Assembly: GCF_014192115.1 (NCBI RefSeq)
Contig: NZ_JACHXL010000003.1
Span: forward strand, 124,001 to 188,000
Source of the DNA: Psychrobacter luti
Lineage (GTDB): Bacteria > Pseudomonadota > Gammaproteobacteria > Pseudomonadales > Moraxellaceae
Direction: 5' to 3'
DNA length: 64,000 nt
The notes under the pieces are model-generated. The model saw nothing but the letters and a program-made list of their open reading frames with translations. It searched no databases and had not been told where the DNA came from. Made by a program: the position numbers and the translations under genes. Positions 1 to 64,000 of the stretch are shown here, one piece after another. Each line of letters begins with the position of its first letter. Within the stretch, counting starts at the first letter, position 1.

Positions 1-2
1 TG

Positions 3-530
3 CTGACCGCAAGCAGTGCCTTAAGCACGCGCCTTAAAGATATTGAGAAAAACTGGCAGCAGAATGCTACTGATCTATTAGCCATTGATAAAACAGCTAA
101 AAGCGATCAAGGATTGAATCAATGGTTTAATTCTTTATTGTCACTGGTTGAGACCATGAAGTCCAATGCCATTGATCAGCCATTAGGCTTAACCGGTAAG
201 AAAAAAGGTCACCTGCCAGCTGCCACCGCAGGGCAAAGCCGCGCGATTATCAATGCTAAATTGGCCACGCTCAATAAAGCAATGACCGATCCCGTCTTAA
301 CCGCTATTCTTGGCAGCAATAATGAAAACGCAGTGGCGGATAATCTATCGACTGCGCTTGCTGATGCGACCACGTTATTGGCGCAAATGCCAGAAGACCT
401 AGCGACTGCCGATAAAGCCACCCAGCAAGAGCTGTATGATAAGCTGACGACTATTACGCGCATCATTAAACGCCAATTAATTCCGACGCTCGGTATCCGT
501 GTGGGTTTTAACAGCACTGATGGCGATTAA
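3..530 (+). CDS. Imelysin family protein, C-terminal part (5' end outside window)
   Basis: The reading frame is open from the first bases of the window, so this is the C-terminal part (about 175 residues) of a gene that starts upstream. It ends in GFNSTDGD, the typical C-terminal signature of imelysin-like (peptidase M75 family) proteins. These are periplasmic or lipid-anchored proteins linked to iron uptake. The downstream DUF1513 gene begins 3 bases after the stop codon, and imelysin and DUF1513 genes are commonly neighbours in iron-related operons, which supports the call. The TTG at 114 is internal and is not the true start. The N-terminal signal and the conserved imelysin motif lie outside the window. 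Confidence 0.8.
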   Translation: MTASSALSTRLKDIEKNWQQNATDLLAIDKTAKSDQGLNQWFNSLLSLVETMKSNAIDQPLGLTGKKKGHLPAATAGQSRAIINAKLATLNKAMTDPVLTAILGSNNENAVADNLSTALADATTLLAQMPEDLATADKATQQELYDKLTTITRIIKRQLIPTLGIRVGFNSTDGD

Positions 531-533
531 AAA

Positions 534-2087
534 ATGCATTCTCTAAATACTAAAATAGCAAGTCATTCACAACAGCAGCCACAAGAGAATCAGCCTAATT
601 CTGAGCTGTTTGTGACATCGGCATTGACCATGCTGTCTGCTTTCATGGGTACAGCCGCGCTTGTTAGTATCCATCATCGTTATCGTAAGCAGCGTCATCC
701 TGATGCTAGCTTGCAAGATTATGCGGTAGGTATGCGCTCGCAGTTGCAGTCGCTAAGCTCAACACTAAAACGCGAGCTCGTACAGTTTCGCCATGCTTGT
801 CAGCAAGCTACAACTGCATGGCAACAGGCTTATCGTTTACCGATAGAGGATAAGCAACACACCTATACTAACGGCGCAACTGAATTTAGCGCCGCACATA
901 CCACTACCGTATTGCCGCGCACCGTTTGCTGGGTTAGCGGTGTCGCCTCCATGCCAAAAAATATCGGGTTAGCAAATGATGGTAGCGCTGAGGCCTGTCA
1001 TAATGGAAATGACTTTGGCGTGGTTGGTATCGATGCCGATAGACAAATCGTCTGGCAAACCACTATGCCTGAACGTGTCCACGATATTGTTGTTCAGCCT
1101 ATTTTTGACCGTAAAAGCACATCTGCTAACCATAAAAAAAATCGTGATGTCGTAGTGATGGGTCGTCGTCCGAGTGAAAAGTTTTGGGTATTAGACACGG
1201 CGAATGGACAAGTAAAATTTGCTATTAAAGCATCAAGTAATCGTCATTTCTATGGGCATGCTTGTTATATCCTTGATGGTAAGTTGCTCTATGTCACCGA
1301 AAACGATACGATAAGTTTGGACGGTAAAATCGGTATCTATGATGCTGATGACAATTATAAAAAAATAGCAGAATTTGACTCGCATGGCATTGGTCCGCAT
1401 GAGCTGATTATGCATCCTGACGGCGAGACGTTAGTAATTGCTAACGGCGGTATCAAAACCGAACAAGCGTCGCGTGAAGAACTCAATCTAGATAGCATGC
1501 GTCCATCATTGGTTTACCTCAATCGTCATACTGGTGCTTTACTTGAGCAAATTATGCCTGAACACAATCAAATGAGCGTACGTCACCTGGCCATGCATAA
1601 CGATGGAACGGTGATGATAGGTATTCAGTTTCAAGGTGAAAAGCATATCAATGTGCCGCTAGTATTGACTCATAAACGCGGTGATGCTGATTTTAAAGCG
1701 CTTATTATGCCCAATAATCAATGGCAACGCTTTCATCAATATATCGCCAGTGTGGCGGTCGATAGTGGGCGTAACTTATTATGCGTAACCACACCGATTG
1801 GCGGCTGTGCGGCGCTCTATGATTTAAATACTCACACCTTGATAGATGATGTTAGCCTGCCAGATTGTGCAGGAGCAGCAGTACTGTATAGCAAATGCAC
1901 TGATAATATAGATAGTCGTGATGAGCAATCAGGCTTTATTGTTAGTGATGGTCAAGGTCAGTTAACCGCGTTAACTGTTAATAACTTGGCAGCGGCAAAA
2001 ATGAATGCTGTAGAGAAAAATGAGCGTATTCTTAAAGACAGCAAATGTCATATGATGTCGTTTGACAATCACTTGCAAGCGCTGTGA
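534..2087 (+). CDS. DUF1513 domain-containing protein
   Basis: A 517-residue protein. It has an N-terminal hydrophobic stretch (about residues 27-48) that could be a signal anchor. The body is beta-rich with repeated short motifs of propeller type (for example GNDFGVVGIDADRQIVW and HGIGPHELIMHPDG), as in DUF1513 proteins. Function is not established. The family usually sits beside imelysin genes and is thought to belong to a periplasmic iron-acquisition system. It starts 3 bases after the imelysin stop and its own stop overlaps the next start, so the three genes form an operon. The first 100 residues before the propeller-like part are poorly conserved in style. Confidence 0.8.
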   Translation: MHSLNTKIASHSQQQPQENQPNSELFVTSALTMLSAFMGTAALVSIHHRYRKQRHPDASLQDYAVGMRSQLQSLSSTLKRELVQFRHACQQATTAWQQAYRLPIEDKQHTYTNGATEFSAAHTTTVLPRTVCWVSGVASMPKNIGLANDGSAEACHNGNDFGVVGIDADRQIVWQTTMPERVHDIVVQPIFDRKSTSANHKKNRDVVVMGRRPSEKFWVLDTANGQVKFAIKASSNRHFYGHACYILDGKLLYVTENDTISLDGKIGIYDADDNYKKIAEFDSHGIGPHELIMHPDGETLVIANGGIKTEQASREELNLDSMRPSLVYLNRHTGALLEQIMPEHNQMSVRHLAMHNDGTVMIGIQFQGEKHINVPLVLTHKRGDADFKALIMPNNQWQRFHQYIASVAVDSGRNLLCVTTPIGGCAALYDLNTHTLIDDVSLPDCAGAAVLYSKCTDNIDSRDEQSGFIVSDGQGQLTALTVNNLAAAKMNAVEKNERILKDSKCHMMSFDNHLQAL

Positions 2088-2758
2088 GTATGAATATGCC
2101 GTCTGCATACCAGTCACTTTTACTAGAGAAATCTATACATTATTTGGCGCAAGCGGATATTGAGCTACATATCAGCAAGAAGCGGGTTAAAAATATCAAC
2201 TTTCGCTTAAAACCCCATAAACTGCTAGTTTCTGTGCCGTTATCTATTAGCTCAGCGCAAGCCGCACTCGCTATAGAGAAACGCGTGCCATGGGCAATAG
2301 AAAATCATGCGCAAGTTTTAGAACAATATAAACGCAAGCGAATCCCTTTAAAAGATGCTTCGATTGCCGATAACACGCTGCTATTGTGGGGTGTAAAGCA
2401 ATCGTTCACGCTGAGTCATGATGAAAAGATTGCCTACTATCGGCAACAGCTTTCTGAAGTTGTACCTGCATTATTTAAAGAATGGCAACCAATTGTTGGT
2501 GCTCACGCTAATGAGATACGCCTAAAAAAAATGCATACGCGCTGGGGTAGTTGTAACACGCGTGCGCGCCGAATTTGGTTATCTGTGTATCTGCCTGCTT
2601 ATCCTATTGAATGTACCGAATACGTCATCGTCCATGAGCTGTGTCATCTGCATCATGCCAATCATAGCCGCGCCTTTTGGCAAACGGTGGCGACCGCCAT
2701 GCCCGATTATCAGTATTGGCATAATATGCTGGCAGGTAAAACAGGTCAGCTAGATTAA
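2084..2758 (+). CDS. YgjP-like (DUF45) M48-type metallopeptidase
   Basis: A 224-residue soluble protein with the zinc-protease motif HELCH (H184, E185, H188) followed by HHANHSRAFW, and an upstream TRWGSC (about 152-157). This pair of motifs is characteristic of the YgjP/DUF45 family. The substrate is unknown. The start GTG overlaps the preceding TGA stop by four bases (GTGA), so translation is probably coupled to the DUF1513 gene. An ATG two codons downstream is the alternative start. It is the last gene of the imelysin-DUF1513 operon; a role in iron uptake is not implied by its sequence. Confidence 0.85.
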   Translation: MSMNMPSAYQSLLLEKSIHYLAQADIELHISKKRVKNINFRLKPHKLLVSVPLSISSAQAALAIEKRVPWAIENHAQVLEQYKRKRIPLKDASIADNTLLLWGVKQSFTLSHDEKIAYYRQQLSEVVPALFKEWQPIVGAHANEIRLKKMHTRWGSCNTRARRIWLSVYLPAYPIECTEYVIVHELCHLHHANHSRAFWQTVATAMPDYQYWHNMLAGKTGQLD

Positions 2759-2837
2759 AGGATAGCCTACTTCAAATAACCGGATGTCATGCCTTAATCT
2801 GCTAAGATAAGGTTCTTTATCGAGACAAGGATGTGAT

Positions 2838-3440
2838 ATGGAAAACGTCAATCAAGTGCAGTTTTGGCAGCAGCGTTATGAGCAAGACAGTATCGGCTGG
2901 GATATGGGACAGGTGTCACCACCACTTAAAGCTTATATTGATCAATTACCTGAATCCGCTAAAGATCAAGCTATTCTAGTACCGGGAGCAGGTAATGCTT
3001 ACGAGGTCGGTTATCTGCATGAGCAAGGTTTTACCAATGTCACCTTGGTTGATTTTGCGCCTGCGCCCATTCAAGCATTTGCTAAGCGTTATCCTAGCTT
3101 TCCAGCTGAGAATTTAATCTGTGCTGACTTTTTTGAGCTATCAGCTGAGCAATATCAGTTTGATTGGGTGCTGGAGCAGACGTTTTTTTGTGCCATAAAT
3201 CCTGCGCGCCGTGATGAATATATAGCGCAGATGGCAGCATTATTGAAACCGAATGGTAAGCTGGTTGGTTTACTGTTTGATAAAGATTTCGGGCGACAAG
3301 AGCCACCATTTGGCGGCACAAAAGAGGAGTACCATCAGCGTTTTTCGACTCGTTTTGATATTGAAATCATAGAACCAAGCGATAACTCACATCCCGCACG
3401 GCAGGGCAGTGAGTTATTTATTAAGATGCGAGCGAAGTAA
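2838..3440 (+). CDS. TPMT-family SAM-dependent methyltransferase
   Basis: A 200-residue Rossmann-type methyltransferase. The N-terminus (FWQQRYEQDSIGWDMGQVSP) and the SAM-binding loop VPGAGNAYEVGYL (about 48-60) are typical of thiopurine S-methyltransferase-like bacterial proteins. These methylate small thiols, selenium or tellurium species, or unknown small molecules. The later segment DWVLEQTFFCAINP fits the post-motif region of the family. A clear ribosome binding site (AAGGATGTGAT) precedes the ATG. The last 20 bases overlap the 3' end of the convergent HD-like gene. The exact substrate cannot be read from the sequence. Confidence 0.82.
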   Translation: MENVNQVQFWQQRYEQDSIGWDMGQVSPPLKAYIDQLPESAKDQAILVPGAGNAYEVGYLHEQGFTNVTLVDFAPAPIQAFAKRYPSFPAENLICADFFELSAEQYQFDWVLEQTFFCAINPARRDEYIAQMAALLKPNGKLVGLLFDKDFGRQEPPFGGTKEEYHQRFSTRFDIEIIEPSDNSHPARQGSELFIKMRAK

Positions 3441-4098
3441 TCTCACGCTTGATGTTTCGTCGAGCCGGCATTTCTAACCGCGTAGAGTAATAATCAGTTA
3501 GATAAAGCGTTGGATGCGCTAATAATCCTTTTAATACTGCTATGCGTCCAACGCGATAATCTTCGTTTGAGATATGCGCATATTCTTGGCGGATAGCTTG
3601 CGCGTACTGTTCATACTCCGACCAAGATGCCCCTAAAATACTTAAGTCCATATCTAGTAAATAGGCGGCATCGCTTTTTCTAGCTTTGTATGACCATTCA
3701 TCAATGTCAGCAATTTGATGGCTAGCCGTCATCATAATCAGCGCGTAGATATGTTGGCATTGCTCAGCAGTTAGATAAGGAGTTAACGATTCTACGGCAT
3801 ATTCTGCACTCTTTAGCTCATTATCTAAGCACGTCGGCTTATATATTACATCATGATAAAACAGTGCCAAAGCAATGATATGCGGCTCATTCAAATGATG
3901 CTTAATCTGTTTAAACTGCGCAAATAATTGCTGAACATGACGTAAGCTATGATAAGCGCGCTGGCTTTCGTTATAGCGCACGGCAATATCTTGCCAAAGT
4001 GCTATTAATATTGCTGTCTCGATAGCACTATTAATAGCCGTTAAATGCCACTCGAAAAGCTTAGCAAGCTCAGTTTCTATTTGTGACAACCCGTCCAT
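3421..4098 (-). CDS. Predicted HD-superfamily metal-dependent hydrolase (COG4339-like)
   Basis: A 225-residue helical protein. It contains YHSLRHV (about 49-55) and LFYHDVIY (about 79-86, with H82-D83), which match the predicted metal-dependent HD phosphohydrolase family COG4339. This family is unlinked to the methyltransferase in function as far as is known; its substrate is uncharacterised. The start has a good ribosome site (AAAGG, then ATG). The gene overlaps the 3' end of the preceding convergent gene by 20 bp. It lies downstream of oxyR on the same strand, with a gap of about 45 bp, so it may be co-transcribed with oxyR. Confidence 0.75.
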   Translation of the reverse strand: MDGLSQIETELAKLFEWHLTAINSAIETAILIALWQDIAVRYNESQRAYHSLRHVQQLFAQFKQIKHHLNEPHIIALALFYHDVIYKPTCLDNELKSAEYAVESLTPYLTAEQCQHIYALIMMTASHQIADIDEWSYKARKSDAAYLLDMDLSILGASWSEYEQYAQAIRQEYAHISNEDYRVGRIAVLKGLLAHPTLYLTDYYSTRLEMPARRNIKREITSLAS

Positions 4099-4143
4099 AG
4101 TTAACCTTTATTTGGCGACTACCTGTGATTTAAAACTAGCGAT

Positions 4144-5052
4144 TTATTTTTTATTAGCCGCGCCTTCAAATGCTTGTTTAAAGAGCTTACCTAATAAATT
4201 GACATCATCGACGCGGGCATAATTTAAACGGGTGACGAAGGCGATATGACGATGCGGTCCTTCCTCGGCTAGTGGCACTGCAACTGCGTCTTGGTTTTGC
4301 AGATGCAGCTGATCTAATGCCATCTCTGGCACTAATGTCGTGCCCATATTGGCAAGTGCCATTTGAATAAGGGTGTTTAAGCTAGCATCAGAAAAACTTG
4401 ATTTCATCTGTGCACGGTCAAAATGACAGACCGTCAAGGTTTGATCGGTTAAACAATGTCCTTCCCCTAATAGCATCAGATTGGCCGTTGCTAGCTCATC
4501 AGCATTGATGGTTTTAAGCTTGGCATGGACGTCGTCTTTTGGAAAGACGGCAAAGAAATCCTCCGCCCAGAACTCAAAAGTATGCAAGCCATCTACCGCA
4601 TACGGCAGCGCAATAATAGCGGTATCAATATGACCGTAACGCACTTGTTCGAGTAAGCGCTCCGTTTGCTGCTCGACAATGGTCATACGAAATTCTGGAT
4701 AGTGCTCACGCAGCGCAGGCAACACTTTTGGTAGCAGATAAGGCGCAATCGTTGGAATGATACCCACAGTCATAGGGTAGGCAAGGGGTGATTGATGACT
4801 ATGCGCGCGCGTGGTCAAATCATTGACTTCCGAAAATACGCGCTGCGCCCGCGTTAGGATGTCTTCACCGATAGGCGTAATCAGTACTTGCTTATTATTT
4901 CGCTCAAAAATCTGCGTATCAAGCTGTTTCTCTAATTCTGCGATACCAAGGCTCAATGCAGACTGCGAGATATTACAATCCTCTGCTGCGCGTTTAAAGT
5001 GACGATGTTTGGCAACGGCTAAGGCAAACTCAAGTTGACGTAAGGTAATCAT
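4144..5052 (-). CDS. oxyR: Hydrogen peroxide-sensing regulator OxyR (LysR family)
   Basis: A 302-residue LysR-type regulator with an N-terminal winged helix-turn-helix (MITLRQLEFALAVAKHRHFKR onward) and a LysR substrate domain. The two redox cysteines are present in GEGHCLTDQTLTVCHF. They are C200 and C209, the same nine-residue spacing as C199/C208 of E. coli OxyR, which form a disulfide on peroxide exposure. The gene is divergent from ahpC across a 276-bp intergenic region, the classical arrangement for an OxyR target. The ribosome site is AGAGAG before the ATG. Confidence is high because both cysteines and the context agree. Confidence 0.95.
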   Translation of the reverse strand: MITLRQLEFALAVAKHRHFKRAAEDCNISQSALSLGIAELEKQLDTQIFERNNKQVLITPIGEDILTRAQRVFSEVNDLTTRAHSHQSPLAYPMTVGIIPTIAPYLLPKVLPALREHYPEFRMTIVEQQTERLLEQVRYGHIDTAIIALPYAVDGLHTFEFWAEDFFAVFPKDDVHAKLKTINADELATANLMLLGEGHCLTDQTLTVCHFDRAQMKSSFSDASLNTLIQMALANMGTTLVPEMALDQLHLQNQDAVAVPLAEEGPHRHIAFVTRLNYARVDDVNLLGKLFKQAFEGAANKK

Positions 5053-5328
5053 AAAAACTCTCTATTAATAGGTCTTTAATGCGATTTGTTTTACTCGTTT
5101 ATCTTGTGTACCATAGCCATTTAATGCCGATGTACAGATAAAAAAGCAGATAGAATAGTTTAACAAGTTTAATAAAACAAAACATCACATTAAAAACTTT
5201 TAACTGGATTAACCATAGAATTCGCGTATAGTTTGTCAGGTAGCCCAGTTAAACAAAGGGTTAGTAGAAACAACCAACAATAAGCACTCATTAACTCAAC
5301 AACAATCAATCAAAAAGAGGAGCCAATC
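5053..5328. promoter_or_regulatory. oxyR-ahpC divergent control region
   Basis: AT-rich divergent intergenic region. A possible -10 (TATAGT, 5227-5232) lies about 95 bp upstream of the ahpC start with a poor -35, as expected for an activator-dependent promoter. ahpC has a strong ribosome site (AGAGGAG, 6 bases before ATG). ATAG/TATAG elements recur around 5150-5230, but I could not fit the full four-part OxyR consensus, so the operator is inferred from context only. Confidence 0.45.
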
Positions 5329-5895
5329 ATGGCGTCTATTATCAATCAAGAAATTCCAGAATTTTCAGCAGATGCGTTTGTAAATGGTGAGTTCAAAACC
5401 ATCACTTCAGAAGACGTAAAAGGTAACTGGGCAATCTTCTTATTTTACCCAGCTGACTTTACCTTTGTTTGCCCAACTGAACTTGAAGACATGGCAGCTC
5501 ATTACGAAGAGCTTAAAGGTTTGGGCGTAGAAGTGTACTCAGTATCAACCGATACACATTTCACCCATAAAGCATGGCATGATTCTTCAGAAGCAATCGG
5601 CAAAGTAACTTACCCAATGATCGGCGATCCTACTGGTCGTATCACTCGTGGCTTTAACGTCATGATTGAAGAAGCCGGTCTAGCTGAGCGCGGTACATTC
5701 TTAGTAGATCCAGACGGCTTAATTCAAGTTGCTGAGATTCATGCTGGCGGCATCGGCCGTAGCGCAAAAGATATGCTACGTAAAGTAAAAGCAGCACAGT
5801 ATGTTCGTGAAAACGACGGCGAAGTTTGCCCAGCAGCTTGGGAACAAGGTCAAGAAACCCTAAAACCAAGCCTTGATTTAGTTGGTAAAATCTAA
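5329..5895 (+). CDS. ahpC: Alkyl hydroperoxide reductase subunit C (2-Cys peroxiredoxin)
   Basis: A 188-residue typical 2-Cys peroxiredoxin, close to the 187 residues of E. coli AhpC. The peroxidatic cysteine lies in DFTFVCPTE (C48) and the resolving cysteine in GEVCPAAW (C167). It reduces H2O2 and organic hydroperoxides in the cytoplasm and is recycled by AhpF, encoded at 6854-8431. A strong Shine-Dalgarno and the codon use of a highly expressed gene fit an abundant protein. It is followed by a strong terminator, so it is monocistronic, and ahpF is not in the same operon. OxyR control is likely from the divergent arrangement. Confidence 0.97.
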
Positions 5896-5964
5896 ATAGT
5901 AGCTTAACGATTTAGATATTTGTGGTATTGAATATTCTAGTTTTAGTTATATCAATGCGATAAA

Positions 5965-6001
5965 AAAAGACCCCATCAGCTTAGGTTGATGGGGTCTTTT
6001 A
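5965..6001. terminator. Bidirectional intrinsic terminator, ahpC / DUF465 gene
   Basis: A near-perfect hairpin with arms AAAAGACCCCATCA and TTGATGGGGTCTTTT. It is flanked by A and T tracts, so it can end ahpC on the + strand and the small convergent gene on the - strand. Confidence 0.9.
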
Positions 6002-6079
6002 TGTCTTGTAAGTTATGTCATGCAAGAGATTGTATTTTTATTTTTCGCTAGTCCATATTTTTCATGAAGTAACTGCATG

Positions 6080-6328
6080 CTAGGCATGAGATTGTAATTT
6101 ATTTTTATCGATTATTTTATAAATCTCATCTTTTAAATGCAGCTTTCGCCGTTTCATTTGCTCAATTTCTTCATCGCGACTGGCATGTTTGACCAAATCT
6201 TTATCTAGCTGGTTGATTTGCTGATCAAGCTGGGTATGCTCATCAAAAATAGTCGCAAAATGACTGTCCTTTTTCTTAAGCTCAGCAATAATATCTTTGT
6301 TATCTTGCCATGTATCTGTCTTTCTCAT
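6080..6328 (-). CDS. DUF465 (YdcH-like) small coiled-coil protein
   Basis: An 82-residue charged helical protein starting MRKTDTWQDNK. It contains DEEIEQMKRRKLHLKDEIY, the typical core of DUF465/YdcH family proteins, which are short and of unknown function. A longer frame reaches 6376, but the ATG at 6328 has a good ribosome site (AAGGATGACAAG) and matches the family length, so I use it. The gene sits between ahpC and ahpF on the opposite strand and separates the two peroxidase subunits. There is no evidence that it takes part in peroxide defence. Confidence 0.8.
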   Translation of the reverse strand: MRKTDTWQDNKDIIAELKKKDSHFATIFDEHTQLDQQINQLDKDLVKHASRDEEIEQMKRRKLHLKDEIYKIIDKNKLQSHA

Positions 6329-6427
6329 CTTGTCATCCTTGTTATGAAGCGCAAGCCTGCATAAGCATCCGCGCATAGTAGTTAAGATTTTTGTGATGAA
6401 TTGCTATGATTATGAGACTTAGATTTT

Positions 6428-6586
6428 ATGGAACCAAACCGTTATTTTTCCGAACAACGATTAGGCTTAACATTAGCATATTTACTCTTAAAAAATACTT
6501 TTAATAAACAGGTTTATCAAGTACTTATAAAAGAAAACGTGCTATCAGGCGCACAGAGTTTTTCTATCCGCTTTACTCGATTGTAG
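6428..6586 (+). CDS. Possible 52-residue small ORF, unrecognised
   Basis: An ATG-to-TAG frame of 52 codons (MEPNRYFSEQRLGLTLAYLL start) in the otherwise empty 525-bp region between the DUF465 gene and ahpF. The middle is hydrophobic (LGLTLAYLLL). There is no convincing ribosome binding site (AGATTTT before the ATG), and the frame may be chance. Listed so that it can be checked for conservation. Confidence 0.18.
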   Translation: MEPNRYFSEQRLGLTLAYLLLKNTFNKQVYQVLIKENVLSGAQSFSIRFTRL

Positions 6587-6722
6587 CGAAAAAAATACCT
6601 ATATACTATGGTTAGTATTGATTATCATTTGTAAGTAATTTTGGAATTAAATAAAAATAATGATTTATGATAGGTTTTATAAAACATAAAGTTTGAGTTT
6701 ATCAGCTTGTCCAAGACCGCCA

Positions 6723-6766
6723 AACCTTTGATAATAGAGGTATCAAAGGTTATATGCTGCATATAA
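6723..6766 (+). promoter_or_regulatory. Probable ahpF promoter covered by two adjacent palindromes
   Basis: TTGATA (6728-6733) and TATATG (6751-6756) are separated by exactly 17 bp and read as -35 and -10 for ahpF, about 95 bp upstream of its start. An 11-bp perfect inverted repeat (AACCTTTGATA, 6723-6733, with its complement at 6741-6751, 7-base spacer) spans the -35 to -10 interval. A second perfect palindrome (TTATATGC-T-GCATATAA, 6750-6766) covers the -10. No T-run follows, so these are not terminators; an operator is the natural reading. The regulator is unknown. Confidence 0.55.
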
Positions 6767-6853
6767 ATAGCAATACTAGCATATGACTCTCACCTATTTA
6801 AACGCGTAGCCCTGATGCGAACGTTACATATTCGATAATAATGAGGAACAATT

Positions 6854-8431
6854 ATGATAGACCAAAGCTTATTAGATGCAGTCAAAAGTTACAGTGAAAA
6901 TATGACCCGCCCAATTACCTTTGTATTGGGTAGTGGCGAACACAGTAAGCGCGCTGAGCTGATAGATTTTTTGACCAAAATTGCTGGAACCACAAATAAG
7001 ATTAATTTTGACAGTACAGCTACCGATGAAAGCTTGCCAAGCCCGATTAGCTTTAAAGTAATCAGCCATATCGATGGTACATTGACCGATACCGGTATTG
7101 TCTTTAGCGGTATCCCTGGAGGTCATGAATTTACCTCGTTGATTTTGGCGATTTTGCAAGCGGGTGGTCATACGCTAAAACTTGATGAAGGTATTCAAAA
7201 GCTGATTAAGCGCTTTAATAAGCCGCTACAGTTTCAGACTTACGTGTCGCTCTCTTGCCACAGCTGCCCAGAAGTCGTACAGGCGTTGAACCAGTTTGCG
7301 CTGCTAAACGATGACATTAGTAATGAGATGATCGATGGTGCATTATTCCAAGAGCAGGTAGAAGCCAATAATATCCAAGGCGTGCCAGCAGTATTTTTAA
7401 ACGGTAAGCCGTTTGCTAATGGTCTAATTGACACGGCTAAATTGATTGAGAAGTTGCAAGAGCAATTTCCTGATTTATTAGCAGAAGCTGCTGACGACAC
7501 TGAACAGTTAGAACAGCAAGATGTGACGATTATTGGAGCCGGTCCTGCTGGCGTTGCGGCGGCGATTTACACGGCGCGTAAAGGCTTAAAAGTCACTATG
7601 GTTGCTGACCGTATCGGTGGGCAAGTAAAAGACACTCAAGATATTGAGAACTTAATCTCTGTACCTTTAACGACCGGTAGTGAGCTGTCGGCGAACTTTG
7701 AAAAGCATTTGCATGAATATGACATTACCCTCAAAGAGCATGTCAGCGTCAAAGAAATTAGCGAAACTGAAGAGCAAAACTATCGCATTCATCTAAATAC
7801 CGGTGAGGCCTTTGAGACGCGTAGTATTATCTTAGCGACCGGTGCTCAGTGGCGTAAGCTTGGTGTCCCGGGTGAAGATGAGAATATCGGTAAAGGCGTG
7901 GCTTTCTGTGCGCATTGCGATGGCCCCTTCTTTAAAGGTAAAGATATCGCTGTCGTCGGTGGGGGTAACTCTGGTATCGAAGCGGCATTAGACTTAGCAG
8001 GTATTGTTAAGCATGTCACCGTCCTTGAGTTTGCTGATGATTTGAAAGCGGATCAGGTATTGATTAATAAAGCCAAAGAAAAGGCAAATATCGATATCAT
8101 TACCAGTGCGGCAACCCAAGAAATTAAAGCGACAAACGATAAGGTATCGTCTCTCGTTTATCAAGATCGTAGCAGCAGTGAGAATAAAGAGCTTGATGTT
8201 GCAGGGGTATTTGTTCAGATTGGCTTAGTGCCAAATACTGAGTTTATCAAAGGCTTTGTCGATTTAAACCGCTTTGATGAGATTGAAATTGATGAGCGCT
8301 GCCGTACCGATCGTAAAGGTATCTTTGCCTGTGGCGACGTGACCACTGTGCCCTTTAAGCAGATTAATATTGCGATGGGCGAAGGTTCAAAAGCAGCATT
8401 ATCAGCATTTGAATACTTGGTAATGCAATAA
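6854..8431 (+). CDS. ahpF: Alkyl hydroperoxide reductase subunit F
   Basis: A 525-residue flavoprotein, near the 521 of E. coli AhpF. The N-terminal tandem thioredoxin-like domain carries the CHSC redox pair (C135/C138). The FAD-binding glycine motif [14 protein letters not shown] follows at about 214-227. The catalytic disulfide of the thioredoxin-reductase-like domain is CAHC (C352/C355), and an NAD-binding GGGNSG lies after it. The protein passes electrons from NADH to AhpC. It has its own promoter region with unusual palindromes and a good ribosome site (GAGGAACAATT). The gene is separated from ahpC by about 1 kb and a divergent small gene, unlike the ahpCF operon of enterics. Confidence 0.97.
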
Positions 8432-8456
8432 GTTATTTAGCTTTAAATTTAATGTT

Positions 8457-8487
8457 AAAAGCCATCTCATTGGAGATGGCTTTTTTT
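8457..8487. terminator. Bidirectional intrinsic terminator, ahpF / BASS transporter
   Basis: A perfect 12-bp stem AAAAGCCATCTC / GAGATGGCTTTT with a 4-base loop and a T-run, between two convergent genes. Confidence 0.92.
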
Positions 8488-8499
8488 GTGCTTATACAA

Positions 8500-9360
8500 T
8501 CAGTTTTTATTCCGAATCAACGCAATCACGGGCAGCGCAACCACATACATCAACACACCATAGACAGCAGCGGGTAAAGCGATAGCAGGTAGACCAACGG
8601 CTGTTCCCATGATAATAGGTGCTAAGGTAATCGCAGTTGTGCTGTTTTGAATACTGGTCTCAATAGCGATGGTTTTGGTATCAAACCAGCTGAGCTGCAT
8701 GGCTTTAGAAGTTAAAATACTTAACGCAAATAAGATGATAATGATAAAGACTAGCTCAAGTCCAATAGACGTCAGCTGCTCTTGTAGTAATTGCCAGTTG
8801 GTCGCAATAGCAGCAAAGACAATTAAGACAAAAAAGAGACTGGCTAAGCCATTTAGAATGCTGCTTCTACGCACCATAAAATCAGTAAATTTATAACGTG
8901 CAAGCATACCTAGGGTCACAGGTAAGGTAGTCAATAGAAACATCACTACACCAATTTTTAGCGCGCTGATAGAGCCTGCTTGGTCTTTCATAAAATAATT
9001 AAAAGCCAAAGTGATTAAGATAGGCAGTGTCACCACTGATAACAGACTGACCACGCCCGTGAGCGCCACTGACAGCGCTACATTACCTTTAGCATAGTAG
9101 GTGAGCATGTTACTGGTCACGCCGCCTGGGCAAAAGCTAATTAGCATGATACCAAAGGCGATGGCGGGTGGTGGCGACATTAGTAAGACGACTGCTAAAG
9201 CCACAAGTGGTACAAAGATAACTTGGTTTACCAAACCCACAAAGAATGCTTTGGGATTACTTGCGATAACCTTAAAATCACTGGGCTTGAGCCCTGTCCC
9301 TAAGGTAAACATAATGTAGGCAAGGGCTAACGGCAGCAAAGCTAACGCGGTATTACTCAT
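8500..9360 (-). CDS. Bile acid:sodium symporter (BASS/SBF) family transporter
   Basis: A 286-residue integral membrane protein with about nine to ten hydrophobic segments. Typical BASS features include FCPGGVTSNMLTYYAKGNVALSV in the middle and SIQNSTTAITLA near the C-terminus, which match the two Na+-site regions of the family. Members carry organic anions such as bile acids, pantoate or other acids with sodium; the substrate here is unknown. The start has a good ribosome site (AAGGAATGTTCC). It stands alone, convergent with ahpF and separated by 160 bp from the GST gene. Confidence 0.88.
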   Translation of the reverse strand: MSNTALALLPLALAYIMFTLGTGLKPSDFKVIASNPKAFFVGLVNQVIFVPLVALAVVLLMSPPPAIAFGIMLISFCPGGVTSNMLTYYAKGNVALSVALTGVVSLLSVVTLPILITLAFNYFMKDQAGSISALKIGVVMFLLTTLPVTLGMLARYKFTDFMVRRSSILNGLASLFFVLIVFAAIATNWQLLQEQLTSIGLELVFIIIILFALSILTSKAMQLSWFDTKTIAIETSIQNSTTAITLAPIIMGTAVGLPAIALPAAVYGVLMYVVALPVIALIRNKN

Positions 9361-9523
9361 GGAACATTCCTTGTTAAATGTAGAGGCGTATTAAAGACAT
9401 ATTGAACACATATTGAAAGCGTATTAAAAGTAACTTGCTAAATAGATCACAGTCCTTGTATTCCTATCATCTTAAGCGTTATGAAAAATTTAGCAAACGT
9501 TTGATTTTGGCTTTGATAGATTT

Positions 9524-10267
9524 TTAACTTGCCAATACACCAGCTATCGAAAGTAATTTACCCGCTTCGTCTTCTTTAATCACACGAGTTTCATTGAGTG
9601 CTGCTTCTTGCCAAGTTTGTAGATGAGTATTGTTTAACATCGTTTCACAATACTGTTTCGTCATCGGTTTCAACTGTATGCCCGAGGCATCCACATAAGT
9701 CCGCAAGCGTAGAACCACAGGGGCGAAAAAAGCATCGGCAGCCGTGAATAGTCCAAATAGGTAGCTGTCTTTTGGGCGATTCTTTAAACAATCTGCAAAG
9801 ATATTTTCTATACGTGCAATATCACTTAGACAGGCAGCGCTTGGTTGTATCTTCGCGGTAGCTCGAATGTTCATCGGCATCTCACTACGAATGCCCATTA
9901 GACCTGAGTGCATCTCAGCGATAATGCTTTGGCAATAAGCGCTGTTTATTCTGTTGCTGGTATTGCTGTTAGTATTAGACTTACTCATTCCTGTCCAAAC
10001 ATCTAAGTTCGTCAGATAATCATTGGCGTGAATAGTAATCGCTAAGGTATCCCAGACCGTGACTTTATCATCACCTTGAGCATAGACTAGAACCGGTACT
10101 TTGCCTGTTGGCGCATGTTCATTGAGAATAACTGTCGCTGATGAATGAAAGAGCTCAATCAATTGCTCATCGAAATCAATATTAAATGCTTTGAGTAGTA
10201 GCCAAACTCGCAATGACCACGACGAATAATTTTTATTGCCAATGATGAGTAACGGTTTTTGCATCAT
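9524..10267 (-). CDS. Glutathione S-transferase family protein
   Basis: A 247-residue protein with an N-terminal thioredoxin-like GST domain (LLIIGNKNYSSWSLRVWLLL) and the TGKVPVLV segment carrying the cis-proline that contacts glutathione. A helical C-terminal domain follows. The serine in SSWS is the likely activating residue. A serine/asparagine-rich insert (TNSNTSNRINS) lies between the domains. The substrate is unknown. Two adjacent ATG codons can serve as the start. The gene lies upstream of the BASS gene and downstream of the DUF442 gene, from which a terminator separates it. Confidence 0.85.
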   Translation of the reverse strand: MMQKPLLIIGNKNYSSWSLRVWLLLKAFNIDFDEQLIELFHSSATVILNEHAPTGKVPVLVYAQGDDKVTVWDTLAITIHANDYLTNLDVWTGMSKSNTNSNTSNRINSAYCQSIIAEMHSGLMGIRSEMPMNIRATAKIQPSAACLSDIARIENIFADCLKNRPKDSYLFGLFTAADAFFAPVVLRLRTYVDASGIQLKPMTKQYCETMLNNTHLQTWQEAALNETRVIKEDEAGKLLSIAGVLAS

Positions 10268-10350
10268 AAAGTCCTATTAAGGAGTATCAGTAGGATTTTA
10301 TTATGTCTCCAATATTAAAAATTAACCAGTCTATAGTTGAGTAATATGCA

Positions 10351-10387
10351 AAAAAATGCCCATCCAAAGTTTGGACAGGCGTTTTTT
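10351..10387 (-). terminator. Intrinsic terminator after first DUF442 gene
   Basis: An imperfect hairpin (TGCCCATCCAAA / TTTGGACAGGCG) flanked by A and T tracts. It lies directly downstream of the DUF442 gene at 10417 on the - strand. Confidence 0.75.
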
Positions 10388-10416
10388 AAGCAATGACAAT
10401 TATATTTAAATCAGTA

Positions 10417-10749
10417 TTAATCGTCTAACAAGTCCATACGCTTTGCCGCTTCGTAGATACCTGTTGAGCGGTTACCGGTACGGCAAAAAATTAGCATTGG
10501 CTGCTCAGCTTGGTTAAAAAAGTCAGCAAATGCTTCGACATGGTTTTGATTGAGCTCACTACCGGCGAAAGATACTTCTTTATAAGCAAGCCCTGCTTTT
10601 TTAGCAGCGGCTTCAATCTCAGCACTGGTAGGTTGATTCGGCTCTTCACCATCTGGACGGTTGTTAATAATGGTTTTAAAACCATTTTCAGCAATCATAG
10701 GTACTTGATCAGGGGTGATTTGTCCGGTAATACTAACTTGATGGCTCAT
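10417..10749 (-). CDS. DUF442 / TIGR01244-family sulfur transferase-like protein, copy 1
   Basis: A 110-residue protein of the tyrosine-phosphatase/rhodanese-like DUF442 family. In several bacteria this domain is fused to the N-terminus of the persulfide dioxygenase Blh. The active-site loop FCRTGNRS keeps the catalytic cysteine and arginine. The N-terminal segment (GQITPDQVPMIAENGFKTII, then NNRPDGEEPNQP) is standard for the family. It probably handles persulfide sulfur or acts on a thiol intermediate. The neighbouring BigR, SulP and persulfide dioxygenase genes support this. The ribosome site is AAGGAG. A 9-bp hairpin lies just upstream (10771-10795). Confidence 0.85.
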   Translation of the reverse strand: MSHQVSITGQITPDQVPMIAENGFKTIINNRPDGEEPNQPTSAEIEAAAKKAGLAYKEVSFAGSELNQNHVEAFADFFNQAEQPMLIFCRTGNRSTGIYEAAKRMDLLDD

Positions 10750-10770
10750 AAGAGCTCCTTGTTATTTTTT

Positions 10771-10795
10771 AGCGTAAAAATGAAACTTTTACGCT
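10771..10795 (-). promoter_or_regulatory. Inverted repeat in the leader of DUF442 copy 1
   Basis: A perfect 9-bp inverted repeat, AGCGTAAAA (10771-10779) and TTTTACGCT (10787-10795), with a 7-base spacer. It lies 22 bp upstream of the start codon and covers the region just before the ribosome site. It lacks a T-run on either side, so a repressor site or a translation-control hairpin is likelier than a terminator. Confidence 0.4.
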
Positions 10796-10830
10796 TAGAT
10801 TAAAGTATTTCAATAAAGTATATCTGCTCT

Positions 10831-11157
10831 CTACAACAAGCCTTGCATCAGCGCACTTTGATACAGTAATTTGGCGCGTGCACCTGTGCCGCAAAACATC
10901 AGGATGGGTTTTGGCATGGTGCGATAAAATGCCGCAAATTGCTCGACAGTCGCCATGCTTAAACGCTCATCATCAAATGGCAAATGCTGATAGGTGAGGT
11001 TAGCCTTTGCCGTCGCATGGGTGAAATCACAGCTATTAGGCTGCGTCTCTGTCTCAGCGTCAGGTCGAATATTGAGCACAGAGCGGTAGCCAAGCTCGGC
11101 AATCTTGACGCATTGGCTTGGGTAAATTTGCTTATAAATGGTTAAATCATCGGTCAT
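10831..11157 (-). CDS. DUF442-family protein, copy 2, altered active-site loop
   Basis: A paralogue of the adjacent DUF442 gene (LGYRSVLNIRPDAETETQPNS matches GFKTIINNRPDGEEPNQP). The ORF reaches 11175, but the ATG at 11157 gives an N-terminus that aligns without gap to copy 1, so I use it. Its loop is FCGTGARA in place of FCRTGNRS: the cysteine and final arginine are kept, while the first arginine and the last serine are lost. Activity may therefore differ or be reduced. It is followed by copy 1 on the same strand. The tandem arrangement points to gene duplication. Confidence 0.78.
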   Translation of the reverse strand: MTDDLTIYKQIYPSQCVKIAELGYRSVLNIRPDAETETQPNSCDFTHATAKANLTYQHLPFDDERLSMATVEQFAAFYRTMPKPILMFCGTGARAKLLYQSALMQGLL

Positions 11158-11372
11158 AAGTAGCTTAGGTCGCATATATTAAATGGTATTAGAGTTTTTT
11201 GTATTTACAAAGAAAGTAATATTAAAGCTAATAGTAATTTAGCATAACACAGCTTTTATCATATCTCTGTTTTGTCAATGATGTTTTATAATTAAGCTTT
11301 TATCACTGATGTTTTGACACTTACAATAACGCTTATTAATAATTTAACTTGAGTTGCATAAATGCAGTGTTA

Positions 11373-13082
11373 TTAAACATCCTTAAGCGCGTTGACCGCA
11401 TCCATGGTGCTCAAATAAACCTGCCCTGATAGATGAGTAATAACTGGTGTATGCTCAATGATGTCCATCACCGGTCCCTTGATAAAGCTAAAGCTTAAGT
11501 GCTTTTTTTGATTCAACAGCTCTTGATTGAGGCTAATAAGCATCTCTTGTCCGGTCAAGTCAATATGATTGACCGCCGACATAATAAGAATAATTTCATG
11601 CGCTTCGGGGTACTGCAGCGTCGCTTGTATGACCCTGCGATGCACCGATTCACTATTGCCAAAAAACAAGCTTTCATCAATACGCAGCATTAATAAATTG
11701 CTAAAGGTCACCACATCATGACGATTGATGTTGCGAAAGTGTCCTGTGCCCGCTAGCTGACCAACAACGGCGACATGCGGTTTACTCGATTGCCAAATTA
11801 GGCTGGCAAACGACACCATCAAACCGATGACCAAGCCAGTATTTAACCCAAATATCAGTACGCCGATAAATGCCGCCAGAAAGCTTGCTGCATCTAAGCG
11901 GTCGCGTTGCCATGCTGACTTTAAAGTCGCCATATCAATGAGACCGACAATCGATGCCATGATAGTCGCGCCCAATAAAGCATAGGGCAGTGGCGCTAAT
12001 AAATTGCCAAAAGCGATTAATGCTGCAATCATGACCAGTATCGTTACCAAGCTTGCGACTGGTGTTTTGGCACCTGAGTCAGCATTCATCGCAGTACGTG
12101 AAAAGCCGCCAGCGACCGTAAAGCTTTGAAAGAATCCGCCCGCCATATTGGCCAGACCCAAACCAGTAAGCTCACGATTGGCATCAAAGGTTTCACCGCG
12201 CAGGCGTGCGTAATTGCTAGCAACGGAACTGCTTGAAACAAAGATAATCAATGCCATCAAACCGGCGCTCGGTAGTAGGTTGAGCGCTTCATGAAAATCT
12301 GGCATATACGGCAGGGTAAAAGTAGGCAGACCCTGCGGAATAGTACTAATCGTTGCCACGCCGTGCGTTGTCCAGTGTAAGCTTATACTTAACACGATGG
12401 CAAGACCAAGTAAAATAAGCGGAAATAGACGCTCAGCCCACTTAGCATAAGAAGCTGACAACCAAGAGCGCCAAACCCATTTGCTCGCATAACGGTTGGC
12501 AAATAACAGCGTAAAAGCAATGACTCCAATAACTAAGGTTAGCGGATGCAGCTGGCGAGCGTACATCTGCATACTCGATAAATAACCGATGAGGCCATTA
12601 CCTGCAATAGGAATCCCTGTCAGATATTTAAGCTGACTGACAAAAATTAGTACCGCTGCACCGCTGATAAAACCAGCAGACACACCGCGACTGATAAACT
12701 GCATAATCCAGCCAAGCTTAAGCCGACCTGCCAGCCATAACATCGTGCCAACCATCAATGACAGTAAACTGGCCATTAATATATATTGCTGCGTGCCCTC
12801 ATTGGCATAAGGATGCAAACTACTCGCCGTCATAATCGCGGTGATAGCGACGGGACCTACAGCTTGTACATTACTCGAGCCTATCCATGCGTACACCAGC
12901 ACGGGTACGATAGCCGCATAGAGTCCATAAACAGGTGGCAATCCTGCTAGCACCGCATAACCTAAGCTTTGCGGAATGACGAGCACCCCAACGACCAATC
13001 CCGCGATGACGTCAGTCGGCAGGGCAGACAGTTGGTACTGACGTAGCCAAGCAGGAATCAGGCGAGCAGCGATAGAAGGCAT
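11373..13082 (-). CDS. SulP family anion transporter with STAS domain
   Basis: A 569-residue membrane protein. The N-terminal SulP signature is seen in AGLVVGVLVIPQSLGYAVLAG and PPVYGLYAAIVPVLVYAWIG, followed by about 12 to 14 membrane segments. A C-terminal cytoplasmic STAS domain occupies about residues 440-555. SulP proteins carry sulfate, bicarbonate or dicarboxylates. The genes around it (persulfide dioxygenase, DUF442, BigR) favour sulfate or sulfite export or import; this is inference. It lies 56 bp downstream of the ArsR-type regulator on the same strand, so the two are probably one operon. The start lacks a strong Shine-Dalgarno. Confidence 0.9.
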   Translation of the reverse strand: MPSIAARLIPAWLRQYQLSALPTDVIAGLVVGVLVIPQSLGYAVLAGLPPVYGLYAAIVPVLVYAWIGSSNVQAVGPVAITAIMTASSLHPYANEGTQQYILMASLLSLMVGTMLWLAGRLKLGWIMQFISRGVSAGFISGAAVLIFVSQLKYLTGIPIAGNGLIGYLSSMQMYARQLHPLTLVIGVIAFTLLFANRYASKWVWRSWLSASYAKWAERLFPLILLGLAIVLSISLHWTTHGVATISTIPQGLPTFTLPYMPDFHEALNLLPSAGLMALIIFVSSSSVASNYARLRGETFDANRELTGLGLANMAGGFFQSFTVAGGFSRTAMNADSGAKTPVASLVTILVMIAALIAFGNLLAPLPYALLGATIMASIVGLIDMATLKSAWQRDRLDAASFLAAFIGVLIFGLNTGLVIGLMVSFASLIWQSSKPHVAVVGQLAGTGHFRNINRHDVVTFSNLLMLRIDESLFFGNSESVHRRVIQATLQYPEAHEIILIMSAVNHIDLTGQEMLISLNQELLNQKKHLSFSFIKGPVMDIIEHTPVITHLSGQVYLSTMDAVNALKDV

Positions 13083-13138
13083 AGCAATAGGTCATCACAA
13101 TAAAGAAATTTAAGAACAGCTAAGAGCTAAATAACCAG

Positions 13139-13510
13139 TTAGGTGTCTGTTTTGGCACAAAAGCGTTCATACAATAACTGTAGTACCGATAACGCATCGT
13201 CGCTTGCGATACTATAATAGATTTGCTTACCCTCGCGGCGGGTCGTCACCAGCTCATCTTTACGTAAGATACCCAGCTGCTGCGACAAGCTTGGCTGCCC
13301 GACACCGACTAAGTCTTCAAGCTCGCTGACGCAGTACTCACCTTGGGTCAGCTGACATAGCAGTAATAAGCGATCTGGATGCGAGAGCGACTTTAATAAT
13401 TGACTGGCTTGCATAGATGCATGTTGCATTTGCTCAGCAAGGTCTTTGGGTGCAAAGTCTGCTACGCTGGCAGATACAGGCTTACCAGTGTGATGAGTAG
13501 ACGTGCTCAA
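13139..13510 (-). CDS. bigR: BigR/SqrR-type ArsR-family persulfide-responsive repressor
   Basis: A winged-helix ArsR protein of 123 residues from the TTG. Two cysteines, C52 (LLLLCQL) and C118 (YERFCAK), are 66 residues apart, the same spacing as the redox pair C42/C108 of BigR and C41/C107 of SqrR, which form a tetrasulfide or disulfide and release DNA. A further C60 is extra. The recognition helix is QPSLSQQLGILRKDELV. The TTG start is conservative: a strong AAGGAG (13538-13543) instead sits 6 bases before an in-frame CTG at 13531, which may be the true start. It is divergent from the persulfide dioxygenase gene, its expected target, and upstream of sulP. Confidence 0.85.
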   Translation of the reverse strand: MSTSTHHTGKPVSASVADFAPKDLAEQMQHASMQASQLLKSLSHPDRLLLLCQLTQGEYCVSELEDLVGVGQPSLSQQLGILRKDELVTTRREGKQIYYSIASDDALSVLQLLYERFCAKTDT

Positions 13511-13604
13511 TGCTGAAGTTGAAGTAGTCAGGGCGAACTCCTTATTTAAGATATAGATAAAAAAGGCAAAGTTTATAGATAAGATATGGTTATATATAGT
13601 TAAT

Positions 13605-13685
13605 TATCAATGATATCGCAATTTATAGCAAGTTATCATTATTTACATTATATAAATTGATAAATTGTTGGCTGGTTGCTATAGT
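13605..13685 (+). promoter_or_regulatory. Persulfide dioxygenase promoter with possible BigR operator
   Basis: TTGATA (13657-13662) and TATAGT (13680-13685) are spaced by 17 bp and form a good sigma70 promoter about 110 bp upstream of the MBL gene start. AT-rich dyads lie just upstream: TATCA-A-TGATA at 13605-13615, and TTATCA near 13633 facing TGATAA at 13658. They are plausible sites for the divergent BigR-like repressor. The promoter is seen in the sequence; the operator is inferred from position. Confidence 0.45.
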
Positions 13686-13793
13686 AGTATGCAAGATAGG
13701 TATTATGTACATGCAAATATTATAAACAAGTATTTATTATACGTAAGACATCATTAGATATTAAAAAATTCATATAAAAACAAAGAGGTAGCC

Positions 13794-14660
13794 ATGCAAG
13801 TTCATTCTTTCTTACATAGCGACACAGAAACCTACACCCATGTACTCGCTGATGTGCAGCAGCAAGTGTGTGCCATTATCGACCCTGTTTTGGATTTCGA
13901 TGCCAAGTCAGGACGCACGGATACCGCTAGTGTCGATAAGGTGATAGCGTTCGTGCGTGAGCAGGGTTGGGCGCTGGTTTATATTATAGAAACCCATGCC
14001 CATGCCGATCATATATCGGCCGCTATTCATGTAAAAGAGACACTTGGTGGCAAACTGGTCATCGGTCAACATATCACTGAAGTGCAAAAAATATTTAAGC
14101 AAATTTTTAACTTTGATACCAGCTTTCGTACTGATGCCAGTCAGTTTGATATCTTGACCGATGATGGAGAAACTTTGGCACTTGGCGGCATTATGATTAC
14201 TGCCATGTATGTGCCCGGCCATACGCGCGCCGACATGGCGTATCTTGCCGCTGACGATGAAAAAACCGTGGTATTTGTCGGTGATACGCTATTTGCCCCA
14301 GATGTGGGTACGGCGCGCTGTGACTTTCCGGGAGGAGATGCCAAAACTCTGTATCAGTCTATCCAAAAACTGCTGGCACTTCCTGATGAGACCATGATGT
14401 ATCTGTGCCATGACTATCCGAGTCAAGGTCGCAAGCACTGCCCAACCACGACGGTGGCGGCGCAAAAGCTCGGTAATATCCATGTTAAAGACGGCATTAA
14501 TGAAGCTGAGTTTGTCGAGATGCGTGAGCGCCGCGATGCCAATCTAGAGATGCCGCGGCTGATTATCCCGTCAGTACAACTTAATATCGATGCTGGTCAT
14601 TTTCCAAAACCAGAAGATAATGGCACCCGTTATCTAAAAGTACCGATTAATGCGCTTTAA
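13794..14660 (+). CDS. ETHE1/Blh-like persulfide dioxygenase (MBL fold)
   Basis: A 288-residue metallo-beta-lactamase-fold protein. The metal motif is THAHADH (H68, H70, D72, H73). H143 lies in VPGHTRADM, D164 in FVGDTLFAPD and H206 in CHDYPSQGR. The single-iron persulfide dioxygenases (ETHE1, Blh, PDO) use this ligand set, and the FVGDTLF...GTARCDFPGGD segment is typical of them. They oxidise glutathione persulfide to sulfite and glutathione. The DUF442 domain found at the N-terminus of Agrobacterium and Xylella Blh is absent here and encoded separately nearby. It is divergent from the BigR-like repressor, and the ribosome site is AGAGG. Confidence 0.92.
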   Translation: MQVHSFLHSDTETYTHVLADVQQQVCAIIDPVLDFDAKSGRTDTASVDKVIAFVREQGWALVYIIETHAHADHISAAIHVKETLGGKLVIGQHITEVQKIFKQIFNFDTSFRTDASQFDILTDDGETLALGGIMITAMYVPGHTRADMAYLAADDEKTVVFVGDTLFAPDVGTARCDFPGGDAKTLYQSIQKLLALPDETMMYLCHDYPSQGRKHCPTTTVAAQKLGNIHVKDGINEAEFVEMRERRDANLEMPRLIIPSVQLNIDAGHFPKPEDNGTRYLKVPINAL

Positions 14661-14901
14661 TTATTAATTGAATTTAAAAAAAATGAAAAATAACTGTTAA
14701 GAATTAAGTATAACTAAGCTAAAAGTTACGCAAGCACAATACGAGCAGCGGCTATCCTAATGCTAATCTGTATTATAAGTTGCATAACGAAATGAAGCCA
14801 ATATAAAAAGCGTGATTAAGATTTTACGAGTCATCCATTAGCAGTGAGCATGGGCTCTCTATTAAGACGCGCGCCAAAGCTATATATAAAGGAGTTGTAT
14901 A

Positions 14902-15339
14902 ATGAGTGAGCAAAACTCTCATCTGGTCTGCCCGCATTGTCAGGCAACCAATCGCGTACCCGCCACACGTCTAAATGCGGCACCTAACTGCGGTAAATGT
15001 GGTCAGCCATTATTAACGGCCAGTCCGCATGAGCTAAACGCCCAGATGGTTAGCAAAGTCATACAAAAAAATGAGGTATTGACCATCGTTGATTTTTGGG
15101 CGAGTTGGTGTCAGCCTTGTCTAATGATGGCGCCGCAGTTTAAAGCGGCGGCCAGTCAGTTGCCGCAAGTGGTTTTTGCCAAAATACAAACCGATAAATA
15201 CGAGCAAGCGGCGGCACCTTATAATATTCGTAGCTTGCCGACGATGGTTGCTTTTAAAAATGGCAAAGAAGTCGCGCGCCAATCTGGTGCCTTACCTAGC
15301 GACCAAATTGTGCAGTGGGTAAAAAGCTTAAACGCATAA
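14902..15339 (+). CDS. trxC: Thioredoxin 2-type protein with zinc ribbon and WCQPC active site
   Basis: A 145-residue thioredoxin with an N-terminal zinc ribbon (C10, C13, C30, C33), as in TrxC/thioredoxin 2. The thioredoxin fold begins near residue 55. The active site reads WASWCQPC (C70, C73), with glutamine in place of the usual glycine of WCGPC. The cis-proline loop is SLPTMVAF. TrxC is peroxide-induced in enterics. Here the gene follows the persulfide dioxygenase by 241 bp on the same strand, so it may serve in reducing persulfides; that is inference. It has a strong ribosome site (AAAGGAG) and a terminator after it. Confidence 0.9.
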   Translation: MSEQNSHLVCPHCQATNRVPATRLNAAPNCGKCGQPLLTASPHELNAQMVSKVIQKNEVLTIVDFWASWCQPCLMMAPQFKAAASQLPQVVFAKIQTDKYEQAAAPYNIRSLPTMVAFKNGKEVARQSGALPSDQIVQWVKSLNA

Positions 15340-15376
15340 GTGTTGCTTGAGTTTTTATTCCTGATAGTGAGACACA

Positions 15377-15413
15377 AAAAAAGCCAATATGCTTATCGCG
15401 TATTGGCTTTTTT
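15377..15413. terminator. Bidirectional intrinsic terminator, trxC / lipoprotein gene
   Basis: A stem AAAAAAGCCAATA / TATTGGCTTTTTT with an 11-base loop between two convergent genes. Confidence 0.9.
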
Positions 15414-15488
15414 CTTTTGAACAGCGTTTAACGTCATTGGAATAATAAACTATTAAACATGAGCTATTTAAACACGAGCTATCGAGCA

Positions 15489-15890
15489 TTACTCACCATA
15501 AATCTTAATACCATTGGCAAAGCCACAACGCTGGATACGGGCAGACTGAATGATGGCATCACGCTCGCCATACAGTCTTGATAGCTTGGCATCGCGCGCT
15601 TTAGTATTGTTGCTTTGACCAACGCCAAAGCTGATATTAGGGGAGATACCCCAGCGTCCAGCCGAAACCCCAACGCCAACACCTGAAGCAGATAGGGTGG
15701 ATTGCTCATTGCGTGCTGCATCGACATAGCGATTGACGCGGCTATATTCTTGGCTAAGCGCTTGGCAATCATAACCTTGGTAAGTGCTTGGTGGCACATA
15801 TTGCGGGGTGATATTACCCGTTGAGGCGCAGCCTGAGAGACCAAAAACGCCAGCTGTTGCCAGTAATGTTGCTGCAGTAAGAGTTTTCAT
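15489..15890 (-). CDS. Small outer-membrane-type lipoprotein, unknown function
   Basis: A 133-residue precursor with a lipoprotein signal peptide and lipobox FGLSGC (C21), then ASTGN. The residue after the cysteine is alanine, not aspartate, which favours outer-membrane sorting. The mature part has a helical stretch (SQEYSRVNRYVDAARNEQ), a glycine-rich segment (GVGVGVSAGRWGISPNISFG) and two cysteines (in YDCQAL and IQRCGF) that could pair. I do not recognise a named family. An overlapping ORF at 15479-15844 is a shadow. The ribosome site is GGAGACACT. Confidence 0.75.
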   Translation of the reverse strand: MKTLTAATLLATAGVFGLSGCASTGNITPQYVPPSTYQGYDCQALSQEYSRVNRYVDAARNEQSTLSASGVGVGVSAGRWGISPNISFGVGQSNNTKARDAKLSRLYGERDAIIQSARIQRCGFANGIKIYGE

Positions 15891-16077
15891 AGTGTCTCCA
15901 TAAGCTAAATGAGTTTGTTTACCGTGCTTGTTAATTGCTGCTGTCCTTAATCAATATCTGTTTTGACGTTAATGAAGAACATTCCATTTTAAACAGGGCA
16001 TTTTAGAAATGCGCATTTATTTAAGATAGCAAAAAATAGGCGATTAAGATATTGAAAAATATATCGTTTAGCAAGGA

Positions 16078-16437
16078 TTAAAATAAATTACCCGGTTTGC
16101 TAAAGGCAAGCACCACGATGCCGATATAAGCCACACCTGCAATCAGAATACCGGTTTTTCTTTGGCTCAATGTTGCATTGTTATTAAAGGCTTTGATACT
16201 GGCGCTAAGGGCTGCAACGAGCAAGATGATTTTTGCAAACACCCATTGTACAGGCGCATTGGCACTCATCAACTGCATGAGCATACCAGCCCCTGAAAGA
16301 ATAATAACGGCATAGAGGATATGGGTAGAGATTTTGAGTGCAAATGGCATTTGCTTGTTTGCGCTTAATACCAGATAGCTTTGATATAAAAACGCCGTAA
16401 TCAACAGGACTGCCATGAGCATATGTAAATGTTTCAT
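16078..16437 (-). CDS. SirB2 family inner-membrane protein
   Basis: A 119-residue protein with four hydrophobic segments. It begins MKHLHMLMAVLLITAFLYQS, the typical N-terminus of the SirB family (PF04247). The original SirB2 was named as a regulator of Salmonella invasion genes, but most members are conserved membrane proteins of unknown role. The C-terminal GILIAGVAYIGIVVLAFSKPG fits the family. It stands as a single gene between the lipoprotein and bolA genes. Confidence 0.8.
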   Translation of the reverse strand: MKHLHMLMAVLLITAFLYQSYLVLSANKQMPFALKISTHILYAVIILSGAGMLMQLMSANAPVQWVFAKIILLVAALSASIKAFNNNATLSQRKTGILIAGVAYIGIVVLAFSKPGNLF

Positions 16438-16568
16438 TGGGTAGAATTTCCTTTAAAGTTGCCGTTTATCAGCTGATTTACAGTATTTGAAGATAATGTC
16501 TAATCATAATTTTTAATGACAGTATGCAATGGTAAAGATTTAAAAATAGCGCACAATAAAACAGCCAA

Positions 16569-16907
16569 CTAGCCTTTATTCTGTCCAGCACATAATGGAC
16601 TATCAGGGCTTTGACCTTGCCACTCTGTCGGCGTATAAGCATGAATAGCTAATGCGTGGATTTGACCACCTTGTGAGGTCAGTAGCGAGTTTGCTAGAGC
16701 ATATACCAGCTGATGACGCGCAACCAGACGTTTGCCTTCAAAGGCATCACTAACAATGGTCAGTTTAAAATGGCTTTCTTTACCGTAAAAGTAGCCCGCA
16801 TGATTCATCGATTCATTTACCAGCTCAATATGCTGCGCTTGCAAAGCCTGTAGCTCATTATTAAGAGCGTCAGCGGTCGGAGTGTTAGAAGACGTATTGA
16901 TAGTCAT
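16569..16907 (-). CDS. bolA: BolA family protein
   Basis: About 112 residues. The BolA core is seen in ELVNESMNHAGYFYGKESHFKLTIVSDAFEGKRLVARHQLVY (written here as the region about 30-72), including the FxGxxLVxRHxxVY signature of the family. BolA proteins pair with monothiol glutaredoxins in Fe-S handling and also act as stress-linked regulators. The ATG at 16913 lies inside the Shine-Dalgarno (AAAGGATG), so the ATG at 16907 is chosen. The conserved histidine in NHAGY is present. No glutaredoxin gene is in view. Confidence 0.85.
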   Translation of the reverse strand: MTINTSSNTPTADALNNELQALQAQHIELVNESMNHAGYFYGKESHFKLTIVSDAFEGKRLVARHQLVYALANSLLTSQGGQIHALAIHAYTPTEWQGQSPDSPLCAGQNKG

Positions 16908-17188
16908 AATCATCCTTTATTTTATAGGGCTTAGCCATTTAGATGGCTGATTGCGCCCATTATAGCAGACGCAGTTCACTGTGCCGCTATGCAGCATTAA
17001 GTGACCGTTTATCGACGTGTGATAGTCCGTTTACTATAAAGTCGATACGTTAATAATTAGATGTAACTGGTATAAGTTTTCCTTATTTGCTGCTATTACA
17101 GAGGCTACGAACAATTCATCCCAGTCGCACTCGCACTGTATTTTTTTTAAAGTGAATCCACTATAAAAGGTTTTAGCAACACGCATAA
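16908..17188. other. Intergenic region upstream of bolA
   Basis: About 280 bases, plus the terminator that follows, without a gene. Nothing recognisable is present besides the likely bolA promoter. Confidence 0.4.
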
Positions 17189-17227
17189 AAAAGCAGAGTG
17201 TAATAACTATTACACTCTGCTTTTATC
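17189..17227. terminator. Strong intrinsic terminator downstream of the M48 protease gene
   Basis: A 17-bp perfect inverted repeat (AAAAGCAGAGTGTAATA with its complement at 17208-17224) and only two central bases, with A and T tracts on both sides. It lies 40 bp after the - strand stop at 17268. Confidence 0.92.
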
Positions 17228-17267
17228 ATAAATCAGTAGTTACAATGACATTAGTATCTAGACATAA

Positions 17268-18080
17268 TTAACGACGTGATTTTTGATAAAGCGGCATCAC
17301 TTTAGGCATCAATGCCTGCAACTCAGCAATACGGTTGCTACTGGTTGGGTGAGTGCTTAAAAATTGTGGTGGCTCGCCTTTGCTAGCGCGCTGCATTTTT
17401 TGCCACAAGGTAATCGCTGCTTGTGGGTTATAACCGGCACGAGCCATGAGCTCAAGACCGATTTGATCGGCTTCCGCTTCCTGTGTACGACTGTGTGGAC
17501 GGCTCAGACCCAAGTCCCCTGCAACGTTCGCAAGTTGTGCTTGTCCTTGTGATAGACCAAAGATGCTCGCTGCCATACCAATACCGGTTTGAGTCGCATA
17601 TTGACGTGATAAGCGCTCACGTGAGTGCTCGCGGAGTGCATGAGACATCTCATGACCCATAATTGCAGCAATTTCATCGTCCGTTAAATTTAAGCGGTCG
17701 ATAATACCGGTGTAGAACATGATTTTACCACCTGGCAGAACAAAAGCATTCAAGTCGTTAGATTTAATCGTATGTACTTCCCATGGCCATCTTGTCGCAT
17801 CGGGGCGATAAACGCCCACTTGACCGACCAGACGATTAGAGATTGTTCTTAAGCGATTGAGCTGAGCGGTATTAGTATCAAGCAAGCGTTTCGCTCGTGC
17901 TTCTTGTACTGTCTTATTATAACTCTGAGCTGAGAGCTGCAATACTTGCTCGTTTGATACTAATAATAGTTGCTGACGGTCAACGCCGACGGCACCAGTA
18001 CTGGTTGTACTAGAACAACCGGTCATGGCCAATGCCGACAATGATGCGGCCATAACTGTTGTGGTAAGTAGTTTTTTCAT
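17268..18080 (-). CDS. M48 family metalloprotease lipoprotein (LoiP-like)
   Basis: A 270-residue lipoprotein from the ATG at 18080. The signal peptide ends in a lipobox LAMTGC (C22), followed by SSTTS. The zinc motif is HEMSHALREH (H143, E144, H147) and the third-ligand region is TQEAEADQIGLE. The family includes E. coli LoiP and YcaL, periplasmic proteases in outer-membrane quality control. A longer frame up to 18134 exists, but its extra N-terminus would bury the signal peptide, and the ribosome site (GAGGACG) fits 18080. The C-terminal STHPTSSNRIAELQ is typical of M48 lipoproteins. Confidence 0.9.
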   Translation of the reverse strand: MKKLLTTTVMAASLSALAMTGCSSTTSTGAVGVDRQQLLLVSNEQVLQLSAQSYNKTVQEARAKRLLDTNTAQLNRLRTISNRLVGQVGVYRPDATRWPWEVHTIKSNDLNAFVLPGGKIMFYTGIIDRLNLTDDEIAAIMGHEMSHALREHSRERLSRQYATQTGIGMAASIFGLSQGQAQLANVAGDLGLSRPHSRTQEAEADQIGLELMARAGYNPQAAITLWQKMQRASKGEPPQFLSTHPTSSNRIAELQALMPKVMPLYQKSRR

Positions 18081-18613
18081 AATAAACGTCCTCGCTGTAA
18101 ATGGAAAAATAAAGTGGAACAATGCCAATATCAAAACAGTAGGGGAAAGGGTAGCTTATTATTGAAGTATTGCTACCATTTGCCGATCTACCAAAACAGT
18201 GAAATTTTACCGCAACTGTCATTGGCCATAAGTATAATAATGTTAACAACCTAAAACCTAGACAGAAAAAGTAACAATAGGCAGTAGGATTGTAAGTGAT
18301 ATTAAAAGGTAAGCAGTTAGCACAAGCACTGATGGAAGTGGTTAAAGAATGTAAAGCCGCTTTATCATTTGTGCGCAAGCACTTCTATTCCTATAATTTC
18401 TATGGAAAAGTCGTATTTTATTGGCGTTTTAACGTTGTCAACATAGAGTAAGCAGGCAAAAAGATTAGACTGCTATTATTTCCTCTATTTATTTAAAATT
18501 ATTATCTTGATAATGTAAATTGAAATACCGCCTAGAATCAATACCCTATACATAGTTTTGTCTTAAAGTAGATTCAAAAAACCATACCTTAATTAAAAAT
18601 TTGAAAAAAGCTG
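18081..18613. other. Intergenic region between M48 protease and tRNA-Gly
   Basis: About 530 AT-rich bases. A possible 51-codon frame (18296-18451, listed separately) is the only coding signal; nothing else is recognised. Confidence 0.4.
18296..18451 (+). CDS. Possible 51-residue small ORF, unrecognised
   Basis: A GTG-started frame (reading ILKGKQLAQALMEVVKECK after the start) preceded by TAGGA at about 6 bases. The first half looks like an amphipathic helix; the rest is aromatic and basic. It matches nothing I know. It could be a small protein, a remnant of a longer gene, or chance. Confidence 0.22.
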   Translation: MILKGKQLAQALMEVVKECKAALSFVRKHFYSYNFYGKVVFYWRFNVVNIE

Positions 18614-18641
18614 TTGACACGCACGGAATATTTGCTAAAAT
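18614..18641 (+). promoter_or_regulatory. tRNA-Gly promoter
   Basis: TTGACA (18614-18619), a 16-bp spacer, and TAAAAT (18636-18641), about 55 bp upstream of the tRNA. This is the best consensus -35 in the window. Confidence 0.7.
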
Positions 18642-18694
18642 AGCCAGCCTATCGAGACGTAGTCGTTGTTAACAACATTGCGATTTGATATTTA

Positions 18695-18769
18695 GCGGGA
18701 ATAGCTCAGTGGTAGAGCATAACCTTGCCAAGGTTGGGGTCGAGAGTTCGAATCTCTTTTCCCGCTCCA
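18695..18769 (+). tRNA. tRNA-Gly (anticodon GCC)
   Basis: A 75-base cloverleaf including an encoded CCA end. The acceptor stem pairs GCGGGAA with TTCCCGC. The D-arm contains AGCTCAGTGGTAGAGC. The anticodon loop TTGCCAA gives GCC at 18727-18729, and the T-arm has GTTCGAATC. It is preceded by a good promoter and followed by a strong terminator, so it is a stand-alone transcript. Confidence 0.97.
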
Positions 18770-18790
18770 AATATGGCTTGCAAAAGCACT

Positions 18791-18827
18791 AAAGCCTCAC
18801 ATCTTATAAGATGTGAGGCTTTTTTTA
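18791..18827 (+). terminator. tRNA-Gly terminator
   Basis: A perfect palindrome, AAAGCCTCACATCTTA with its complement, followed by seven T residues, 22 bases after the tRNA end. Confidence 0.93.
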
Positions 18828-19032
18828 TGCATAAAATTCTTCTCAGTAGCACTGTATAACTTTTAACGTAAATCAATTTTATATTGAAGACGACCGTTAC
18901 AAAAGACGGTCAATTTGTCACATCAAATCAAGTTGAAACACGCATAATTATAAGGTTAATTACATATAAGTAATAACCAAATTCTTAACGACCAGATAAA
19001 AATTATATAAATAACTATTATAAGGAATGAGT

Positions 19033-19824
19033 ATGCAAAATTTTCAACATAAAGCATTCGACGAATTGTTTGATTTGTCTGGAAAGATAGCGATTGTGAC
19101 GGGCGGCGCTAATGGTATTGGTAAAGCCACGGCGCTACGTTTGGCAGAAGCTGGTGCCAACATTGCCATTGCCGACTTAAAAATTGAAGATGCCCAAGCA
19201 GCAGTAAAAGATATTGAGGCCCTTGGGGTAAAAGCTTTAGCGATTGAATGTAATATTTTAAAAGATGATGATTTGGTCGCGATGGTAGATAAGGTTGTCG
19301 CTGAATTTGGCACTGTTAACGTCTTAATCAACAATGCGGGCGGTGGTGGTGGCGGTCGTGAAAATCCTACCAAAATATCGGTTGATGACATTCGCCGTGA
19401 TTTTGAATTAAACGTTTTTAGTGGGTGGCGCTTGTGTCAGCTGTGCGTGCCATACATGAAAGAATCAGGTTATGGATCGATTGTATTTACTACCTCGATG
19501 TCAAGTATCAATAAGAGCCCGAATATGAGCGGTTATGGAGGCTCAAAAGCGGCTGTCAATCATATGGTGGCAAACCTAACGCATGACTTCGGTCCTGAGG
19601 TACGCATTAATGCTGTTGGCCCTGGTGCCACACGTACAGCGGCGTTAGAGAGCGTATTGACACCTGAGATAGAAGAGAGAATGCTATCGCATACGCCTAT
19701 CAAACGCTTAGGCGAAGCCGATGATATCGCTGGTGCGATGCTGTATTTTGCGGCGCCTATCTCTGAATGGGTGAGTGGACAGACGTTATTTGTTAATGGT
19801 GGCGGTGTGCAAACGTTAGACTAG
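19033..19824 (+). CDS. hdhA: HdhA-like short-chain dehydrogenase (7-alpha-hydroxysteroid dehydrogenase type)
   Basis: About 263 residues with a classical SDR fold: cofactor loop VTGGANGIGKA, NNAGGGGGG, catalytic YGGSK. Several stretches resemble E. coli HdhA closely, such as LNVFSGWRLCQL, LTPEIEERMLSHTPIKRLG and WVSGQTLFVNGGGVQ, so a hydroxysteroid or similar secondary-alcohol dehydrogenase is likely. The acidic residue after the second strand (IADLK) suggests NAD. The ATG at 19027 touches the Shine-Dalgarno AAGGA, so the ATG at 19033 is preferred. It is convergent with another SDR gene. A 6-bp palindrome (GACCGT/ACGGTC, 18892-18911) lies upstream. Confidence 0.85.
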   Translation: MQNFQHKAFDELFDLSGKIAIVTGGANGIGKATALRLAEAGANIAIADLKIEDAQAAVKDIEALGVKALAIECNILKDDDLVAMVDKVVAEFGTVNVLINNAGGGGGGRENPTKISVDDIRRDFELNVFSGWRLCQLCVPYMKESGYGSIVFTTSMSSINKSPNMSGYGGSKAAVNHMVANLTHDFGPEVRINAVGPGATRTAALESVLTPEIEERMLSHTPIKRLGEADDIAGAMLYFAAPISEWVSGQTLFVNGGGVQTLD

Positions 19825-19866
19825 AATTAAGATTAACGATAATAGCTAGTGTAGAGAACTTGTCAT

Positions 19867-19908
19867 AAAAAAGCGTCACCTAACTCAATGTTGGGTGACG
19901 ACTTTTTA
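19867..19908. terminator. Bidirectional intrinsic terminator, hdhA / SDR
   Basis: A hairpin of AAAAAGCGTCACCTAAC with TTGGGTGACGACTTTTT, with one bulge, between two convergent genes. Confidence 0.82.
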
Positions 19909-19986
19909 TGGGGATTATTTTTGACTTACTGATTAAAAGTGTGTTGGCAGCGAAATATTAATGCAAATAAGCCATTTTTAGAAATG

Positions 19987-20790
19987 CTATTTCCTAAGTG
20001 AAAAAGCCACCATTTTGCCGCCTACCCAATTGACCCAACTAACGGGGAAAATACGCTGTTGTAATCTAATGAAGTTTGCCATTACACCAGGTACGACTAA
20101 AAACTTTCGGTTTTCTACCCCTTTGAGCATAGATTTAACTGCGTTTTCTATTTTAAGCTCGCCTGCTAACTTTTTCATACCAACGCCCGCTTGTGACATG
20201 ACACCGACTTCAGCTCGGGTGAGTGGTGTATCTATCGGTGGCGGTGCAAAAACAGTGATATCAATGCCCAGAGGCTTCCATTCATAGTTTATCGACTGCA
20301 TCATACCCCAAATGGCAAACTTCGACGCACTATAAGAGCTGTAGCCATAACTGCCTGTGAATGATGACATAGAAGCAGTCACCATGACTTGATCGCCACG
20401 TGATAAAAACGGACGCACAGCTGCCAGTACGTTGCGAGTGCCAAACAGGTTGATATTCATCACCCGCTCAAACTGCTCTTGACTCATATCATCAAAGCTC
20501 CAAGGCCCCGTAATTCCCACAAAGTGCATTAGAATATCTGGCGATAAATTCTTAGCCGCAGTCGCCATTTGCTTAGTGGTTTCGTCGGCGTCGGTAACAT
20601 CCAGCTCATAAGTGGTAATTGAGATGTTGGATTTATTCATTGCTTGTAAAGCAGCTAAGGCTTCATCGAGCGGTTGTACGTCAAACAATACCAAGTTTGA
20701 CCCTTGGCTGACAAGTTGTCTTGCCGTCTCAAACCCGATACCAGAGGCCGCCCCAGTGATATAAACTGTCTTATTGGTAAAATAACTCAT
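19987..20790 (-). CDS. SDR family NAD(P)-dependent oxidoreductase
   Basis: A 267-residue classical short-chain dehydrogenase. The cofactor loop is ITGAASGIGFETA, the acidic LFDVQ follows strand two (NAD preference), and the catalytic Tyr-Lys motif is YSSYSASKFA. The C-terminal third is hydrophobic (VMANFIRLQQRIFPVSWVNW), as in SDRs acting on lipids or sterols that associate with membranes. Its ATG overlaps the stop of the MBL gene by one base (TAATG), so the two are co-translated. The substrate is unknown. Confidence 0.85.
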   Translation of the reverse strand: MSYFTNKTVYITGAASGIGFETARQLVSQGSNLVLFDVQPLDEALAALQAMNKSNISITTYELDVTDADETTKQMATAAKNLSPDILMHFVGITGPWSFDDMSQEQFERVMNINLFGTRNVLAAVRPFLSRGDQVMVTASMSSFTGSYGYSSYSASKFAIWGMMQSINYEWKPLGIDITVFAPPPIDTPLTRAEVGVMSQAGVGMKKLAGELKIENAVKSMLKGVENRKFLVVPGVMANFIRLQQRIFPVSWVNWVGGKMVAFSLRK

Positions 20791-21929
20791 TAAGCAATTT
20801 CCTTTTGCAATGCATTGTTTTTTGTGATATCTGTTGGCGCTGAGTGATTTTTTGCCGATTTTTTCTGCAAGCTACCAAATTTTGCCTCACCGATTAAATG
20901 ACTGACTTTATGGCTGGGGATAAGCCAATAGGGAGTCGCTTCACTGCTTGAGGCACAGTTAGGAAAATCAGGGTTTTGAGAGGGGCCAGCAATGGTTTTT
21001 TCGACGACCATCGAGATATATTGGTCGTTACTGCCTTCTAGCGTGTTGCCGTTTAGGATAACTTCCATGCCTGTCTGTTTGGCATAGCGGCGAATTGCAT
21101 TCACTTTTGAATTCATTGGCTCATAAGCGTCTGCACCCACGCCATTTTCTGAGGTAACTCTTATACCATCTAGCACACGTGCGACTAGCGAATGATTGCC
21201 TTCGGTATGACCTGGGGTATGCACCAGCGCCAAGCCTTCGCCTAACTGAATGCTGCCTGTAAACTGAATTACTTTATCAGGATCGACGCCTTCGATACCG
21301 TTGGGACAATACCAATCTGCTTGAACTGGCAACAAGGCACCAGTGCTTTGCCATTCTTGTTTATGAATCAAAATCTTGGCATTAGGGAAGTAGGCAGCTG
21401 TATCTTTAGTGCCTAGCCAGCGGCGTATATCTTGGGTATGTAGGTGGTCGTAGCTGATGTAATCAACATCTTCCGGCGCTAAACCGACTTCGGCTAGTGC
21501 GCCAGCGACATCACGAATGATGGGAGCAACAACACCTTCAAGCGGCAACCAGTTAGGCATCTTTTCCGTTAAGCGCTTAAAGAAGGGTGTTTCACGATCC
21601 GCTTCGATATCAGAAGGGGAAAAAAGTAAAGTTTTTAATTCGCCTAAGAAATCATGATATTGAATAATAAAGATGCGGTTTAGGATATGAAGATAGGGGA
21701 ATTTATAGGTATTTTGCGTGTAGACGCCACTATAAGCATACCAAGTTGGATAGGGCACTCTGACCATATCGGCACTTTGATAAAACTGTACGGGCGGCTC
21801 ATCCATAAAGCGCTCTCTAAATGCACTTGCTTGCACGCGAGCTGCTTTTAGACGCTCTTCTGGTAATGGACTTTGGTGAACCTGATCGAACTCATGGATG
21901 GCTTTTATACCTAACGAGGATAAATCCAT
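20790..21929 (-). CDS. MBL fold hydrolase, unusual metal motif
   Basis: About 379 residues from the ATG at 21929, which has AAGGAG at good distance; the frame extends to 21950. The metallo-beta-lactamase fold is shown by the pattern DHLHTQDIRRWLG (H162, H164, D167) and by VHTPGHTEGNHSL (H241). The first motif is HxHxxD rather than the usual HxHxDH, so metal binding may differ. A later acidic and asparagine-rich segment (LNGNTLEGSND) precedes the C-terminus. It forms an operon with the SDR gene downstream. A lactonase-like or ester hydrolase role is possible but not shown. Confidence 0.8.
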   Translation of the reverse strand: MDLSSLGIKAIHEFDQVHQSPLPEERLKAARVQASAFRERFMDEPPVQFYQSADMVRVPYPTWYAYSGVYTQNTYKFPYLHILNRIFIIQYHDFLGELKTLLFSPSDIEADRETPFFKRLTEKMPNWLPLEGVVAPIIRDVAGALAEVGLAPEDVDYISYDHLHTQDIRRWLGTKDTAAYFPNAKILIHKQEWQSTGALLPVQADWYCPNGIEGVDPDKVIQFTGSIQLGEGLALVHTPGHTEGNHSLVARVLDGIRVTSENGVGADAYEPMNSKVNAIRRYAKQTGMEVILNGNTLEGSNDQYISMVVEKTIAGPSQNPDFPNCASSSEATPYWLIPSHKVSHLIGEAKFGSLQKKSAKNHSAPTDITKNNALQKEIA

Positions 21930-22081
21930 AATGCATCTCCTTATGACCAATGGATAGATTTCTGCAGATTATAGTAGCAACATTATTTTGGTCTTGATAG
22001 CAGTATTTAGAATATTGCTAGGTTTACCAAGTTTTATCAAGTAGGTTGCTAAGGTATATTAAATAGTTCTATTAGAGCGTA

Positions 22082-22987
22082 TCAGAATTCGTCCCAATAA
22101 GGGTCATCGCCAAAACGTTCTGCAATAAAGTCAATTAGATAGCGGCATCGCTGTGATAAAAAGCGGTTCTTTGGGTAAACGGCATAGGCATGGAGTGTGG
22201 GTAATTGATACTGCTCAAGAATAGGCACCAGCTCACCTTTGGCCAATCTTTTATAAGCGATAAAAGTTGGGATAAAAACGATACCGTGGCCTTTTACCGC
22301 CAAATCAACTAAGAACTCACCATTAGTCGCTTTAATTTTTGCGTTTATTGTATGGTTATGCTTTTTGCCTTGCGCATCAGTCAGCTCGAGATTGCTAGTT
22401 TTACTAAGAGCATACTGCAAAAACTCATGTTCTTGTAGCTCCTCTAGTGTCTCAGGCGTACCCATTTTTTCTAGATACTCAGGGCTGGCACAAAGTGCAT
22501 AACGAATCAGCGCCAGACGCTTTGCTTGATAACTGGAATCTTGTAGCTCCCTAATACGAATGGCCAACTCATATCCCTCTTCAATCAAGTCAACGTGTCG
22601 ATCAGAAAAGTCTAATTCAAAGTTCAGGTTGGGATGCTGGTTGGCGTACTCGTCAATGACCTCATTCAGGTGCATGAGTCCAAATGATAGCGGTGCGGTC
22701 ATCTTTAACGTGCCTTCGATGCGTGTAGGCGCGCCACTGGTCTGCTCATTGAGCGCGTCAACTTCACTTAAGATGTTGCTCACTTGCTGATAGTACTGCT
22801 CACCTGCCTGTGTCAAGTTGGATTGGCGTGTGGTGCGGCTAATTAGCTGACTGCCTAACCGTGTTTCCAACTCTTTGAGGCGGCGGCTGACGGCTGACTT
22901 AGCGATATTTAATTGCTCAGCGGCTTTGGTAATACTACCGGCTTCGACAATGCGCACAAACATTGCCATATCTTCTAACTGTCCCAT
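22082..22987 (-). CDS. LysR family transcriptional regulator
   Basis: A 301-residue LysR regulator of the CrgA/DmlR-like group. Its N-terminus (MGQLEDMAMFVRIVEAGSIT, then AAEQLNIAKSAVSRRLKELE) is a typical winged helix-turn-helix. The gene is divergent from doxX. A 17-bp inverted-repeat site (GTTCTATAAATAAGAAC, 23005-23021) lies 18 bp upstream of its start and centred near -65 of the likely doxX start site, where LysR activators bind. The same site occurs at the first pirin promoter, so it may control both. The effector is unknown. The ribosome site is GGGAG. Confidence 0.88.
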   Translation of the reverse strand: MGQLEDMAMFVRIVEAGSITKAAEQLNIAKSAVSRRLKELETRLGSQLISRTTRQSNLTQAGEQYYQQVSNILSEVDALNEQTSGAPTRIEGTLKMTAPLSFGLMHLNEVIDEYANQHPNLNFELDFSDRHVDLIEEGYELAIRIRELQDSSYQAKRLALIRYALCASPEYLEKMGTPETLEELQEHEFLQYALSKTSNLELTDAQGKKHNHTINAKIKATNGEFLVDLAVKGHGIVFIPTFIAYKRLAKGELVPILEQYQLPTLHAYAVYPKNRFLSQRCRYLIDFIAERFGDDPYWDEF

Positions 22988-23004
22988 TTAAGATTCTCCC
23001 GACT

Positions 23005-23071
23005 GTTCTATAAATAAGAACTGTCATTTGTAATTATTGGTGTTTATCCTTTTACATTCAACAATTATACT
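23005..23071 (+). promoter_or_regulatory. doxX promoter with LysR-type operator
   Basis: The inverted repeat GTTCT-N7-AGAAC at 23005-23021, then TTTATC (23043-23048) and TATACT (23066-23071) with a 17-bp spacer. The expected start site is near 23078, which places the repeat at about -65. It aligns without gaps with the region upstream of the first pirin gene. Confidence 0.6.
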
Positions 23072-23122
23072 GGCGCCATTCTATGATTAAAACGTATTTA
23101 AACACATTCTTGGAGAGTAACG

Positions 23123-23512
23123 ATGGACAAATTACAACAGCTTAGTGCCCCGATTGGTCGCCTATTTCTATCAATGATTTTTATTTTTTCAGGCTTTACT
23201 AAAATTACAGGGTATGCTGCCACTCAAGGTTATATGGAATCGATGGGCGTACCTGGTATGCTATTGCCTTTGGTTATTGCTATTGAGCTGCTTGGTGGTA
23301 TCGCTATTCTATTAGGCTTTAAAGCGCGCTTAGTAGCGATTTTAATGGCTGGCTTTAGCGTGGTTTCAGCGCTACTTTTCCACCAGTTCTGGATTGATGA
23401 ATCACAAATGAACCCATTTATGAAAAATATCGCGATGGCGGGTGGTTTCTTGATGATTTTTGCTCATGGCGCAGGCGCTTATTCAATAGATAATAGTAAT
23501 ACGCACAGATAA
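23123..23512 (+). CDS. DoxX family membrane protein
   Basis: A 129-residue protein with four membrane helices. It starts with APIGRLFLSMIFIFSGFTKI and contains the central motif VIAIELLGGIAILLGFKARL, both typical of DoxX/YphA/YqjF proteins. DoxX proteins are membrane redox partners linked to thiol or quinone stress in several bacteria. Its promoter carries the LysR-type site shared with the first pirin gene. The ribosome site is GGAGAG. It is the first of two + strand genes; DUF1275 follows after a short gap. Confidence 0.85.
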   Translation: MDKLQQLSAPIGRLFLSMIFIFSGFTKITGYAATQGYMESMGVPGMLLPLVIAIELLGGIAILLGFKARLVAILMAGFSVVSALLFHQFWIDESQMNPFMKNIAMAGGFLMIFAHGAGAYSIDNSNTHR

Positions 23513-23589
23513 TCACCTATCACTAAAACTAAGAAAACGATGATTAAGTGTACATTGATGCTCACTACTACTTATGCCAGTCCCTTATT

Positions 23590-24312
23590 ATGACAATTAA
23601 TAATCACAGCGTATCCAATGATAATTTGCCAAGTTTTTGGCAACGTCACCAAACGCCGGTGCTATTAACGGTCGTCGGCGGCGCGATTGATACGATCGGT
23701 TTTATCACCTTGTTTGGTTTCTTTACTGCACATGTCACGGGTAACTTAGTGATGGCGGGTAGTGGCTTGGTCAAAGGTGAAGATGGTCTATGGATTAAGC
23801 TTGCTGCCTTGCCGTTGTTTATTTTGACGGTCATGGTCACTAAGATATTTATTGATCATAGTAAAAATAAGCAGCTAACGCTGAGCCATTTATTTTTAGC
23901 GGAAGCCGTTTTTTTAACCGCCTTTATGATAGCTGGTCTTTACTATCAGCCTTTTGTCGACGCCGGCGATATAAGCGTGGCAATAACGGGTGGACTCGGT
24001 CTAATTGCGCTAGCGATTCGTAATACTGCTAGTAAAACGGTGATTAAACATATGAGCCCTACCGTGCTGATGACGGGTAATACCACACAACTGGGTATCA
24101 ATCTGACCGATTACTTGGTTAATCGGACAGGCGAAAATGGCAAAAAATTGGCCCATAGTTCAGTATTGGTCTTTAGCTTTTTAGTTGGCGCTTTAGTAGG
24201 TGCCTTGCTATATACGCAGCTGAGTTTTTGGGCAGTAGGCTTATTTGTATTGCCAGTGTTATATCTGTCAATAATGGCACGCGATAAAGAATTTTTAGAG
24301 CATATTGCTTAA
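23590..24312 (+). CDS. DUF1275 (YoaK-like) membrane protein
   Basis: About 240 residues with six predicted membrane segments. The family motif is seen in GGAIDTIGFITLFGFFTAHVTGNLV and a later MSPTVLMTGNTTQLG. These resemble YoaK/DUF1275 proteins, whose function is unknown. A GTG frame begins at 23548, but the ATG at 23590 gives a usual N-terminus; neither has a clear ribosome site. It is 77 bp after doxX and may be in the same transcript. A terminator follows. Confidence 0.8.
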   Translation: MTINNHSVSNDNLPSFWQRHQTPVLLTVVGGAIDTIGFITLFGFFTAHVTGNLVMAGSGLVKGEDGLWIKLAALPLFILTVMVTKIFIDHSKNKQLTLSHLFLAEAVFLTAFMIAGLYYQPFVDAGDISVAITGGLGLIALAIRNTASKTVIKHMSPTVLMTGNTTQLGINLTDYLVNRTGENGKKLAHSSVLVFSFLVGALVGALLYTQLSFWAVGLFVLPVLYLSIMARDKEFLEHIA

Positions 24313-24420
24313 TAAGTTTTAGCTTAATCATTCCACTGCTTATATTATTGCTATTAGAAAGTATCGCTTATAAAAATCATTGCCCATAAAAAATCCTACC
24401 CATACAAAACATTGCCAATA

Positions 24421-24456
24421 AAAAACGCCATATCCGTAAAGATATGGCATTTTTTT
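24421..24456. terminator. Bidirectional intrinsic terminator, DUF1275 / GNAT
   Basis: A hairpin AACGCCATATC / GATATGGCATT with a 6-base loop and T-run, between convergent genes. Confidence 0.88.
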
Positions 24457-24487
24457 GCTTTCTATTTAAGCGCTTATGTGTAGCTAT

Positions 24488-24838
24488 TTAAGGCGTAGCA
24501 TTATGAAACACTGAGTTGTCTTGGTACTCTGGATGCTTGTCGATATAAGATTTTACATAAGGACAAGTCGGTTTCACGCGCAAGTTTTTCGCAGCCGCAT
24601 CATCTAAGATATATTTGACCAAGTAACCTGCAATACCTCGACCACCTAACTCTTCTGGCACTTCGGTATGTTTGTATTCAATACCTTTTTCACCTGCGCT
24701 GGTGGTAAAGAATTCATAATCTTCCAAAGCAATCTTGCCATCGATATGAATCTCAAAACGCTTTTTATCGGTATTATCGATAATTTCATAACCTAATGCT
24801 TCTCTATTTTTTTTATCTGACTTTGCCGTATCTGACAT
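24488..24838 (-). CDS. GNAT-like N-acetyltransferase, short YjdJ type
   Basis: A 116-residue protein of the short acetyltransferase group (PF14542). It contains KHTEVPEELGGRGIAGYLV, where the GGRGIA loop binds acetyl-CoA, and ends CPYVKSYIDKHPEYQ, a hallmark of this family. Substrate unknown. The start is preceded by AAGGAAATTTAACC. It is divergent from the first pirin gene over a 307-bp gap that also holds the shared LysR-type promoter element. Confidence 0.83.
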   Translation of the reverse strand: MSDTAKSDKKNREALGYEIIDNTDKKRFEIHIDGKIALEDYEFFTTSAGEKGIEYKHTEVPEELGGRGIAGYLVKYILDDAAAKNLRVKPTCPYVKSYIDKHPEYQDNSVFHNATP

Positions 24839-25145
24839 GGTTAAATTTCCTTATATCGTAAGTATGATTAACATCTTCTAGATTTAATTTACATTTGCTA
24901 TCGTTGCTTTTTTCATAACACTTTTATCATAACTTTGGCCATAGTAACAGCTTATGCTAGTTGACCTGTTATCCATATATTACGCTATCTTTATGACGTT
25001 ATTGTTCTAAAAATAAGAATAGTTAATTGCGATTATCATTGTTTATCTATTAGTAGACAACAATTATAATAGATCCATTGTTTAAACAATTTAATGAATC
25101 ATAAATTCTAAAGCTGTTTAACTTACTAATAATTAAGGATAAATT
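24839..25145. other. GNAT-pirin divergent intergenic region
   Basis: 307 AT-rich bases. The right part holds the LysR-type site and pirin promoter (25004-25070). Nothing else is recognised. Confidence 0.5.
25004..25070 (+). promoter_or_regulatory. Pirin promoter with the same LysR-type operator as doxX
   Basis: GTTCTAAAAATAAGAAT (25004-25020) matches the doxX site at 15 of 17 bases. TTTATC (25042-25047), a 17-bp spacer and TATAAT (25065-25070) lie at identical distances to those upstream of doxX. About 55 of 76 bases match without any gap. Confidence 0.6.
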
Positions 25146-25859
25146 ATGAAAACGATCTATCATGCAGCAGATTCTCGTGGCGATGCCAACCATGGCTGGT
25201 TAAAAAGTAAGCATACCTTCAGTTTTGCCAATTATCACAATCCAGAACGTATGGGTTTTGGCGCTCTACGCGTCATCAACGATGACTTCGTTATTGGCGG
25301 TCAAGGCTTCGGTAAGCACTCGCACCGCGATATGGAAATTATCAGCATCCCATTATCAGGTAAGCTCGGTCACGGCGATAATATTGGTAATAATGGCATT
25401 ATCGAGACGGGCGAGATTCAAGTCATGTCAGCGGGCACTGGTATTACGCACAGTGAAATGAATGGCGATGACAAAGAAGATGTGAAATTCCTACAGATTT
25501 GGGTCATCCCAAATAAAATGAACGTTGAGCCTCGTTATCAGCAAGTTCGTATGGACGATATCCTTAAGCCAAATAAGTTCAACCAAGTATTGTCGCCAAA
25601 TAGCGACGACGCAGGGGTATGGATTCATCAAGATGCTTGGTTTAGCATGGGTGATTTTGATAAAGGTATCACCCAAACTTATGAGCTAAAAAACCCTAAT
25701 AACGGCGTTTATATCTTTGTCATTAGCGGTAAAGTCGTCGTAAACGGTAACACTTTAGATACTCGCGATGGTCTGGGCGTTTGGGATACTAAGAGCTTTA
25801 CGATGGACGTAGAAGAAGATGCTAAAGTATTGCTAATGGAAGTTCCTATGAGTTTTTAA
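25146..25859 (+). CDS. Pirin family protein (YhhW-like)
   Basis: A 237-residue bicupin protein. The iron-binding residues are in GFGKHSHRDMEII and GITHSEMNGD, matching the HxH...H/E pattern of pirins. The length and N-terminus (MKTIYHAADSRGDANHGWL) are close to E. coli YhhW, which has quercetinase activity in vitro. The in vivo role is unclear; pirins are often induced by redox or electrophile stress. The LysR-type site upstream suggests control with doxX. A good ribosome site (AAGGATAAATT) is present. A second, longer pirin follows 65 bp downstream. Confidence 0.93.
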   Translation: MKTIYHAADSRGDANHGWLKSKHTFSFANYHNPERMGFGALRVINDDFVIGGQGFGKHSHRDMEIISIPLSGKLGHGDNIGNNGIIETGEIQVMSAGTGITHSEMNGDDKEDVKFLQIWVIPNKMNVEPRYQQVRMDDILKPNKFNQVLSPNSDDAGVWIHQDAWFSMGDFDKGITQTYELKNPNNGVYIFVISGKVVVNGNTLDTRDGLGVWDTKSFTMDVEEDAKVLLMEVPMSF

Positions 25860-25924
25860 TGCTAAACAATGAGCTTTATCTTTTCGTCACACTATATCCA
25901 GTATCAAATAATAAGAGGTGAATC

Positions 25925-26863
25925 ATGAGTATCGAAACCTTAGAACCACGTTTGGCCGATGTTGGCGGTATTCCTATCGCGCGTCTATTACCCAATACAG
26001 GCAAAAAGCCAATAGGCGCGTGGTGCTTTTTAGATCACGCCGGTCCTGCCGAATTTGGTGAGGATGAGTTAGGTATGCAAGTCGGTCGCCATCCGCATAC
26101 CAACTTGCAAACCTTTAGCTGGATGTTAAATGGTGAGGTGCTGCACAAAGATAGCTTGGGTAATGAGCAAGTTATCAGCAAAAATCAAGTCAACGTCATG
26201 ACAGCAGGTACGGGTCTGACACAAGGTATCAGTCATACTGAACAAAGCGTTTTCCCCGATACGGGCGGCTCAGCAGATGCAGCACGCGGCTTGAGTATGG
26301 TGCAGCTGTGGATTGCATTACCGACCGATCAGCAAATCGAGCGTAGCTTCCATCATTATCCAGAGCTGCCAACATGGCGCGAGGATAGCGTCAAGATGAT
26401 TCTAACGACGGGCAGCTATACCAGCGTATCAGGTGAGCGTTACGAAGCGCCTACCATCCAGTATTCAAAAATGGTTGGTATCGATGTGTATTTCGTTGAA
26501 GACGGTGAGGTCACGCTTAACTTAGAGTCGGGCTTTGAATACGGAATCTTGGTGACAGAAGGGCAGATCGAGTCTGAAGGCAAAATCTGCAAGCAAGATC
26601 AGTTGTTTCGCTTCCATGATAGCGATGTTGCCAATAATGAAAGCATCAAGCTGGTCGCCAGAAAAGGTACCCGTGTGATGTTTATCGGCGGTGAGCCATT
26701 GAACAACCAAGTGTTACTGTGGTGGAACTTTGTTGCTGACAATAAAGCAGAGATTGAGCAATCTATCATCGACTGGAATAACGGTCATGAGCGTTTTGGT
26801 AATGTCGACTCTGATATGAATCGCTTGCCAGCGCCAGAGTTGCCTGAAGGTTTCAAAGGTTAA
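25925..26863 (+). CDS. Pirin family protein, long form
   Basis: A 312-residue pirin. The N-terminal cupin carries GRHPHTNLQTFSWMLNGEV and GISHTEQS, the metal-ligand segments of the pirin fold. A C-terminal pirin domain with LLWWNFVADNKAEIEQ follows, typical of the longer YhaK/pirin-C type. It is only distantly similar to the preceding pirin (different length and core), so this is not a recent tandem copy. With the first pirin it likely forms an operon (65-bp gap, ribosome site AGAGGTG). Confidence 0.92.
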   Translation: MSIETLEPRLADVGGIPIARLLPNTGKKPIGAWCFLDHAGPAEFGEDELGMQVGRHPHTNLQTFSWMLNGEVLHKDSLGNEQVISKNQVNVMTAGTGLTQGISHTEQSVFPDTGGSADAARGLSMVQLWIALPTDQQIERSFHHYPELPTWREDSVKMILTTGSYTSVSGERYEAPTIQYSKMVGIDVYFVEDGEVTLNLESGFEYGILVTEGQIESEGKICKQDQLFRFHDSDVANNESIKLVARKGTRVMFIGGEPLNNQVLLWWNFVADNKAEIEQSIIDWNNGHERFGNVDSDMNRLPAPELPEGFKG

Positions 26864-27074
26864 TTTAACGGTAATTTTTATTCGTTAAACTATTTTTGCA
26901 ATAGGCATTCATCATTAAGTTTTTCTTGCAAAAGTAAAGTGCGGATTTATCTCAAACATCCATATAATAATTGAGATTAAAGAGTAGGGTTTTTTTAGAT
27001 AATTCATTGACCCTATTGATTTAACGGTTATTTTCATTGGATTAAAATTATATTAGTCATATGGAGAAATATAT

Positions 27075-27686
27075 ATGTCAGACCTAAAAACATTACAGCA
27101 ATTGGCTGAAAAGCGTCGTTCTATCTATGCATTGAGCAATCAATTGCCAGTATCAAACGATGAAATCATCAAGTTGGTTGAGCATGCAGTTTTACACACA
27201 CCATCAGCGTTTAACTCACAATCAACGCGTATAGTCGTTTTATTTGGCGATGACCATAACAAGCTTTGGCAAATTACCGAAGATACGTTACGTGGTATCG
27301 TTGGTGACGATGAGAAGTTTAAGTCAACAAAAGAAAAAATCAATGGCTTTAAAGCCGGCGCTGGTACCATTATGTTCTTTGAAGACCAAAGCGTCGTAAA
27401 AAGTATGCAAGAAAACGCGCCTTTATATGCAGATAAGTTCCCAACTTGGGCACATCAAACCAGCGCGATGCATCAGTATGTTATTTGGACGGCATTGGCC
27501 AGCATCGACGTTGGTGCAAATCTGCAACACTATAACCCTGTCATCGATGACAAGGTTGCTGAAGCATGGAATATTGACAAAGACTGGGCGCTGAATGCAC
27601 AAATGGTATTCGGTGCCATCGAACAGTCAGCAGGCGATAAAGCATTTAAGCCAGTTGAAGATCGTATGCAAGTATTTGGCAAGTAA
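27075..27686 (+). CDS. Nitroreductase family protein
   Basis: A 203-residue FMN-dependent nitroreductase-fold protein. RRSIYALSNQLPVSNDEII is the usual N-terminal FMN-binding segment (R-R-S), and HTPSAFNSQSTRIVVL is the family motif. The C-terminal part ASIDVGANLQHYNP fits the 200-residue hydroxylamine or nitroalkane-type members. It may reduce quinones or nitro compounds. It follows the two pirins on the same strand after 211 bp and has its own ribosome site (GGAG). A strong terminator lies downstream. Confidence 0.88.
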   Translation: MSDLKTLQQLAEKRRSIYALSNQLPVSNDEIIKLVEHAVLHTPSAFNSQSTRIVVLFGDDHNKLWQITEDTLRGIVGDDEKFKSTKEKINGFKAGAGTIMFFEDQSVVKSMQENAPLYADKFPTWAHQTSAMHQYVIWTALASIDVGANLQHYNPVIDDKVAEAWNIDKDWALNAQMVFGAIEQSAGDKAFKPVEDRMQVFGK

Positions 27687-27778
27687 TATGTTCTATATTA
27701 GCGTATCAAACGTATGCTAAATAACGGACGTGTTTAATGCTTGAAGCGAAAAATTAGTAGTGAAAAAGTAGCAAAATC

Positions 27779-27820
27779 AAAAAAGCGCCATTCAACTATC
27801 CGTTGGGTGGCGCTTTTTTT
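27779..27820. terminator. Bidirectional intrinsic terminator, nitroreductase / DUF962
   Basis: A stem AAAAAAGCGCCATTCAAC / GTTGGGTGGCGCTTTTTT with a 5-base loop. Confidence 0.9.
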
Positions 27821-27884
27821 GCATAAATGGTTAGGGCGTGAGCTTGCAAATGCTGAGCTTAAAGATAACGGCAATAGAGAATCG

Positions 27885-28337
27885 TTAGGATTGACTTTTT
27901 TTACGACCCATTAAGCTATTAGCCACCCAGGCTGGACCAATTAATAAGAATTGTAAATCTTCAAAAAATGATGGTTTTTTACCCTCAATCTTATGACCAA
28001 TAAACTGTCCAATCCAAGCAACGATAAAAATACCTGCCCAAATCTTAAAGCCCCATGGTAATAACGTCATTACTGATAGGCAAATAAGAATAAAGATGCC
28101 CATTGCTAAAAACAGCGGTGTCGATAAGCGCATATAGAATATTAAAACCAAAGCGCTCATCACTAAAGTAAACCAGACTGAAAGCGACATACCCATGCCT
28201 AGCAAACTGACAAAAATGGCCGGAACACATAGCCAATGGATTTTTTTATTGACTAGGTTTTGATGACTGACAGAATACTCACTGAGCCATTGCTCAAGTG
28301 TGCGTTTAGACATGCGATTGTGCGACGTACGAGACAT
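27885..28337 (-). CDS. DUF962 / Mpo1-like membrane protein
   Basis: About 150 residues. RTLEQWLSEYSVSHQNLVNKKIHWLCVPAI (split here: N-terminal half about residues 10-40) is the standard N-terminus of DUF962 proteins, followed by three to four membrane segments and a conserved GHKIEGKKPSFFEDLQFLLIG-type C-terminus. Yeast Mpo1 of this family is an Fe(II)-dependent 2-hydroxy fatty acid dioxygenase; the bacterial role is untested. The frame runs to 28376, but the ATG at 28337 has a strong GGGAGG site and is used. Confidence 0.85.
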   Translation of the reverse strand: MSRTSHNRMSKRTLEQWLSEYSVSHQNLVNKKIHWLCVPAIFVSLLGMGMSLSVWFTLVMSALVLIFYMRLSTPLFLAMGIFILICLSVMTLLPWGFKIWAGIFIVAWIGQFIGHKIEGKKPSFFEDLQFLLIGPAWVANSLMGRKKSQS

Positions 28338-28540
28338 ACTAACCTCCCTGTTAGTAAATAAATGACGGTTAAGCAATAACAGCCAGTAGATAAATGGAAA
28401 ACTCCACTAATTAATACCAGTTGTAGCACTAATTAGCCCAATCTGCCATTTTATCTGGTAGACCGTACAGTCAAAGCTTGTTATCTTTTTAGTCTCATTT
28501 GCCTGTTTTTCAACTTTTCTTCACTTACTAAAATTATCCA

Positions 28541-29299
28541 TTAACGTATTGGTTTTGCCAATTCTACAGAATCTTGCTCGCTACGATACCACTCATAGAG
28601 TCCGACAAACGAGTTCACTTGATAAACCATGGTTTGGATAGCAAAGATATAATTGCCCGACATTAAGTTGACGGTCAGCCAAACGAAATTTGATAAAATC
28701 CATAACCACCAATTAAATGAATAGCGCAGAATCATCGCTGCCTGCGCGGTGATAGACAGTACAAAGGCAATGACGTTAATCCAAAAGAAAGAGATAAGCC
28801 CTAAAAATTTACTATTATCATCTTCAACGACGGCATAGCCATAGCTGGCAAGTAAATCATTTACGGTAGGAAATAGCGCCAAACCAATAACCATAAAGGC
28901 AATGGTCAGTAGCCAAATCCAGCGACTGGCAGATTTGGGCACCATATCCCCATCGGCATCAGTATGCTTTGACCAATAAAAAATCCCATAAAGATGGCTG
29001 AAAAAGTTGAAAAGTGGCGCTAACATCAAACCGACTGCGCCAGAGGTTGCTTGGACGACAAATTCCCCTGCGGTCGCTGCCATGCCAAAGCCATTACCCA
29101 TTATGTTTTTGCGAAATGATAGTGATACCACGCAAATCAAACCGATAAATGACACGGCTAAGTAAAACCAGTCAAGGGTCGTGTGCTCTGTGGTCAGCCA
29201 AAACCCTGCTGATAAGGCAATCACGCCGCAAATAAACCAAATGACAATCCATTGTATCGCCCATTTTCCGGTGATATTGTCTAAGAGTTGAATACGCAT
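28541..29299 (-). CDS. pnuC: PnuC family nicotinamide riboside transporter
   Basis: A 252-residue membrane protein with seven or so hydrophobic segments. GAVGLMLAPLFNFFSHLYGIFYW, WINVIAFVLSITAQAAMILR and YMF-like W-x-W patterns (FNWWLWILSNFVWLTVN) are PnuC traits. PnuC takes up nicotinamide riboside by facilitated diffusion and traps it by phosphorylation. The neighbouring nadR gene on the same strand supplies the kinase, which supports the call. The ribosome site is AAGG before the ATG. The 137-bp gap suggests a common operon with nadR upstream. Confidence 0.88.
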   Translation of the reverse strand: MRIQLLDNITGKWAIQWIVIWFICGVIALSAGFWLTTEHTTLDWFYLAVSFIGLICVVSLSFRKNIMGNGFGMAATAGEFVVQATSGAVGLMLAPLFNFFSHLYGIFYWSKHTDADGDMVPKSASRWIWLLTIAFMVIGLALFPTVNDLLASYGYAVVEDDNSKFLGLISFFWINVIAFVLSITAQAAMILRYSFNWWLWILSNFVWLTVNLMSGNYIFAIQTMVYQVNSFVGLYEWYRSEQDSVELAKPIR

Positions 29300-29436
29300 A
29301 ACGCCTTTTTCCTTAAAGTATAAAAGCTATAATAGTTTTTTTCTTATTTTTAGTATGCCGTTTTTGCCATCGCTAATATTTGTCACAATCATTTATTTGT
29401 AGCAATCATTTTTGCTTTCGTTCATTTTTGATACCT

Positions 29437-30477
29437 TTATTTGCCATAAATAACCTCATCGATAATTAATAAGGCTTGCTTATAGCGGGCATCATAATCG
29501 GGTTTATCAATCATGTGCGGCTCGATATTATGACGGGCGAAAATATCTAATAAGCGCTGCTCAAAGCGTCCGCGTGCCTCGGGCGTACCCAATGAGCGCA
29601 TACCATCATCAACCCATGGCGTATTGTTATCGAGCATAATCGTATGATCTAAGCGAAACTCATCGATACAAGCCGCCACAAATGGATGACTACGATCCTC
29701 ATACTCTTCACAAAAGGCTTGAGTGGTGACAAAGTCAGTATCAATAATAGTGACGGGTGCTGTTGCCCTAGCGGAGGCCTCGCGGATAGCTTGGGCGTGA
29801 TTGAGCGCAATGGGACCATAATCGCTGTACTGCAAGCCAATCTCGCTACCACCCAAATCTGTACCGACGTATAGCCGCCCCATCTCTAGGGCAAAGCTAG
29901 CTCCATAATAATTGGCAAGTTTATGTACTAAGGTTGTCTTGCCTGAGCTTTCACCGCCGACAATCGCAACCGTTTTAGTATAGTCACCGCGTACTTGTGG
30001 GTGCAGCGCCGACCAATGCGCGACCGGATTACGCGCAATCGCATAAGAGTCAAATTCAGGCTGTAGTGGAGTGGTAAGCACTGGCATGATTAGCTGCTTA
30101 CAAACATCGGTTTGTGCCAATGGATGATTTTCTGCGACAAACAATACCGTCTTTGTTGGCAACGCTAACGCGTCAATCAAGCGGTGTAATTTGGCATTGC
30201 TAGCAGCCAAATCTATTGCGACGTCAGCAAAGCTCTCATGCAGTGGTAACTCAATCTCATCAGTCGTATGAATATGCACGAACGGCAAATCAGCACACGC
30301 CATCTGTAGCCAACGTGCCTTATCTTGTAAAGTGATTTTAAAGTCTGGGTGCGGTGCTGGATGCGCTATAATCACGATATTTAAGGTTTTTGCTTGTCCT
30401 GCTGCGTCCAATATACTGCGCATTTGTCCTAAATGTAGCGGTTCAAAATGTCCAATCATTAAGCCTGAATCGTACAT
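29437..30477 (-). CDS. nadR: NadR-like ribosylnicotinamide kinase with degraded NMN adenylyltransferase domain
   Basis: A 346-residue two-domain protein that lacks the helix-turn-helix of enteric NadR. The C-terminal kinase is intact: Walker A GGESSGKT (174-181), then ALEMGRLYV and ITDTDFVTTQ-like IDTDFVTTQAFCEEYE, all close to Haemophilus NadR. The N-terminal nucleotidyltransferase domain is altered. The HxGH motif reads FEPLHLGQ (H15 kept, second H replaced by Q18), and the SATKIR-type motif reads SYAIAR (144-149). It may therefore act mainly as a riboside kinase, with NMN passed to another adenylyltransferase. Pairing with pnuC points to NAD salvage. Confidence 0.85.
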   Translation of the reverse strand: MYDSGLMIGHFEPLHLGQMRSILDAAGQAKTLNIVIIAHPAPHPDFKITLQDKARWLQMACADLPFVHIHTTDEIELPLHESFADVAIDLAASNAKLHRLIDALALPTKTVLFVAENHPLAQTDVCKQLIMPVLTTPLQPEFDSYAIARNPVAHWSALHPQVRGDYTKTVAIVGGESSGKTTLVHKLANYYGASFALEMGRLYVGTDLGGSEIGLQYSDYGPIALNHAQAIREASARATAPVTIIDTDFVTTQAFCEEYEDRSHPFVAACIDEFRLDHTIMLDNNTPWVDDGMRSLGTPEARGRFEQRLLDIFARHNIEPHMIDKPDYDARYKQALLIIDEVIYGK

Positions 30478-31020
30478 AGCTATCCTTACTATTCTAAAAA
30501 TAATTAATCGACAGTCGTTGTTTTAGTTATTTATCAGCATGGTATAAAGGTTTAAACAGATTTACAGGTAGGTTATTGTAAATTGGCAGTGGTTTATGAG
30601 TTTTTTATTGATAAGTAATAACATCAAGCCATTCATTTTCTCGTCATTATTGAAGATAATTCGCAATTTTTGCTAGTAAGTTTATAAGATTTGCTGAGCT
30701 ATTATTAATCGCCCCTTACTAAGTTTGTAACAAGAGTGGTAAGGTAGGAGCAACAAAGTTGATTATGAAACATTTTGAAATAATTATTTAAAATCAGGGG
30801 CTTACAAGTAGTTTTGAGAGGTTAGGGTAAGCTTAAGTAGCATAAATTCACAAAGCACGTCTACATCCTCAACAGATAGAATATGAATAGTTGCTATACT
30901 GATTCGTAACTTGAAAAGACTAATATGAATTCAAGAATAGTTTTGAAAAATAATATTCAAAAACAATGATAAATAATAGCTATAAAATAAATATAACCAA
31001 TATTAAGAGAGGTATTTGAT
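30478..31020. other. Intergenic region between nadR and pspC-like gene
   Basis: 543 AT-rich bases. Two dyads with TTGAA/TTCAA arms lie just upstream of the PspC-domain gene: CTTGAA at 30910 facing TTCAAG at 30930, and TTTTGAA at 30941 facing TTCAAAA at 30956. No ORF of note and no RNA gene is recognised. Confidence 0.4.
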
Positions 31021-31233
31021 TTGGCTAAGTTAGCAAAATTACATCGCTCACAGAATAATCGCATGATAGCAGGTGTGATGGGTGGCATTGCAGAGTACGT
31101 CGGTTGGTCACCTACGTGGGTGAGATTGCTATTTGTTGTTATATCGACAATGAGCGCAGCAGTACCAGGTATTTTGATTTATATCATCTTATGGATAATC
31201 ATGCCAAAAGCAAGCAGTCAGTCTTATCAATAA
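31021..31233 (+). CDS. PspC domain-containing membrane protein
   Basis: A 70-residue protein made of little more than one PspC domain: RSQNNRMIAGVMGGIAEYVG then WVRLLFVVISTMSAAVPGIL and YIILWIIMP. Stand-alone PspC proteins of this size sit in the inner membrane and are linked to envelope stress. The start is TTG at 31021, supported by GAGAGG at about 8 bases upstream. It is monocistronic, with a terminator about 140 bp downstream. Two AT-rich dyads lie upstream. Confidence 0.88.
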   Translation: MAKLAKLHRSQNNRMIAGVMGGIAEYVGWSPTWVRLLFVVISTMSAAVPGILIYIILWIIMPKASSQSYQ

Positions 31234-31631
31234 GATTTTTCTAAAATTTAAAAAAAGTAATAAAATGCAGAAAACAAGATGTAAAAATTAAGGCCAATAA
31301 AAAAATAATAGCCCATGAAAAAATAAAAAGCCTGATTCATCAGGATATCAAAGACATACTTTTCCTCCTGCCCAGATGCTCTGCATTTGGGTATTTTTTT
31401 ATTTGGGTGTTTAATAACTCATATCCGAAGACCTATGCGGACAGTTCAAGGATAAATAAGACTTATAACTGAGTATTTAAGCTGATTAGACAAATTTAAT
31501 TGCGCTAAATATAGATAAAATAGTCAATTTTTAGTAAGGTGAGCAGGCAAATAGAGTCGTCGCCGAATAGGCTATACGAGCGCTATCAATATTTTATTTC
31601 ATAATACTAATTCCACCGTGGCTTTATTACA
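31234..31631. other. Intergenic region pspC-like / glyQ
   Basis: 398 bases. It holds the terminator at 31371-31399 and the glyQ upstream region. I looked for a glycine riboswitch or T-box leader and saw none. Confidence 0.45.
31371..31399 (+). terminator. Intrinsic terminator after the PspC gene
   Basis: A stem CCCAGATGC / GCATTTGGG (one G-T pair) with a 3-base loop, followed by TATTTTTTT. Confidence 0.8.
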
Positions 31632-32705
31632 ATGCCCCAAACTATGACAATCCAAACTATGACATCACAAGCGACAAACTCGATGACACAAGAAAAAGAC
31701 TCTCAACCGATGACGTTTCAAGATCTCATCCTAACTTTACAAAATTATTGGGCCGACAAGGGCTGCGTTATCTTGCAGCCTTATGATATGGAAGTCGGCG
31801 CGGGTACTTTTCACACCGCGACATTTTTGCGCTCCTTAGGTCCTGAGCGCTGGAATGCTGCTTACGTGCAGCCATCACGTCGTCCGACCGATGGTCGCTA
31901 CGGTGATAACCCGAACCGTTTGCAACATTATTATCAGTTCCAAGTAGTTCTAAAGCCCAATCCACCTAATATCCAAGAGTTGTATTTGGATTCATTAAGA
32001 GCCATTGGTATAGATCCATTGGTGCACGATGTGCGTTTTGTTGAAGACAATTGGGAGTCGCCAACGCTAGGTGCGTGGGGACTTGGTTGGGAGATTTGGC
32101 TCAACGGTATGGAAGTCACTCAGTTTACGTACTTCCAGCAAGTGGGCGGCATTGAGTGCTTCCCAGTGACGGGTGAGATTACTTACGGTCTTGAGCGCTT
32201 GGCGATGTATGTACAAGGCGTCGATAGCGTCTATGATTTGGTCTGGGCAGATGGTGAGTTTGGTCGCGTGACTTATGGCGATGTTTTCCATCAAAACGAA
32301 GTTGAGCAATCGATCTATAACTTTGAGCATGCTGATGTGCCAATGATGGGTCAGATGTTTGACTTTTATGAACAACAGGCGGATAAGCTAGTTGCTGAGG
32401 GTTTGCCATTACCAGCCTATGAGATGGTGCTAAAAGCCTCGCATGCCTTTAACTTACTCGATGCTCGTGGCGCGATTTCGGTGACCGAACGTCAGCGTTT
32501 TATTTTGCGAGTGCGTACACTGGCACGTAAAGTCGCCATTGGTTATGTCGAAGCACGCGCTAAGTTAGGCTTCCCATTGGCTGATGAGGCGCATCGTCAA
32601 GCGGCGCTCGATAAGTATTTGCCAAAAGAAGAATCGGTAACAGATGACGTTACAGACGCTAGTCAGTCTACTGAAAACAATCAAACTACTAAAAATAATA
32701 AATAG
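31632..32705 (+). CDS. glyQ: Glycyl-tRNA synthetase alpha subunit
   Basis: A 357-residue protein. From [18 protein letters not shown] onward it matches the GlyQ catalytic core (E. coli GlyQ is 303 residues). Hallmarks include [21 protein letters not shown] and [19 protein letters not shown]. Relative to E. coli it has about 20 extra N-terminal residues, with two 15-bp repeats ([10 protein letters not shown]), and about 25 extra C-terminal residues rich in Asn, Ser and Thr. No start has a clear ribosome site; the ATG at 31683 would give a length closer to the family. glyS follows after 9 bases. Confidence 0.95.
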
Positions 32706-32714
32706 GAGCATCCC

Positions 32715-34808
32715 ATGAGTACTATTCTATTTGAACTGGGGTGTGAAGAGCTACCTCCAAAAAGCCTAAAGCCTTTACGTGACGCGCTACAAGCCAGTGT
32801 CACCGAGCAATTGACTGAAGCTGATATCACGTTTGATAGCATCAAAGCCTTTGCTGCTCCGCGTCGTTTGGCGATTCAGATTCAAGGTATTAGCGACAAG
32901 CAACCTGACCGTAGCGAGCAAAAGCGTGGCCCGGCGATTAAAGCGGCGTTTGATGCAGAAGGTAATCCAACCCGCGCGGCAATGGGCTTTGCCAAGGGTT
33001 TAGGTATTGAAGCCAGCGAGCTGATAACCATTAATACCGATAAAGGCGATTATGTGGGCTATGAGCAAGTCATTCATGGTCAAGCGACCACTGAGCTGCT
33101 ACCTGCGATATTCCAAACGGCGCTTGATAACCTGCCAATTGCCAAGCGTATGCGTTCAGGCGCAAGCCGCAATGAGTTTGTACGTCCGGTGCAGTGGGCA
33201 GTCTTGATGCAAGATGGCACTGTCATTGATGCCACTATCCAAGGACATCAGACGGGTACGCAAACCCGTGGTCATCGCTTCCATAGCCCTGATTATCATA
33301 CTATTGCGCACGCCAATGATTATGAGCAACTGCTCGATGGTTTAAAAGTGGTGGCTGATTTTGATAAGCGTCAAATGCTGATTAAAAATCAAGTTAAAGC
33401 GCTGGCCGATGAAGTCAATGCGGATGCTATCGTACCGCAAGATTTATTAGATGAAGTAACCGCGTTGGTTGATTTCCCGATTGCGCTGCGAGCAAACTTT
33501 GAGGCGCGCTTTTTACAAGTCCCGCAAGAAGCGCTTATCTCAACCATGCAAGCCGATCAAAAGTATTTTTGCTTGACCGATAAAGCGGGCAAATTGCAGC
33601 CGTACTTTATTTTTATTACCAATATTGAGTCAAAAGACCCCAATCAAATTATTGAAGGTAATGAGAAAGTCGTGCGCCCGCGTTTAGCCGATGCCGAGTT
33701 TTTCTTCTTACAAGACCAAAAGCAGCCATTATTTGCGCTGACAGAAAGCCTTGAAACGCGCGTCTTCCAAGATAAGCTAGGTACGATTTGGGAAAAATCT
33801 GAGCGTATTGCGAAACTTGCCGCTTTTATCGCTACTTTAATGCAGCAGCAAGGTCGTGATATTAGTATTGATGAAACGGTACGTGCTGCAATTTTGTCCA
33901 AAGCAGACCTGGCAAGCTCGCTCGTCGGTGAATATCCTGAATTGCAAGGTATCGCAGGCACGTATTATGCGCGTTTAAATGGCGAGCCAGAAACAGTCGC
34001 GGCAAGTTTAGAAGAGCAGTATCTGCCCAAGTTCAGTGGTGACGTATTACCGCAGACGCCGATTGGTATTTGCTTAGCTTTGGCTGATCGTTTAGATACG
34101 CTGGTTGGTATTTTTGCCATTGACCAAGCACCAACAGGTTCTAAAGACCCGTTTAGCTTACGTCGTTCAGCGATTGGTATTTTGCGTATTTTGATTGAAA
34201 AGCAGTTACCGATTAACTTGGTGGCTCTCGTTGAGCAAGCGATTAAAGGCTATAGCACGAGCGATGGTAGCAAGATTGCCAAGATGGGCGATACCTTTAC
34301 CCAAGTGATGGCGTTTTTAAATTCACGCTATCGTGCTATGTATACCGAGCAAGGCGTTAGCGTCGATACCATTCAAGCAGTGCAAGCAATCAATCCGCAT
34401 ATGCCGCTTGATTTTGATCAGCGTATTCGCGCCGTACAGACCTTTAGTAAAGTGTCACAAGCTTCAATGTTGGCAGATTCAAACAAACGTGTTGCCAATA
34501 TTTTAGCCAAATCAGAAGTAAGCGTCGCTGATGATGTTGATGAGTCATTGCTAAGTGAGACTGCTGAGCAAGAATTGTATCAAGCTGTTCAGCAAGCGCA
34601 AGCGGCTGTTGAACCGTTGCTAGAAACGGCTGACTATACGCAAGTATTGCAAACACTGGTCAGTTTAGATGCGCCATTGACCCATTTTTTCGCTGATGTC
34701 ATGGTCAACAGTGAAGATGCCGCACTAAAGAACAATCGCTTAGCACTGCTTAAGCAAGTTCGTGCCTTATTCTTAACCGTTGCTGATATCAGTGAGCTGC
34801 AGCTATAG
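32715..34808 (+). CDS. glyS: Glycyl-tRNA synthetase beta subunit
   Basis: A 697-residue protein near the usual 689. The N-terminus STILFELGCEELPPKSLK, the central EFVRPVQWAVLM and the GSKDPFSLRRSAIGILRI region are standard for GlyS, which binds tRNA and completes the alpha2-beta2 enzyme. The C-terminal part (VMVNSEDAALKNNRLALL) belongs to the anticodon-binding domain. A good AGGAG precedes the ATG, and the short gap shows translation with glyQ. A strong terminator follows. Confidence 0.97.
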   Translation: MSTILFELGCEELPPKSLKPLRDALQASVTEQLTEADITFDSIKAFAAPRRLAIQIQGISDKQPDRSEQKRGPAIKAAFDAEGNPTRAAMGFAKGLGIEASELITINTDKGDYVGYEQVIHGQATTELLPAIFQTALDNLPIAKRMRSGASRNEFVRPVQWAVLMQDGTVIDATIQGHQTGTQTRGHRFHSPDYHTIAHANDYEQLLDGLKVVADFDKRQMLIKNQVKALADEVNADAIVPQDLLDEVTALVDFPIALRANFEARFLQVPQEALISTMQADQKYFCLTDKAGKLQPYFIFITNIESKDPNQIIEGNEKVVRPRLADAEFFFLQDQKQPLFALTESLETRVFQDKLGTIWEKSERIAKLAAFIATLMQQQGRDISIDETVRAAILSKADLASSLVGEYPELQGIAGTYYARLNGEPETVAASLEEQYLPKFSGDVLPQTPIGICLALADRLDTLVGIFAIDQAPTGSKDPFSLRRSAIGILRILIEKQLPINLVALVEQAIKGYSTSDGSKIAKMGDTFTQVMAFLNSRYRAMYTEQGVSVDTIQAVQAINPHMPLDFDQRIRAVQTFSKVSQASMLADSNKRVANILAKSEVSVADDVDESLLSETAEQELYQAVQQAQAAVEPLLETADYTQVLQTLVSLDAPLTHFFADVMVNSEDAALKNNRLALLKQVRALFLTVADISELQL

Positions 34809-34892
34809 TTGGTTCATTATAGTTTGAAAGTTATATTTGACAGTCATAGCCCAATAACACTCTGAGCATTTATGCTTTTGATTTACTAATGA

Positions 34893-34926
34893 AAAAAAAC
34901 TGGCTCCATGTGGCCAGTTTTTTATG
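34893..34926 (+). terminator. glyQS terminator
   Basis: A hairpin AAAAAACTGGC / GCCAGTTTTTT with a short loop. Confidence 0.88.
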
Positions 34927-34985
34927 CGCGTATTCTGCAGCGTTAAGTTTATAATGTCTTAGACCCTATTCGAAGGAGCACTGCC

Positions 34986-35312
34986 GTGTTGGCCGTTATT
35001 ATTGTAATTCTTATTATCTGGGCTGTAATGTGGGGCTTTTATAAGTTTATGTATCCGCGCGCGCCCAAAAGTATGATGCCAAAAAAAGGCGATGTAACCA
35101 CGCCGCGTCAGTGCAATTTTTGCGGCAATAGTTTGGCTGAATATCGCGGTGTGTTAGAGCCCAAGCCCATTTCTGTGGAAGAATCAGCAGCAGATTTGGC
35201 GATAAATAGGGACATCGGTAATGATATGAAAGGTCATAAAGAATTGTTCTTTTGCAATTATGAGCATCAAGCGGATTTTCATGCCGGTAAGACTTATCAA
35301 ATAGATGCCTAA
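34986..35312 (+). CDS. Single-span membrane protein with zinc-ribbon-like cysteines (PP0621-like)
   Basis: A 108-residue protein. It has an N-terminal membrane segment (LAVIIVILIIWAVMWGFYKF), then CNFCGNSLAEY and later FFCNYEHQADF, giving a C-x2-C...C-x3-H pattern like small treble-clef or PP0621-type proteins. The match to PP0621 is weak. Function is unknown. The start is GTG, supported by GAAGGAG. It is convergent with zapA, and a shared terminator lies between them. Confidence 0.7.
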   Translation: MLAVIIVILIIWAVMWGFYKFMYPRAPKSMMPKKGDVTTPRQCNFCGNSLAEYRGVLEPKPISVEESAADLAINRDIGNDMKGHKELFFCNYEHQADFHAGKTYQIDA

Positions 35313-35363
35313 ATTTTAAGTCATAAGTGGCAAATCATAAGTCGATAAACTGTTATTTACATT

Positions 35364-35406
35364 AAAAAAGCGCTTAACTTCAGTGAGTTAAGCGCTTGTC
35401 TTTTTA
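35364..35406. terminator. Bidirectional intrinsic terminator before zapA 3' end
   Basis: A stem AAGCGCTTAACT / AGTTAAGCGCTT with a 6-base loop and flanking A and T tracts. Confidence 0.88.
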
Positions 35407-35439
35407 ATGCATCACTAGCAATTTAATATCGGTAGCAGC

Positions 35440-35883
35440 TTATAAAATAGAATGGGCATCTTTCATAATTTTATTTATCAAGGCTTCAGACTGTTTGCTT
35501 TGCTGCAGACGATCTTCTTCATTTCTCTGATTGGTATGGATTTTCTCATACAAATTTAAGCAGCATAGTACAAGTAGACTTTCTTGACTCAGGCTTGGCG
35601 CATCGCGTTTTAGGTCGAGCGCATAGTTATTGATATAAGAAACAGCCGAGTGCAACTCTTCTTGCTCATGCACGGGACAATAAATCGGATAGGTCACGCC
35701 AGCAATCGCCACATCGACCTTTTTGATTTGCGGTTCAGGAGCGCTTGTCGGTTTAGCAGCACTGCTATTTACCACACTGTTATTTGCACTGTTGCTATTT
35801 GTATTACTACTATCAGTGTTCGAATTATTTGGCATTGGTTTTTGTGTTTGACTGTCTACAGGGTTTGCGCGGTCATCGGTCAT
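35440..35883 (-). CDS. zapA: Cell division protein ZapA
   Basis: A 147-residue protein. The C-terminal half (VDVAIAGVTYPIYCPVHEQE and onward, with a long helix ending in LCCLNLYEKIHT) is the ZapA fold, which cross-links FtsZ filaments. The first 50 residues are a low-complexity Asn/Ser linker (NSNTDSSNTNSNSANNS), longer than usual. The gene order UPF0149, small coiled-coil protein, zapA is conserved in many gammaproteobacteria and confirms the call. The usual ssrS (6S RNA) gene is not seen next to it. Confidence 0.87.
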   Translation of the reverse strand: MTDDRANPVDSQTQKPMPNNSNTDSSNTNSNSANNSVVNSSAAKPTSAPEPQIKKVDVAIAGVTYPIYCPVHEQEELHSAVSYINNYALDLKRDAPSLSQESLLVLCCLNLYEKIHTNQRNEEDRLQQSKQSEALINKIMKDAHSIL

Positions 35884-36038
35884 GATAAATCCTACAATAT
35901 ATGTCAGTAAAGTGAGTAATTAACTATCACGGCTATAAATGTGGTAATGATAAACTTAGTGGCTTAATCAGCAAAAAATTAGCAAAAATAGGCAACAAGT
36001 TAAGCGTTATTCATTGCAATCGGCGCCTAATATTCTGC

Positions 36039-36479
36039 TTAGCTTTCTGCTTGATCAATACGGGTTAAGCGCTTTAGTACCACTTGCGTGCGCTCAGCTG
36101 CCAGCTCATTTTTCTTCCTCAAATCGTTATTTTGCTGTTTAATATCGCTGTACTGTTGCTTTAATTCATTATTTTGCTGCTGTAGCTCATTATTTTTTTG
36201 TTGTAATTGGCTAATCTGTTTTTGCAAATTATCTTGCTCTTCGCCTATCATGTGATGTGCTTCGGCAAGGTTTTGATAACGCTTATCTAAATCGCTCAAT
36301 TGTTTTTTGGCACCGTCACGCTCGTTATAGCTGCTGTCGAGTTTGGTTTTTAGCGCGACAAGCTCCTTTGGGTCAGTCATTGGTTGTTGCTTGAGGCTGT
36401 TAAGTTCAGCACTGACAAGCTGATACTGTTTTTTGATGTCGAGTACCATTTTTTCTAATATTCTAAGTTGGTCATACAT
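36039..36479 (-). CDS. Coiled-coil protein beside zapA (TIGR02449/ZapB-like)
   Basis: A 146-residue, almost fully coiled-coil protein rich in Gln and Asn, with heptad-type repeats (QQKNNELQQQNNELKQQ). By position between zapA and UPF0149 it is the counterpart of the short TIGR02449 proteins (about 65-70 residues), but it is twice as long. A role in division with ZapA is inferred from context. The ribosome site is AAGGATAAAAACT. The zapA gene lies 155 bp downstream on the same strand. Confidence 0.68.
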   Translation of the reverse strand: MYDQLRILEKMVLDIKKQYQLVSAELNSLKQQPMTDPKELVALKTKLDSSYNERDGAKKQLSDLDKRYQNLAEAHHMIGEEQDNLQKQISQLQQKNNELQQQNNELKQQYSDIKQQNNDLRKKNELAAERTQVVLKRLTRIDQAES

Positions 36480-36686
36480 AGTCAGTTTTTATCCTTAACA
36501 AGTAAGCGTGAATGAATTTTGTTCTCTGCGTTTAATAATGCCATAGGTGACCGCATAATATCTATATCAACAAAGTAATTGTATGCCGCTTTGTCTCGTT
36601 GCTTTTAGCAATCGCCGCCTTATTCATAACATCGTGCGGCGTTTGTTTATATTTAATACTATTAATCAATAACAAGGACCTCTATT

Positions 36687-37340
36687 ATGAATGATAATAT
36701 CTCTGGCTGGAACACTTGGCTGACTGCGTTTGACGACTGGACTGACGTCTCTATCAGTGAGGTACACGGCTTGATGACGGGGCTGATGACCGCCTGTGAT
36801 GCACCTGATGAGCAGGTATGGGCAAAGGTGTTTGAGGAGCTGAGTTTTGCGCCATTACCTGATGAAGCATTAACATTGTTGACTGAAGAAGCGGAAGACA
36901 CCGTGTTTCAGTTAAAAGATAAAGACGATGCTTATTCGTATACGCCGCTTGTGCCAGATGATGAACATGACTTGTACGAGCGCGTGATGGCTCTGAAACA
37001 GTGGGCAAATGGCTTTATGACTGGTTTCGGTATTACTGACTGTAGTTTGAGTAGCGATGAAAACGAGATGCTATCGGATTTGGCTAAAATCGGTGGGATT
37101 CGTTTAGAAGATGACGAAGACTTTGAAGGTGGTGAAGAGTCTTATCTGCATATTTATGAGTTTGCGCGCATGGTGCCAGTGAGCTTTGCTACCCGTAAGC
37201 GTAAAGCTGTGAAAGATATTGCTTTGATTGCTGGGTTGGCTATCGATGCCAAAACCACCAAAGAGCTACAAGCAGCAGGTAAGTTGCCAAAACCGATGCC
37301 GCCAGTGCTTGATGTGATGAATCAAAACCGTCCTTCATAA
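36687..37340 (+). CDS. UPF0149 (YgfB/YecA) family protein
   Basis: A 217-residue acidic protein. ISEVHGLMTGLMTACDAPDEQV is the UPF0149 N-terminal motif, and ALKQWANGFMTGFGI plus a C-terminal EEDFEGGEES-like acidic stretch and YLHIYEFARMVPVSF follow. YgfB-type proteins have been linked to AmpR/ampDh3 control in Pseudomonas. It is divergent from the coiled-coil gene next to zapA, a common gene order. The ribosome site is AAGGAC. Confidence 0.88.
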   Translation: MNDNISGWNTWLTAFDDWTDVSISEVHGLMTGLMTACDAPDEQVWAKVFEELSFAPLPDEALTLLTEEAEDTVFQLKDKDDAYSYTPLVPDDEHDLYERVMALKQWANGFMTGFGITDCSLSSDENEMLSDLAKIGGIRLEDDEDFEGGEESYLHIYEFARMVPVSFATRKRKAVKDIALIAGLAIDAKTTKELQAAGKLPKPMPPVLDVMNQNRPS

Positions 37341-37463
37341 TAAAGACGCCATCGTAAAAACCAATTGTTATAAAAATCAACTTATCATCAATGCTAGGAT
37401 TTGCTAAGAAGGTATGATGGATTTTAAGAGCCAGCATTGGCTCTTAATAACAGAAGGGAAGCT

Positions 37464-37949
37464 ATGATGATTACTGACAATGATATGATTTATTTGCGCC
37501 GCTGCATTGAGCTTGCTACGGAAGCATTAGAGGCGGGGGATGCGCCGTTTGGTAGCGTATTGGTTGATTGTGATGGCACTATATTACATGAAGATCGTAA
37601 TCGTGCTAATACGGTCGATGCGACTTACCATCCTGAAATTGCCGTGGCAAAATGGGCCGCTCAAAATATGACCCTTGCAGCAAGGGCAAAAGCAGTAGTC
37701 TATACCTCGGGTGAGCATTGTGCCATGTGCTCAGCGGCGCATGCGTGGGCAGGACTTGGTCGTATTGTTTATATCAGCTCATCAAGGCAGCTAAGCGAAT
37801 GGATGAATGAGATGGGCGTGGTAGCAAAATCGCCCATCAATTCATTAAGTATTCAAGAAGTTGCGCCGGATGTATCAGTATATGGTCCGATTGCTGGCTT
37901 AGATGAGGAAATCAAGGCACTGCAACAGCGTTCATTTCAAAAAGACTAA
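37464..37949 (+). CDS. Nucleoside deaminase (CDA-like fold)
   Basis: A 161-residue cytidine-deaminase-fold enzyme. The zinc and catalytic motifs are HPEIAVAKWAA (H-x-E) and EHCAMCSAAHAWAGLGRIVY (C-x2-C). The usual proline before the first cysteine is histidine here. It resembles guanine deaminase or tRNA-adenosine-deaminase-type proteins, but the substrate cannot be set. The frame extends to 37437 (TTG), but the ATG at 37464 has AAGGGAAG upstream and is used. It lies upstream of argE with a gap of about 46 bp. Confidence 0.85.
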   Translation: MMITDNDMIYLRRCIELATEALEAGDAPFGSVLVDCDGTILHEDRNRANTVDATYHPEIAVAKWAAQNMTLAARAKAVVYTSGEHCAMCSAAHAWAGLGRIVYISSSRQLSEWMNEMGVVAKSPINSLSIQEVAPDVSVYGPIAGLDEEIKALQQRSFQKD

Positions 37950-37995
37950 TCAAAAGGCTGGGTCTTTTTATCTTGTAGTACGATAAGGATGTCTT

Positions 37996-39246
37996 ATGAC
38001 GGTAATAAATTACAATAAAGGTAAAGAGCGAGCAACGCCTCATGCTAGTTATCCTACTGCCAATTATCCCACTGACAGCATTGACTGGCTAACACGGCTG
38101 ATTGCTTTTGATACGGTCAGTCGCCATTCAAACTTAGCACTCATTGAAGATGTGCAAGCTTACTGTGAGCAATTAGGCTTAACAGTAGATTTGACCTTTA
38201 ATGACGTTAAAAATAAAGCCAATTTATTTGTTACTGTCCCAGCAGGGGCAAACACTGACGAAGTCAATCACGGTCTCGTGCTATCTGGTCATACTGATGT
38301 CGTACCTGTCGATGGTCAACACTGGACCTCGGAGCCGTTCACCGCGGCGATACGCGGCGACAAGCTATACGGACGCGGCGCTTGTGATATGAAGGGGTTT
38401 ATTGCCTGTGCGTTGACGCTATTGCCACAAGCGGTACAGCTATCTAATGCAGGCAAGCTACGTCGTCCATTGCATTTGGCGTTGTCATTTGATGAAGAAG
38501 TTGGTTGCTTGGGCGCGCCATTGATATTGGCCGATTTAAAGGCGCGCGGTATCACACCTGACTACTGTATCGTTGGTGAGCCAACCAATATGGCGATGGT
38601 GGTGGCACATAAAGGCATCGCGGTTTACCGTTGCCGCGTCCATGGCAAGTCTGCGCATTCATCATTGACTGCGCAGGGTGTCAACGCCATTAGCTATGCC
38701 AGTCGTTTGATTGGTTATGTTGATGAATTGGCAGAACAGATTAGTCATCGAAGCGATAACGATGCGCTGTTTGATGTGCCTTACTCGACATTGTCTGTAG
38801 GTACCATACAAGGTGGGACGGCGACCAATATTGTCCCCAATCTATGCGAGTTTACCTTTGACTATCGTAATCTGCCGCATATGACGCAAGACGATATCCT
38901 TGTACCAATTCAGGCAAAAGTTGCAGAGCTAAACGCGCAAATGCAAGCACGTTCGCCAGAGACGGGAATTGAGTTGCTACAAGAAGAAAGTGTACCAGCG
39001 ATGACCGATAGCGACAGCGCCGAGCTACAAGCCTTAATAGCAGCTCTGACGGGCGATGATACACGTCATAAAGTTGCTTATGCGACGGAAGGTGGTCAAT
39101 TTACCAATGGTGGCATCCCAACGATCATCTGTGGCCCCGGCAGTATTGAGCAGGCACATAAAGCCGATGAGTATGTGGCGCTAAATGAGATGGCACGCTG
39201 TGATGGGTTTTTACAAAAGCTGCTAAACAGCTGTGCCAGCAATTGA
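37996..39246 (+). CDS. argE: Acetylornithine deacetylase
   Basis: A 416-residue M20-family deacetylase. Metal and catalytic residues lie in SGHTDVVPVDG, GRGACDMKGFIA, FDEEVGCLGAP and the C-terminal GPGSIEQAHKADEYV. This matches ArgE of the arginine pathway (E. coli 383 residues), with about 20 extra N-terminal residues. The start has AAGGATG seven bases upstream. Confusion with DapE is unlikely because the pattern around GPGSIEQAH is of ArgE type. A hairpin with a T-run (39290-39322) ends the transcript. Confidence 0.93.
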   Translation: MTVINYNKGKERATPHASYPTANYPTDSIDWLTRLIAFDTVSRHSNLALIEDVQAYCEQLGLTVDLTFNDVKNKANLFVTVPAGANTDEVNHGLVLSGHTDVVPVDGQHWTSEPFTAAIRGDKLYGRGACDMKGFIACALTLLPQAVQLSNAGKLRRPLHLALSFDEEVGCLGAPLILADLKARGITPDYCIVGEPTNMAMVVAHKGIAVYRCRVHGKSAHSSLTAQGVNAISYASRLIGYVDELAEQISHRSDNDALFDVPYSTLSVGTIQGGTATNIVPNLCEFTFDYRNLPHMTQDDILVPIQAKVAELNAQMQARSPETGIELLQEESVPAMTDSDSAELQALIAALTGDDTRHKVAYATEGGQFTNGGIPTIICGPGSIEQAHKADEYVALNEMARCDGFLQKLLNSCASN

Positions 39247-39289
39247 TACAATAGGCAGCAAGTAGTTCTTTCCAACATATATGAGCATA

Positions 39290-39322
39290 AAATACACCGT
39301 CTTTATGGCGGTGTTTATTTTT
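39290..39322 (+). terminator. argE terminator
   Basis: Arms ACACCG and CGGTGT with a 9-base loop, then TTTATTTTTT. Confidence 0.7.
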
Positions 39323-39373
39323 TAAGCATTAAGCATTTAAATTTTTCTATTAATAAAAAGTAGGGGTTAGTTG

Positions 39374-40114
39374 ATGTCTTGGCATCTGTTTGCGGTATTT
39401 TTTGCAAGTACGTTTTTTATTTCAGCGACCCCTGGGCCGAATATGCTGCTGGCATTCCAGTATGGTATGAATTATGGCGTGAAGCGCACCTTATGGACGC
39501 TGTCAGGTCTGAGTTTGGGTTTGTTTTTACTACTACTATCGACATTGCTAGGCTTGGATGTGATTAGCCGCCAGTCGCCTTGGGTGCTGACCGTTATTAA
39601 AGCTGTGGGCGCCGCCTACTTAATCTATCTGGGCATCAGCTCGTGGTGCGATGCTGGTGATAGTAGTTTGATGAGCGATGCCCGTGAAATGGGCGAGGAA
39701 GTCGCAGCTGACTATCCCGATACGATGTCAGCTGTGACTGATAAAACAACGCCACAGCCCCGCTCACTATCTAGTGCGGCGGTGGTCAAAGTATCGCCGA
39801 GCAATATGACCTTATTTCGTACCGGTATTTGGGTGTCGCTGTCTAATCCAAAAGCGATCTTGTTTTTTGCCGCGTTTTTCCCCAAATTCATTAATTTTAG
39901 TGCGCCGCTATGGCCGCAATATATTTTATTGACAGCAGGGCTGTTTTTAAGCGAGACAATTTGGCAAATCGTTTATACCCTAGGTGGTACAAAGCTGGCA
40001 AGTTGGCTAGATGTTGGTAATCGTTTAGCGTGGTTAAATCGTGCGTGCGGGGTAATTTTTCTGTTAATTGCAGCGGCTTTATTGGCTGAAGTATTTAATG
40101 GTTTTATGAGTTAA
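39374..40114 (+). CDS. LysE/RhtB family amino acid exporter
   Basis: About 246 residues with five to six membrane segments. The N-terminal FFISATPGPNMLLAFQYGMNYGVKRTL is the LysE/RhtB signature, and LSNPKAILFFAAFFPKF is the second. A hydrophilic loop of about 45 residues (around 100-145) separates helices three and four and is longer than usual. Exported substrate unknown; homoserine, threonine or other amino acids are typical. The start ATG at 39374 follows a TTG and has AGGGG upstream. Confidence 0.9.
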   Translation: MSWHLFAVFFASTFFISATPGPNMLLAFQYGMNYGVKRTLWTLSGLSLGLFLLLLSTLLGLDVISRQSPWVLTVIKAVGAAYLIYLGISSWCDAGDSSLMSDAREMGEEVAADYPDTMSAVTDKTTPQPRSLSSAAVVKVSPSNMTLFRTGIWVSLSNPKAILFFAAFFPKFINFSAPLWPQYILLTAGLFLSETIWQIVYTLGGTKLASWLDVGNRLAWLNRACGVIFLLIAAALLAEVFNGFMS

Positions 40115-40148
40115 AAGGCTATTGCTTTTTGAAACTGTTATGACTCAC

Positions 40149-40187
40149 AAAAAAGCCGTTCACTATTTAATAGTAAACGGCTTTTTT
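40149..40187. terminator. Bidirectional intrinsic terminator, lysE-like / miaB
   Basis: A stem AAAAAAGCCGTT / AACGGCTTTTTT with an extra paired inner part (ACTATT/AATAGT). Confidence 0.92.
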
Positions 40188-40209
40188 ATTGATTCAGTGT
40201 CTTAAATGT

Positions 40210-41712
40210 TTAAGCCAACACTTCGATTAGCTCGCCTTTCACCATATGCGGGCTGACAAAATCGGTAATACGCACACTCACGATTTTACCAAGTAGCTCA
40301 TCCATTTTATCAACGTCATAAGGGAACATAACCGTACGTGTGTTATCGGCTGTACCAATTAAGCAATCAGGATGACGATTAGCAATTTGTTCGACCAAGA
40401 CGCGAGTGGTGGTACCGACCATCTCATGGGTTTTGGCAAGCGTTGAGTCGATAATGACTTTTTGGAATTCTGCCAAACGCTCTTTCTTAGTTTTAAAGCT
40501 CACATCATCCGGCAACTCTGCTGCTGGCGTGCCTGGACGTTTAGAGTAGATAAAACTATAAGAGTGATCGAAATTTAATTCTTTTGCTAGATTTAAAGTA
40601 TCTTGGAAGTCTTGCTCAGTCTCACCGGGGAAGCCAATGATAAAGTCGCTCGACAAATGAATATCAGGACGAATGGCTTTAAGCTTATTAATCTGATTGA
40701 TATAAACATCAATAGTATGGTTGCGCTTCATCGCTGCCAAGATAGCGTTTGAGCCACTTTGTACTGGCAAATGCAAATGTGATACCAGTTCTGGCAATTG
40801 CGCATAAGCATCGATGATATCATCGGTAAACTCGAGCGGATGACTGGTGGTATAACGAATACGCTCAACGCCATCAACGTGCGATACATAATGCAGCAGT
40901 TCTGCGAAACGGCAAATACTGCCGTCATCTTTTTCGCCGCGATAGCCATTGACGTTTTGGCCAAGTAAATTAATTTCGCGCACACCTTGAGCGGCAAGAC
41001 TATCAATTTCAGCCAATACATCATCTAGTGGACGTGATAATTCTTCCCCACGGGTATAAGGCACGACACAAAACGAGCAATATTTTGAGCAGCCTTCCAT
41101 GATGGACACAAAGGCTTTATAACCTTCTACTCTTGGCTCTGGCAGAAAATCAAACTTTTCGATACTTGGGAATGAGACATCCACTGTACCAATGCGATTT
41201 TTAGGCGAGATTTCACGCTGTTCGTGAGACTGGTCATACAGCTCTGGCAAACGGTGCAAGGTTTGTGGACCAAAAACCATATCGACATAGGGTGCGCGTT
41301 TTTGGATGTTGTCACCTTCTTGAGAAGCGACGCAGCCGCCAACACCGATGACTAAATCTGGACGTTTTTCTTTCAATTTGCGCCAGCGACCCAATTCTGA
41401 AAAAACCTTTTCTTGCGCTTTTTCGCGAATTGAGCAGGTATTCATTAAGAGCACATCGGCTTCATCGATATCGTGCGTCACTTCCATACCATGCGAATCA
41501 CCAAGTACGTCGAGCATTTTGCCAGAGTCATAAACATTCATCTGACAGCCCTGGGTAGTCACAAAGACTTTTTTTGGCGCGCCATTGACTGATGTTTGGG
41601 CTATTGATTTTTGGACAGAGCTTGGCGCTTTGAGTGCCGTAACGGCAGGCGCAGTAACCGTTGTGTCAACAGCAGCGTCATCGATGCGGGGATTAAATAC
41701 AGTAACACTCAT
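40210..41712 (-). CDS. miaB: tRNA-2-methylthio-N6-isopentenyladenosine synthase MiaB
   Basis: A 500-residue radical-SAM methylthiotransferase. The N-terminal UPF0004 domain has C56 ([11 protein letters not shown]), C93 ([12 protein letters not shown]) and C127 (VGGCVAS). The radical-SAM cluster is CSKYCSFC (C208, C212, C215). A C-terminal TRAM domain ends the protein. It modifies A37 of tRNAs reading UNN codons. It carries about 45 N-terminal residues rich in Val, Thr and Ala that are absent from E. coli MiaB. The gene stands alone between terminators. Confidence 0.97.
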
Positions 41713-42115
41713 AAGCGAAGTCCATGATTGACTAAAAATATAGCGGGGTAGGCGATTAACTGGTGGCGTATTTTATCACAACCTCGCCCCAATGTGAAAA
41801 GTTAGCGTACGCTTATAGGGATAATTATGCTAGATTATTTATAATAGTATCAAATGCTTACCTAGTATTATTCAATAATAAATGCTATTAATTACGATTG
41901 TCACTGTTTTAAGCGTCGTAACACCTCCGTGTTACGCAGGGCTATCCGATTTATTAACGAAAAGTAAAGCTTATGGTTGAATGTGCAACGAGTATAGTAT
42001 GATGAAAACAACCATAGCTGCACTATTGTTTAAATGAGTGTTTTGACCAGGATGGAAACATCATTTAAACCTCTATTGAAACAATTTATTTAGACTTATT
42101 ATAAAGAGAATTCGT
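41713..42115. other. miaB-slt divergent intergenic region
   Basis: 403 bases. It contains a compact hairpin, CGTAACAC-CTCC-GTGTTACG (41917-41936), and a long one at 42028-42070 (see the separate feature). Neither is followed by a T-run. Promoters for both divergent genes should lie here; none is clear. Confidence 0.5.
42028..42070 (+). promoter_or_regulatory. Long hairpin in the slt leader
   Basis: A perfect 10-bp inverted repeat GTTTAAATGA (42028-42037) / TCATTTAAAC (42061-42070). The stem continues inward with TGTTT (42039-42043) / AAACA (42056-42060) after a single bulged base. This 15-bp stem ends 46 bp before the slt start codon. No T-tract, so it is not a terminator; an operator or mRNA structure is possible. 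Confidence 0.45.
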
Positions 42116-44314
42116 ATGACAAAGCCGCAAGTTGCTCAAGGTATTAAGGATAAAAATGCCAAGCGCCAAAATAACATGCCAGATCGTCTTAAAAAAACGA
42201 CGCTAAAAACCAGCGCCTTGGGTTTGGCGACGGCGATGGGTGCAATGGGTTTGTCGCAAGTCGCTTGTGCCGAACTCACTTGGGGTAGTGATAGTAGCTA
42301 TCCGCAAGAAGGCAAGTATCAGCCAGAAAGTTATCAGCCGCAGAGCTATCAGCCTGACAATTATCAACCACAGAGTGCGCCGTCAAACAGCAGCTATCAA
42401 GCAAATAATGGCGTGGGCTCATTTACAGCGGCGGCGATTGCAGCAGAGCGCGGTGATGTCAACGCGCTTTATAATTATGAGCAAGCGATGAGTGGCGGCT
42501 TGTTCGCCATGTATCCGACTTATTGGCGTATGAATGTCGATTTGAATTCGCAAAGTCCAGCGGCGGTGTCACAGTTTGTGCGTCAATATCCAGATACGGT
42601 GATGGCAGAAAAACTCGCGGCTGATTTTGCGGAAACCAAAGCGGGCTCCAATGATTATGCCGCCGTACGCCAAGTGGCGAACCTGATTACCAACGCTGAT
42701 GATAGTGAGCGCTGTGCGGTTGCGCTTGGGTTTAATAATGGTGGCGATAGCATGCGCGCTATGGCAGCCAAGCCCGATGTCTGGCTGACCACCAAAAAGC
42801 AGCCAGCCTTGTGCGACCAATTGGCGCTAGAGATGAATAATAACGCCCTGATTAGCAATCAAGATAGAGTATCACGCCTCAAGCGTATGCTGCGTAAAGG
42901 TAAAACAGGCGATATTATGGCGCTGTCTTCACGTCTGGGTACGCCTATTCCTTACTCGTCGTTGAGTGAAATTCAGCTGAATCCATCATCATTTTTTAGC
43001 CGCTTTGCCCGCGAAGCAAATACGCAAACCAATCAATACTTGTATTTATATGCGTTGGGGCGCGTGGCGGAAAAATCCTATCGCGAGGCGGCGCTACAAC
43101 TAGACTTTGATATTAAGCAAGACAATCAGCGCTCAGCTAAGTTATTAAATGATGACACCCGTCGTTATGCTTATCGTATTCTTGGCGTACAGCGCATGAA
43201 TCACAATACCGATGATGGCTTTAATGTTGAAGCGGTTGACTGGTTCCGTAATAGTTTAGATGATGACTTTAGCTTTGAAGAAGCCGAATATTATGCCATG
43301 GCAGCGATTCGCTTTAGTCGCTGGGATGATGTGGTCGAAGCCATCTCAAAAATGGACGCCGAAACGCAAAAAACCAATCAATGGCAATATTGGCTGGCTC
43401 GTGCTTATGAGCAATCAAGTGATGCTAACAAACGCAGTACTGCCAAAAAAATGTATCAAAACTTGGCAAAAAGTAATGAGTATTATGGCTTAATGGCAAA
43501 GGATAAAGTCGGTCAGCGTTTTGATGCCAGTCGCTTAGGTGGTAGTAACCTACCCAACGTCAGTACCGCTGACCGCGCGCGCGTCATGCAAAACCCACAC
43601 TTTGCACGGGCATTTGCTCTATATAATGCCGATGCCAGTCGCGCCTATGCCAACCGTGAGTGGAACTGGGCGGTGAAAAAAGCCCGTGATAGTCGCGATG
43701 AGAATTTGATTATTGCCGCCGCGCGCCAAGCGTATGATATGGGCTGGCTCGACCGTGCCATATATGCAATTGACAATACTGACAACGTAAACAGCGTTGC
43801 GATATCGCATCCGATGCCGCACCAATCAGCAGTCGTTCGACACAGTCAGTCGGCGGGTATCGATCCAGCGTGGGCATATGGCATCATGCGTCAAGAAAGT
43901 CGTTTTGTGGCCTCTGCACGCTCAAACGTTGGCGCCAGCGGTCTTATGCAGGTCATGCCTGATACAGCAAAATATATTGCCCGTAACTTAGGCGAGACTT
44001 ATAGCGCCAGCCGTGCAAATAGCGGCGATACCAATATCCGTTATGGTACTTGGTATATGGGCGATATCTTTGGCAAATTGAACAGCCAGCCTGTTTTGGC
44101 AACGGCAGGCTATAACGCCGGCCCAAATAATGCCAAACGCTGGCAGCCGACTTATGGCTCACTTTCTGCTGACCAGTATGTAGAGTCGATTGCCTTTCCT
44201 GAAACCCGTAGTTACGTCAAACACGTGATGGAAAACGCTACTATTTATAGCAGTCTATTAGGTCGTGATCAGCCTATCAGCCAGCGTATGGGAACGGTTC
44301 CTGCGGCATTCTAA
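42116..44314 (+). CDS. slt: Soluble lytic murein transglycosylase
   Basis: A 732-residue precursor. The long N-terminus ends in a signal peptide (ALGLATAMGAMGLSQVACA). Next comes a repeat region built of Tyr-Gln-Pro pentapeptides (four units of SYQPx type, about residues 68-85), then an all-helical superhelix, then the SLT domain. Its catalytic glutamate is E594 in GIMRQESRF, followed by GASGLMQVMP and AGYNAGPNNAKRW, all classical. It cleaves peptidoglycan to 1,6-anhydro-muropeptides, which AmpD (52586-53173) later processes. A terminator follows. Confidence 0.93.
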   Translation: MTKPQVAQGIKDKNAKRQNNMPDRLKKTTLKTSALGLATAMGAMGLSQVACAELTWGSDSSYPQEGKYQPESYQPQSYQPDNYQPQSAPSNSSYQANNGVGSFTAAAIAAERGDVNALYNYEQAMSGGLFAMYPTYWRMNVDLNSQSPAAVSQFVRQYPDTVMAEKLAADFAETKAGSNDYAAVRQVANLITNADDSERCAVALGFNNGGDSMRAMAAKPDVWLTTKKQPALCDQLALEMNNNALISNQDRVSRLKRMLRKGKTGDIMALSSRLGTPIPYSSLSEIQLNPSSFFSRFAREANTQTNQYLYLYALGRVAEKSYREAALQLDFDIKQDNQRSAKLLNDDTRRYAYRILGVQRMNHNTDDGFNVEAVDWFRNSLDDDFSFEEAEYYAMAAIRFSRWDDVVEAISKMDAETQKTNQWQYWLARAYEQSSDANKRSTAKKMYQNLAKSNEYYGLMAKDKVGQRFDASRLGGSNLPNVSTADRARVMQNPHFARAFALYNADASRAYANREWNWAVKKARDSRDENLIIAAARQAYDMGWLDRAIYAIDNTDNVNSVAISHPMPHQSAVVRHSQSAGIDPAWAYGIMRQESRFVASARSNVGASGLMQVMPDTAKYIARNLGETYSASRANSGDTNIRYGTWYMGDIFGKLNSQPVLATAGYNAGPNNAKRWQPTYGSLSADQYVESIAFPETRSYVKHVMENATIYSSLLGRDQPISQRMGTVPAAF

Positions 44315-44333
44315 TGCTTTTTCCTTACCCTAT

Positions 44334-44368
44334 AAAACCACTATCAGCTTGCTGCTAGTGGTTTTTTT
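44334..44368 (+). terminator. slt terminator
   Basis: A hairpin with arms AAAACCACTA and TAGTGGTTTT (inner CAGC/GCTG also pairs) and a T-run. Confidence 0.85.
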
Positions 44369-44763
44369 ATAAGCGTTTCTTTTATAAGTACGGTTTTTAT
44401 ATGTAAGGCTTTTATATGCATTACTTTCATATAAGGTGCTTTTGGAGCGCTGATATATGACGGTTTTAAGTCGTACTTTTAAAATAAGTTATTCACTTTT
44501 TAAGCACTGTTTACGTTTTTGCTATAGATTAAAAAAAGCAATTTGCTACCATGACTCTAAGTACCGTCTGCGTTTTTCGTTGGTTGATTCTTAGGCTGCT
44601 GATATTTTAAAAGCAAACTGGCTTAATGCCGAATACAACCAACTCTAGAAGCTATCTTCTTCATTGTTAAATGCTCTAACCTCTTATGATTAAAAAATAT
44701 TTCACTCTGCCTATACGGTCGCAAGTAAAGCGTCGGTCATGTGTTCAGACAAAGGTGGGCTCG
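44369..44763. other. Intergenic region slt / RNase T2-like gene
   Basis: About 395 bases. Four degenerate units of about 16 bases (TTTTATAAGTACGG, TTTTATATGTAAGG, TTTTATATGCATTA, TTTCATATAAGGTG) lie at about 44384-44442. No gene or RNA is recognised. Confidence 0.4.
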
Positions 44764-45471
44764 ATGTCAAAGACAAGGCTATCGGAGCATTTTAATCAAT
44801 GCTTGATCAGCAAAAAGTATGAAAGTAAGGGCAATGTTGCTAATGCTACGATAGGTATTACAGCTTTACTTTTGCTGCAGGGTGTCATGGTATTGCCAGC
44901 GCAAGCGGCAAGTGCTGCCAAAACGGGACAGCGTGTATTGATGATTGAGATGACGCCAGCGCTGTGTAGTTTACAACCGACGCGTGCGCGTATGCGCCAG
45001 TGTTTGGAAGGCTATTCGTTAACTGTTTCAGGTTTGGATATGGGTTATGGCGAGCGCTGCGGGCGTGGTAGTGAGCCACGTTTGACGCCACTACAATTAA
45101 AAGTCGTCAACCGTATCATGCCCGATACCACCGTGCGTACCCAAGCATGGCAACGGTATGGCATCTGTAGTCCGCTTAGCGCCAGTAATTATTTTCGTCA
45201 AATCACTAACTATGCCGGCGACTTAAAACTGCCGAGTGAATTGAATACGGGCAACAGTTATACGGTATTAAAATCGCGTTTTGTGGGACAAATGACCCGC
45301 TTAAACAGTGGTATGTCAGCGGATAGCGTTGATTTGATTTGTCAGGCAGGTGCGCGTCGTCAAATGGTTTTGACAGATGTCCATGTTTGTTATGAAGGCA
45401 GTGCGTTTGGCACTTGTAGCAACGTCGTCGATAACTGTGGCAGTAAATTTATTATCTCAGGCGGCAAGTAA
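44764..45471 (+). CDS. Secreted RNase T2-like protein lacking catalytic residues
   Basis: About 235 residues from the ATG at 44764, which has AAAGGTGG upstream; the frame runs back to 44686 without a ribosome site there. A signal peptide (TALLLLQGVMVLPAQA) precedes a cysteine-rich mature part. Counting from 44686, TVSGLDMG (113-120) aligns with the RNase T2 CAS I motif HGLWP, and AWQRYGICS (154-162) with CAS II HEWxKHGTCS. The catalytic His residues are replaced (S115, Q153, Y158). The end TDVHVCYEG fits RNase T2 beta-strand VxIC. It is likely a periplasmic pseudoenzyme; the function is unknown. Confidence 0.6.
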   Translation: MSKTRLSEHFNQCLISKKYESKGNVANATIGITALLLLQGVMVLPAQAASAAKTGQRVLMIEMTPALCSLQPTRARMRQCLEGYSLTVSGLDMGYGERCGRGSEPRLTPLQLKVVNRIMPDTTVRTQAWQRYGICSPLSASNYFRQITNYAGDLKLPSELNTGNSYTVLKSRFVGQMTRLNSGMSADSVDLICQAGARRQMVLTDVHVCYEGSAFGTCSNVVDNCGSKFIISGGK

Positions 45472-45925
45472 GCAGCAAGTAGGCATTATTCATAATCAGT
45501 AATGAACTACAAAGAATATCCCTTTAGATTTTTAGGGCGTGATTATTCATAAGCAAAAACGACCATGTTATGTATTTGACGGTAATACAACTTATGTAGT
45601 CGTATTAAATTCTCTTAAATAATGCTATTAAAAGTCCTATGAGTTCTTTTCTTTGACCACCTCTTATATCCCTCTAAGACTTTATTTTTATAGCTTTTTA
45701 TAACAAGATAAAACATCTGTTCGTATAAAATGTAACAATATAACCAGCATAGTTATCTATCACATTCGCGCTTTCTCTAGACGGTTAATAGGCTGAGGTG
45801 CTACACTAGCTCTCGGTTTATGACTGCTATATTCAGCGAGTAAATCGCTATCTAAAACGATCATCCTCAATCAGAACCATCAATCAGAATCATGAATTAT
45901 CTAATCTATAATTAGGGAGTATTCA
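45472..45925. other. Intergenic region upstream of mdh
   Basis: 454 bases, AT-rich. A direct repeat of TCAATCAGAA(C/T)CAT occurs near 45869-45895. No gene is recognised; it should contain the mdh promoter. Confidence 0.4.
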
Positions 45926-46915
45926 ATGTCAATGAAACAGCCTTTACGTGTTGCCGTCACTGGTGCCGCTGGTAATATCAGCTATGCTATGTTATTTCGT
46001 ATTGCATCTGGTGAGATGCTAGGTAAAGATCAGCCAGTTATTTTGCAATTGCTTGAAATCGCCCCAGCACTTGACGCCCTAAAGGGTGTGGTCATGGAGT
46101 TAGAAGACTGTGCATTCCCATTATTGGCCGGTATCGTTCAAACTGATGATGCGACCGTTGCATTCAAAGATGTAGACTATGCTTTGCTAGTCGGTTCACG
46201 TCCTCGTGGCCCAGGTATGGAACGTAAAGATTTGCTAGAAGCCAACGCTGCGATTTTCTCAGCCCAAGGTAAAGCATTGAACGACGTTGCAAGCCGTGAT
46301 GTAAAAGTATTGGTCGTCGGTAACCCTGCCAACACCAACGCACTTATCGCTCAGCGTAATGCGCCAGATTTAGATCCACGTAACTTTACTGCCATGACTC
46401 GCCTAGATCATAACCGTGCCATGGCACAGTTGGCTGAGAAAACAGACAGCACTGTTAATGACATCAAAAACATGACTATCTGGGGTAACCACTCATCTAC
46501 TCAGTATCCAGACCTAACGTCTGCGACTGTAAACGGTAAGCCAGCACTAGATTTAGTCGATCGCGAATGGTACGAAGCTACTTATATCCCAGAAGTACAA
46601 CAACGCGGTGCCGCTATCATTAAAGCGCGCGGCGCATCATCTGCCGCTTCTGCTGCCAACGCTGCTATTGCACACGTACGTACATGGGCACTAGGTACTG
46701 ATGAGAATGATTGGGTATCTATGGGCGTTTATTCAAACGGCGAATACGGTATTGCTGAAGGCTTAATCTACTCATTCCCAGTAACCTGCGCTAACGGCGA
46801 CTGGTCTATCGTAGAAGGCGTTGACGTGTCATCAGATTTCTCAAAAGAGAAAATGGCCGCCACTGAGCAAGAGCTTAGCGAAGAGCGTGATGCAGTAGCA
46901 CACCTGCTTCCATAA
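45926..46915 (+). CDS. mdh: Malate dehydrogenase
   Basis: A 329-residue malate dehydrogenase of the LDH-like type 2 group found in Moraxellaceae. The NAD loop is [21 protein letters not shown], the substrate-loop arginines are in [21 protein letters not shown] carries a catalytic aspartate, and [11 protein letters not shown] contains the catalytic histidine. It converts malate and oxaloacetate in the TCA cycle. The ribosome site is GGGAG, 6 bases upstream. The gene is monocistronic, with a terminator after it, and its codon use fits high expression. Confidence 0.97.
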
Positions 46916-46953
46916 GTAGGCAATCTACTTAAGCTGTTATATAAGATTTAATT

Positions 46954-46985
46954 AAAAAAGCCCTCTACGATAGAGGGTTTTTTTG
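46954..46985 (+). terminator. mdh terminator
   Basis: A stem AAAAAAGCCCTCTA / TAGAGGGTTTTTTT with a 3-base loop. Confidence 0.92.
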
Positions 46986-47133
46986 TGCCTTGCGTAACCA
47001 TCAATACAATTGCTAACGTTAGCTAAACGTTGGTTAACAGCTATTAGCATCAAGGTTGCTACAATAAAGTGGTTAATTTAAATAATAAGTACAATCAAAT
47101 CATTATTAATTTTTTGTCATTAAGGAAAAGACT

Positions 47134-47373
47134 ATGTTGGGTGAACCTGAATACAATATGAATGAGTTATTTGCGCAGTTAGGGCTTGATAGCTCGGATG
47201 AAGCGATTGATAGTTTTGTCGAAAATAATAAACTGGCAAAAGAAGAAAAGTTAATCGAAGCGGCGGTATGGAATGACAATCAGCGTGCCTTTTTGCAAGA
47301 AGAGTGGAATAAAGACGCCGCATGGGTAGAAGTTATCGATGATTTAAACGTGCGTATGCATCCTGATGCCTAA
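47134..47373 (+). CDS. DUF2789 family small protein
   Basis: A 79-residue acidic protein. The phrase ELFAQLGLDSSDEAIDSFVE and the C-terminal NDNQRAFLQEEWNKDAAWVE (W-x4-DD-like D-LN end) match DUF2789 proteins, whose function is unknown. It has a good ribosome site (AAGGAAAAGACT). It lies between mdh and the convergent ribF, with which it shares a terminator. Confidence 0.82.
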   Translation: MLGEPEYNMNELFAQLGLDSSDEAIDSFVENNKLAKEEKLIEAAVWNDNQRAFLQEEWNKDAAWVEVIDDLNVRMHPDA

Positions 47374-47398
47374 AAGATAATAAAATATTAGACTAAAT

Positions 47399-47436
47399 AA
47401 AAACCCACAGACGTTATTCACGCTGTGGGTTTTTTA
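47399..47436. terminator. Bidirectional intrinsic terminator, DUF2789 / ribF
   Basis: A stem AAAAACCCACAG / CTGTGGGTTTTTT between convergent genes. Confidence 0.9.
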
Positions 47437-47470
47437 TACATTAGTCTTTTATAGGCTCATAACTACTATT

Positions 47471-48511
47471 TTAATTCGACTGCTTAGCACGCCATTCGAG
47501 TAAATCGATAACATCGTTATGAATACCTGCTTTTAACGCCTCTAAACTCTCGTAATGGCGCTCGCCATGTAAATAATGCAAGAAGCGTACTTGTAAGGTT
47601 AAGCCATATAAATCTGCTTGTAGCTTAGGGAAATGTACCTCTAAGCGCCAATCATGCTCTTTATCTACCGAAGGTCTGATACCAATATTGGCCGTACCAA
47701 ATAAGCTATGCGGGCGTAAACCTGCAATCCCTGGATTTTCGCTATTTGTCAGTGCGGTCAAGCCGTTCGGTATGACATCACCATTATCATCAAGGCTAAC
47801 GACATCGACAGCAAAGATGCCATGTAACGCTGGTTTTATGCGTTTTAAGTCGACATTGGCAGTGGGGAAGTCCATAGTGCGACCGATTTTATCACCACCA
47901 ACGACAACGCCTGTCATCGCATAATCTCGACCCAATAAGGCATTAGCCGCATCGATGTCACCGGCCAATAATAGGTTACGTATACGCGTAGAGCTAATGC
48001 GAGCGCCTTTACCTTTATCATCGATCACGGTATGCAGATTGGTCACATCTAAGCCATAATCACGCAAAAACTGACTGTCACCGGTACGATCATGACCAAA
48101 TTTAAAGTCATCACCCAGTACCAATGCTTGTACGTTCAAACGCTGCGCTAAGATATCGGCAAATGCCTGCGCTGATAGCGAGCGAAACTCCGCATCAAAG
48201 CTTGCGACAATTAAAGTTTCAATGCCATACTCTGCCAGTAAAGCCTGTTTTTCGGCAAGATTGGTTAAGCGGGCAGGTGCGGTAGCTGGCGCAAAAAACT
48301 CACGTGGCTGGGGCTCAAATATCATGACTGCCGAGCCAATATTTTGTGCTTTGGCAATATCACGGACGTGCGCAAGCATCGCTTGATGACCCAAGTGTAC
48401 GCCATCAAAATTACCGATAGTCAGCACGCAGGGTGCTAAATCTACTGGGCTAGTATTGGCAGACAAAGCGCTTGGCGATGCCATCAGTTGCTCAAGAAAA
48501 TAGGTGTTCAT
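47471..48511 (-). CDS. ribF: Bifunctional riboflavin kinase / FAD synthetase
   Basis: A 346-residue two-domain enzyme. The N-terminal adenylyltransferase domain has TIGNFDGVHLGHQAML (HxGH) and GDDFKFGHDRTGD, followed by ISSTRIRNLL. The C-terminal flavokinase has GRTMDFPTANVDL. It makes FMN and FAD from riboflavin. The N-terminus is about 20 residues longer than usual, and the ATG at 48484 is an alternative start. Neither has a strong ribosome site. The typical neighbours ileS and murJ are not adjacent; murJ is 1.8 kb away. Confidence 0.95.
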   Translation of the reverse strand: MNTYFLEQLMASPSALSANTSPVDLAPCVLTIGNFDGVHLGHQAMLAHVRDIAKAQNIGSAVMIFEPQPREFFAPATAPARLTNLAEKQALLAEYGIETLIVASFDAEFRSLSAQAFADILAQRLNVQALVLGDDFKFGHDRTGDSQFLRDYGLDVTNLHTVIDDKGKGARISSTRIRNLLLAGDIDAANALLGRDYAMTGVVVGGDKIGRTMDFPTANVDLKRIKPALHGIFAVDVVSLDDNGDVIPNGLTALTNSENPGIAGLRPHSLFGTANIGIRPSVDKEHDWRLEVHFPKLQADLYGLTLQVRFLHYLHGERHYESLEALKAGIHNDVIDLLEWRAKQSN

Positions 48512-48840
48512 AAATTTTCAGCTATGATAGATAAGACCAGATAAAAAATAAAAAACACACCTCTACCAAAGATTGATGTGTCTAAAATCAGTCATTATAA
48601 AGTAAAATAGCCATACTAACATCCTATAGTCTGCTGATAATCAAACAACCACGTTAACAGCTCAAAAGGTAGCATTTTTATTTTTCTTACGTTGCTTGCT
48701 TTGTTAGTTACTTCCGCTACGTACAGCTAGATTAGATAAAAGATGCAACGATTAAGTGTTAAGCCTTAAATACTTATTACTAATCAGCCGTTATTTATTA
48801 CTTATCATTTATTTTTACTATTAATAACCATGGAAACGCT
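48512..48840. other. ribF-GNAT divergent intergenic region
   Basis: 329 AT-rich bases with no gene or RNA element that I recognise. There is no FMN riboswitch in the part upstream of ribF. Confidence 0.4.
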
Positions 48841-49485
48841 ATGCCTGATGCTATCTCTGTCGCTGCTTGTCATAAAGCCTCTCATTCGATGGCACCTGTC
48901 TTGGCAATTAATAAGCTCAATGAGGGCTTTACGGTACAGCGTGCCAATAAAGAAGACTTGCCAGAAATTTTAGCGATTTATAACCAAAGTATCGCGGGCA
49001 AACAAGCAACGGCCAATCTAACGCCAGTGAGTTGTGAAGAGCGTCAGGATTGGTTTGATGAGCATGTAAATAGTGCTACGCGACCTATTTATATTGTTCG
49101 TGCTGTTGAAGAGTTAGAAGTTGTAGGTACTGAAGGTGAGGCGCAAACAGTATCGTCAATCGTCGCTTGGGGCAGCTTTAGTGATTTGTATGCACGACCG
49201 GCTTATCATATCAGCACTGAGATTAGTATTTACTTGCATCAGAATTATCACGGTCAAGGATTGGGTAGCTTATTGACACGTTGGATGCTGACGCAAGCGC
49301 CGAGCTTAGGTATTCATAATGTGGTGGCACTTATCTTTGCTCATAATCAACCAAGCTTAGGATTGTTCCGTAAGCTTGGGTTTGAGCAATGGGGCTATAT
49401 GCCAAAGGTTTGCGATATGCAGGGGTTTATCGCTGATGTGGTGATGCTTGGTAAAGCAGTGATAGCAGCTAATAATGCCAAATGA
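48841..49485 (+). CDS. GNAT acetyltransferase, phosphinothricin acetyltransferase-like
   Basis: A 214-residue protein of the PAT/YncA group. RANKEDLPEILAIYNQSI at the start and EISIYLHQNYHGQGLGSLL, with the Q/R-x-x-G-x-G acetyl-CoA loop, are typical. NQPSLGLFRKLGFEQWG follows. The first 35 residues are extra. YncA-type enzymes acetylate amino acid analogues; the substrate here is not set. It is a single gene, and a weak GGAAA precedes the ATG. Confidence 0.88.
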   Translation: MPDAISVAACHKASHSMAPVLAINKLNEGFTVQRANKEDLPEILAIYNQSIAGKQATANLTPVSCEERQDWFDEHVNSATRPIYIVRAVEELEVVGTEGEAQTVSSIVAWGSFSDLYARPAYHISTEISIYLHQNYHGQGLGSLLTRWMLTQAPSLGIHNVVALIFAHNQPSLGLFRKLGFEQWGYMPKVCDMQGFIADVVMLGKAVIAANNAK

Positions 49486-49515
49486 AGTAAATTTAGATAT
49501 TAGTAGATAGGTGTT

Positions 49516-50154
49516 CTATCCTAAAATCTTCCATTTTCCATCTATCTTTTGTAGCTCATAAGCCAAGGGTGCAGGCTCGCTTTGTCCCCTTAGCATCAAC
49601 TCGCCAGTGATGGTGGCACGGGTTTTATCATTATTGTATTTGGTGTCGGTGATAGTGACGCCATCAACCGTTTGCTGAAAAGCCGACTGGGTCTTAGCAA
49701 GCTCTTCCTCGAAATTTGCCATATCTACTTTATAGTAGGTAGCAGCTTGCTTGACGTCGCCATAATACAAGCTGTCTAGAGCTTGTTTAACGGTATCTTC
49801 TGGCGTCCCGTCTTGGGTCGGATTGGTGACTAAGCTTTTTTGCTTAGCGGCAGCAGTGACTGGATTGAGATTGTCGTTAGCAATCGTGGTTTCATCCTTT
49901 GTGCTATCTGCTGCCTGTTTACTATCAGTTTTAGTGCCTGTTAATTCTACTTGGCTCGCGTCGTTCTCAGATGTTTGCGCGACCGCTGTAGCATCTTCAT
50001 TATTACTGGCCGCCGTCTCAGTTTCACCCTTACCATTATTGCTACAACCACTTAAAAGTAGTCCGGTGCTCAGGATGCCCGCAGTCAATAGGGTTGGTAA
50101 GCGTAACAAGGTTGCTGATAAAGCTGTTTGTGAAGCTGATGATTTAGTCGTCAT
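49516..50154 (-). CDS. Lipoprotein with DUF4878-like domain
   Basis: About 212 residues from the ATG at 50154 (TGAGGA upstream); a TTG frame extends to 50166. The signal peptide ends in LLLSGC (C37), followed by a Thr/Ser/Asp-rich linker of about 70 residues. The C-terminal domain starts at EDTVKQALDSLYYGDVKQAA and ends in DGKWKILG, a pattern of NTF2-like/DUF4878 lipoproteins. Function unknown. It lies 120 bp downstream of murJ on the same strand. Confidence 0.78.
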   Translation of the reverse strand: MTTKSSASQTALSATLLRLPTLLTAGILSTGLLLSGCSNNGKGETETAASNNEDATAVAQTSENDASQVELTGTKTDSKQAADSTKDETTIANDNLNPVTAAAKQKSLVTNPTQDGTPEDTVKQALDSLYYGDVKQAATYYKVDMANFEEELAKTQSAFQQTVDGVTITDTKYNNDKTRATITGELMLRGQSEPAPLAYELQKIDGKWKILG

Positions 50155-50288
50155 ATTAGTCCTCAAAATTCATTTATTCATTAGACAGTAATTATGGCAA
50201 CTATCAGCAGCGTTCACTGTCAATTCTCATACTAAGCTTGTTTTGGTTTGGTAAGTTAAAGCCTTGCCTAGTGCTTAAAAGTTAACCC

Positions 50289-51839
50289 TTAACCATGTTT
50301 TAGCTGGCGCGGACGGAAGCCTGTTGCTAATAGCACGACGCCATAAACCACTGCACCGACGACGCACATAATCAGTAGCGCGACGATACGTTTCCATTGA
50401 AAATCATTGGTTGGGAAATAGGGCAGCATGACATAAAGCACCGCAATCATAGAGGCGGTAGAAATTCCAAACTGGCCAAAGAGTTTTTTCCAGTGGCTAC
50501 CAAAGCGGAAAATATCACGCTTATGCAAGAAGTAATATAACAAGCCTGCGTTCACAAATGCTGCGCCCGTGGTTGCCAGTGCCAAACCACCATGCAACGG
50601 CATATCGAAGAAGTAAAATATGCCGATAAAAATGACACTAAAAACCATGTTGGCAAAAACGGAAACAATACCAATTCTGACTGGCGTTCTGGTGTCTTGA
50701 CGGGCGAAAAAGGCGGGTGCGAAGATTTTAATTAACATAAAACCTAAAATGCCGCCTGCCATGCTTTTTAACGCCAATGAGCTCATTTGTGCATCGCGTA
50801 AGGTAAATTCGCCACGTAAAAACAGCGCCTGCATAAGTACGTCAGAGAGTATAAATAGTGCCGCCGATGCTGGAACGCCGACCAAAATAATTAAGCGTGC
50901 TGCCCAGTCAATGGTCTTTTTAAAGCTAACGTCATCTTTTCGCGCTTCACTTTTTGATAGACTTGGCAAAATGACCGTGCCTATGGCCACGCCAATTAAC
51001 CCTAATGGTAACTCGCTCATACGCTCGGCAGCATAAAGCCAAGAAACCGAACCGCCAATCATTAATGAAGCAAAGATAGTGTTCAGTAGTAGATTAATCT
51101 GAGTGACAGAGACGCCAAAAATAGCCGGCAGCATCAGCTTTAAAATACGGCGAACGCCTTCATGCTGAAAGTCAATCTTGGGTGCAACTAACAGCTTTTG
51201 CTGCGAGAGTTGGGGCAGTTGTATCAATAGCTGGAGTAAACCTGCTATAGCGACAGAATAGCCAAGCGCCATAATAGGGACATCAAACATCGGCGCGAAC
51301 ACCAGCGCACCACCAATCATAGATAGATTGAGTAGCACTGGCGCAAAGGCTGGCGCGGCAAAACGGCCGTAGCTTTGCAAAATACCGCTGGCAAAGGCGG
51401 TCATAGAAATAAATAATAAATAAGGAAAGGTTAGGCGTAGCAGCTCAGCGGTGATGGCAAATTTATCAGGCTGATTGGCAAAACCGGGCGCAAATAAAGT
51501 CACCACCCAAGGGGCGATTAAAATTACCACGACCGTCAGCATGGATAATACTAACAGCAGCGCTCCTGAAGTGCGACTGACTAAAATCTGTACCTGCTGT
51601 AGGCTATATTTTTCTTTATATTCTGACAGCACAGGGACAAACGCTTGGCTAAAAGCCCCTTCTGCAAATAGACGGCGCAAAAAGTTCGGTATCTTAAAGG
51701 CGACCAAAAAGGCGTCCATCAGACCACCTGCCCCAAAGACACCTAGTAATACGATATCGCGTACCAGACCTAAAATACGCGACAGCATGGTCATACTACT
51801 GACCACCATGGTTGAACGAAATAACCGACTTTTTGCCAT
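50289..51839 (-). CDS. murJ: Lipid II flippase MurJ
   Basis: A 516-residue membrane protein with 14 predicted segments. The N-terminus SRILGLVRDIVLLGVFGAGG and FRRLFAEGAFSQAFVPVLSEY are MurJ/MviN hallmarks. The essential arginines of the central cavity lie in these stretches. It moves lipid II to the periplasmic face for peptidoglycan assembly. It is next to ampD, with an extra unknown gene in between. The ribosome site is TAGG before the ATG. Confidence 0.96.
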   Translation of the reverse strand: MAKSRLFRSTMVVSSMTMLSRILGLVRDIVLLGVFGAGGLMDAFLVAFKIPNFLRRLFAEGAFSQAFVPVLSEYKEKYSLQQVQILVSRTSGALLLVLSMLTVVVILIAPWVVTLFAPGFANQPDKFAITAELLRLTFPYLLFISMTAFASGILQSYGRFAAPAFAPVLLNLSMIGGALVFAPMFDVPIMALGYSVAIAGLLQLLIQLPQLSQQKLLVAPKIDFQHEGVRRILKLMLPAIFGVSVTQINLLLNTIFASLMIGGSVSWLYAAERMSELPLGLIGVAIGTVILPSLSKSEARKDDVSFKKTIDWAARLIILVGVPASAALFILSDVLMQALFLRGEFTLRDAQMSSLALKSMAGGILGFMLIKIFAPAFFARQDTRTPVRIGIVSVFANMVFSVIFIGIFYFFDMPLHGGLALATTGAAFVNAGLLYYFLHKRDIFRFGSHWKKLFGQFGISTASMIAVLYVMLPYFPTNDFQWKRIVALLIMCVVGAVVYGVVLLATGFRPRQLKHG

Positions 51840-52019
51840 GAGAACCTATTCTGCTAATTTATTTGATGAAGGTTGTTTGCTGGTGTAGTGTTGTCAAAAA
51901 ACTGACGGATTATAGCACTTTCATTGTCCTGATAAATGGATTGAATATGGAATATAGAATGATAAAAAATCGTTGATAAGTGGCGATAATTTTTTTAATT
52001 GCGACAAATAAATTAAAAA

Positions 52020-52538
52020 TTAAATAGTTTTATAGATTTCATTCAAGAGACTAAATAGCTCGGAGCGTTTATCAATCATAGACTTTCTATAGTTGGTTGT
52101 ATCATTTGGATCAAAAGGTATATCTATGGAGTCTATTCTTTTTTTAAAAGAGATAACTGTTTCGCCATAATCTCTAAGCTTAATTTGAGCGCTGCTATAG
52201 CCAAATAGTAGTAATAAAGATTCCGCTTTCGTTAGCTCACTAAAGCTGTCGAATAATTTATTTTGAGCATCCAAGAATCCATTAGATTTAGGAAGCGAAG
52301 AGTCTAAAATTAACCTGCGCCGCCAGTCGGTGGCGAATGCCCAATAATTCAAAGTAATACTATTAAAGTTCTCTACTTTTTCTGGGACTTCCTTTAACAT
52401 CTCAAACTCGCGTTCTACTTTAGCTTTTTTAAGCTCATTACGATGTTGTGTTGAGGATAATAGAAAAGTAATAACGCCTGCTATCAATGCGCCCAAACCT
52501 ATTTTTACTGCTGAATCGACCACTTCCATCCAAGTCAT
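52020..52538 (-). CDS. Unknown single-span membrane protein
   Basis: A 172-residue protein. It has one N-terminal membrane helix (VKIGLGALIAGVITFLLSS, about 11-29), then a cytoplasmic-looking helical region (HRNELKKAKVEREFEMLKEV and onward). I do not recognise the family. The coding sequence is more AT-rich than its neighbours. It separates murJ from ampD, which are often adjacent in this family, so it looks like an inserted gene. The start has GGAAAAACT upstream. It may be an accessory protein of unknown role. Confidence 0.6.
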   Translation of the reverse strand: MTWMEVVDSAVKIGLGALIAGVITFLLSSTQHRNELKKAKVEREFEMLKEVPEKVENFNSITLNYWAFATDWRRRLILDSSLPKSNGFLDAQNKLFDSFSELTKAESLLLLFGYSSAQIKLRDYGETVISFKKRIDSIDIPFDPNDTTNYRKSMIDKRSELFSLLNEIYKTI

Positions 52539-52585
52539 AGTTTTTCCAATCGATTATTAATCATTATTAAAGTTGAGTAAGCCTT

Positions 52586-53173
52586 TTATTTTAATAGAGC
52601 TGCAACCATCTCACGCAACTTTGTCCATTCAAAATAATCACCGGGGTCAGTTTTGCGACCGGGCGCGATATCACTATGACCAGTCAGATGCCTGCGAGTT
52701 TTTGGATAAGCGTCATAGATAGTGACGATAACTTTGGTAAGCGCTTCATATTGGGCGGCGGTAAAGGACACAAAATCTGAACCTTCAAGCTCAATGCCAA
52801 TGCTATAATCATTACATTCAGGGCGACCCAAGTAGCTGGAGCGTCCGGCATGCCACGCGCGTTCGTTAAAATTGACAAACTGGGTAATCGCGCCATCGCG
52901 CTCTATAAATAAATGCGCTGAGACTTCTGCACCTTTAATGGTTTGAAAATAAGGATGCGCCTCCCAGTCTAATTGATTGGTAAATAAGGCTTTAACGTAA
53001 TGTAGTCCGTCAGTATCACACGCCCCAAACTCATTGGGTGGCAAGCTAATATTGTGAATAATAATGGCATCAATCGCGACATTTTCAGGTCGTTTATTAT
53101 GATTGGGCGAGGCAAGCCAAGTCGCAGCTGATAATCGACCGGCATTAATAGTCATTGACGATGCTGTGGACAT
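52586..53173 (-). CDS. ampD: 1,6-anhydro-N-acetylmuramyl-L-alanine amidase AmpD
   Basis: A 195-residue amidase_2 family protein. Zinc ligands are in AIIIHNISLPP (H), ERAWHAGRSSYLG (H) and SDIAPGRKTDPGDYFEW (D), as in E. coli AmpD (183 residues). It cleaves the peptide from anhydro-muropeptides in the cytoplasm for recycling, downstream of lytic transglycosylases such as Slt (42116-44314). Loss of AmpD raises AmpC in other bacteria; no ampC is seen here. The ribosome site is AGAGAG. Confidence 0.95.
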   Translation of the reverse strand: MSTASSMTINAGRLSAATWLASPNHNKRPENVAIDAIIIHNISLPPNEFGACDTDGLHYVKALFTNQLDWEAHPYFQTIKGAEVSAHLFIERDGAITQFVNFNERAWHAGRSSYLGRPECNDYSIGIELEGSDFVSFTAAQYEALTKVIVTIYDAYPKTRRHLTGHSDIAPGRKTDPGDYFEWTKLREMVAALLK

Positions 53174-53378
53174 AATACTCTCTTTTATAATGTGATAAAT
53201 AAGTGCGCAGTAAATGCTGATGAGTATGTTTTTTTATCAATAAATGGCGTATCTACCTGAAAAGCTGTCATTCGAAACAATAGTTTGAAGCAGTCGTTCA
53301 AAACGATAATTTATAATATCACTCTGACAATTCGATAGAACTCATAACGCGATACGCGTCTGACTCCTACAGTGCGAG

Positions 53379-55601
53379 ATGTTACTCATGTCCATATATT
53401 CCAAATATTCAAACCTTTTGCCGATAGATTGTACGCCAACAAAGATTGGCAGGCGAGCGCGTTTGCCGCTCACCATAGCCGGACTGCTGCTGACCGCACA
53501 GGCACAGGCATTTTTGCCGACGCCCGCATCGCTTGTGACAACAGGGGAGTTAGCGCTAAATACTCCTGATGATAATTCCGCCTCTAAATCACAAAGCAAT
53601 GAGCCAACATTGGTGGCTTATACTGAGCCAAATAATACCATCAAGCCAAGTATTGGCTCAAATATAGCAGAGACTTCTGCTACGTCTAACCATCAAAGTA
53701 TAAGTAGTTCCAACGCCCAACAGCTATTAGCATCATGGCGTGCGCAAGCAAAAACAAAAAACCTTGCAAAGCATATAACATGGCGACGGTTATTATATTT
53801 CTTTGATGATCAAAAGAATTTAATCGGTAAGAAAAAAGACAGCAGTATCGTTGATGATGCTACATTTTACTTAAATAAAAATGGACAGCAAGATTCAGCG
53901 GCTGAGCTTGATGCATTGCTGGTTGCCCTTGCTGACGAAATGGCTACGACTCCGGATAACAGTAATGCTAGTAATAGTGCATCCAATCGTGCGACTAAAA
54001 ACTCTGTACAAAACTCAGTATTATGCCGTTTCCCAGCGCGCGTCCAATGGCTGACCGATACACTCAATATCGACAAAAGCGGTTTGCAAGTCGACTGTCC
54101 AGAGCTGAATGACTGGATGCAAAAGCTGGCACCCGAGCAGCTGTCTATTATGTTTGCGCAAGAATATTTAGATAATCCTATCTCAGCTTTTGCTCATACG
54201 TTATTGCGTATTGACTCTAAAGCCAGCGTGGCGGATCCAAGCCAAATTCATCATGCTGTTGCGCTTAATTATACGGTGGGCGGTGACTCAACCGATAATT
54301 TTTTGGTATATGCCATCAAATCGATGAGCGGCGGTTATGACAATCTGATTGAAATTGACTCTTATCCAGAGAAGCTGGCGAAGTATCTGCAAGAAGATGA
54401 GCGTGATGCGTGGACATACCAATTGGCTTTGACCCCAGCGGAAGTGCAGCAAATTATGTTGCATGTCTGGGAAACCAAAGATTTGAAATTGCCGTATTAC
54501 TTCACCACTGATAACTGCGCGTCTGAGATTTTACGCTTAATTGATGTGGTGCGCCCGCAGCAGCATTTATTAAGCCGCCTACCTTATGCCGTAATTCCCT
54601 CAGATGTCGTGCAGTTACTTAATAGCGAAAACTTACTTGCCAGCACTAACTATACACCCGCTGATAGCACCTTGCGCCAAGCGCAGTTAAATAAGGTTAA
54701 AGAGCAGCGCGAGCAATTGGGCTATCATAATAACGCTACGCAGACGTTAAATGAGATTAAGTCTGCCCAGTTAAATCCAACCTCGAGCATAGCTGCCGAC
54801 GGACAAACGCTACTACCACGCCGTATTGCGGTAGCTGATAACAATCCAATAGACAGGCATCCTCTGCAACTTGGGTTTATCGGGCTAGGGCAGCGCGGTG
54901 ATAATAATTATATTGATTTGGGCGTGCGCGCAGGTTATCACGATACCCTTGATCGACCGTCAGGATTTCCACAATTCTTTGATTTAGAAGGCGCGGCTGC
55001 GACTTTACGCCTGTATGATAACGATAATGATAAGGCCAATCAGCCAAGCAGCGTGGTTTTGCAAAATGTGACCTTGGTGCGAGGGCGTTCGTTTAATCCA
55101 GTTAATTCTGCCAAAAAAGGCAAAACGTGGGGCGCAAGTATTGAAGCGACCCGTGTGAACGACGGCTCGCAGCAAGATGGCAGCGATCATTTAGTCGGTA
55201 GTTTGGGCTATGAGACGGGTTGGTCGTGGGCGTTTGGCACACCTAGCGCGGGCACAGGCGAGATACCGCCGCAGCTATGTTATACGTTTTTGGCAGGTAC
55301 GGCGCAAGCAGGGCGCGGTATCAATAAAGGCTATCGTGTTGGCGCAGGCGTCAATGCCGGTTGTCGCTATCAGATTAACAATCAGTTACGTGCGCAGGCT
55401 GAATTGCAACTGCCATATTGGTATCATGGCAGCAGCGATGAGTCTAATGCCCGTGGTCATTATTGGCAGCCGATCTCAAGCTTAGGTTTGCAATACGATA
55501 TCGATAAAAAACAAGCATTACGTATCAATGCCAACTACGAATGGCAAGATCGTATCGATGCCAAGGAAGATATACAGCTGTCGTACAGACGCTATTTTTA
55601 G
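53379..55601 (+). CDS. DUF4105 domain-containing envelope protein
   Basis: A 740-residue precursor with a signal-like segment (PLTIAGLLLTAQAQAF) in the first 45 residues. The DUF4105 part (about 260-430) contains SMSGGYDNLIEIDSYPEKLA, YLQEDERDAWTYQLALTP and YFTTDNCASEILRLID. This resembles a papain/NlpC-like cysteine peptidase core with the NC in TTDNCA. The C-terminal half has aromatic repeats and ends in SYRRYF, which suggests a beta-barrel tail. Function unknown. The start could be ATG 53379 or 53388; no strong ribosome site is seen. Confidence 0.78.
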   Translation: MLLMSIYSKYSNLLPIDCTPTKIGRRARLPLTIAGLLLTAQAQAFLPTPASLVTTGELALNTPDDNSASKSQSNEPTLVAYTEPNNTIKPSIGSNIAETSATSNHQSISSSNAQQLLASWRAQAKTKNLAKHITWRRLLYFFDDQKNLIGKKKDSSIVDDATFYLNKNGQQDSAAELDALLVALADEMATTPDNSNASNSASNRATKNSVQNSVLCRFPARVQWLTDTLNIDKSGLQVDCPELNDWMQKLAPEQLSIMFAQEYLDNPISAFAHTLLRIDSKASVADPSQIHHAVALNYTVGGDSTDNFLVYAIKSMSGGYDNLIEIDSYPEKLAKYLQEDERDAWTYQLALTPAEVQQIMLHVWETKDLKLPYYFTTDNCASEILRLIDVVRPQQHLLSRLPYAVIPSDVVQLLNSENLLASTNYTPADSTLRQAQLNKVKEQREQLGYHNNATQTLNEIKSAQLNPTSSIAADGQTLLPRRIAVADNNPIDRHPLQLGFIGLGQRGDNNYIDLGVRAGYHDTLDRPSGFPQFFDLEGAAATLRLYDNDNDKANQPSSVVLQNVTLVRGRSFNPVNSAKKGKTWGASIEATRVNDGSQQDGSDHLVGSLGYETGWSWAFGTPSAGTGEIPPQLCYTFLAGTAQAGRGINKGYRVGAGVNAGCRYQINNQLRAQAELQLPYWYHGSSDESNARGHYWQPISSLGLQYDIDKKQALRINANYEWQDRIDAKEDIQLSYRRYF

Positions 55602-55688
55602 CGCTTGTTATTAAATTATAAAAAACCTTCTTAGCCAGTCATTAGCATAGTCAGCCATTAAAAGCAGCTTTTGAATAAAGGATATATG

Positions 55689-56546
55689 ATGAAAATGCAA
55701 TATTTACTGATTATTGGTCAAGGTGACATTGGTTTGCCAGTCACCAATAAGCTAGCGCAGGACGGTTTAAACGTCACTGGGCTGGCACGTCGTGAGCGTC
55801 ATCATTATGCTCTAGATGATAAAGCTAACTTTCTACAAGCCGATGCATTAACGCTAACTGCAGAGCAGCTGCAAGACTTTACGGCGTTGGCGATTATCGT
55901 CACTCCTGATGAGTATTCAACCAGCGGTTATCATGACAGTTACTTAGCCATCAGCCAGCATTTGGCAACACTGGCCGACAAACTCACCAACCTTGCGCGC
56001 ATTGTTTTTATTTCATCAACTGCTGTCTATGGGCAAGATAATGGCGAATGGATTGATGAAGACACCGCGCCTGTGATGCCTGCGCGTGAAGCATCGCAAG
56101 TGATATTGCAAGCGGAACAAACACTTCAACAAGATTTTGGTGATAAAACCATCATCATTCGTCCAAGTGGTATTTACGGACGCGAGCGCCTCATGCGTCT
56201 GCGTAAAGCTAAAGAGAAACAAAAAGAACCAGTGGCCGCCGCGCATTGGAGCAATCGTATTATGGATCGCGATTTGATTACTATTATCGCTAATGTCATG
56301 ACTATCGATGAACCAAAACCCCTTTATATCGCCACTGATTATGAGCCAGTCACCACTTTTGAGCTAGGCACTTGGTTAAGTGGGCAGATAGATGAGGTGC
56401 CGCCTGTTCTTGATGACAATAAAAAAGTGGTAACGGGAAAACGCCTACACAGTAATATTCCGTTAGCTTGGCTGGATTATCCTGATTGGCAAGCAGGCTA
56501 CCGAGATATTCTGCACCATCAAGATAAAGAGCAACATCAAGACTAA
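55689..56546 (+). CDS. NAD(P)-dependent epimerase/dehydratase (SDR, YeeZ-like)
   Basis: About 285 residues. The cofactor loop is LIIGQGDIGLPVTNKL, the Ser-Thr-Tyr stretch is ISSTAVYGQDNGEW, and IIRPSGIYGRERL follows, all of atypical/extended SDR type as in YeeZ. The substrate is unknown. The frame extends to a TTG at 55671, but AAAGGA lies just before the ATGs at 55686 and 55689; spacing favours 55689. It precedes an unknown gene by about 66 bp, possibly one operon. Confidence 0.8.
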   Translation: MKMQYLLIIGQGDIGLPVTNKLAQDGLNVTGLARRERHHYALDDKANFLQADALTLTAEQLQDFTALAIIVTPDEYSTSGYHDSYLAISQHLATLADKLTNLARIVFISSTAVYGQDNGEWIDEDTAPVMPAREASQVILQAEQTLQQDFGDKTIIIRPSGIYGRERLMRLRKAKEKQKEPVAAAHWSNRIMDRDLITIIANVMTIDEPKPLYIATDYEPVTTFELGTWLSGQIDEVPPVLDDNKKVVTGKRLHSNIPLAWLDYPDWQAGYRDILHHQDKEQHQD

Positions 56547-56612
56547 AATGTCATTTTGATTTGATTGATTTTATTTTTACGACTTTTAAATTTGTAAGCC
56601 TAGGGAAAATTC

Positions 56613-57620
56613 ATGACCCAGCATTCTACGTCTGATGACTGGCTATCCAATGCTAGCTTTACAGCAGCAGAGGCTCAGCTTGCAGAAGGGCATGCTGAGC
56701 CGTCCGCTGTGTTAGCAAATAGTCAGCAGCCAGCGATTGTACATCCTAATTTTGATCCAAAGCGTTTGCAATTAGACCCTGCACGGCCATTGACTGATAT
56801 TCCAGAGCCTGCACGGCGCTTAAATAGTCAACTGCGCCGTTTATATGGCAGTTCGACCCGTTTTTATCAGCCCAATACAGACAGCCTATCGAAATGGGCA
56901 TTGATGGCTTCAGAAGCATTGGCTGAGCATTTATCACTGCTCAGTGCCGCAAAACTGGTTGAGTTGCCCGAGAGTTTCTATCACAATCATAGCGAGCAGC
57001 CGTTATTAGCTTCATTAACAACAGACATGACTTTGCTTGATATGGCGGATATCCAGCGCGCGCTGCAAGCGTACCCAAAACTGACGCGTTATGGGTTTTT
57101 GGCTACTGACAATATAAATACTGACAATATAAATACTGCTAAGAATATTAAGAAGCCTTTAGCGTCAGAATCTTTGCGAGCATTGACCAAACGTTATAAT
57201 CCTGATGAGCTACTCAATAGTATCTATGCTGACGATTGGCAAGTAGTATTGCAGCCACAACAATTTGACAGCGGCGAGGGCAGTTTGGCGACTGATCTTA
57301 TAGCCTGTAGCGTTGCCGTCCATGCTTTAAAGCAATGTAGTACGCGCAAAACTATCAATCACAGCTACAGCGCGGCGCAAATTTGTCAGCATGTTCGCAG
57401 CTACTTGCTCAGTCAGATTGTTTTTGAGCCAGCACAGCGCCACGCCTATCGCCAAGTGCGCTTATTCACGGGGCATATTATCGTTGCCGCCTATCATTTG
57501 GGCTGGGATATACAAGTCAGTAGCGATGGTCAATGCTACTTTAATATCTCATCGCGTTGTAGGTTATTGACGCGTTATGCGAATATGCAGGATTATGATA
57601 TCAATGGTTGGTCAAGTTAA
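56613..57620 (+). CDS. Unknown protein, 335 residues
   Basis: I do not recognise a family. The first 60 residues are low complexity, and the rest is mostly helical with no membrane segment or signal peptide. A perfect tandem repeat of 15 bp (57106-57120 and 57121-57135) gives a duplicated TDNIN in the middle. The C-terminus ends YANMQDYDINGWSS. Start and ribosome site (AGGGAAAATTC) are good. It lies between the epimerase and pyrE. Confidence 0.65.
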   Translation: MTQHSTSDDWLSNASFTAAEAQLAEGHAEPSAVLANSQQPAIVHPNFDPKRLQLDPARPLTDIPEPARRLNSQLRRLYGSSTRFYQPNTDSLSKWALMASEALAEHLSLLSAAKLVELPESFYHNHSEQPLLASLTTDMTLLDMADIQRALQAYPKLTRYGFLATDNINTDNINTAKNIKKPLASESLRALTKRYNPDELLNSIYADDWQVVLQPQQFDSGEGSLATDLIACSVAVHALKQCSTRKTINHSYSAAQICQHVRSYLLSQIVFEPAQRHAYRQVRLFTGHIIVAAYHLGWDIQVSSDGQCYFNISSRCRLLTRYANMQDYDINGWSS

Positions 57621-57695
57621 ACCACGACGACTATAATGCGCTTCACAACTTTTCATTGTTTAACTTTCCATTTTTTTTGCTGATAGGAATACCCT

Positions 57696-58436
57696 ATGCT
57701 TAATGCCACAACGCCGAATAACCAACCTGCTAACAACGCGTCATTTTTATCGCATCAATTTATCCAATTAGCGTTAGACAATCAGGTTCTAAAGTTTGGT
57801 GAGTTTGTTTTAAAGTCTGGACGTATTAGTCCGTATTTTTTTAACGCAGGTTTGCTGGCGTCGGGTGAGATGTTATCGTTATTAGCACGTGGTTATGCCG
57901 ATGCTCTAGCTGAAAAAGTGGCTGAGCAAATGGCTGCACAAGGCTTAATGGCAAACGCTGGCACAGATGAGCAAGAGCTGGTTATTTTTGGTGCTGCTTA
58001 TAAAGGTATCCCATTTGTGGCAGCAACTGCGCAAGCGTTATGGCTACACCATGGCATCAATGCTAAATGGGGCTACAACCGTAAAGAAGCCAAAACTCAT
58101 GGCGAAGGTGGTAATTTAGTCGGTGCTGATGTCAAGGGCAAAGCAGTCTGGGTGCTTGACGATGTGATTACCGCTGGCACAGCGATGCGTGAAGTGGTTG
58201 ATATTTTAGAGCAAGCGGGCGCAAGTGTGGCCGGTATTATTGTCGCTCTTGATCGTAAAGAAAAAGGTCTGGCAGAGCATTCTGCTATTCAAGAGCTGGC
58301 GTCGACACTAGAAGTACCAGTGCGTGCCCTTGTTGATATCGATGATTTAATCAGCTATTTAGCAGAAAGTAGCCCAGAAAAAGATGCGACCCAGCTTGCA
58401 AAAATGCAGCATTACCGCGCCCAGTACGGCGTATAA
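57696..58436 (+). CDS. pyrE: Orotate phosphoribosyltransferase
   Basis: A 246-residue type I phosphoribosyltransferase (E. coli 213). FGEFVLKSGRISPYFFNAGL is the OMP-binding N-terminus, GAAYKGIPFVAATA follows, YNRKEAKTHGEGGNLVG is the hood loop, and the PRPP motif is VWVLDDVITAGTAMREVV. It joins orotate to PRPP in UMP synthesis. Extra length comes from an N-terminal extension and an insert near residues 75-90 (AAQGLMANAGTDEQ). The gene has AGGAAT upstream and is probably transcribed alone. Confidence 0.95.
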   Translation: MLNATTPNNQPANNASFLSHQFIQLALDNQVLKFGEFVLKSGRISPYFFNAGLLASGEMLSLLARGYADALAEKVAEQMAAQGLMANAGTDEQELVIFGAAYKGIPFVAATAQALWLHHGINAKWGYNRKEAKTHGEGGNLVGADVKGKAVWVLDDVITAGTAMREVVDILEQAGASVAGIIVALDRKEKGLAEHSAIQELASTLEVPVRALVDIDDLISYLAESSPEKDATQLAKMQHYRAQYGV

Positions 58437-58559
58437 TTTAGCGCAGTCATTGCTATGTTTCAGCTATATTGGGTGAAATTTGAGTCATGTTATTGATGTC
58501 TGTTCGAACGATTAATACTATTTTAAATGATTAATACTATAACGTAAGTGAGCCTTACC

Positions 58560-59531
58560 ATGAGCCAAGAAAACCAAAAGAAATCTTTAAATATACTCGT
58601 CATCATGGATCCTATCGAGCAGGTCAATTATAAAAAAGATACTAGCCTTGCCATGATGTGGTCGGCGCAAGACCGTGGGCACAGCCTTGGCTACTGTCAG
58701 ATTCATGATTTATGGTTGGATCGTGGGCAGTTGATGGTGGATACCCAGCCGGTAACGGTCAAACGTGACCCTGAAGATTTTTATACCTTAGGTGATAAAG
58801 CGACAGCACCAGTCAGCGACTATGATGTGATTTTGATGCGTAAAGATCCGCCGTTTGATATGCGTTTTATCTATGCGACCTACATGCTTGATCATGCCAA
58901 AGCCGCAGGCGTGCTGGTGGTCAACGATCCACAAGCGATTCGTGATTGTAATGAAAAGCTATTTGCCACCTGGTTTAGTGATTATATGAGCCCAACGATT
59001 GTGACCAGCAAACAGGCACACATTCGCAAGTTTATTACTGAGCAGCAAGACGTCATCGTTAAGCCTTTAGATGGTATGGGTGGCACTGGTATTTTCCGTT
59101 TGACTGCTGACAGTCCAAATATCGGCGTGACGCTTGAGATTTTAACCGAGCTTGAGACGCTACCTATTATGGCGCAGCGTTATTTGCCAGAGATTAAAGA
59201 GGGCGATAAGCGTGTGCTAATCGTCGATGGCGAAGTGGTTAATTATTGCTTGGCACGTATTCCGGTGAAAGGCGAGACCCGTGGTAATCTTGCGGCAGGT
59301 GGTAGCGGTGTTGCGATGCCGCTCACCGATGTCGAACGTCAAGTGGCAGAAGTCGTGGCACCTATTGTCAAAGAAAAAGGGTTGATGTTCGTTGGTTTAG
59401 ACTTAATCGGTGGCCGTATCACGGAGATTAATGTCACCAGTCCAACCTGTGTGCGTGAGATTGATGATCAATGTGGTACTGATATTGCAACTGACTTTAT
59501 TATCGCTATTGAGAAGAAGTTAGCAGTTTAA
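58560..59531 (+). CDS. gshB: Glutathione synthetase
   Basis: About 323 residues of the ATP-grasp fold (E. coli 316). ILVIMDPIEQVNYKKDTSLAMM is the GshB N-terminus, DVILMRKDPPFDMRFIYATY and VKPLDGMGGTGIFRL (ATP loop) follow, and EINVTSPTCVREID is the C-terminal metal site. It adds glycine to gamma-glutamylcysteine, which serves the GST and persulfide dioxygenase of this window. The GTG at 58548 has no ribosome site; the ATG at 58560 is used. Two hairpin-T terminators follow. Confidence 0.96.
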   Translation: MSQENQKKSLNILVIMDPIEQVNYKKDTSLAMMWSAQDRGHSLGYCQIHDLWLDRGQLMVDTQPVTVKRDPEDFYTLGDKATAPVSDYDVILMRKDPPFDMRFIYATYMLDHAKAAGVLVVNDPQAIRDCNEKLFATWFSDYMSPTIVTSKQAHIRKFITEQQDVIVKPLDGMGGTGIFRLTADSPNIGVTLEILTELETLPIMAQRYLPEIKEGDKRVLIVDGEVVNYCLARIPVKGETRGNLAAGGSGVAMPLTDVERQVAEVVAPIVKEKGLMFVGLDLIGGRITEINVTSPTCVREIDDQCGTDIATDFIIAIEKKLAV

Positions 59532-59693
59532 GTACTGCCGTTTAAGTAATGGCATTTAAATCATGTCTCTTAAATAAAACAATGTATGCAAAGCGGTAAG
59601 GATACAGTAATTTATTACTAAGCTATGTGCACAATACTTAAAAAACGGTGTGCTAAGATATATTGATAAACCGTATTGCTTAATAGCGCCTTT

Positions 59694-59731
59694 AAACAGC
59701 GCCAAAACGTCATTAAAAGCGCTGTTTTTAT
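59694..59731 (+). terminator. gshB terminator, first of two
   Basis: Arms AAACAGCGC and GCGCTGTTT with a 16-base loop, then T-rich sequence. Confidence 0.7.
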
Positions 59732-59754
59732 GATTTTTTAAACGTATTTATAAA

Positions 59755-59789
59755 AGCCAAGCCGCGATTACTCATGGCTTGGATTTTTA
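59755..59789 (+). terminator. gshB terminator, second of two
   Basis: Arms CCAAGCC (59757-59763) and GGCTTGG (59776-59782), then ATTTTTAT. Confidence 0.6.
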
Positions 59790-59937
59790 TTATTTGCGCT
59801 GCATAAAGTGCTGTCTATCAGGCAGTGATTTACACTATACTATGCGGGCTTTTATAGGCTCATTTTGGTTCGATAGACAATACGGTCAAAAGATAATAAG
59901 TCTTTCATATAAATAAAGAAAAGATAGGCAGGCGTTC

Positions 59938-61023
59938 ATGAAAACACCGCATATATTAATGATGGCAGCTGGTACAGGCGGGCACGTATTTCCAGCGCTT
60001 GCGGTTAGCGAAGAATTGACCAAGCGCGGTGCTGTTATTCACTGGCTTGGTACGCCAAATGGTATGGAAAATGGCTTGGTTGCACCTACTGGTTATCCTC
60101 TTCATGCGATTGATATGCAAGGATTGCGCGGTAAGGGATTGGGACGCTTGCTGAAGCTACCCGTGACGTTATTGTCAGCGACGATGGCGGCGATTAAAGT
60201 CATTCGTGGCAATCAAATAGATGTGGTCGTTGGCTTTGGCGGTTATGTCTCTGCGCCTGGCGGTATTGCGGCGCGCTTGACGAAGACACCGCTTATTATC
60301 CATGAACAAAATGCCATTGCAGGTATGAGCAATCGGTATTTGGCGAAGATGGCGACCAAGGTATTGCAAGCGTTTGAAAATACCTTTGCCAATAGCCAGC
60401 ATGATAGCAAGATTGAAACGGTGGGTAATCCGGTGCGCAATGCCATTAGCGGTGTTGCCGAACCCGGTGTTCGTTACGATGTTAATGACAGCTCGCCGCT
60501 TAAATTGCTGGTGGTTGGTGGTTCGCTCGGTGCGCAAGTGTTAAATGAGACGCTGCCAAAAGCACTGGCATTGATTGACCGTCCTTTTGAGGTCCGTCAT
60601 CAATGTGGACGCAATAATGAGGCTGGCACACAAGCGGCGTACGATACTGAAGATTTAAGCGCTCATCAATTTACCGTACAGCCCTTTATTGATGATATGG
60701 CAGCAGCGTACAATTGGGCTGATGTTGTGGTGTGTCGGGCAGGTGCTTTAACGGTCACTGAAATTCAAAATGTCGGTATAGCGGCGATATTTGTGCCGCT
60801 ACCAAGCGCGGTTGATGACCATCAGACGGCAAACGCGCGCACCTTGACCTCACACAAAGCAGGTATTTTATTACCACAAAGCGAGCTGACTCCCAAAAAG
60901 CTGAGTAGTGAGCTTGCGATGCTAGATAGGCGTGCTTGTTTAGAGATGGCAGAAAAAGGTCATGCGCTTGCAAACCGGCATGCCTGCCAACAAGTAGCCG
61001 ATATTATTTGGCAGGCCTTATAA
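59938..61023 (+). CDS. murG: UDP-N-acetylglucosamine transferase MurG
   Basis: A 361-residue GT28 glycosyltransferase. The N-terminal glycine loop is AAGTGGHVFPALAVSEEL, VVGFGGYVSAPGGIAARL and IIHEQNAIAGMSNRYLAK follow, and VCRAGALTVTEI is the UDP-GlcNAc motif. It makes lipid II at the inner face of the membrane. It heads a + strand run murG-murC-ddl, part of the division and cell wall (dcw) cluster, in the usual order but without ftsW/murD in view. Confidence 0.97.
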   Translation: MKTPHILMMAAGTGGHVFPALAVSEELTKRGAVIHWLGTPNGMENGLVAPTGYPLHAIDMQGLRGKGLGRLLKLPVTLLSATMAAIKVIRGNQIDVVVGFGGYVSAPGGIAARLTKTPLIIHEQNAIAGMSNRYLAKMATKVLQAFENTFANSQHDSKIETVGNPVRNAISGVAEPGVRYDVNDSSPLKLLVVGGSLGAQVLNETLPKALALIDRPFEVRHQCGRNNEAGTQAAYDTEDLSAHQFTVQPFIDDMAAAYNWADVVVCRAGALTVTEIQNVGIAAIFVPLPSAVDDHQTANARTLTSHKAGILLPQSELTPKKLSSELAMLDRRACLEMAEKGHALANRHACQQVADIIWQAL

Positions 61024-61115
61024 AAGCTGATTGTCTTAATCACTATTTTATTACCTATTATTTTTATTACTTATTATTAACCAAATTTGTTTGTCTACAA
61101 TAAAGAGAAAACCCT

Positions 61116-62555
61116 ATGCCAACCTCTGCTAAAGCCTTAACTAAGCGTTTGATTGAAATACCAGAAATGCGTCGTATTCAGCATTTGCATTTTGTCGGTA
61201 TAGGTGGCTCGGGGATGTGCGGTATCGCTGAGGTCATGAACAATCAAGGCTATGAAGTCAGTGGTTCTGATATCGCTGAGAGCTTGGTGACTAAGCGCTT
61301 AGAGCAGATTGGTATTACTATTGCGATTGGACATGATTCTAAAAATATCGCCAATGCCGATGTTATTGTCGTATCGTCTGCTATCGACCGTAGTAACCCT
61401 GAAGTCAAAGCGGCGCTTGAAGCGCGTCTGCCAGTGGTACGCCGTGCTGATATGCTCGGCGAGTTGATGCGCTATCGCCATGGTATCGCCGTCGCTGGCG
61501 CGCATGGCAAGACCACCACCACCAGTTTGCTGACAACCATGATGGCAGAAGGGCAGCTTGATCCCACCTATGTGATTGGCGGGAAGCTCAATGCTTCAGG
61601 TAAAAATGCCGCGCTCGGTAGCAGCCGTTATTTGGTTGCCGAAGCCGATGAGTCTGATGCGTCATTCTTATCTTTACATCCGATGGCGGCGATTGTTACC
61701 AATATCGACCAAGACCATATGGAAACCTATGGCAATAGTTTTGACAACTTAAAGGCCGCTTATATCCAGTTTTTACAAAACATGCCGTTTTATGGTTTGG
61801 CGGTGGTCTGCGGTGACGATCCTGAGCTGTACTCCATGATTGATGATATCGGTCGTCCGGTATTAACCTTTGGTCTTGAACCCTTTAATGATGTGCAAGC
61901 CGTTGACTTGGTAAGCGAAGGAACAAAAACTCACTTTACTGTTTTGCGCCGCGACCATGAGCCATTGCGTCTAACCTTGAATATCCCAGGTGTACACAAT
62001 GTTTATAATGCGCTGGCTGCGATTACTATGGCAACCGACGAAGGCGTGGATGACGAAGCGATTAAGCGCGCTTTGCAGAAATTCGAAGGCGTTGGTCGCC
62101 GCTTTGAGCAGCATGCCTCTGTAGATATCGATGACGGCAATGTTTTGCTCATTGACGATTATGGTCATCACCCAAGAGAAGTCGACGCGACCATTAAAGC
62201 GGCCCGTCAAAGCTTCCCTGAGCGCCGCTTAGTGATGATGTTCCAGCCACATCGTTATAGTCGCACCCGTGATTGTTTTGATGATTTCGTCGAAGTACTT
62301 TCAAGTGTCGATGAGTTATTGTTATTGGACGTTTATGCTGCTGGTGAAAGTCCGATTGCTGGTGCTGATACCAAAGCTTTAGCACGTAGTATCCGTTTGC
62401 GCGGTGCCGTTGAACCGACGATTATCGATAAGGATAATTTGGCACCAGTAATGCAGCGTTTGCTTCAAGCAGATGACATGTTGATTACCCAAGGTGCGGG
62501 TAACGTTGGACAAATAGCGATTGAATTGGCCGCCAATAATTTATATATCAAATAA
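61116..62555 (+). CDS. murC: UDP-N-acetylmuramate:L-alanine ligase MurC
   Basis: A 479-residue Mur ligase (E. coli 491). [20 protein letters not shown] is the nucleotide-sugar motif, [17 protein letters not shown] is the ATP loop, and later motifs include [15 protein letters not shown] and [16 protein letters not shown]. It adds L-alanine to UDP-MurNAc. The gene follows murG by 92 bp and precedes ddl by 29 bp, all on the same strand. Confidence 0.97.
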
Positions 62556-62584
62556 GCCGCAAACGAATTTTAGGAACGAGACTC

Positions 62585-63691
62585 ATGACGACTCATAACC
62601 AAGAAAATGAAAGCAACATTGATAAAAGTATTGATAATAAAACTATCGATACCGAAGTAAGCATCTCCATTATCAATCCAGAGGCAGCCCTAGCAGCCGC
62701 TGCCCAAGCAGAGAATAACGATGTGGAAAACCAGCAATCAAGCCAAAATACTCTATTAAATGTTGCTCCTAGCAAAGTAAAAGATGCGAGTGAGTTTGGT
62801 AAAGTGGCCGTGGTTTACGGTGGCAGTAGCAACGAGCGCAGTGTCTCTTTGGATAGTGGCGCGGCTGTTTTACAAGCGCTACAAAACCGAGGCGTTGATG
62901 CCACGCATTTTGATCCGAAACACCAAGATATTACTGAGCTTCGTCAATATGACCGCGTGTTTAACGTTTTGCATGGTCGCGGTGGCGAAGACGGCTTGTT
63001 ACAAGGCGTACTGCAATGGTTTAATATTCCGCAGACTGGTTCTGGTATTTTGGCATCAGCACTGGGTATGGATAAAGTACGTACCAAGCAGCTGTGGCAA
63101 GGTTGTGGTTTATCAACCGCACCTTTTTCATTGCTAACCGCTGATACCGACTGGCAGCAAGTGGTTAATATGTTAGGACTGCCACTGATTATCAAGCCCG
63201 TTCATGAAGGCTCAAGCATTGGTATGACCAAGGTTAATAATCTTGATGAGCTTCCTGCTGCTTATTCAACCGCCGTACAGTGCGGTGATGCAGTGATGGC
63301 TGAGCGTTGGATTACCGGTCGCGAATTTACCATTGTTATTATCGATGATGAAGCTTATCCGGTTATTCGCCTTGAGCCTGCTGATATCACCAACTTCTAT
63401 GATTTTGAAGCCAAATACAACCGTAACGATACCAGCTACTACATTCCCTGCGGTCTAAGCGCTGCGGATGAAAAGCATTTGCAAGATTTGAGCTTGGCTG
63501 CATTCCGTGCGGTTGATGCAAAAGGTTGGGGACGTATCGATGCGATGCAAGACGAAGCGGGCAACTTTTGGCTGCTTGAAATTAATACCGTACCGGGCAT
63601 GACCAGTCATAGTTTGGTACCCATGGCAGCCAAAGCTCGCGGTATGGATTTTGAGAGCTTGTGCTGGCATATTTTGGCGCAAACTGTATAA
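62585..63691 (+). CDS. ddl: D-alanine:D-alanine ligase with N-terminal extension
   Basis: A 368-residue ATP-grasp ligase. From VAVVYGGSSNERSVSLDSG (about residue 74) onward it matches DdlB (E. coli 306 residues). VFNVLHGRGGEDGLLQG, KPVHEGSSIGM and LLEINTVPGMTSHSLVP are the classic motifs. The first 70 residues are an added low-complexity acidic/Asn-rich segment. No internal ATG lies between the two, and a fair ribosome site (GGAACGAG) precedes the first ATG, so the extension appears to be translated. It makes D-Ala-D-Ala for MurF. Confidence 0.95.
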   Translation: MTTHNQENESNIDKSIDNKTIDTEVSISIINPEAALAAAAQAENNDVENQQSSQNTLLNVAPSKVKDASEFGKVAVVYGGSSNERSVSLDSGAAVLQALQNRGVDATHFDPKHQDITELRQYDRVFNVLHGRGGEDGLLQGVLQWFNIPQTGSGILASALGMDKVRTKQLWQGCGLSTAPFSLLTADTDWQQVVNMLGLPLIIKPVHEGSSIGMTKVNNLDELPAAYSTAVQCGDAVMAERWITGREFTIVIIDDEAYPVIRLEPADITNFYDFEAKYNRNDTSYYIPCGLSAADEKHLQDLSLAAFRAVDAKGWGRIDAMQDEAGNFWLLEINTVPGMTSHSLVPMAAKARGMDFESLCWHILAQTV

Positions 63692-64000
63692 GTATTGATT
63701 AATGATTTTGCCGTTAGTTAATAGATGTACGATTAATAAATAGAAGATGCGTGCTTAACAAGCGTTCAATTGGCTATTAAATAATTTATTGGACGTCTTA
63801 TATATAGGTATGCAGATATTTAACATAAATCTGCTTATTATGTCTCGGCTAAAACAAGTTTTGATAGTTGTTTAATTATGATAATTAGCCTGTCTAAATA
63901 TAGCCAAATGTATCGCTAGCGCTGCTATAGCACAGCTTCATGTAAACTTGTGTAAATTCGATGTTAGTAGTAGGGGTTAGGCTATTGTTTAAATGTAAAA
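63692..64000. other. Intergenic region after ddl at window end
   Basis: 309 AT-rich bases to the window end with no ORF or terminator that I recognise. In dcw clusters ftsQ usually follows ddl; here a gap of at least 300 bp breaks the tight packing. Confidence 0.4.

Follow-up and report, generated by a model that had tools for sequence, protein, structure and literature searches.

Two promoter regions about 2 kb apart in a 64,000-nucleotide stretch of the Psychrobacter luti genome (the window; contig NZ_JACHXL010000003.1, positions 124,001 to 188,000) closely resemble each other. One precedes doxX and lies beside a divergent gene for a LysR-type regulator (hereafter LysR), and the other precedes a pirin gene, pirin1. 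We asked whether the two promoters belong to one regulon and, if so, which regulator and which signal would govern it. Our analysis makes it likely that both are promoters of one small, LysR-activated regulon for defence against quinols and quinones.

Results

Two promoters with one layout

A sequence-only reading of the window had located the two sites, judged about 55 of 76 bases to match without a gap, and noted TTTATC, a 17-bp gap and TATACT or TATAAT behind each. The coordinates proved exact, and the gapless match between GTTCTATAAATAAGAAC (start 23005) and GTTCTAAAAATAAGAAT (start 25004) contained exactly 55 identities in 76 bases. Resampling both intergenic regions as 1000 pairs under a first-order Markov model gave best ungapped 76-base matches that averaged 36.6 and reached at most 45. 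TTTATC was present at 23043-23048 and 25042-25047, with 17 bp to the -10 region in both promoters (Table 1). The inverted repeat, which that reading had put near -65, is centred at about -66 if transcription is assumed to start about 7 bp past the -10 region. A T-N11-A dyad near -65 combined with a poor -35 region, as found here with the start site assumed from the -10 region, is characteristic of LysR-type promoters. Poor matches of the -35 region to TTGACA are usual in activator-dependent promoters.

The doxX site and the start codon of LysR are 17 bp apart. The pirin1 copy is an imperfect dyad with AGAAT instead of AGAAC, a variant largely retained before pirin1 throughout the genus. A second conserved element, ATTTG-N2-ATTAT, follows each site; the 33 doxX rows that define it were chosen by the strict site and not by the element itself. 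Its consensus has no clear dyad, and no symmetric second binding site was found in it by eye; it may be an activation half-site.

Table 1 Features of the proposed regulon in the window
Feature	Coordinates	Strand	Basis
LysR-type regulator, 301 aa, proposed activator	22082..22987	-	Pfam HTH_1 and LysR_substrate, above cutoffs
Proposed LysR recognition site GTTCTATAAATAAGAAC, doxX	23005..23021	+	Perfect 5-bp arms, 7-bp spacer, T-N11-A inside
Second conserved element ATTTGTAATTAT, doxX promoter	23026..23037	+	Information content, 33 doxX upstream rows
GTTTATC, weak -35 region, doxX promoter	23042..23048	+	Conserved; poor TTGACA match
-10 region TATACT, doxX promoter	23066..23071	+	Sequence and conservation
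doxX, 129 aa	23123..23512	+	Pfam DoxX; BLASTP 48% to E. coli YqjF over 124 aa
DUF1275 membrane protein	23593..24312	+	Pfam
Proposed LysR recognition site GTTCTAAAAATAAGAAT, pirin1	25004..25020	+	Sequence; conserved upstream of pirin1
Second conserved element AATTGCGATTAT, pirin1 promoter	25025..25036	+	39 pirin1 rows
GTTTATC, -35 region, pirin1 promoter	25041..25047	+	Conserved
-10 region TATAAT, pirin1 promoter	25065..25070	+	Sequence and conservation
pirin1, 237 aa	25146..25859	+	Pfam Pirin and quercetinase C-terminal cupin; BLASTP 25% to E. coli YhaK
pirin2, 312 aa	25925..26863	+	Pfam; starts 65 bp past pirin1
Nitroreductase-family protein	27075..27686	+	Pfam; 211 bp past pirin2

The DUF1275 gene is possibly transcribed by read-through from doxX. 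The hairpin with the longest T run lies after it (24427-24448), and weaker terminator-like matches also occur within doxX and the DUF1275 gene. No terminator-like match was found between pirin1 and pirin2, and the two likely share one transcript, which possibly includes the nitroreductase gene. The nitroreductase gene is a neighbour in many of the loci examined.

The short site and the longer module

GTTCT-N7-AGAAY matched the window's own genome seven times in six places, compared with three matches for the reversed pattern; with one mismatch allowed, it matched the window seven times against 5.9 expected by chance. Because it occurs near chance frequency in its own genome, the 17-bp site was rejected as sole evidence, and the weight rests on a longer module and its conservation. 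Of the four other places in this genome, L093 and L098 fall within ORFs, and L096 lies 341 bp upstream of an ORF and lacks the module; L097/L123 has the module with three mismatches and is followed, 152 bp on, by an 83-aa ORF. The 20-base form ATTGTTCT-N7-AGAAY gave 95 matches in 60 genomes of the cold-loving genus Psychrobacter against six when reversed. Twenty off-cluster matches to this form were examined, a set that leaves out G032:C45:6767; 13 precede regulon-type genes, and the seven exceptions (L115-L118, L123, L130, L134) lie within ORFs or upstream of unrelated genes.

We then scored a 44-bp module pattern, with up to three mismatches, in the same 60 genomes and obtained 112 matches versus two for the reversed pattern. 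Setting aside G006:C1:36132, 107 of the 111 matches sit 60-480 bp upstream of a regulon-type gene: pirin1 (42), doxX (38), yqjG (10), DUF1275 (7), another pirin (4), an isochorismatase-like gene (4) and an FMN reductase gene (2). Only the 80 doxX and pirin1 matches were named beforehand, since yqjG, the FMN reductase, the isochorismatase, the second DUF1275 and the third pirin were queried after the match loci had been viewed. The sequence-only reading had guessed at DUF1275 as a member and at quinone stress as the signal; the seven matches before DUF1275 paralogues in other species support the former, and the latter is supported by genes for hydroquinone reductase and FMN reductase that follow this module. 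The yqjG gene encodes a glutathionyl-hydroquinone reductase that shares 62% identity over 247 aa with its E. coli namesake; it occurs in 53 of the 60 genomes and has the module before it in only 10; the window genome's own yqjG is without a module match.

Conservation of the site before doxX and pirin1

Upstream regions were collected from 60 neighbourhoods for matches of more than 60% identity starting at residue 1 or 2. The sequence-only reading had named lack of conservation upstream of orthologous genes as grounds for its refutation, and this check did not refute it: the strict site is kept in 33 of 35 doxX regions and 39 of 56 pirin1 regions, all chosen by gene, the window included, with a variable spacer. 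Arm invariance in the 33 doxX and 39 pirin1 rows that display the layout, and in the module matches, is partly by construction, because those rows were chosen by their arms. The doxX and pirin1 versions mostly retain their own signatures across the genus. The 17 pirin1 misses comprise one single mismatch, nine regions in five distant genomes, two in genomes without LysR and five before paralogues of 60-65% identity. In the distant genomes (G005, G021, G023, G035, G038) the site is found in none of the nine pirin1 regions, yet doxX has the module. The residue and identity criterion left out doxX of L037, L050, L076, L082 and L084; a module match is nevertheless assigned to doxX in four of the five genomes concerned, and to DUF1275 in G019. 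The doxX region of G022 differs from the module by more than three mismatches. A broken pirin1 in G056, on a contig beyond the sampled neighbourhoods, falls outside these counts. Among six further Psychrobacter loci, the left arm is damaged in L101, and L108 lacks the site and matches LysR over residues 1-234 only.

Co-occurrence with LysR within and beyond the genus

A LysR orthologue is present in 48 of the 60 genomes, including the window's own. All 48 carry the module at up to three mismatches (46 at up to two), as do two of the 12 genomes without the orthologue (none at up to two). Those two, G013 and G033, have kept pirin1 and the nitroreductase gene, with a damaged left arm and promoter before the pirin. 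This co-occurrence, together with adjacency in other genera, supports the link to the divergent LysR gene that had been proposed from the sequence alone.

Outside Psychrobacter, we analysed 16 of 72 named loci. At 55% identity to LysR or above, eight of nine have the module (up to three mismatches) next to LysR and to either doxX or pirin; the strict site is present in four of the nine and absent in five, as it is in all seven loci below 55%. Among order-level orthologues (48-62%), the strict site stands between LysR and a divergent pirin in six of seven. We also scanned 368 other genomes in the class, starting from the module; this returned three matches against one for the reversed pattern, and all three adjoin a relative of LysR of 45-47% identity. 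In two distant relatives, the module precedes cytochrome b561-YceI genes.

The regulator

The best PDB match of LysR is 3hhg (E 7e-51), which is CrgA of Neisseria meningitidis (PMC6422896). The best NCBIfam model is YafC, at 241 bits and below its cutoff of 470, marking the protein as a relative and not a YafC; identity to E. coli YafC is 34%. Our tree has open forks around YafC, and CrgA is not among its sequences. By sequence comparison, then, LysR is a CrgA/YafC-like regulator, with its closest solved relative in that branch, and is not YhaJ. LysR could possibly regulate itself through the doxX-side site in the window. In locus L039 a YceI gene sits between LysR and the site, so autoregulation through that site is not general.

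Discussion

A working model

We infer that LysR binds the two sites and activates rather than represses. In this model it would recognize the GTTCT-N7-AGAAY dyad centred near -66, sense a quinol, a quinone or a related aromatic electrophile and, when ligand-sensing, contact the ATTTG-N2-ATTAT element next to the dyad as well as the weak -35 region. It would thereby switch on doxX (and DUF1275 by read-through) and pirin1-pirin2, perhaps with the nitroreductase gene; in other species the same module would govern a yqjG-type hydroquinone reductase, an FMN reductase, more pirins, DUF1275 and an isochorismatase-like gene. The doxX and pirin1 products are probably used against toxic quinone-like chemicals.

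Alternative explanations

The gene content first suggested YhaJ of E. coli, which controls yqjF, yhaK, yhhW, ygiD, ybiJ and yceP and responds to hydroquinone and dinitrotoluene metabolites (PMC5031710). The likeness is considerable: a LysR regulator, a DoxX protein and pirins as targets (both kinds of YhaJ-regulon target occur in Psychrobacter), a T-N11-A dyad with a 7-bp spacer, DoxX 48% identical to YqjF, and a YqjG homologue at 62%. In E. coli, yqjF, yqjG, yhaJ and yhaK lie close together, and Psychrobacter yqjG homologues have the module; the first results part and the discussion of PMC5031710 report no control of yqjG by YhaJ. However, the Psychrobacter regulator comes from another LysR branch, its half-site is GTTCT and not TCA, and DUF1275, FMN reductase and isochorismatase-like genes are extras relative to the YhaJ regulon. 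LysR and YhaJ share 16.6% aligned identity (BLASTP E 1.2), and the tree, which warns of long branches among its E. coli sequences, joins YhaJ to PunR (100/98 support) and keeps it separate from LysR. At E 1e-30, a search run without a positive control recovered no match to YhaJ from the 60 Psychrobacter genomes. The TCA-N7-TGA box, matched upstream of E. coli yqjF and yhaK, was found at 0 of 72 strict sites within -30 to +60. Orthology to YhaJ was thus rejected on identity, tree, BLASTP, profile scores and box, and we consider it exceedingly improbable that this is the YhaJ system itself. The sequence-only reading had drawn neither the YhaJ parallel nor the distinction between LysR and YhaJ.

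An equally slight chance attaches to recent promoter duplication or coincidental resemblance without regulatory meaning. The near-chance frequency of the 17-bp site alone would fit it, but the 55 identities exceed all 1000 resampled pairs, the module outnumbers its reversal by 112 to two, and the strict site has stayed as its spacers changed, with the doxX and pirin1 signatures mostly persisting. It is also unlikely, if less extremely so, that the neighbouring LysR is incidental and the site serves a different DNA-binding protein, for instance one of the LysR paralogues. Psychrobacter genomes encode many LysR paralogues, with up to 39% identity, and binding by LysR is predicted from sequence; against this, the module accompanies this LysR in every genome that has it and occurs, damaged, in only two that do not, and in other families and all three class-wide matches it adjoins LysR orthologues or relatives. 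A more serious competitor, though one we hold to be rather less probable than not, accepts the regulator and sites and takes the inducer to be something other than a quinol or quinone; examples are flavonoids, nitroaromatics, oxidised lipids or isoprenoids, and redox stress in general. The quercetinase C-terminal domain of pirin1, the cytochrome b561-YceI genes behind the module in two distant relatives, and the release of a Pseudomonas aeruginosa CrgA by fatty acyl-CoA (PMC6422896) speak for such an inducer, whereas the glutathionyl-hydroquinone reductase and FMN reductase genes that follow the module, and the response of the parallel E. coli YhaJ to hydroquinone and catechol (PMC5031710), favour a quinol or quinone.

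Meaning and related systems

We lean slightly towards the view that a single quinol-defence kit (DoxX/YqjF, YqjG, pirins and flavin reductases) has come under two LysR regulators that are not orthologous and use different operators, and, with the same modest preference, that these are YhaJ in enterobacteria and, in Psychrobacter, Marinicella, Shewanella and others, a protein resembling CrgA and YafC. Were that true, DoxX and pirin would be among the core parts of quinone detoxification, and what is conserved would be the kit and not its regulator. That E. coli has this kit under an unrelated LysR points to convergence or to replacement of the regulator. A single conserved operator next to a dedicated regulator links the widespread DoxX, DUF1275 and pirin proteins, and a hydroquinone reductase, to a common task and yields a short list of promoters for testing. 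Biosensors for hydroquinone and nitroaromatics, where YhaJ is already in use, would gain a second sensor protein and a second operator.

The best sequence matches of the Psychrobacter LysR lie in the branch of Neisseria CrgA (3hhg) and E. coli YafC; its targets differ from those of that branch, and the likeness is one of regulator sequence. MdaB is a quinone reductase, and CrgA responds to an electrophile. PMC6422896 cites binding of CrgA to T-N11-A at crgA/mdaB. Among the matches listed from the open-access literature, we found no description of this Psychrobacter regulator or site. In Pseudomonas aeruginosa, the LysR regulators PA3225 and BexR have pirins in their regulons, and that of BexR includes an FMN reductase adjoining a pirin (PMC5527654, PMC2796861); the term DoxX is absent from both texts and the term quinone from that on PA3225. 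When Pseudomonas fluorescens In5 confronts Rhizoctonia, it induces a DoxX protein together with pirins, YqjG and azoreductases (PMC5557065).

A proposed, conserved LysR regulon of doxX and pirin genes

The doxX and pirin promoters, together with the divergent LysR-type regulator (CrgA/YafC-like, 301 aa), make up a conserved LysR regulon in which binding is predicted. The sequence-only reading had anticipated this regulon well. Aligned without gaps from their site copies, the doxX and pirin1 promoters are identical at 55 of 76 positions, precisely the approximate figure first estimated. By comparison, the best 76-base identity in 1000 resampled pairs of both intergenic regions averaged 36.6, with a maximum of 45. 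The sequence also confirmed that TTTATC, 17 bp and TATACT/TATAAT follow at equal distance from the site in both promoters. The closest named relative of the regulator, from Psychrobacter sp. ANT_WB68, is 99% identical to it.

Features of the locus and its two promoter copies
Feature	Position	Strand	Remark
LysR gene	22082-22987	minus	divergent from doxX
doxX-promoter site copy	from 23005		GTTCTATAAATAAGAAC
doxX	23123-23512		divergent from LysR gene
DUF1275 gene			after doxX
Small acetyltransferase gene		opposite	between DUF1275 gene and pirin1
pirin1-promoter site copy	from 25004		GTTCTAAAAATAAGAAT
pirin1	25146-25859		followed by pirin2, then a nitroreductase gene

The metallo-beta-lactamase-like and short-chain dehydrogenase genes at 19987-21950 adjoin LysR in some species and not in others; the former's product had weak NCBIfam lactonase matches only and no Pfam match.

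The proposed site contains T-N11-A, is centred near -66 from an assumed start and lies 5' of a weak -35. This arrangement fits a LysR recognition site, and we infer that LysR binds it and activates transcription. A candidate second element, combined with the weak -35, would suggest ligand-dependent activation; from the target set, our guess for the inducer is a quinol or quinone.

Conservation in Psychrobacter

A LysR orthologue was found in 48 of 60 Psychrobacter genomes (the window's own counted) at identities of at least 66%, with the next paralogues at 39% or less. In upstream regions taken from 60 fetched, mapped stretches, the strict 17-bp site, GTTCT-N7-AGAAY, preceded doxX in 33/35 regions examined (window included) and pirin1 in 39/56. 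Both doxX exceptions still have the right arm. Among the 17 pirin1 exceptions, nine come from five distant genomes (G005, G021, G023, G035 and G038), two from genomes lacking LysR, five are paralogues at 60-65%, and locus L040 is off by one mismatch. Across the 72 strict-site regions, where row selection fixed the arms and left other columns unselected, the 7-bp spacer varied. Strongly conserved were ATT immediately 5' of the site, ATTTG-N2-ATTAT 4 bp 3' of it, GTTTATC and the -10 region. Six further Psychrobacter loci from the order-level search set included four with the strict site (L100, L102, L103 and L104), one with a damaged left arm (L101), and one with no site, whose LysR match spans residues 1-234 only (L108).

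We scanned the 60 genomes for a longer module, GTTCTN7AGAAYN4ATTTGN11GTTTATC, allowing ≤3 mismatches, and obtained 112 matches versus 2 for the reversed pattern. The module occurred in 48/48 genomes with the LysR orthologue and 2/12 without it (46/48, with G005 and G028 having 3-mismatch matches only, and 0/12 at ≤2 mismatches), doxX in 40/48 versus 0/12, and pirin1 in 46/48 versus 2/12, counts that are not independent because the genomes are related. The two genomes with a module and no LysR, G013 and G033, have pirin1 and nitroreductase genes and lack doxX. In both, GTTTG stands in place of the usual left arm, and the -35 and -10 differ too; such decay would be expected once the regulator was lost, and the two may represent a single event. 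The doxX copy counted in G019 (locus L037) is a remnant with stops behind an intact promoter module, and the next gene downstream is the DUF1275 gene.

Genes behind the module

Of 111 module matches with fetched surroundings, 107 lay 60-480 bp upstream of a set gene: pirin1 (42), doxX (38), yqjG (10), DUF1275 (7), another pirin (4), an isochorismatase-like gene (4) or FMN reductase (2), the last two assigned by Pfam matches. Only doxX and pirin1 (80 matches) were queries fixed beforehand; other query proteins were added after inspection of matched loci. The remaining four matches all had 3 mismatches. The YqjG of module loci shares 62% identity with its E. coli namesake, which is annotated as a glutathionyl-hydroquinone reductase. 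As yqjG occurs in 53/60 genomes, its membership in the module set is patchy; the window genome's own yqjG was not among the module matches (≤3 mismatches). In the window's genome, a 3-mismatch module (G000:C4:83329-83372, locus L123) lies 152 bp upstream of an 83-aa ORF of unknown function, as also in G006, and may reflect chance or a weak additional target.

Comparison with E. coli YhaJ

In E. coli, the regulator YhaJ switches on yqjF, yhaK, yhhW, ygiD, ybiJ and yceP, responds to hydroquinone and dinitrotoluene, and has a TCA-N7-TGA box (PMC5031710). YqjF shares 48% identity with the window DoxX, and YhaK 25% with pirin1. We rejected the identification of the window LysR with YhaJ: aligned identity is 16.6%, and YhaJ groups with PunR at 100/98 in a tree whose E. 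coli rows were flagged for long branches. A search of the 60 genomes at E 1e-30, run without a positive control, gave no YhaJ match, and TCA-N7-TGA was found near 0/72 strict sites. Among regulators with names of their own, the window LysR comes nearest to CrgA (3hhg) and YafC, both distant. The point of interest is that the same gene kit would be under an unrelated regulator and operator. Confrontation with Rhizoctonia raises pirins, YqjG, azoreductases and a DoxX protein jointly in Pseudomonas fluorescens In5, evidence in favour of the kit being a unit; the passages considered describe no proven regulator for it (PMC5557065).

The proposed regulon outside the genus

Searching 390 genomes of the order (E 1e-90) yielded seven LysR orthologues outside Psychrobacter (48-62%). 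In 6/7, LysR and a pirin gene are divergent, with the strict site in the space that separates them; the seventh locus (L112: LysR, doxX, pirin) has one base changed in the right arm. From 72 named LysR loci, site analysis covered the 16 outside Psychrobacter. In all nine at ≥55% identity (Acinetobacter harbinensis, three Marinicella, Shewanella and four MAGs), doxX or pirin is divergent from LysR. The module is present in eight (≤3 mismatches), and four of these also match the strict site; the Shewanella locus, L203, had neither. Among the seven loci below 55%, the module occurred in L210 only and the strict site in 0/7. Gene order is doxX-pirin-yqjG in L200, L203 and L210, and doxX-yqjG in L216.

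The LysR proteins of L191, L192, L194 and L196 (A. harbinensis, Marinicella), adjoined by doxX-pirin1(-pirin2)-nitroreductase, are 74-78% identical to the window's, above some Psychrobacter orthologues (66-73%). The LysR-doxX-pirin cassette has probably moved between genera.

A module-only scan of 368 other genomes of the class (≤2 mismatches) gave 3 matches versus 1 reversed. Each of the three stands where the gene for a relative of the window LysR (45-47% identical) begins. Because the scan was independent of the protein, we count it as the strongest evidence that this LysR family would read the site, few as three matches are. In L225, the LysR relative stands opposite doxX-pirin; in L222 (275-2465) and L223 (542-3044), the module is upstream of cytochrome b561-YceI genes opposite LysR (45-46%), and a pirin follows in L223. 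A YceI gene (4402-5013) also lies between LysR and doxX in L039. Upstream of more distant LysR relatives (33-37%), L213 and L214 carry a different element, TTATTGTTA...TGGAAACAG, and L215 a similar one, GGAAACAGT, which looks like a changed operator.
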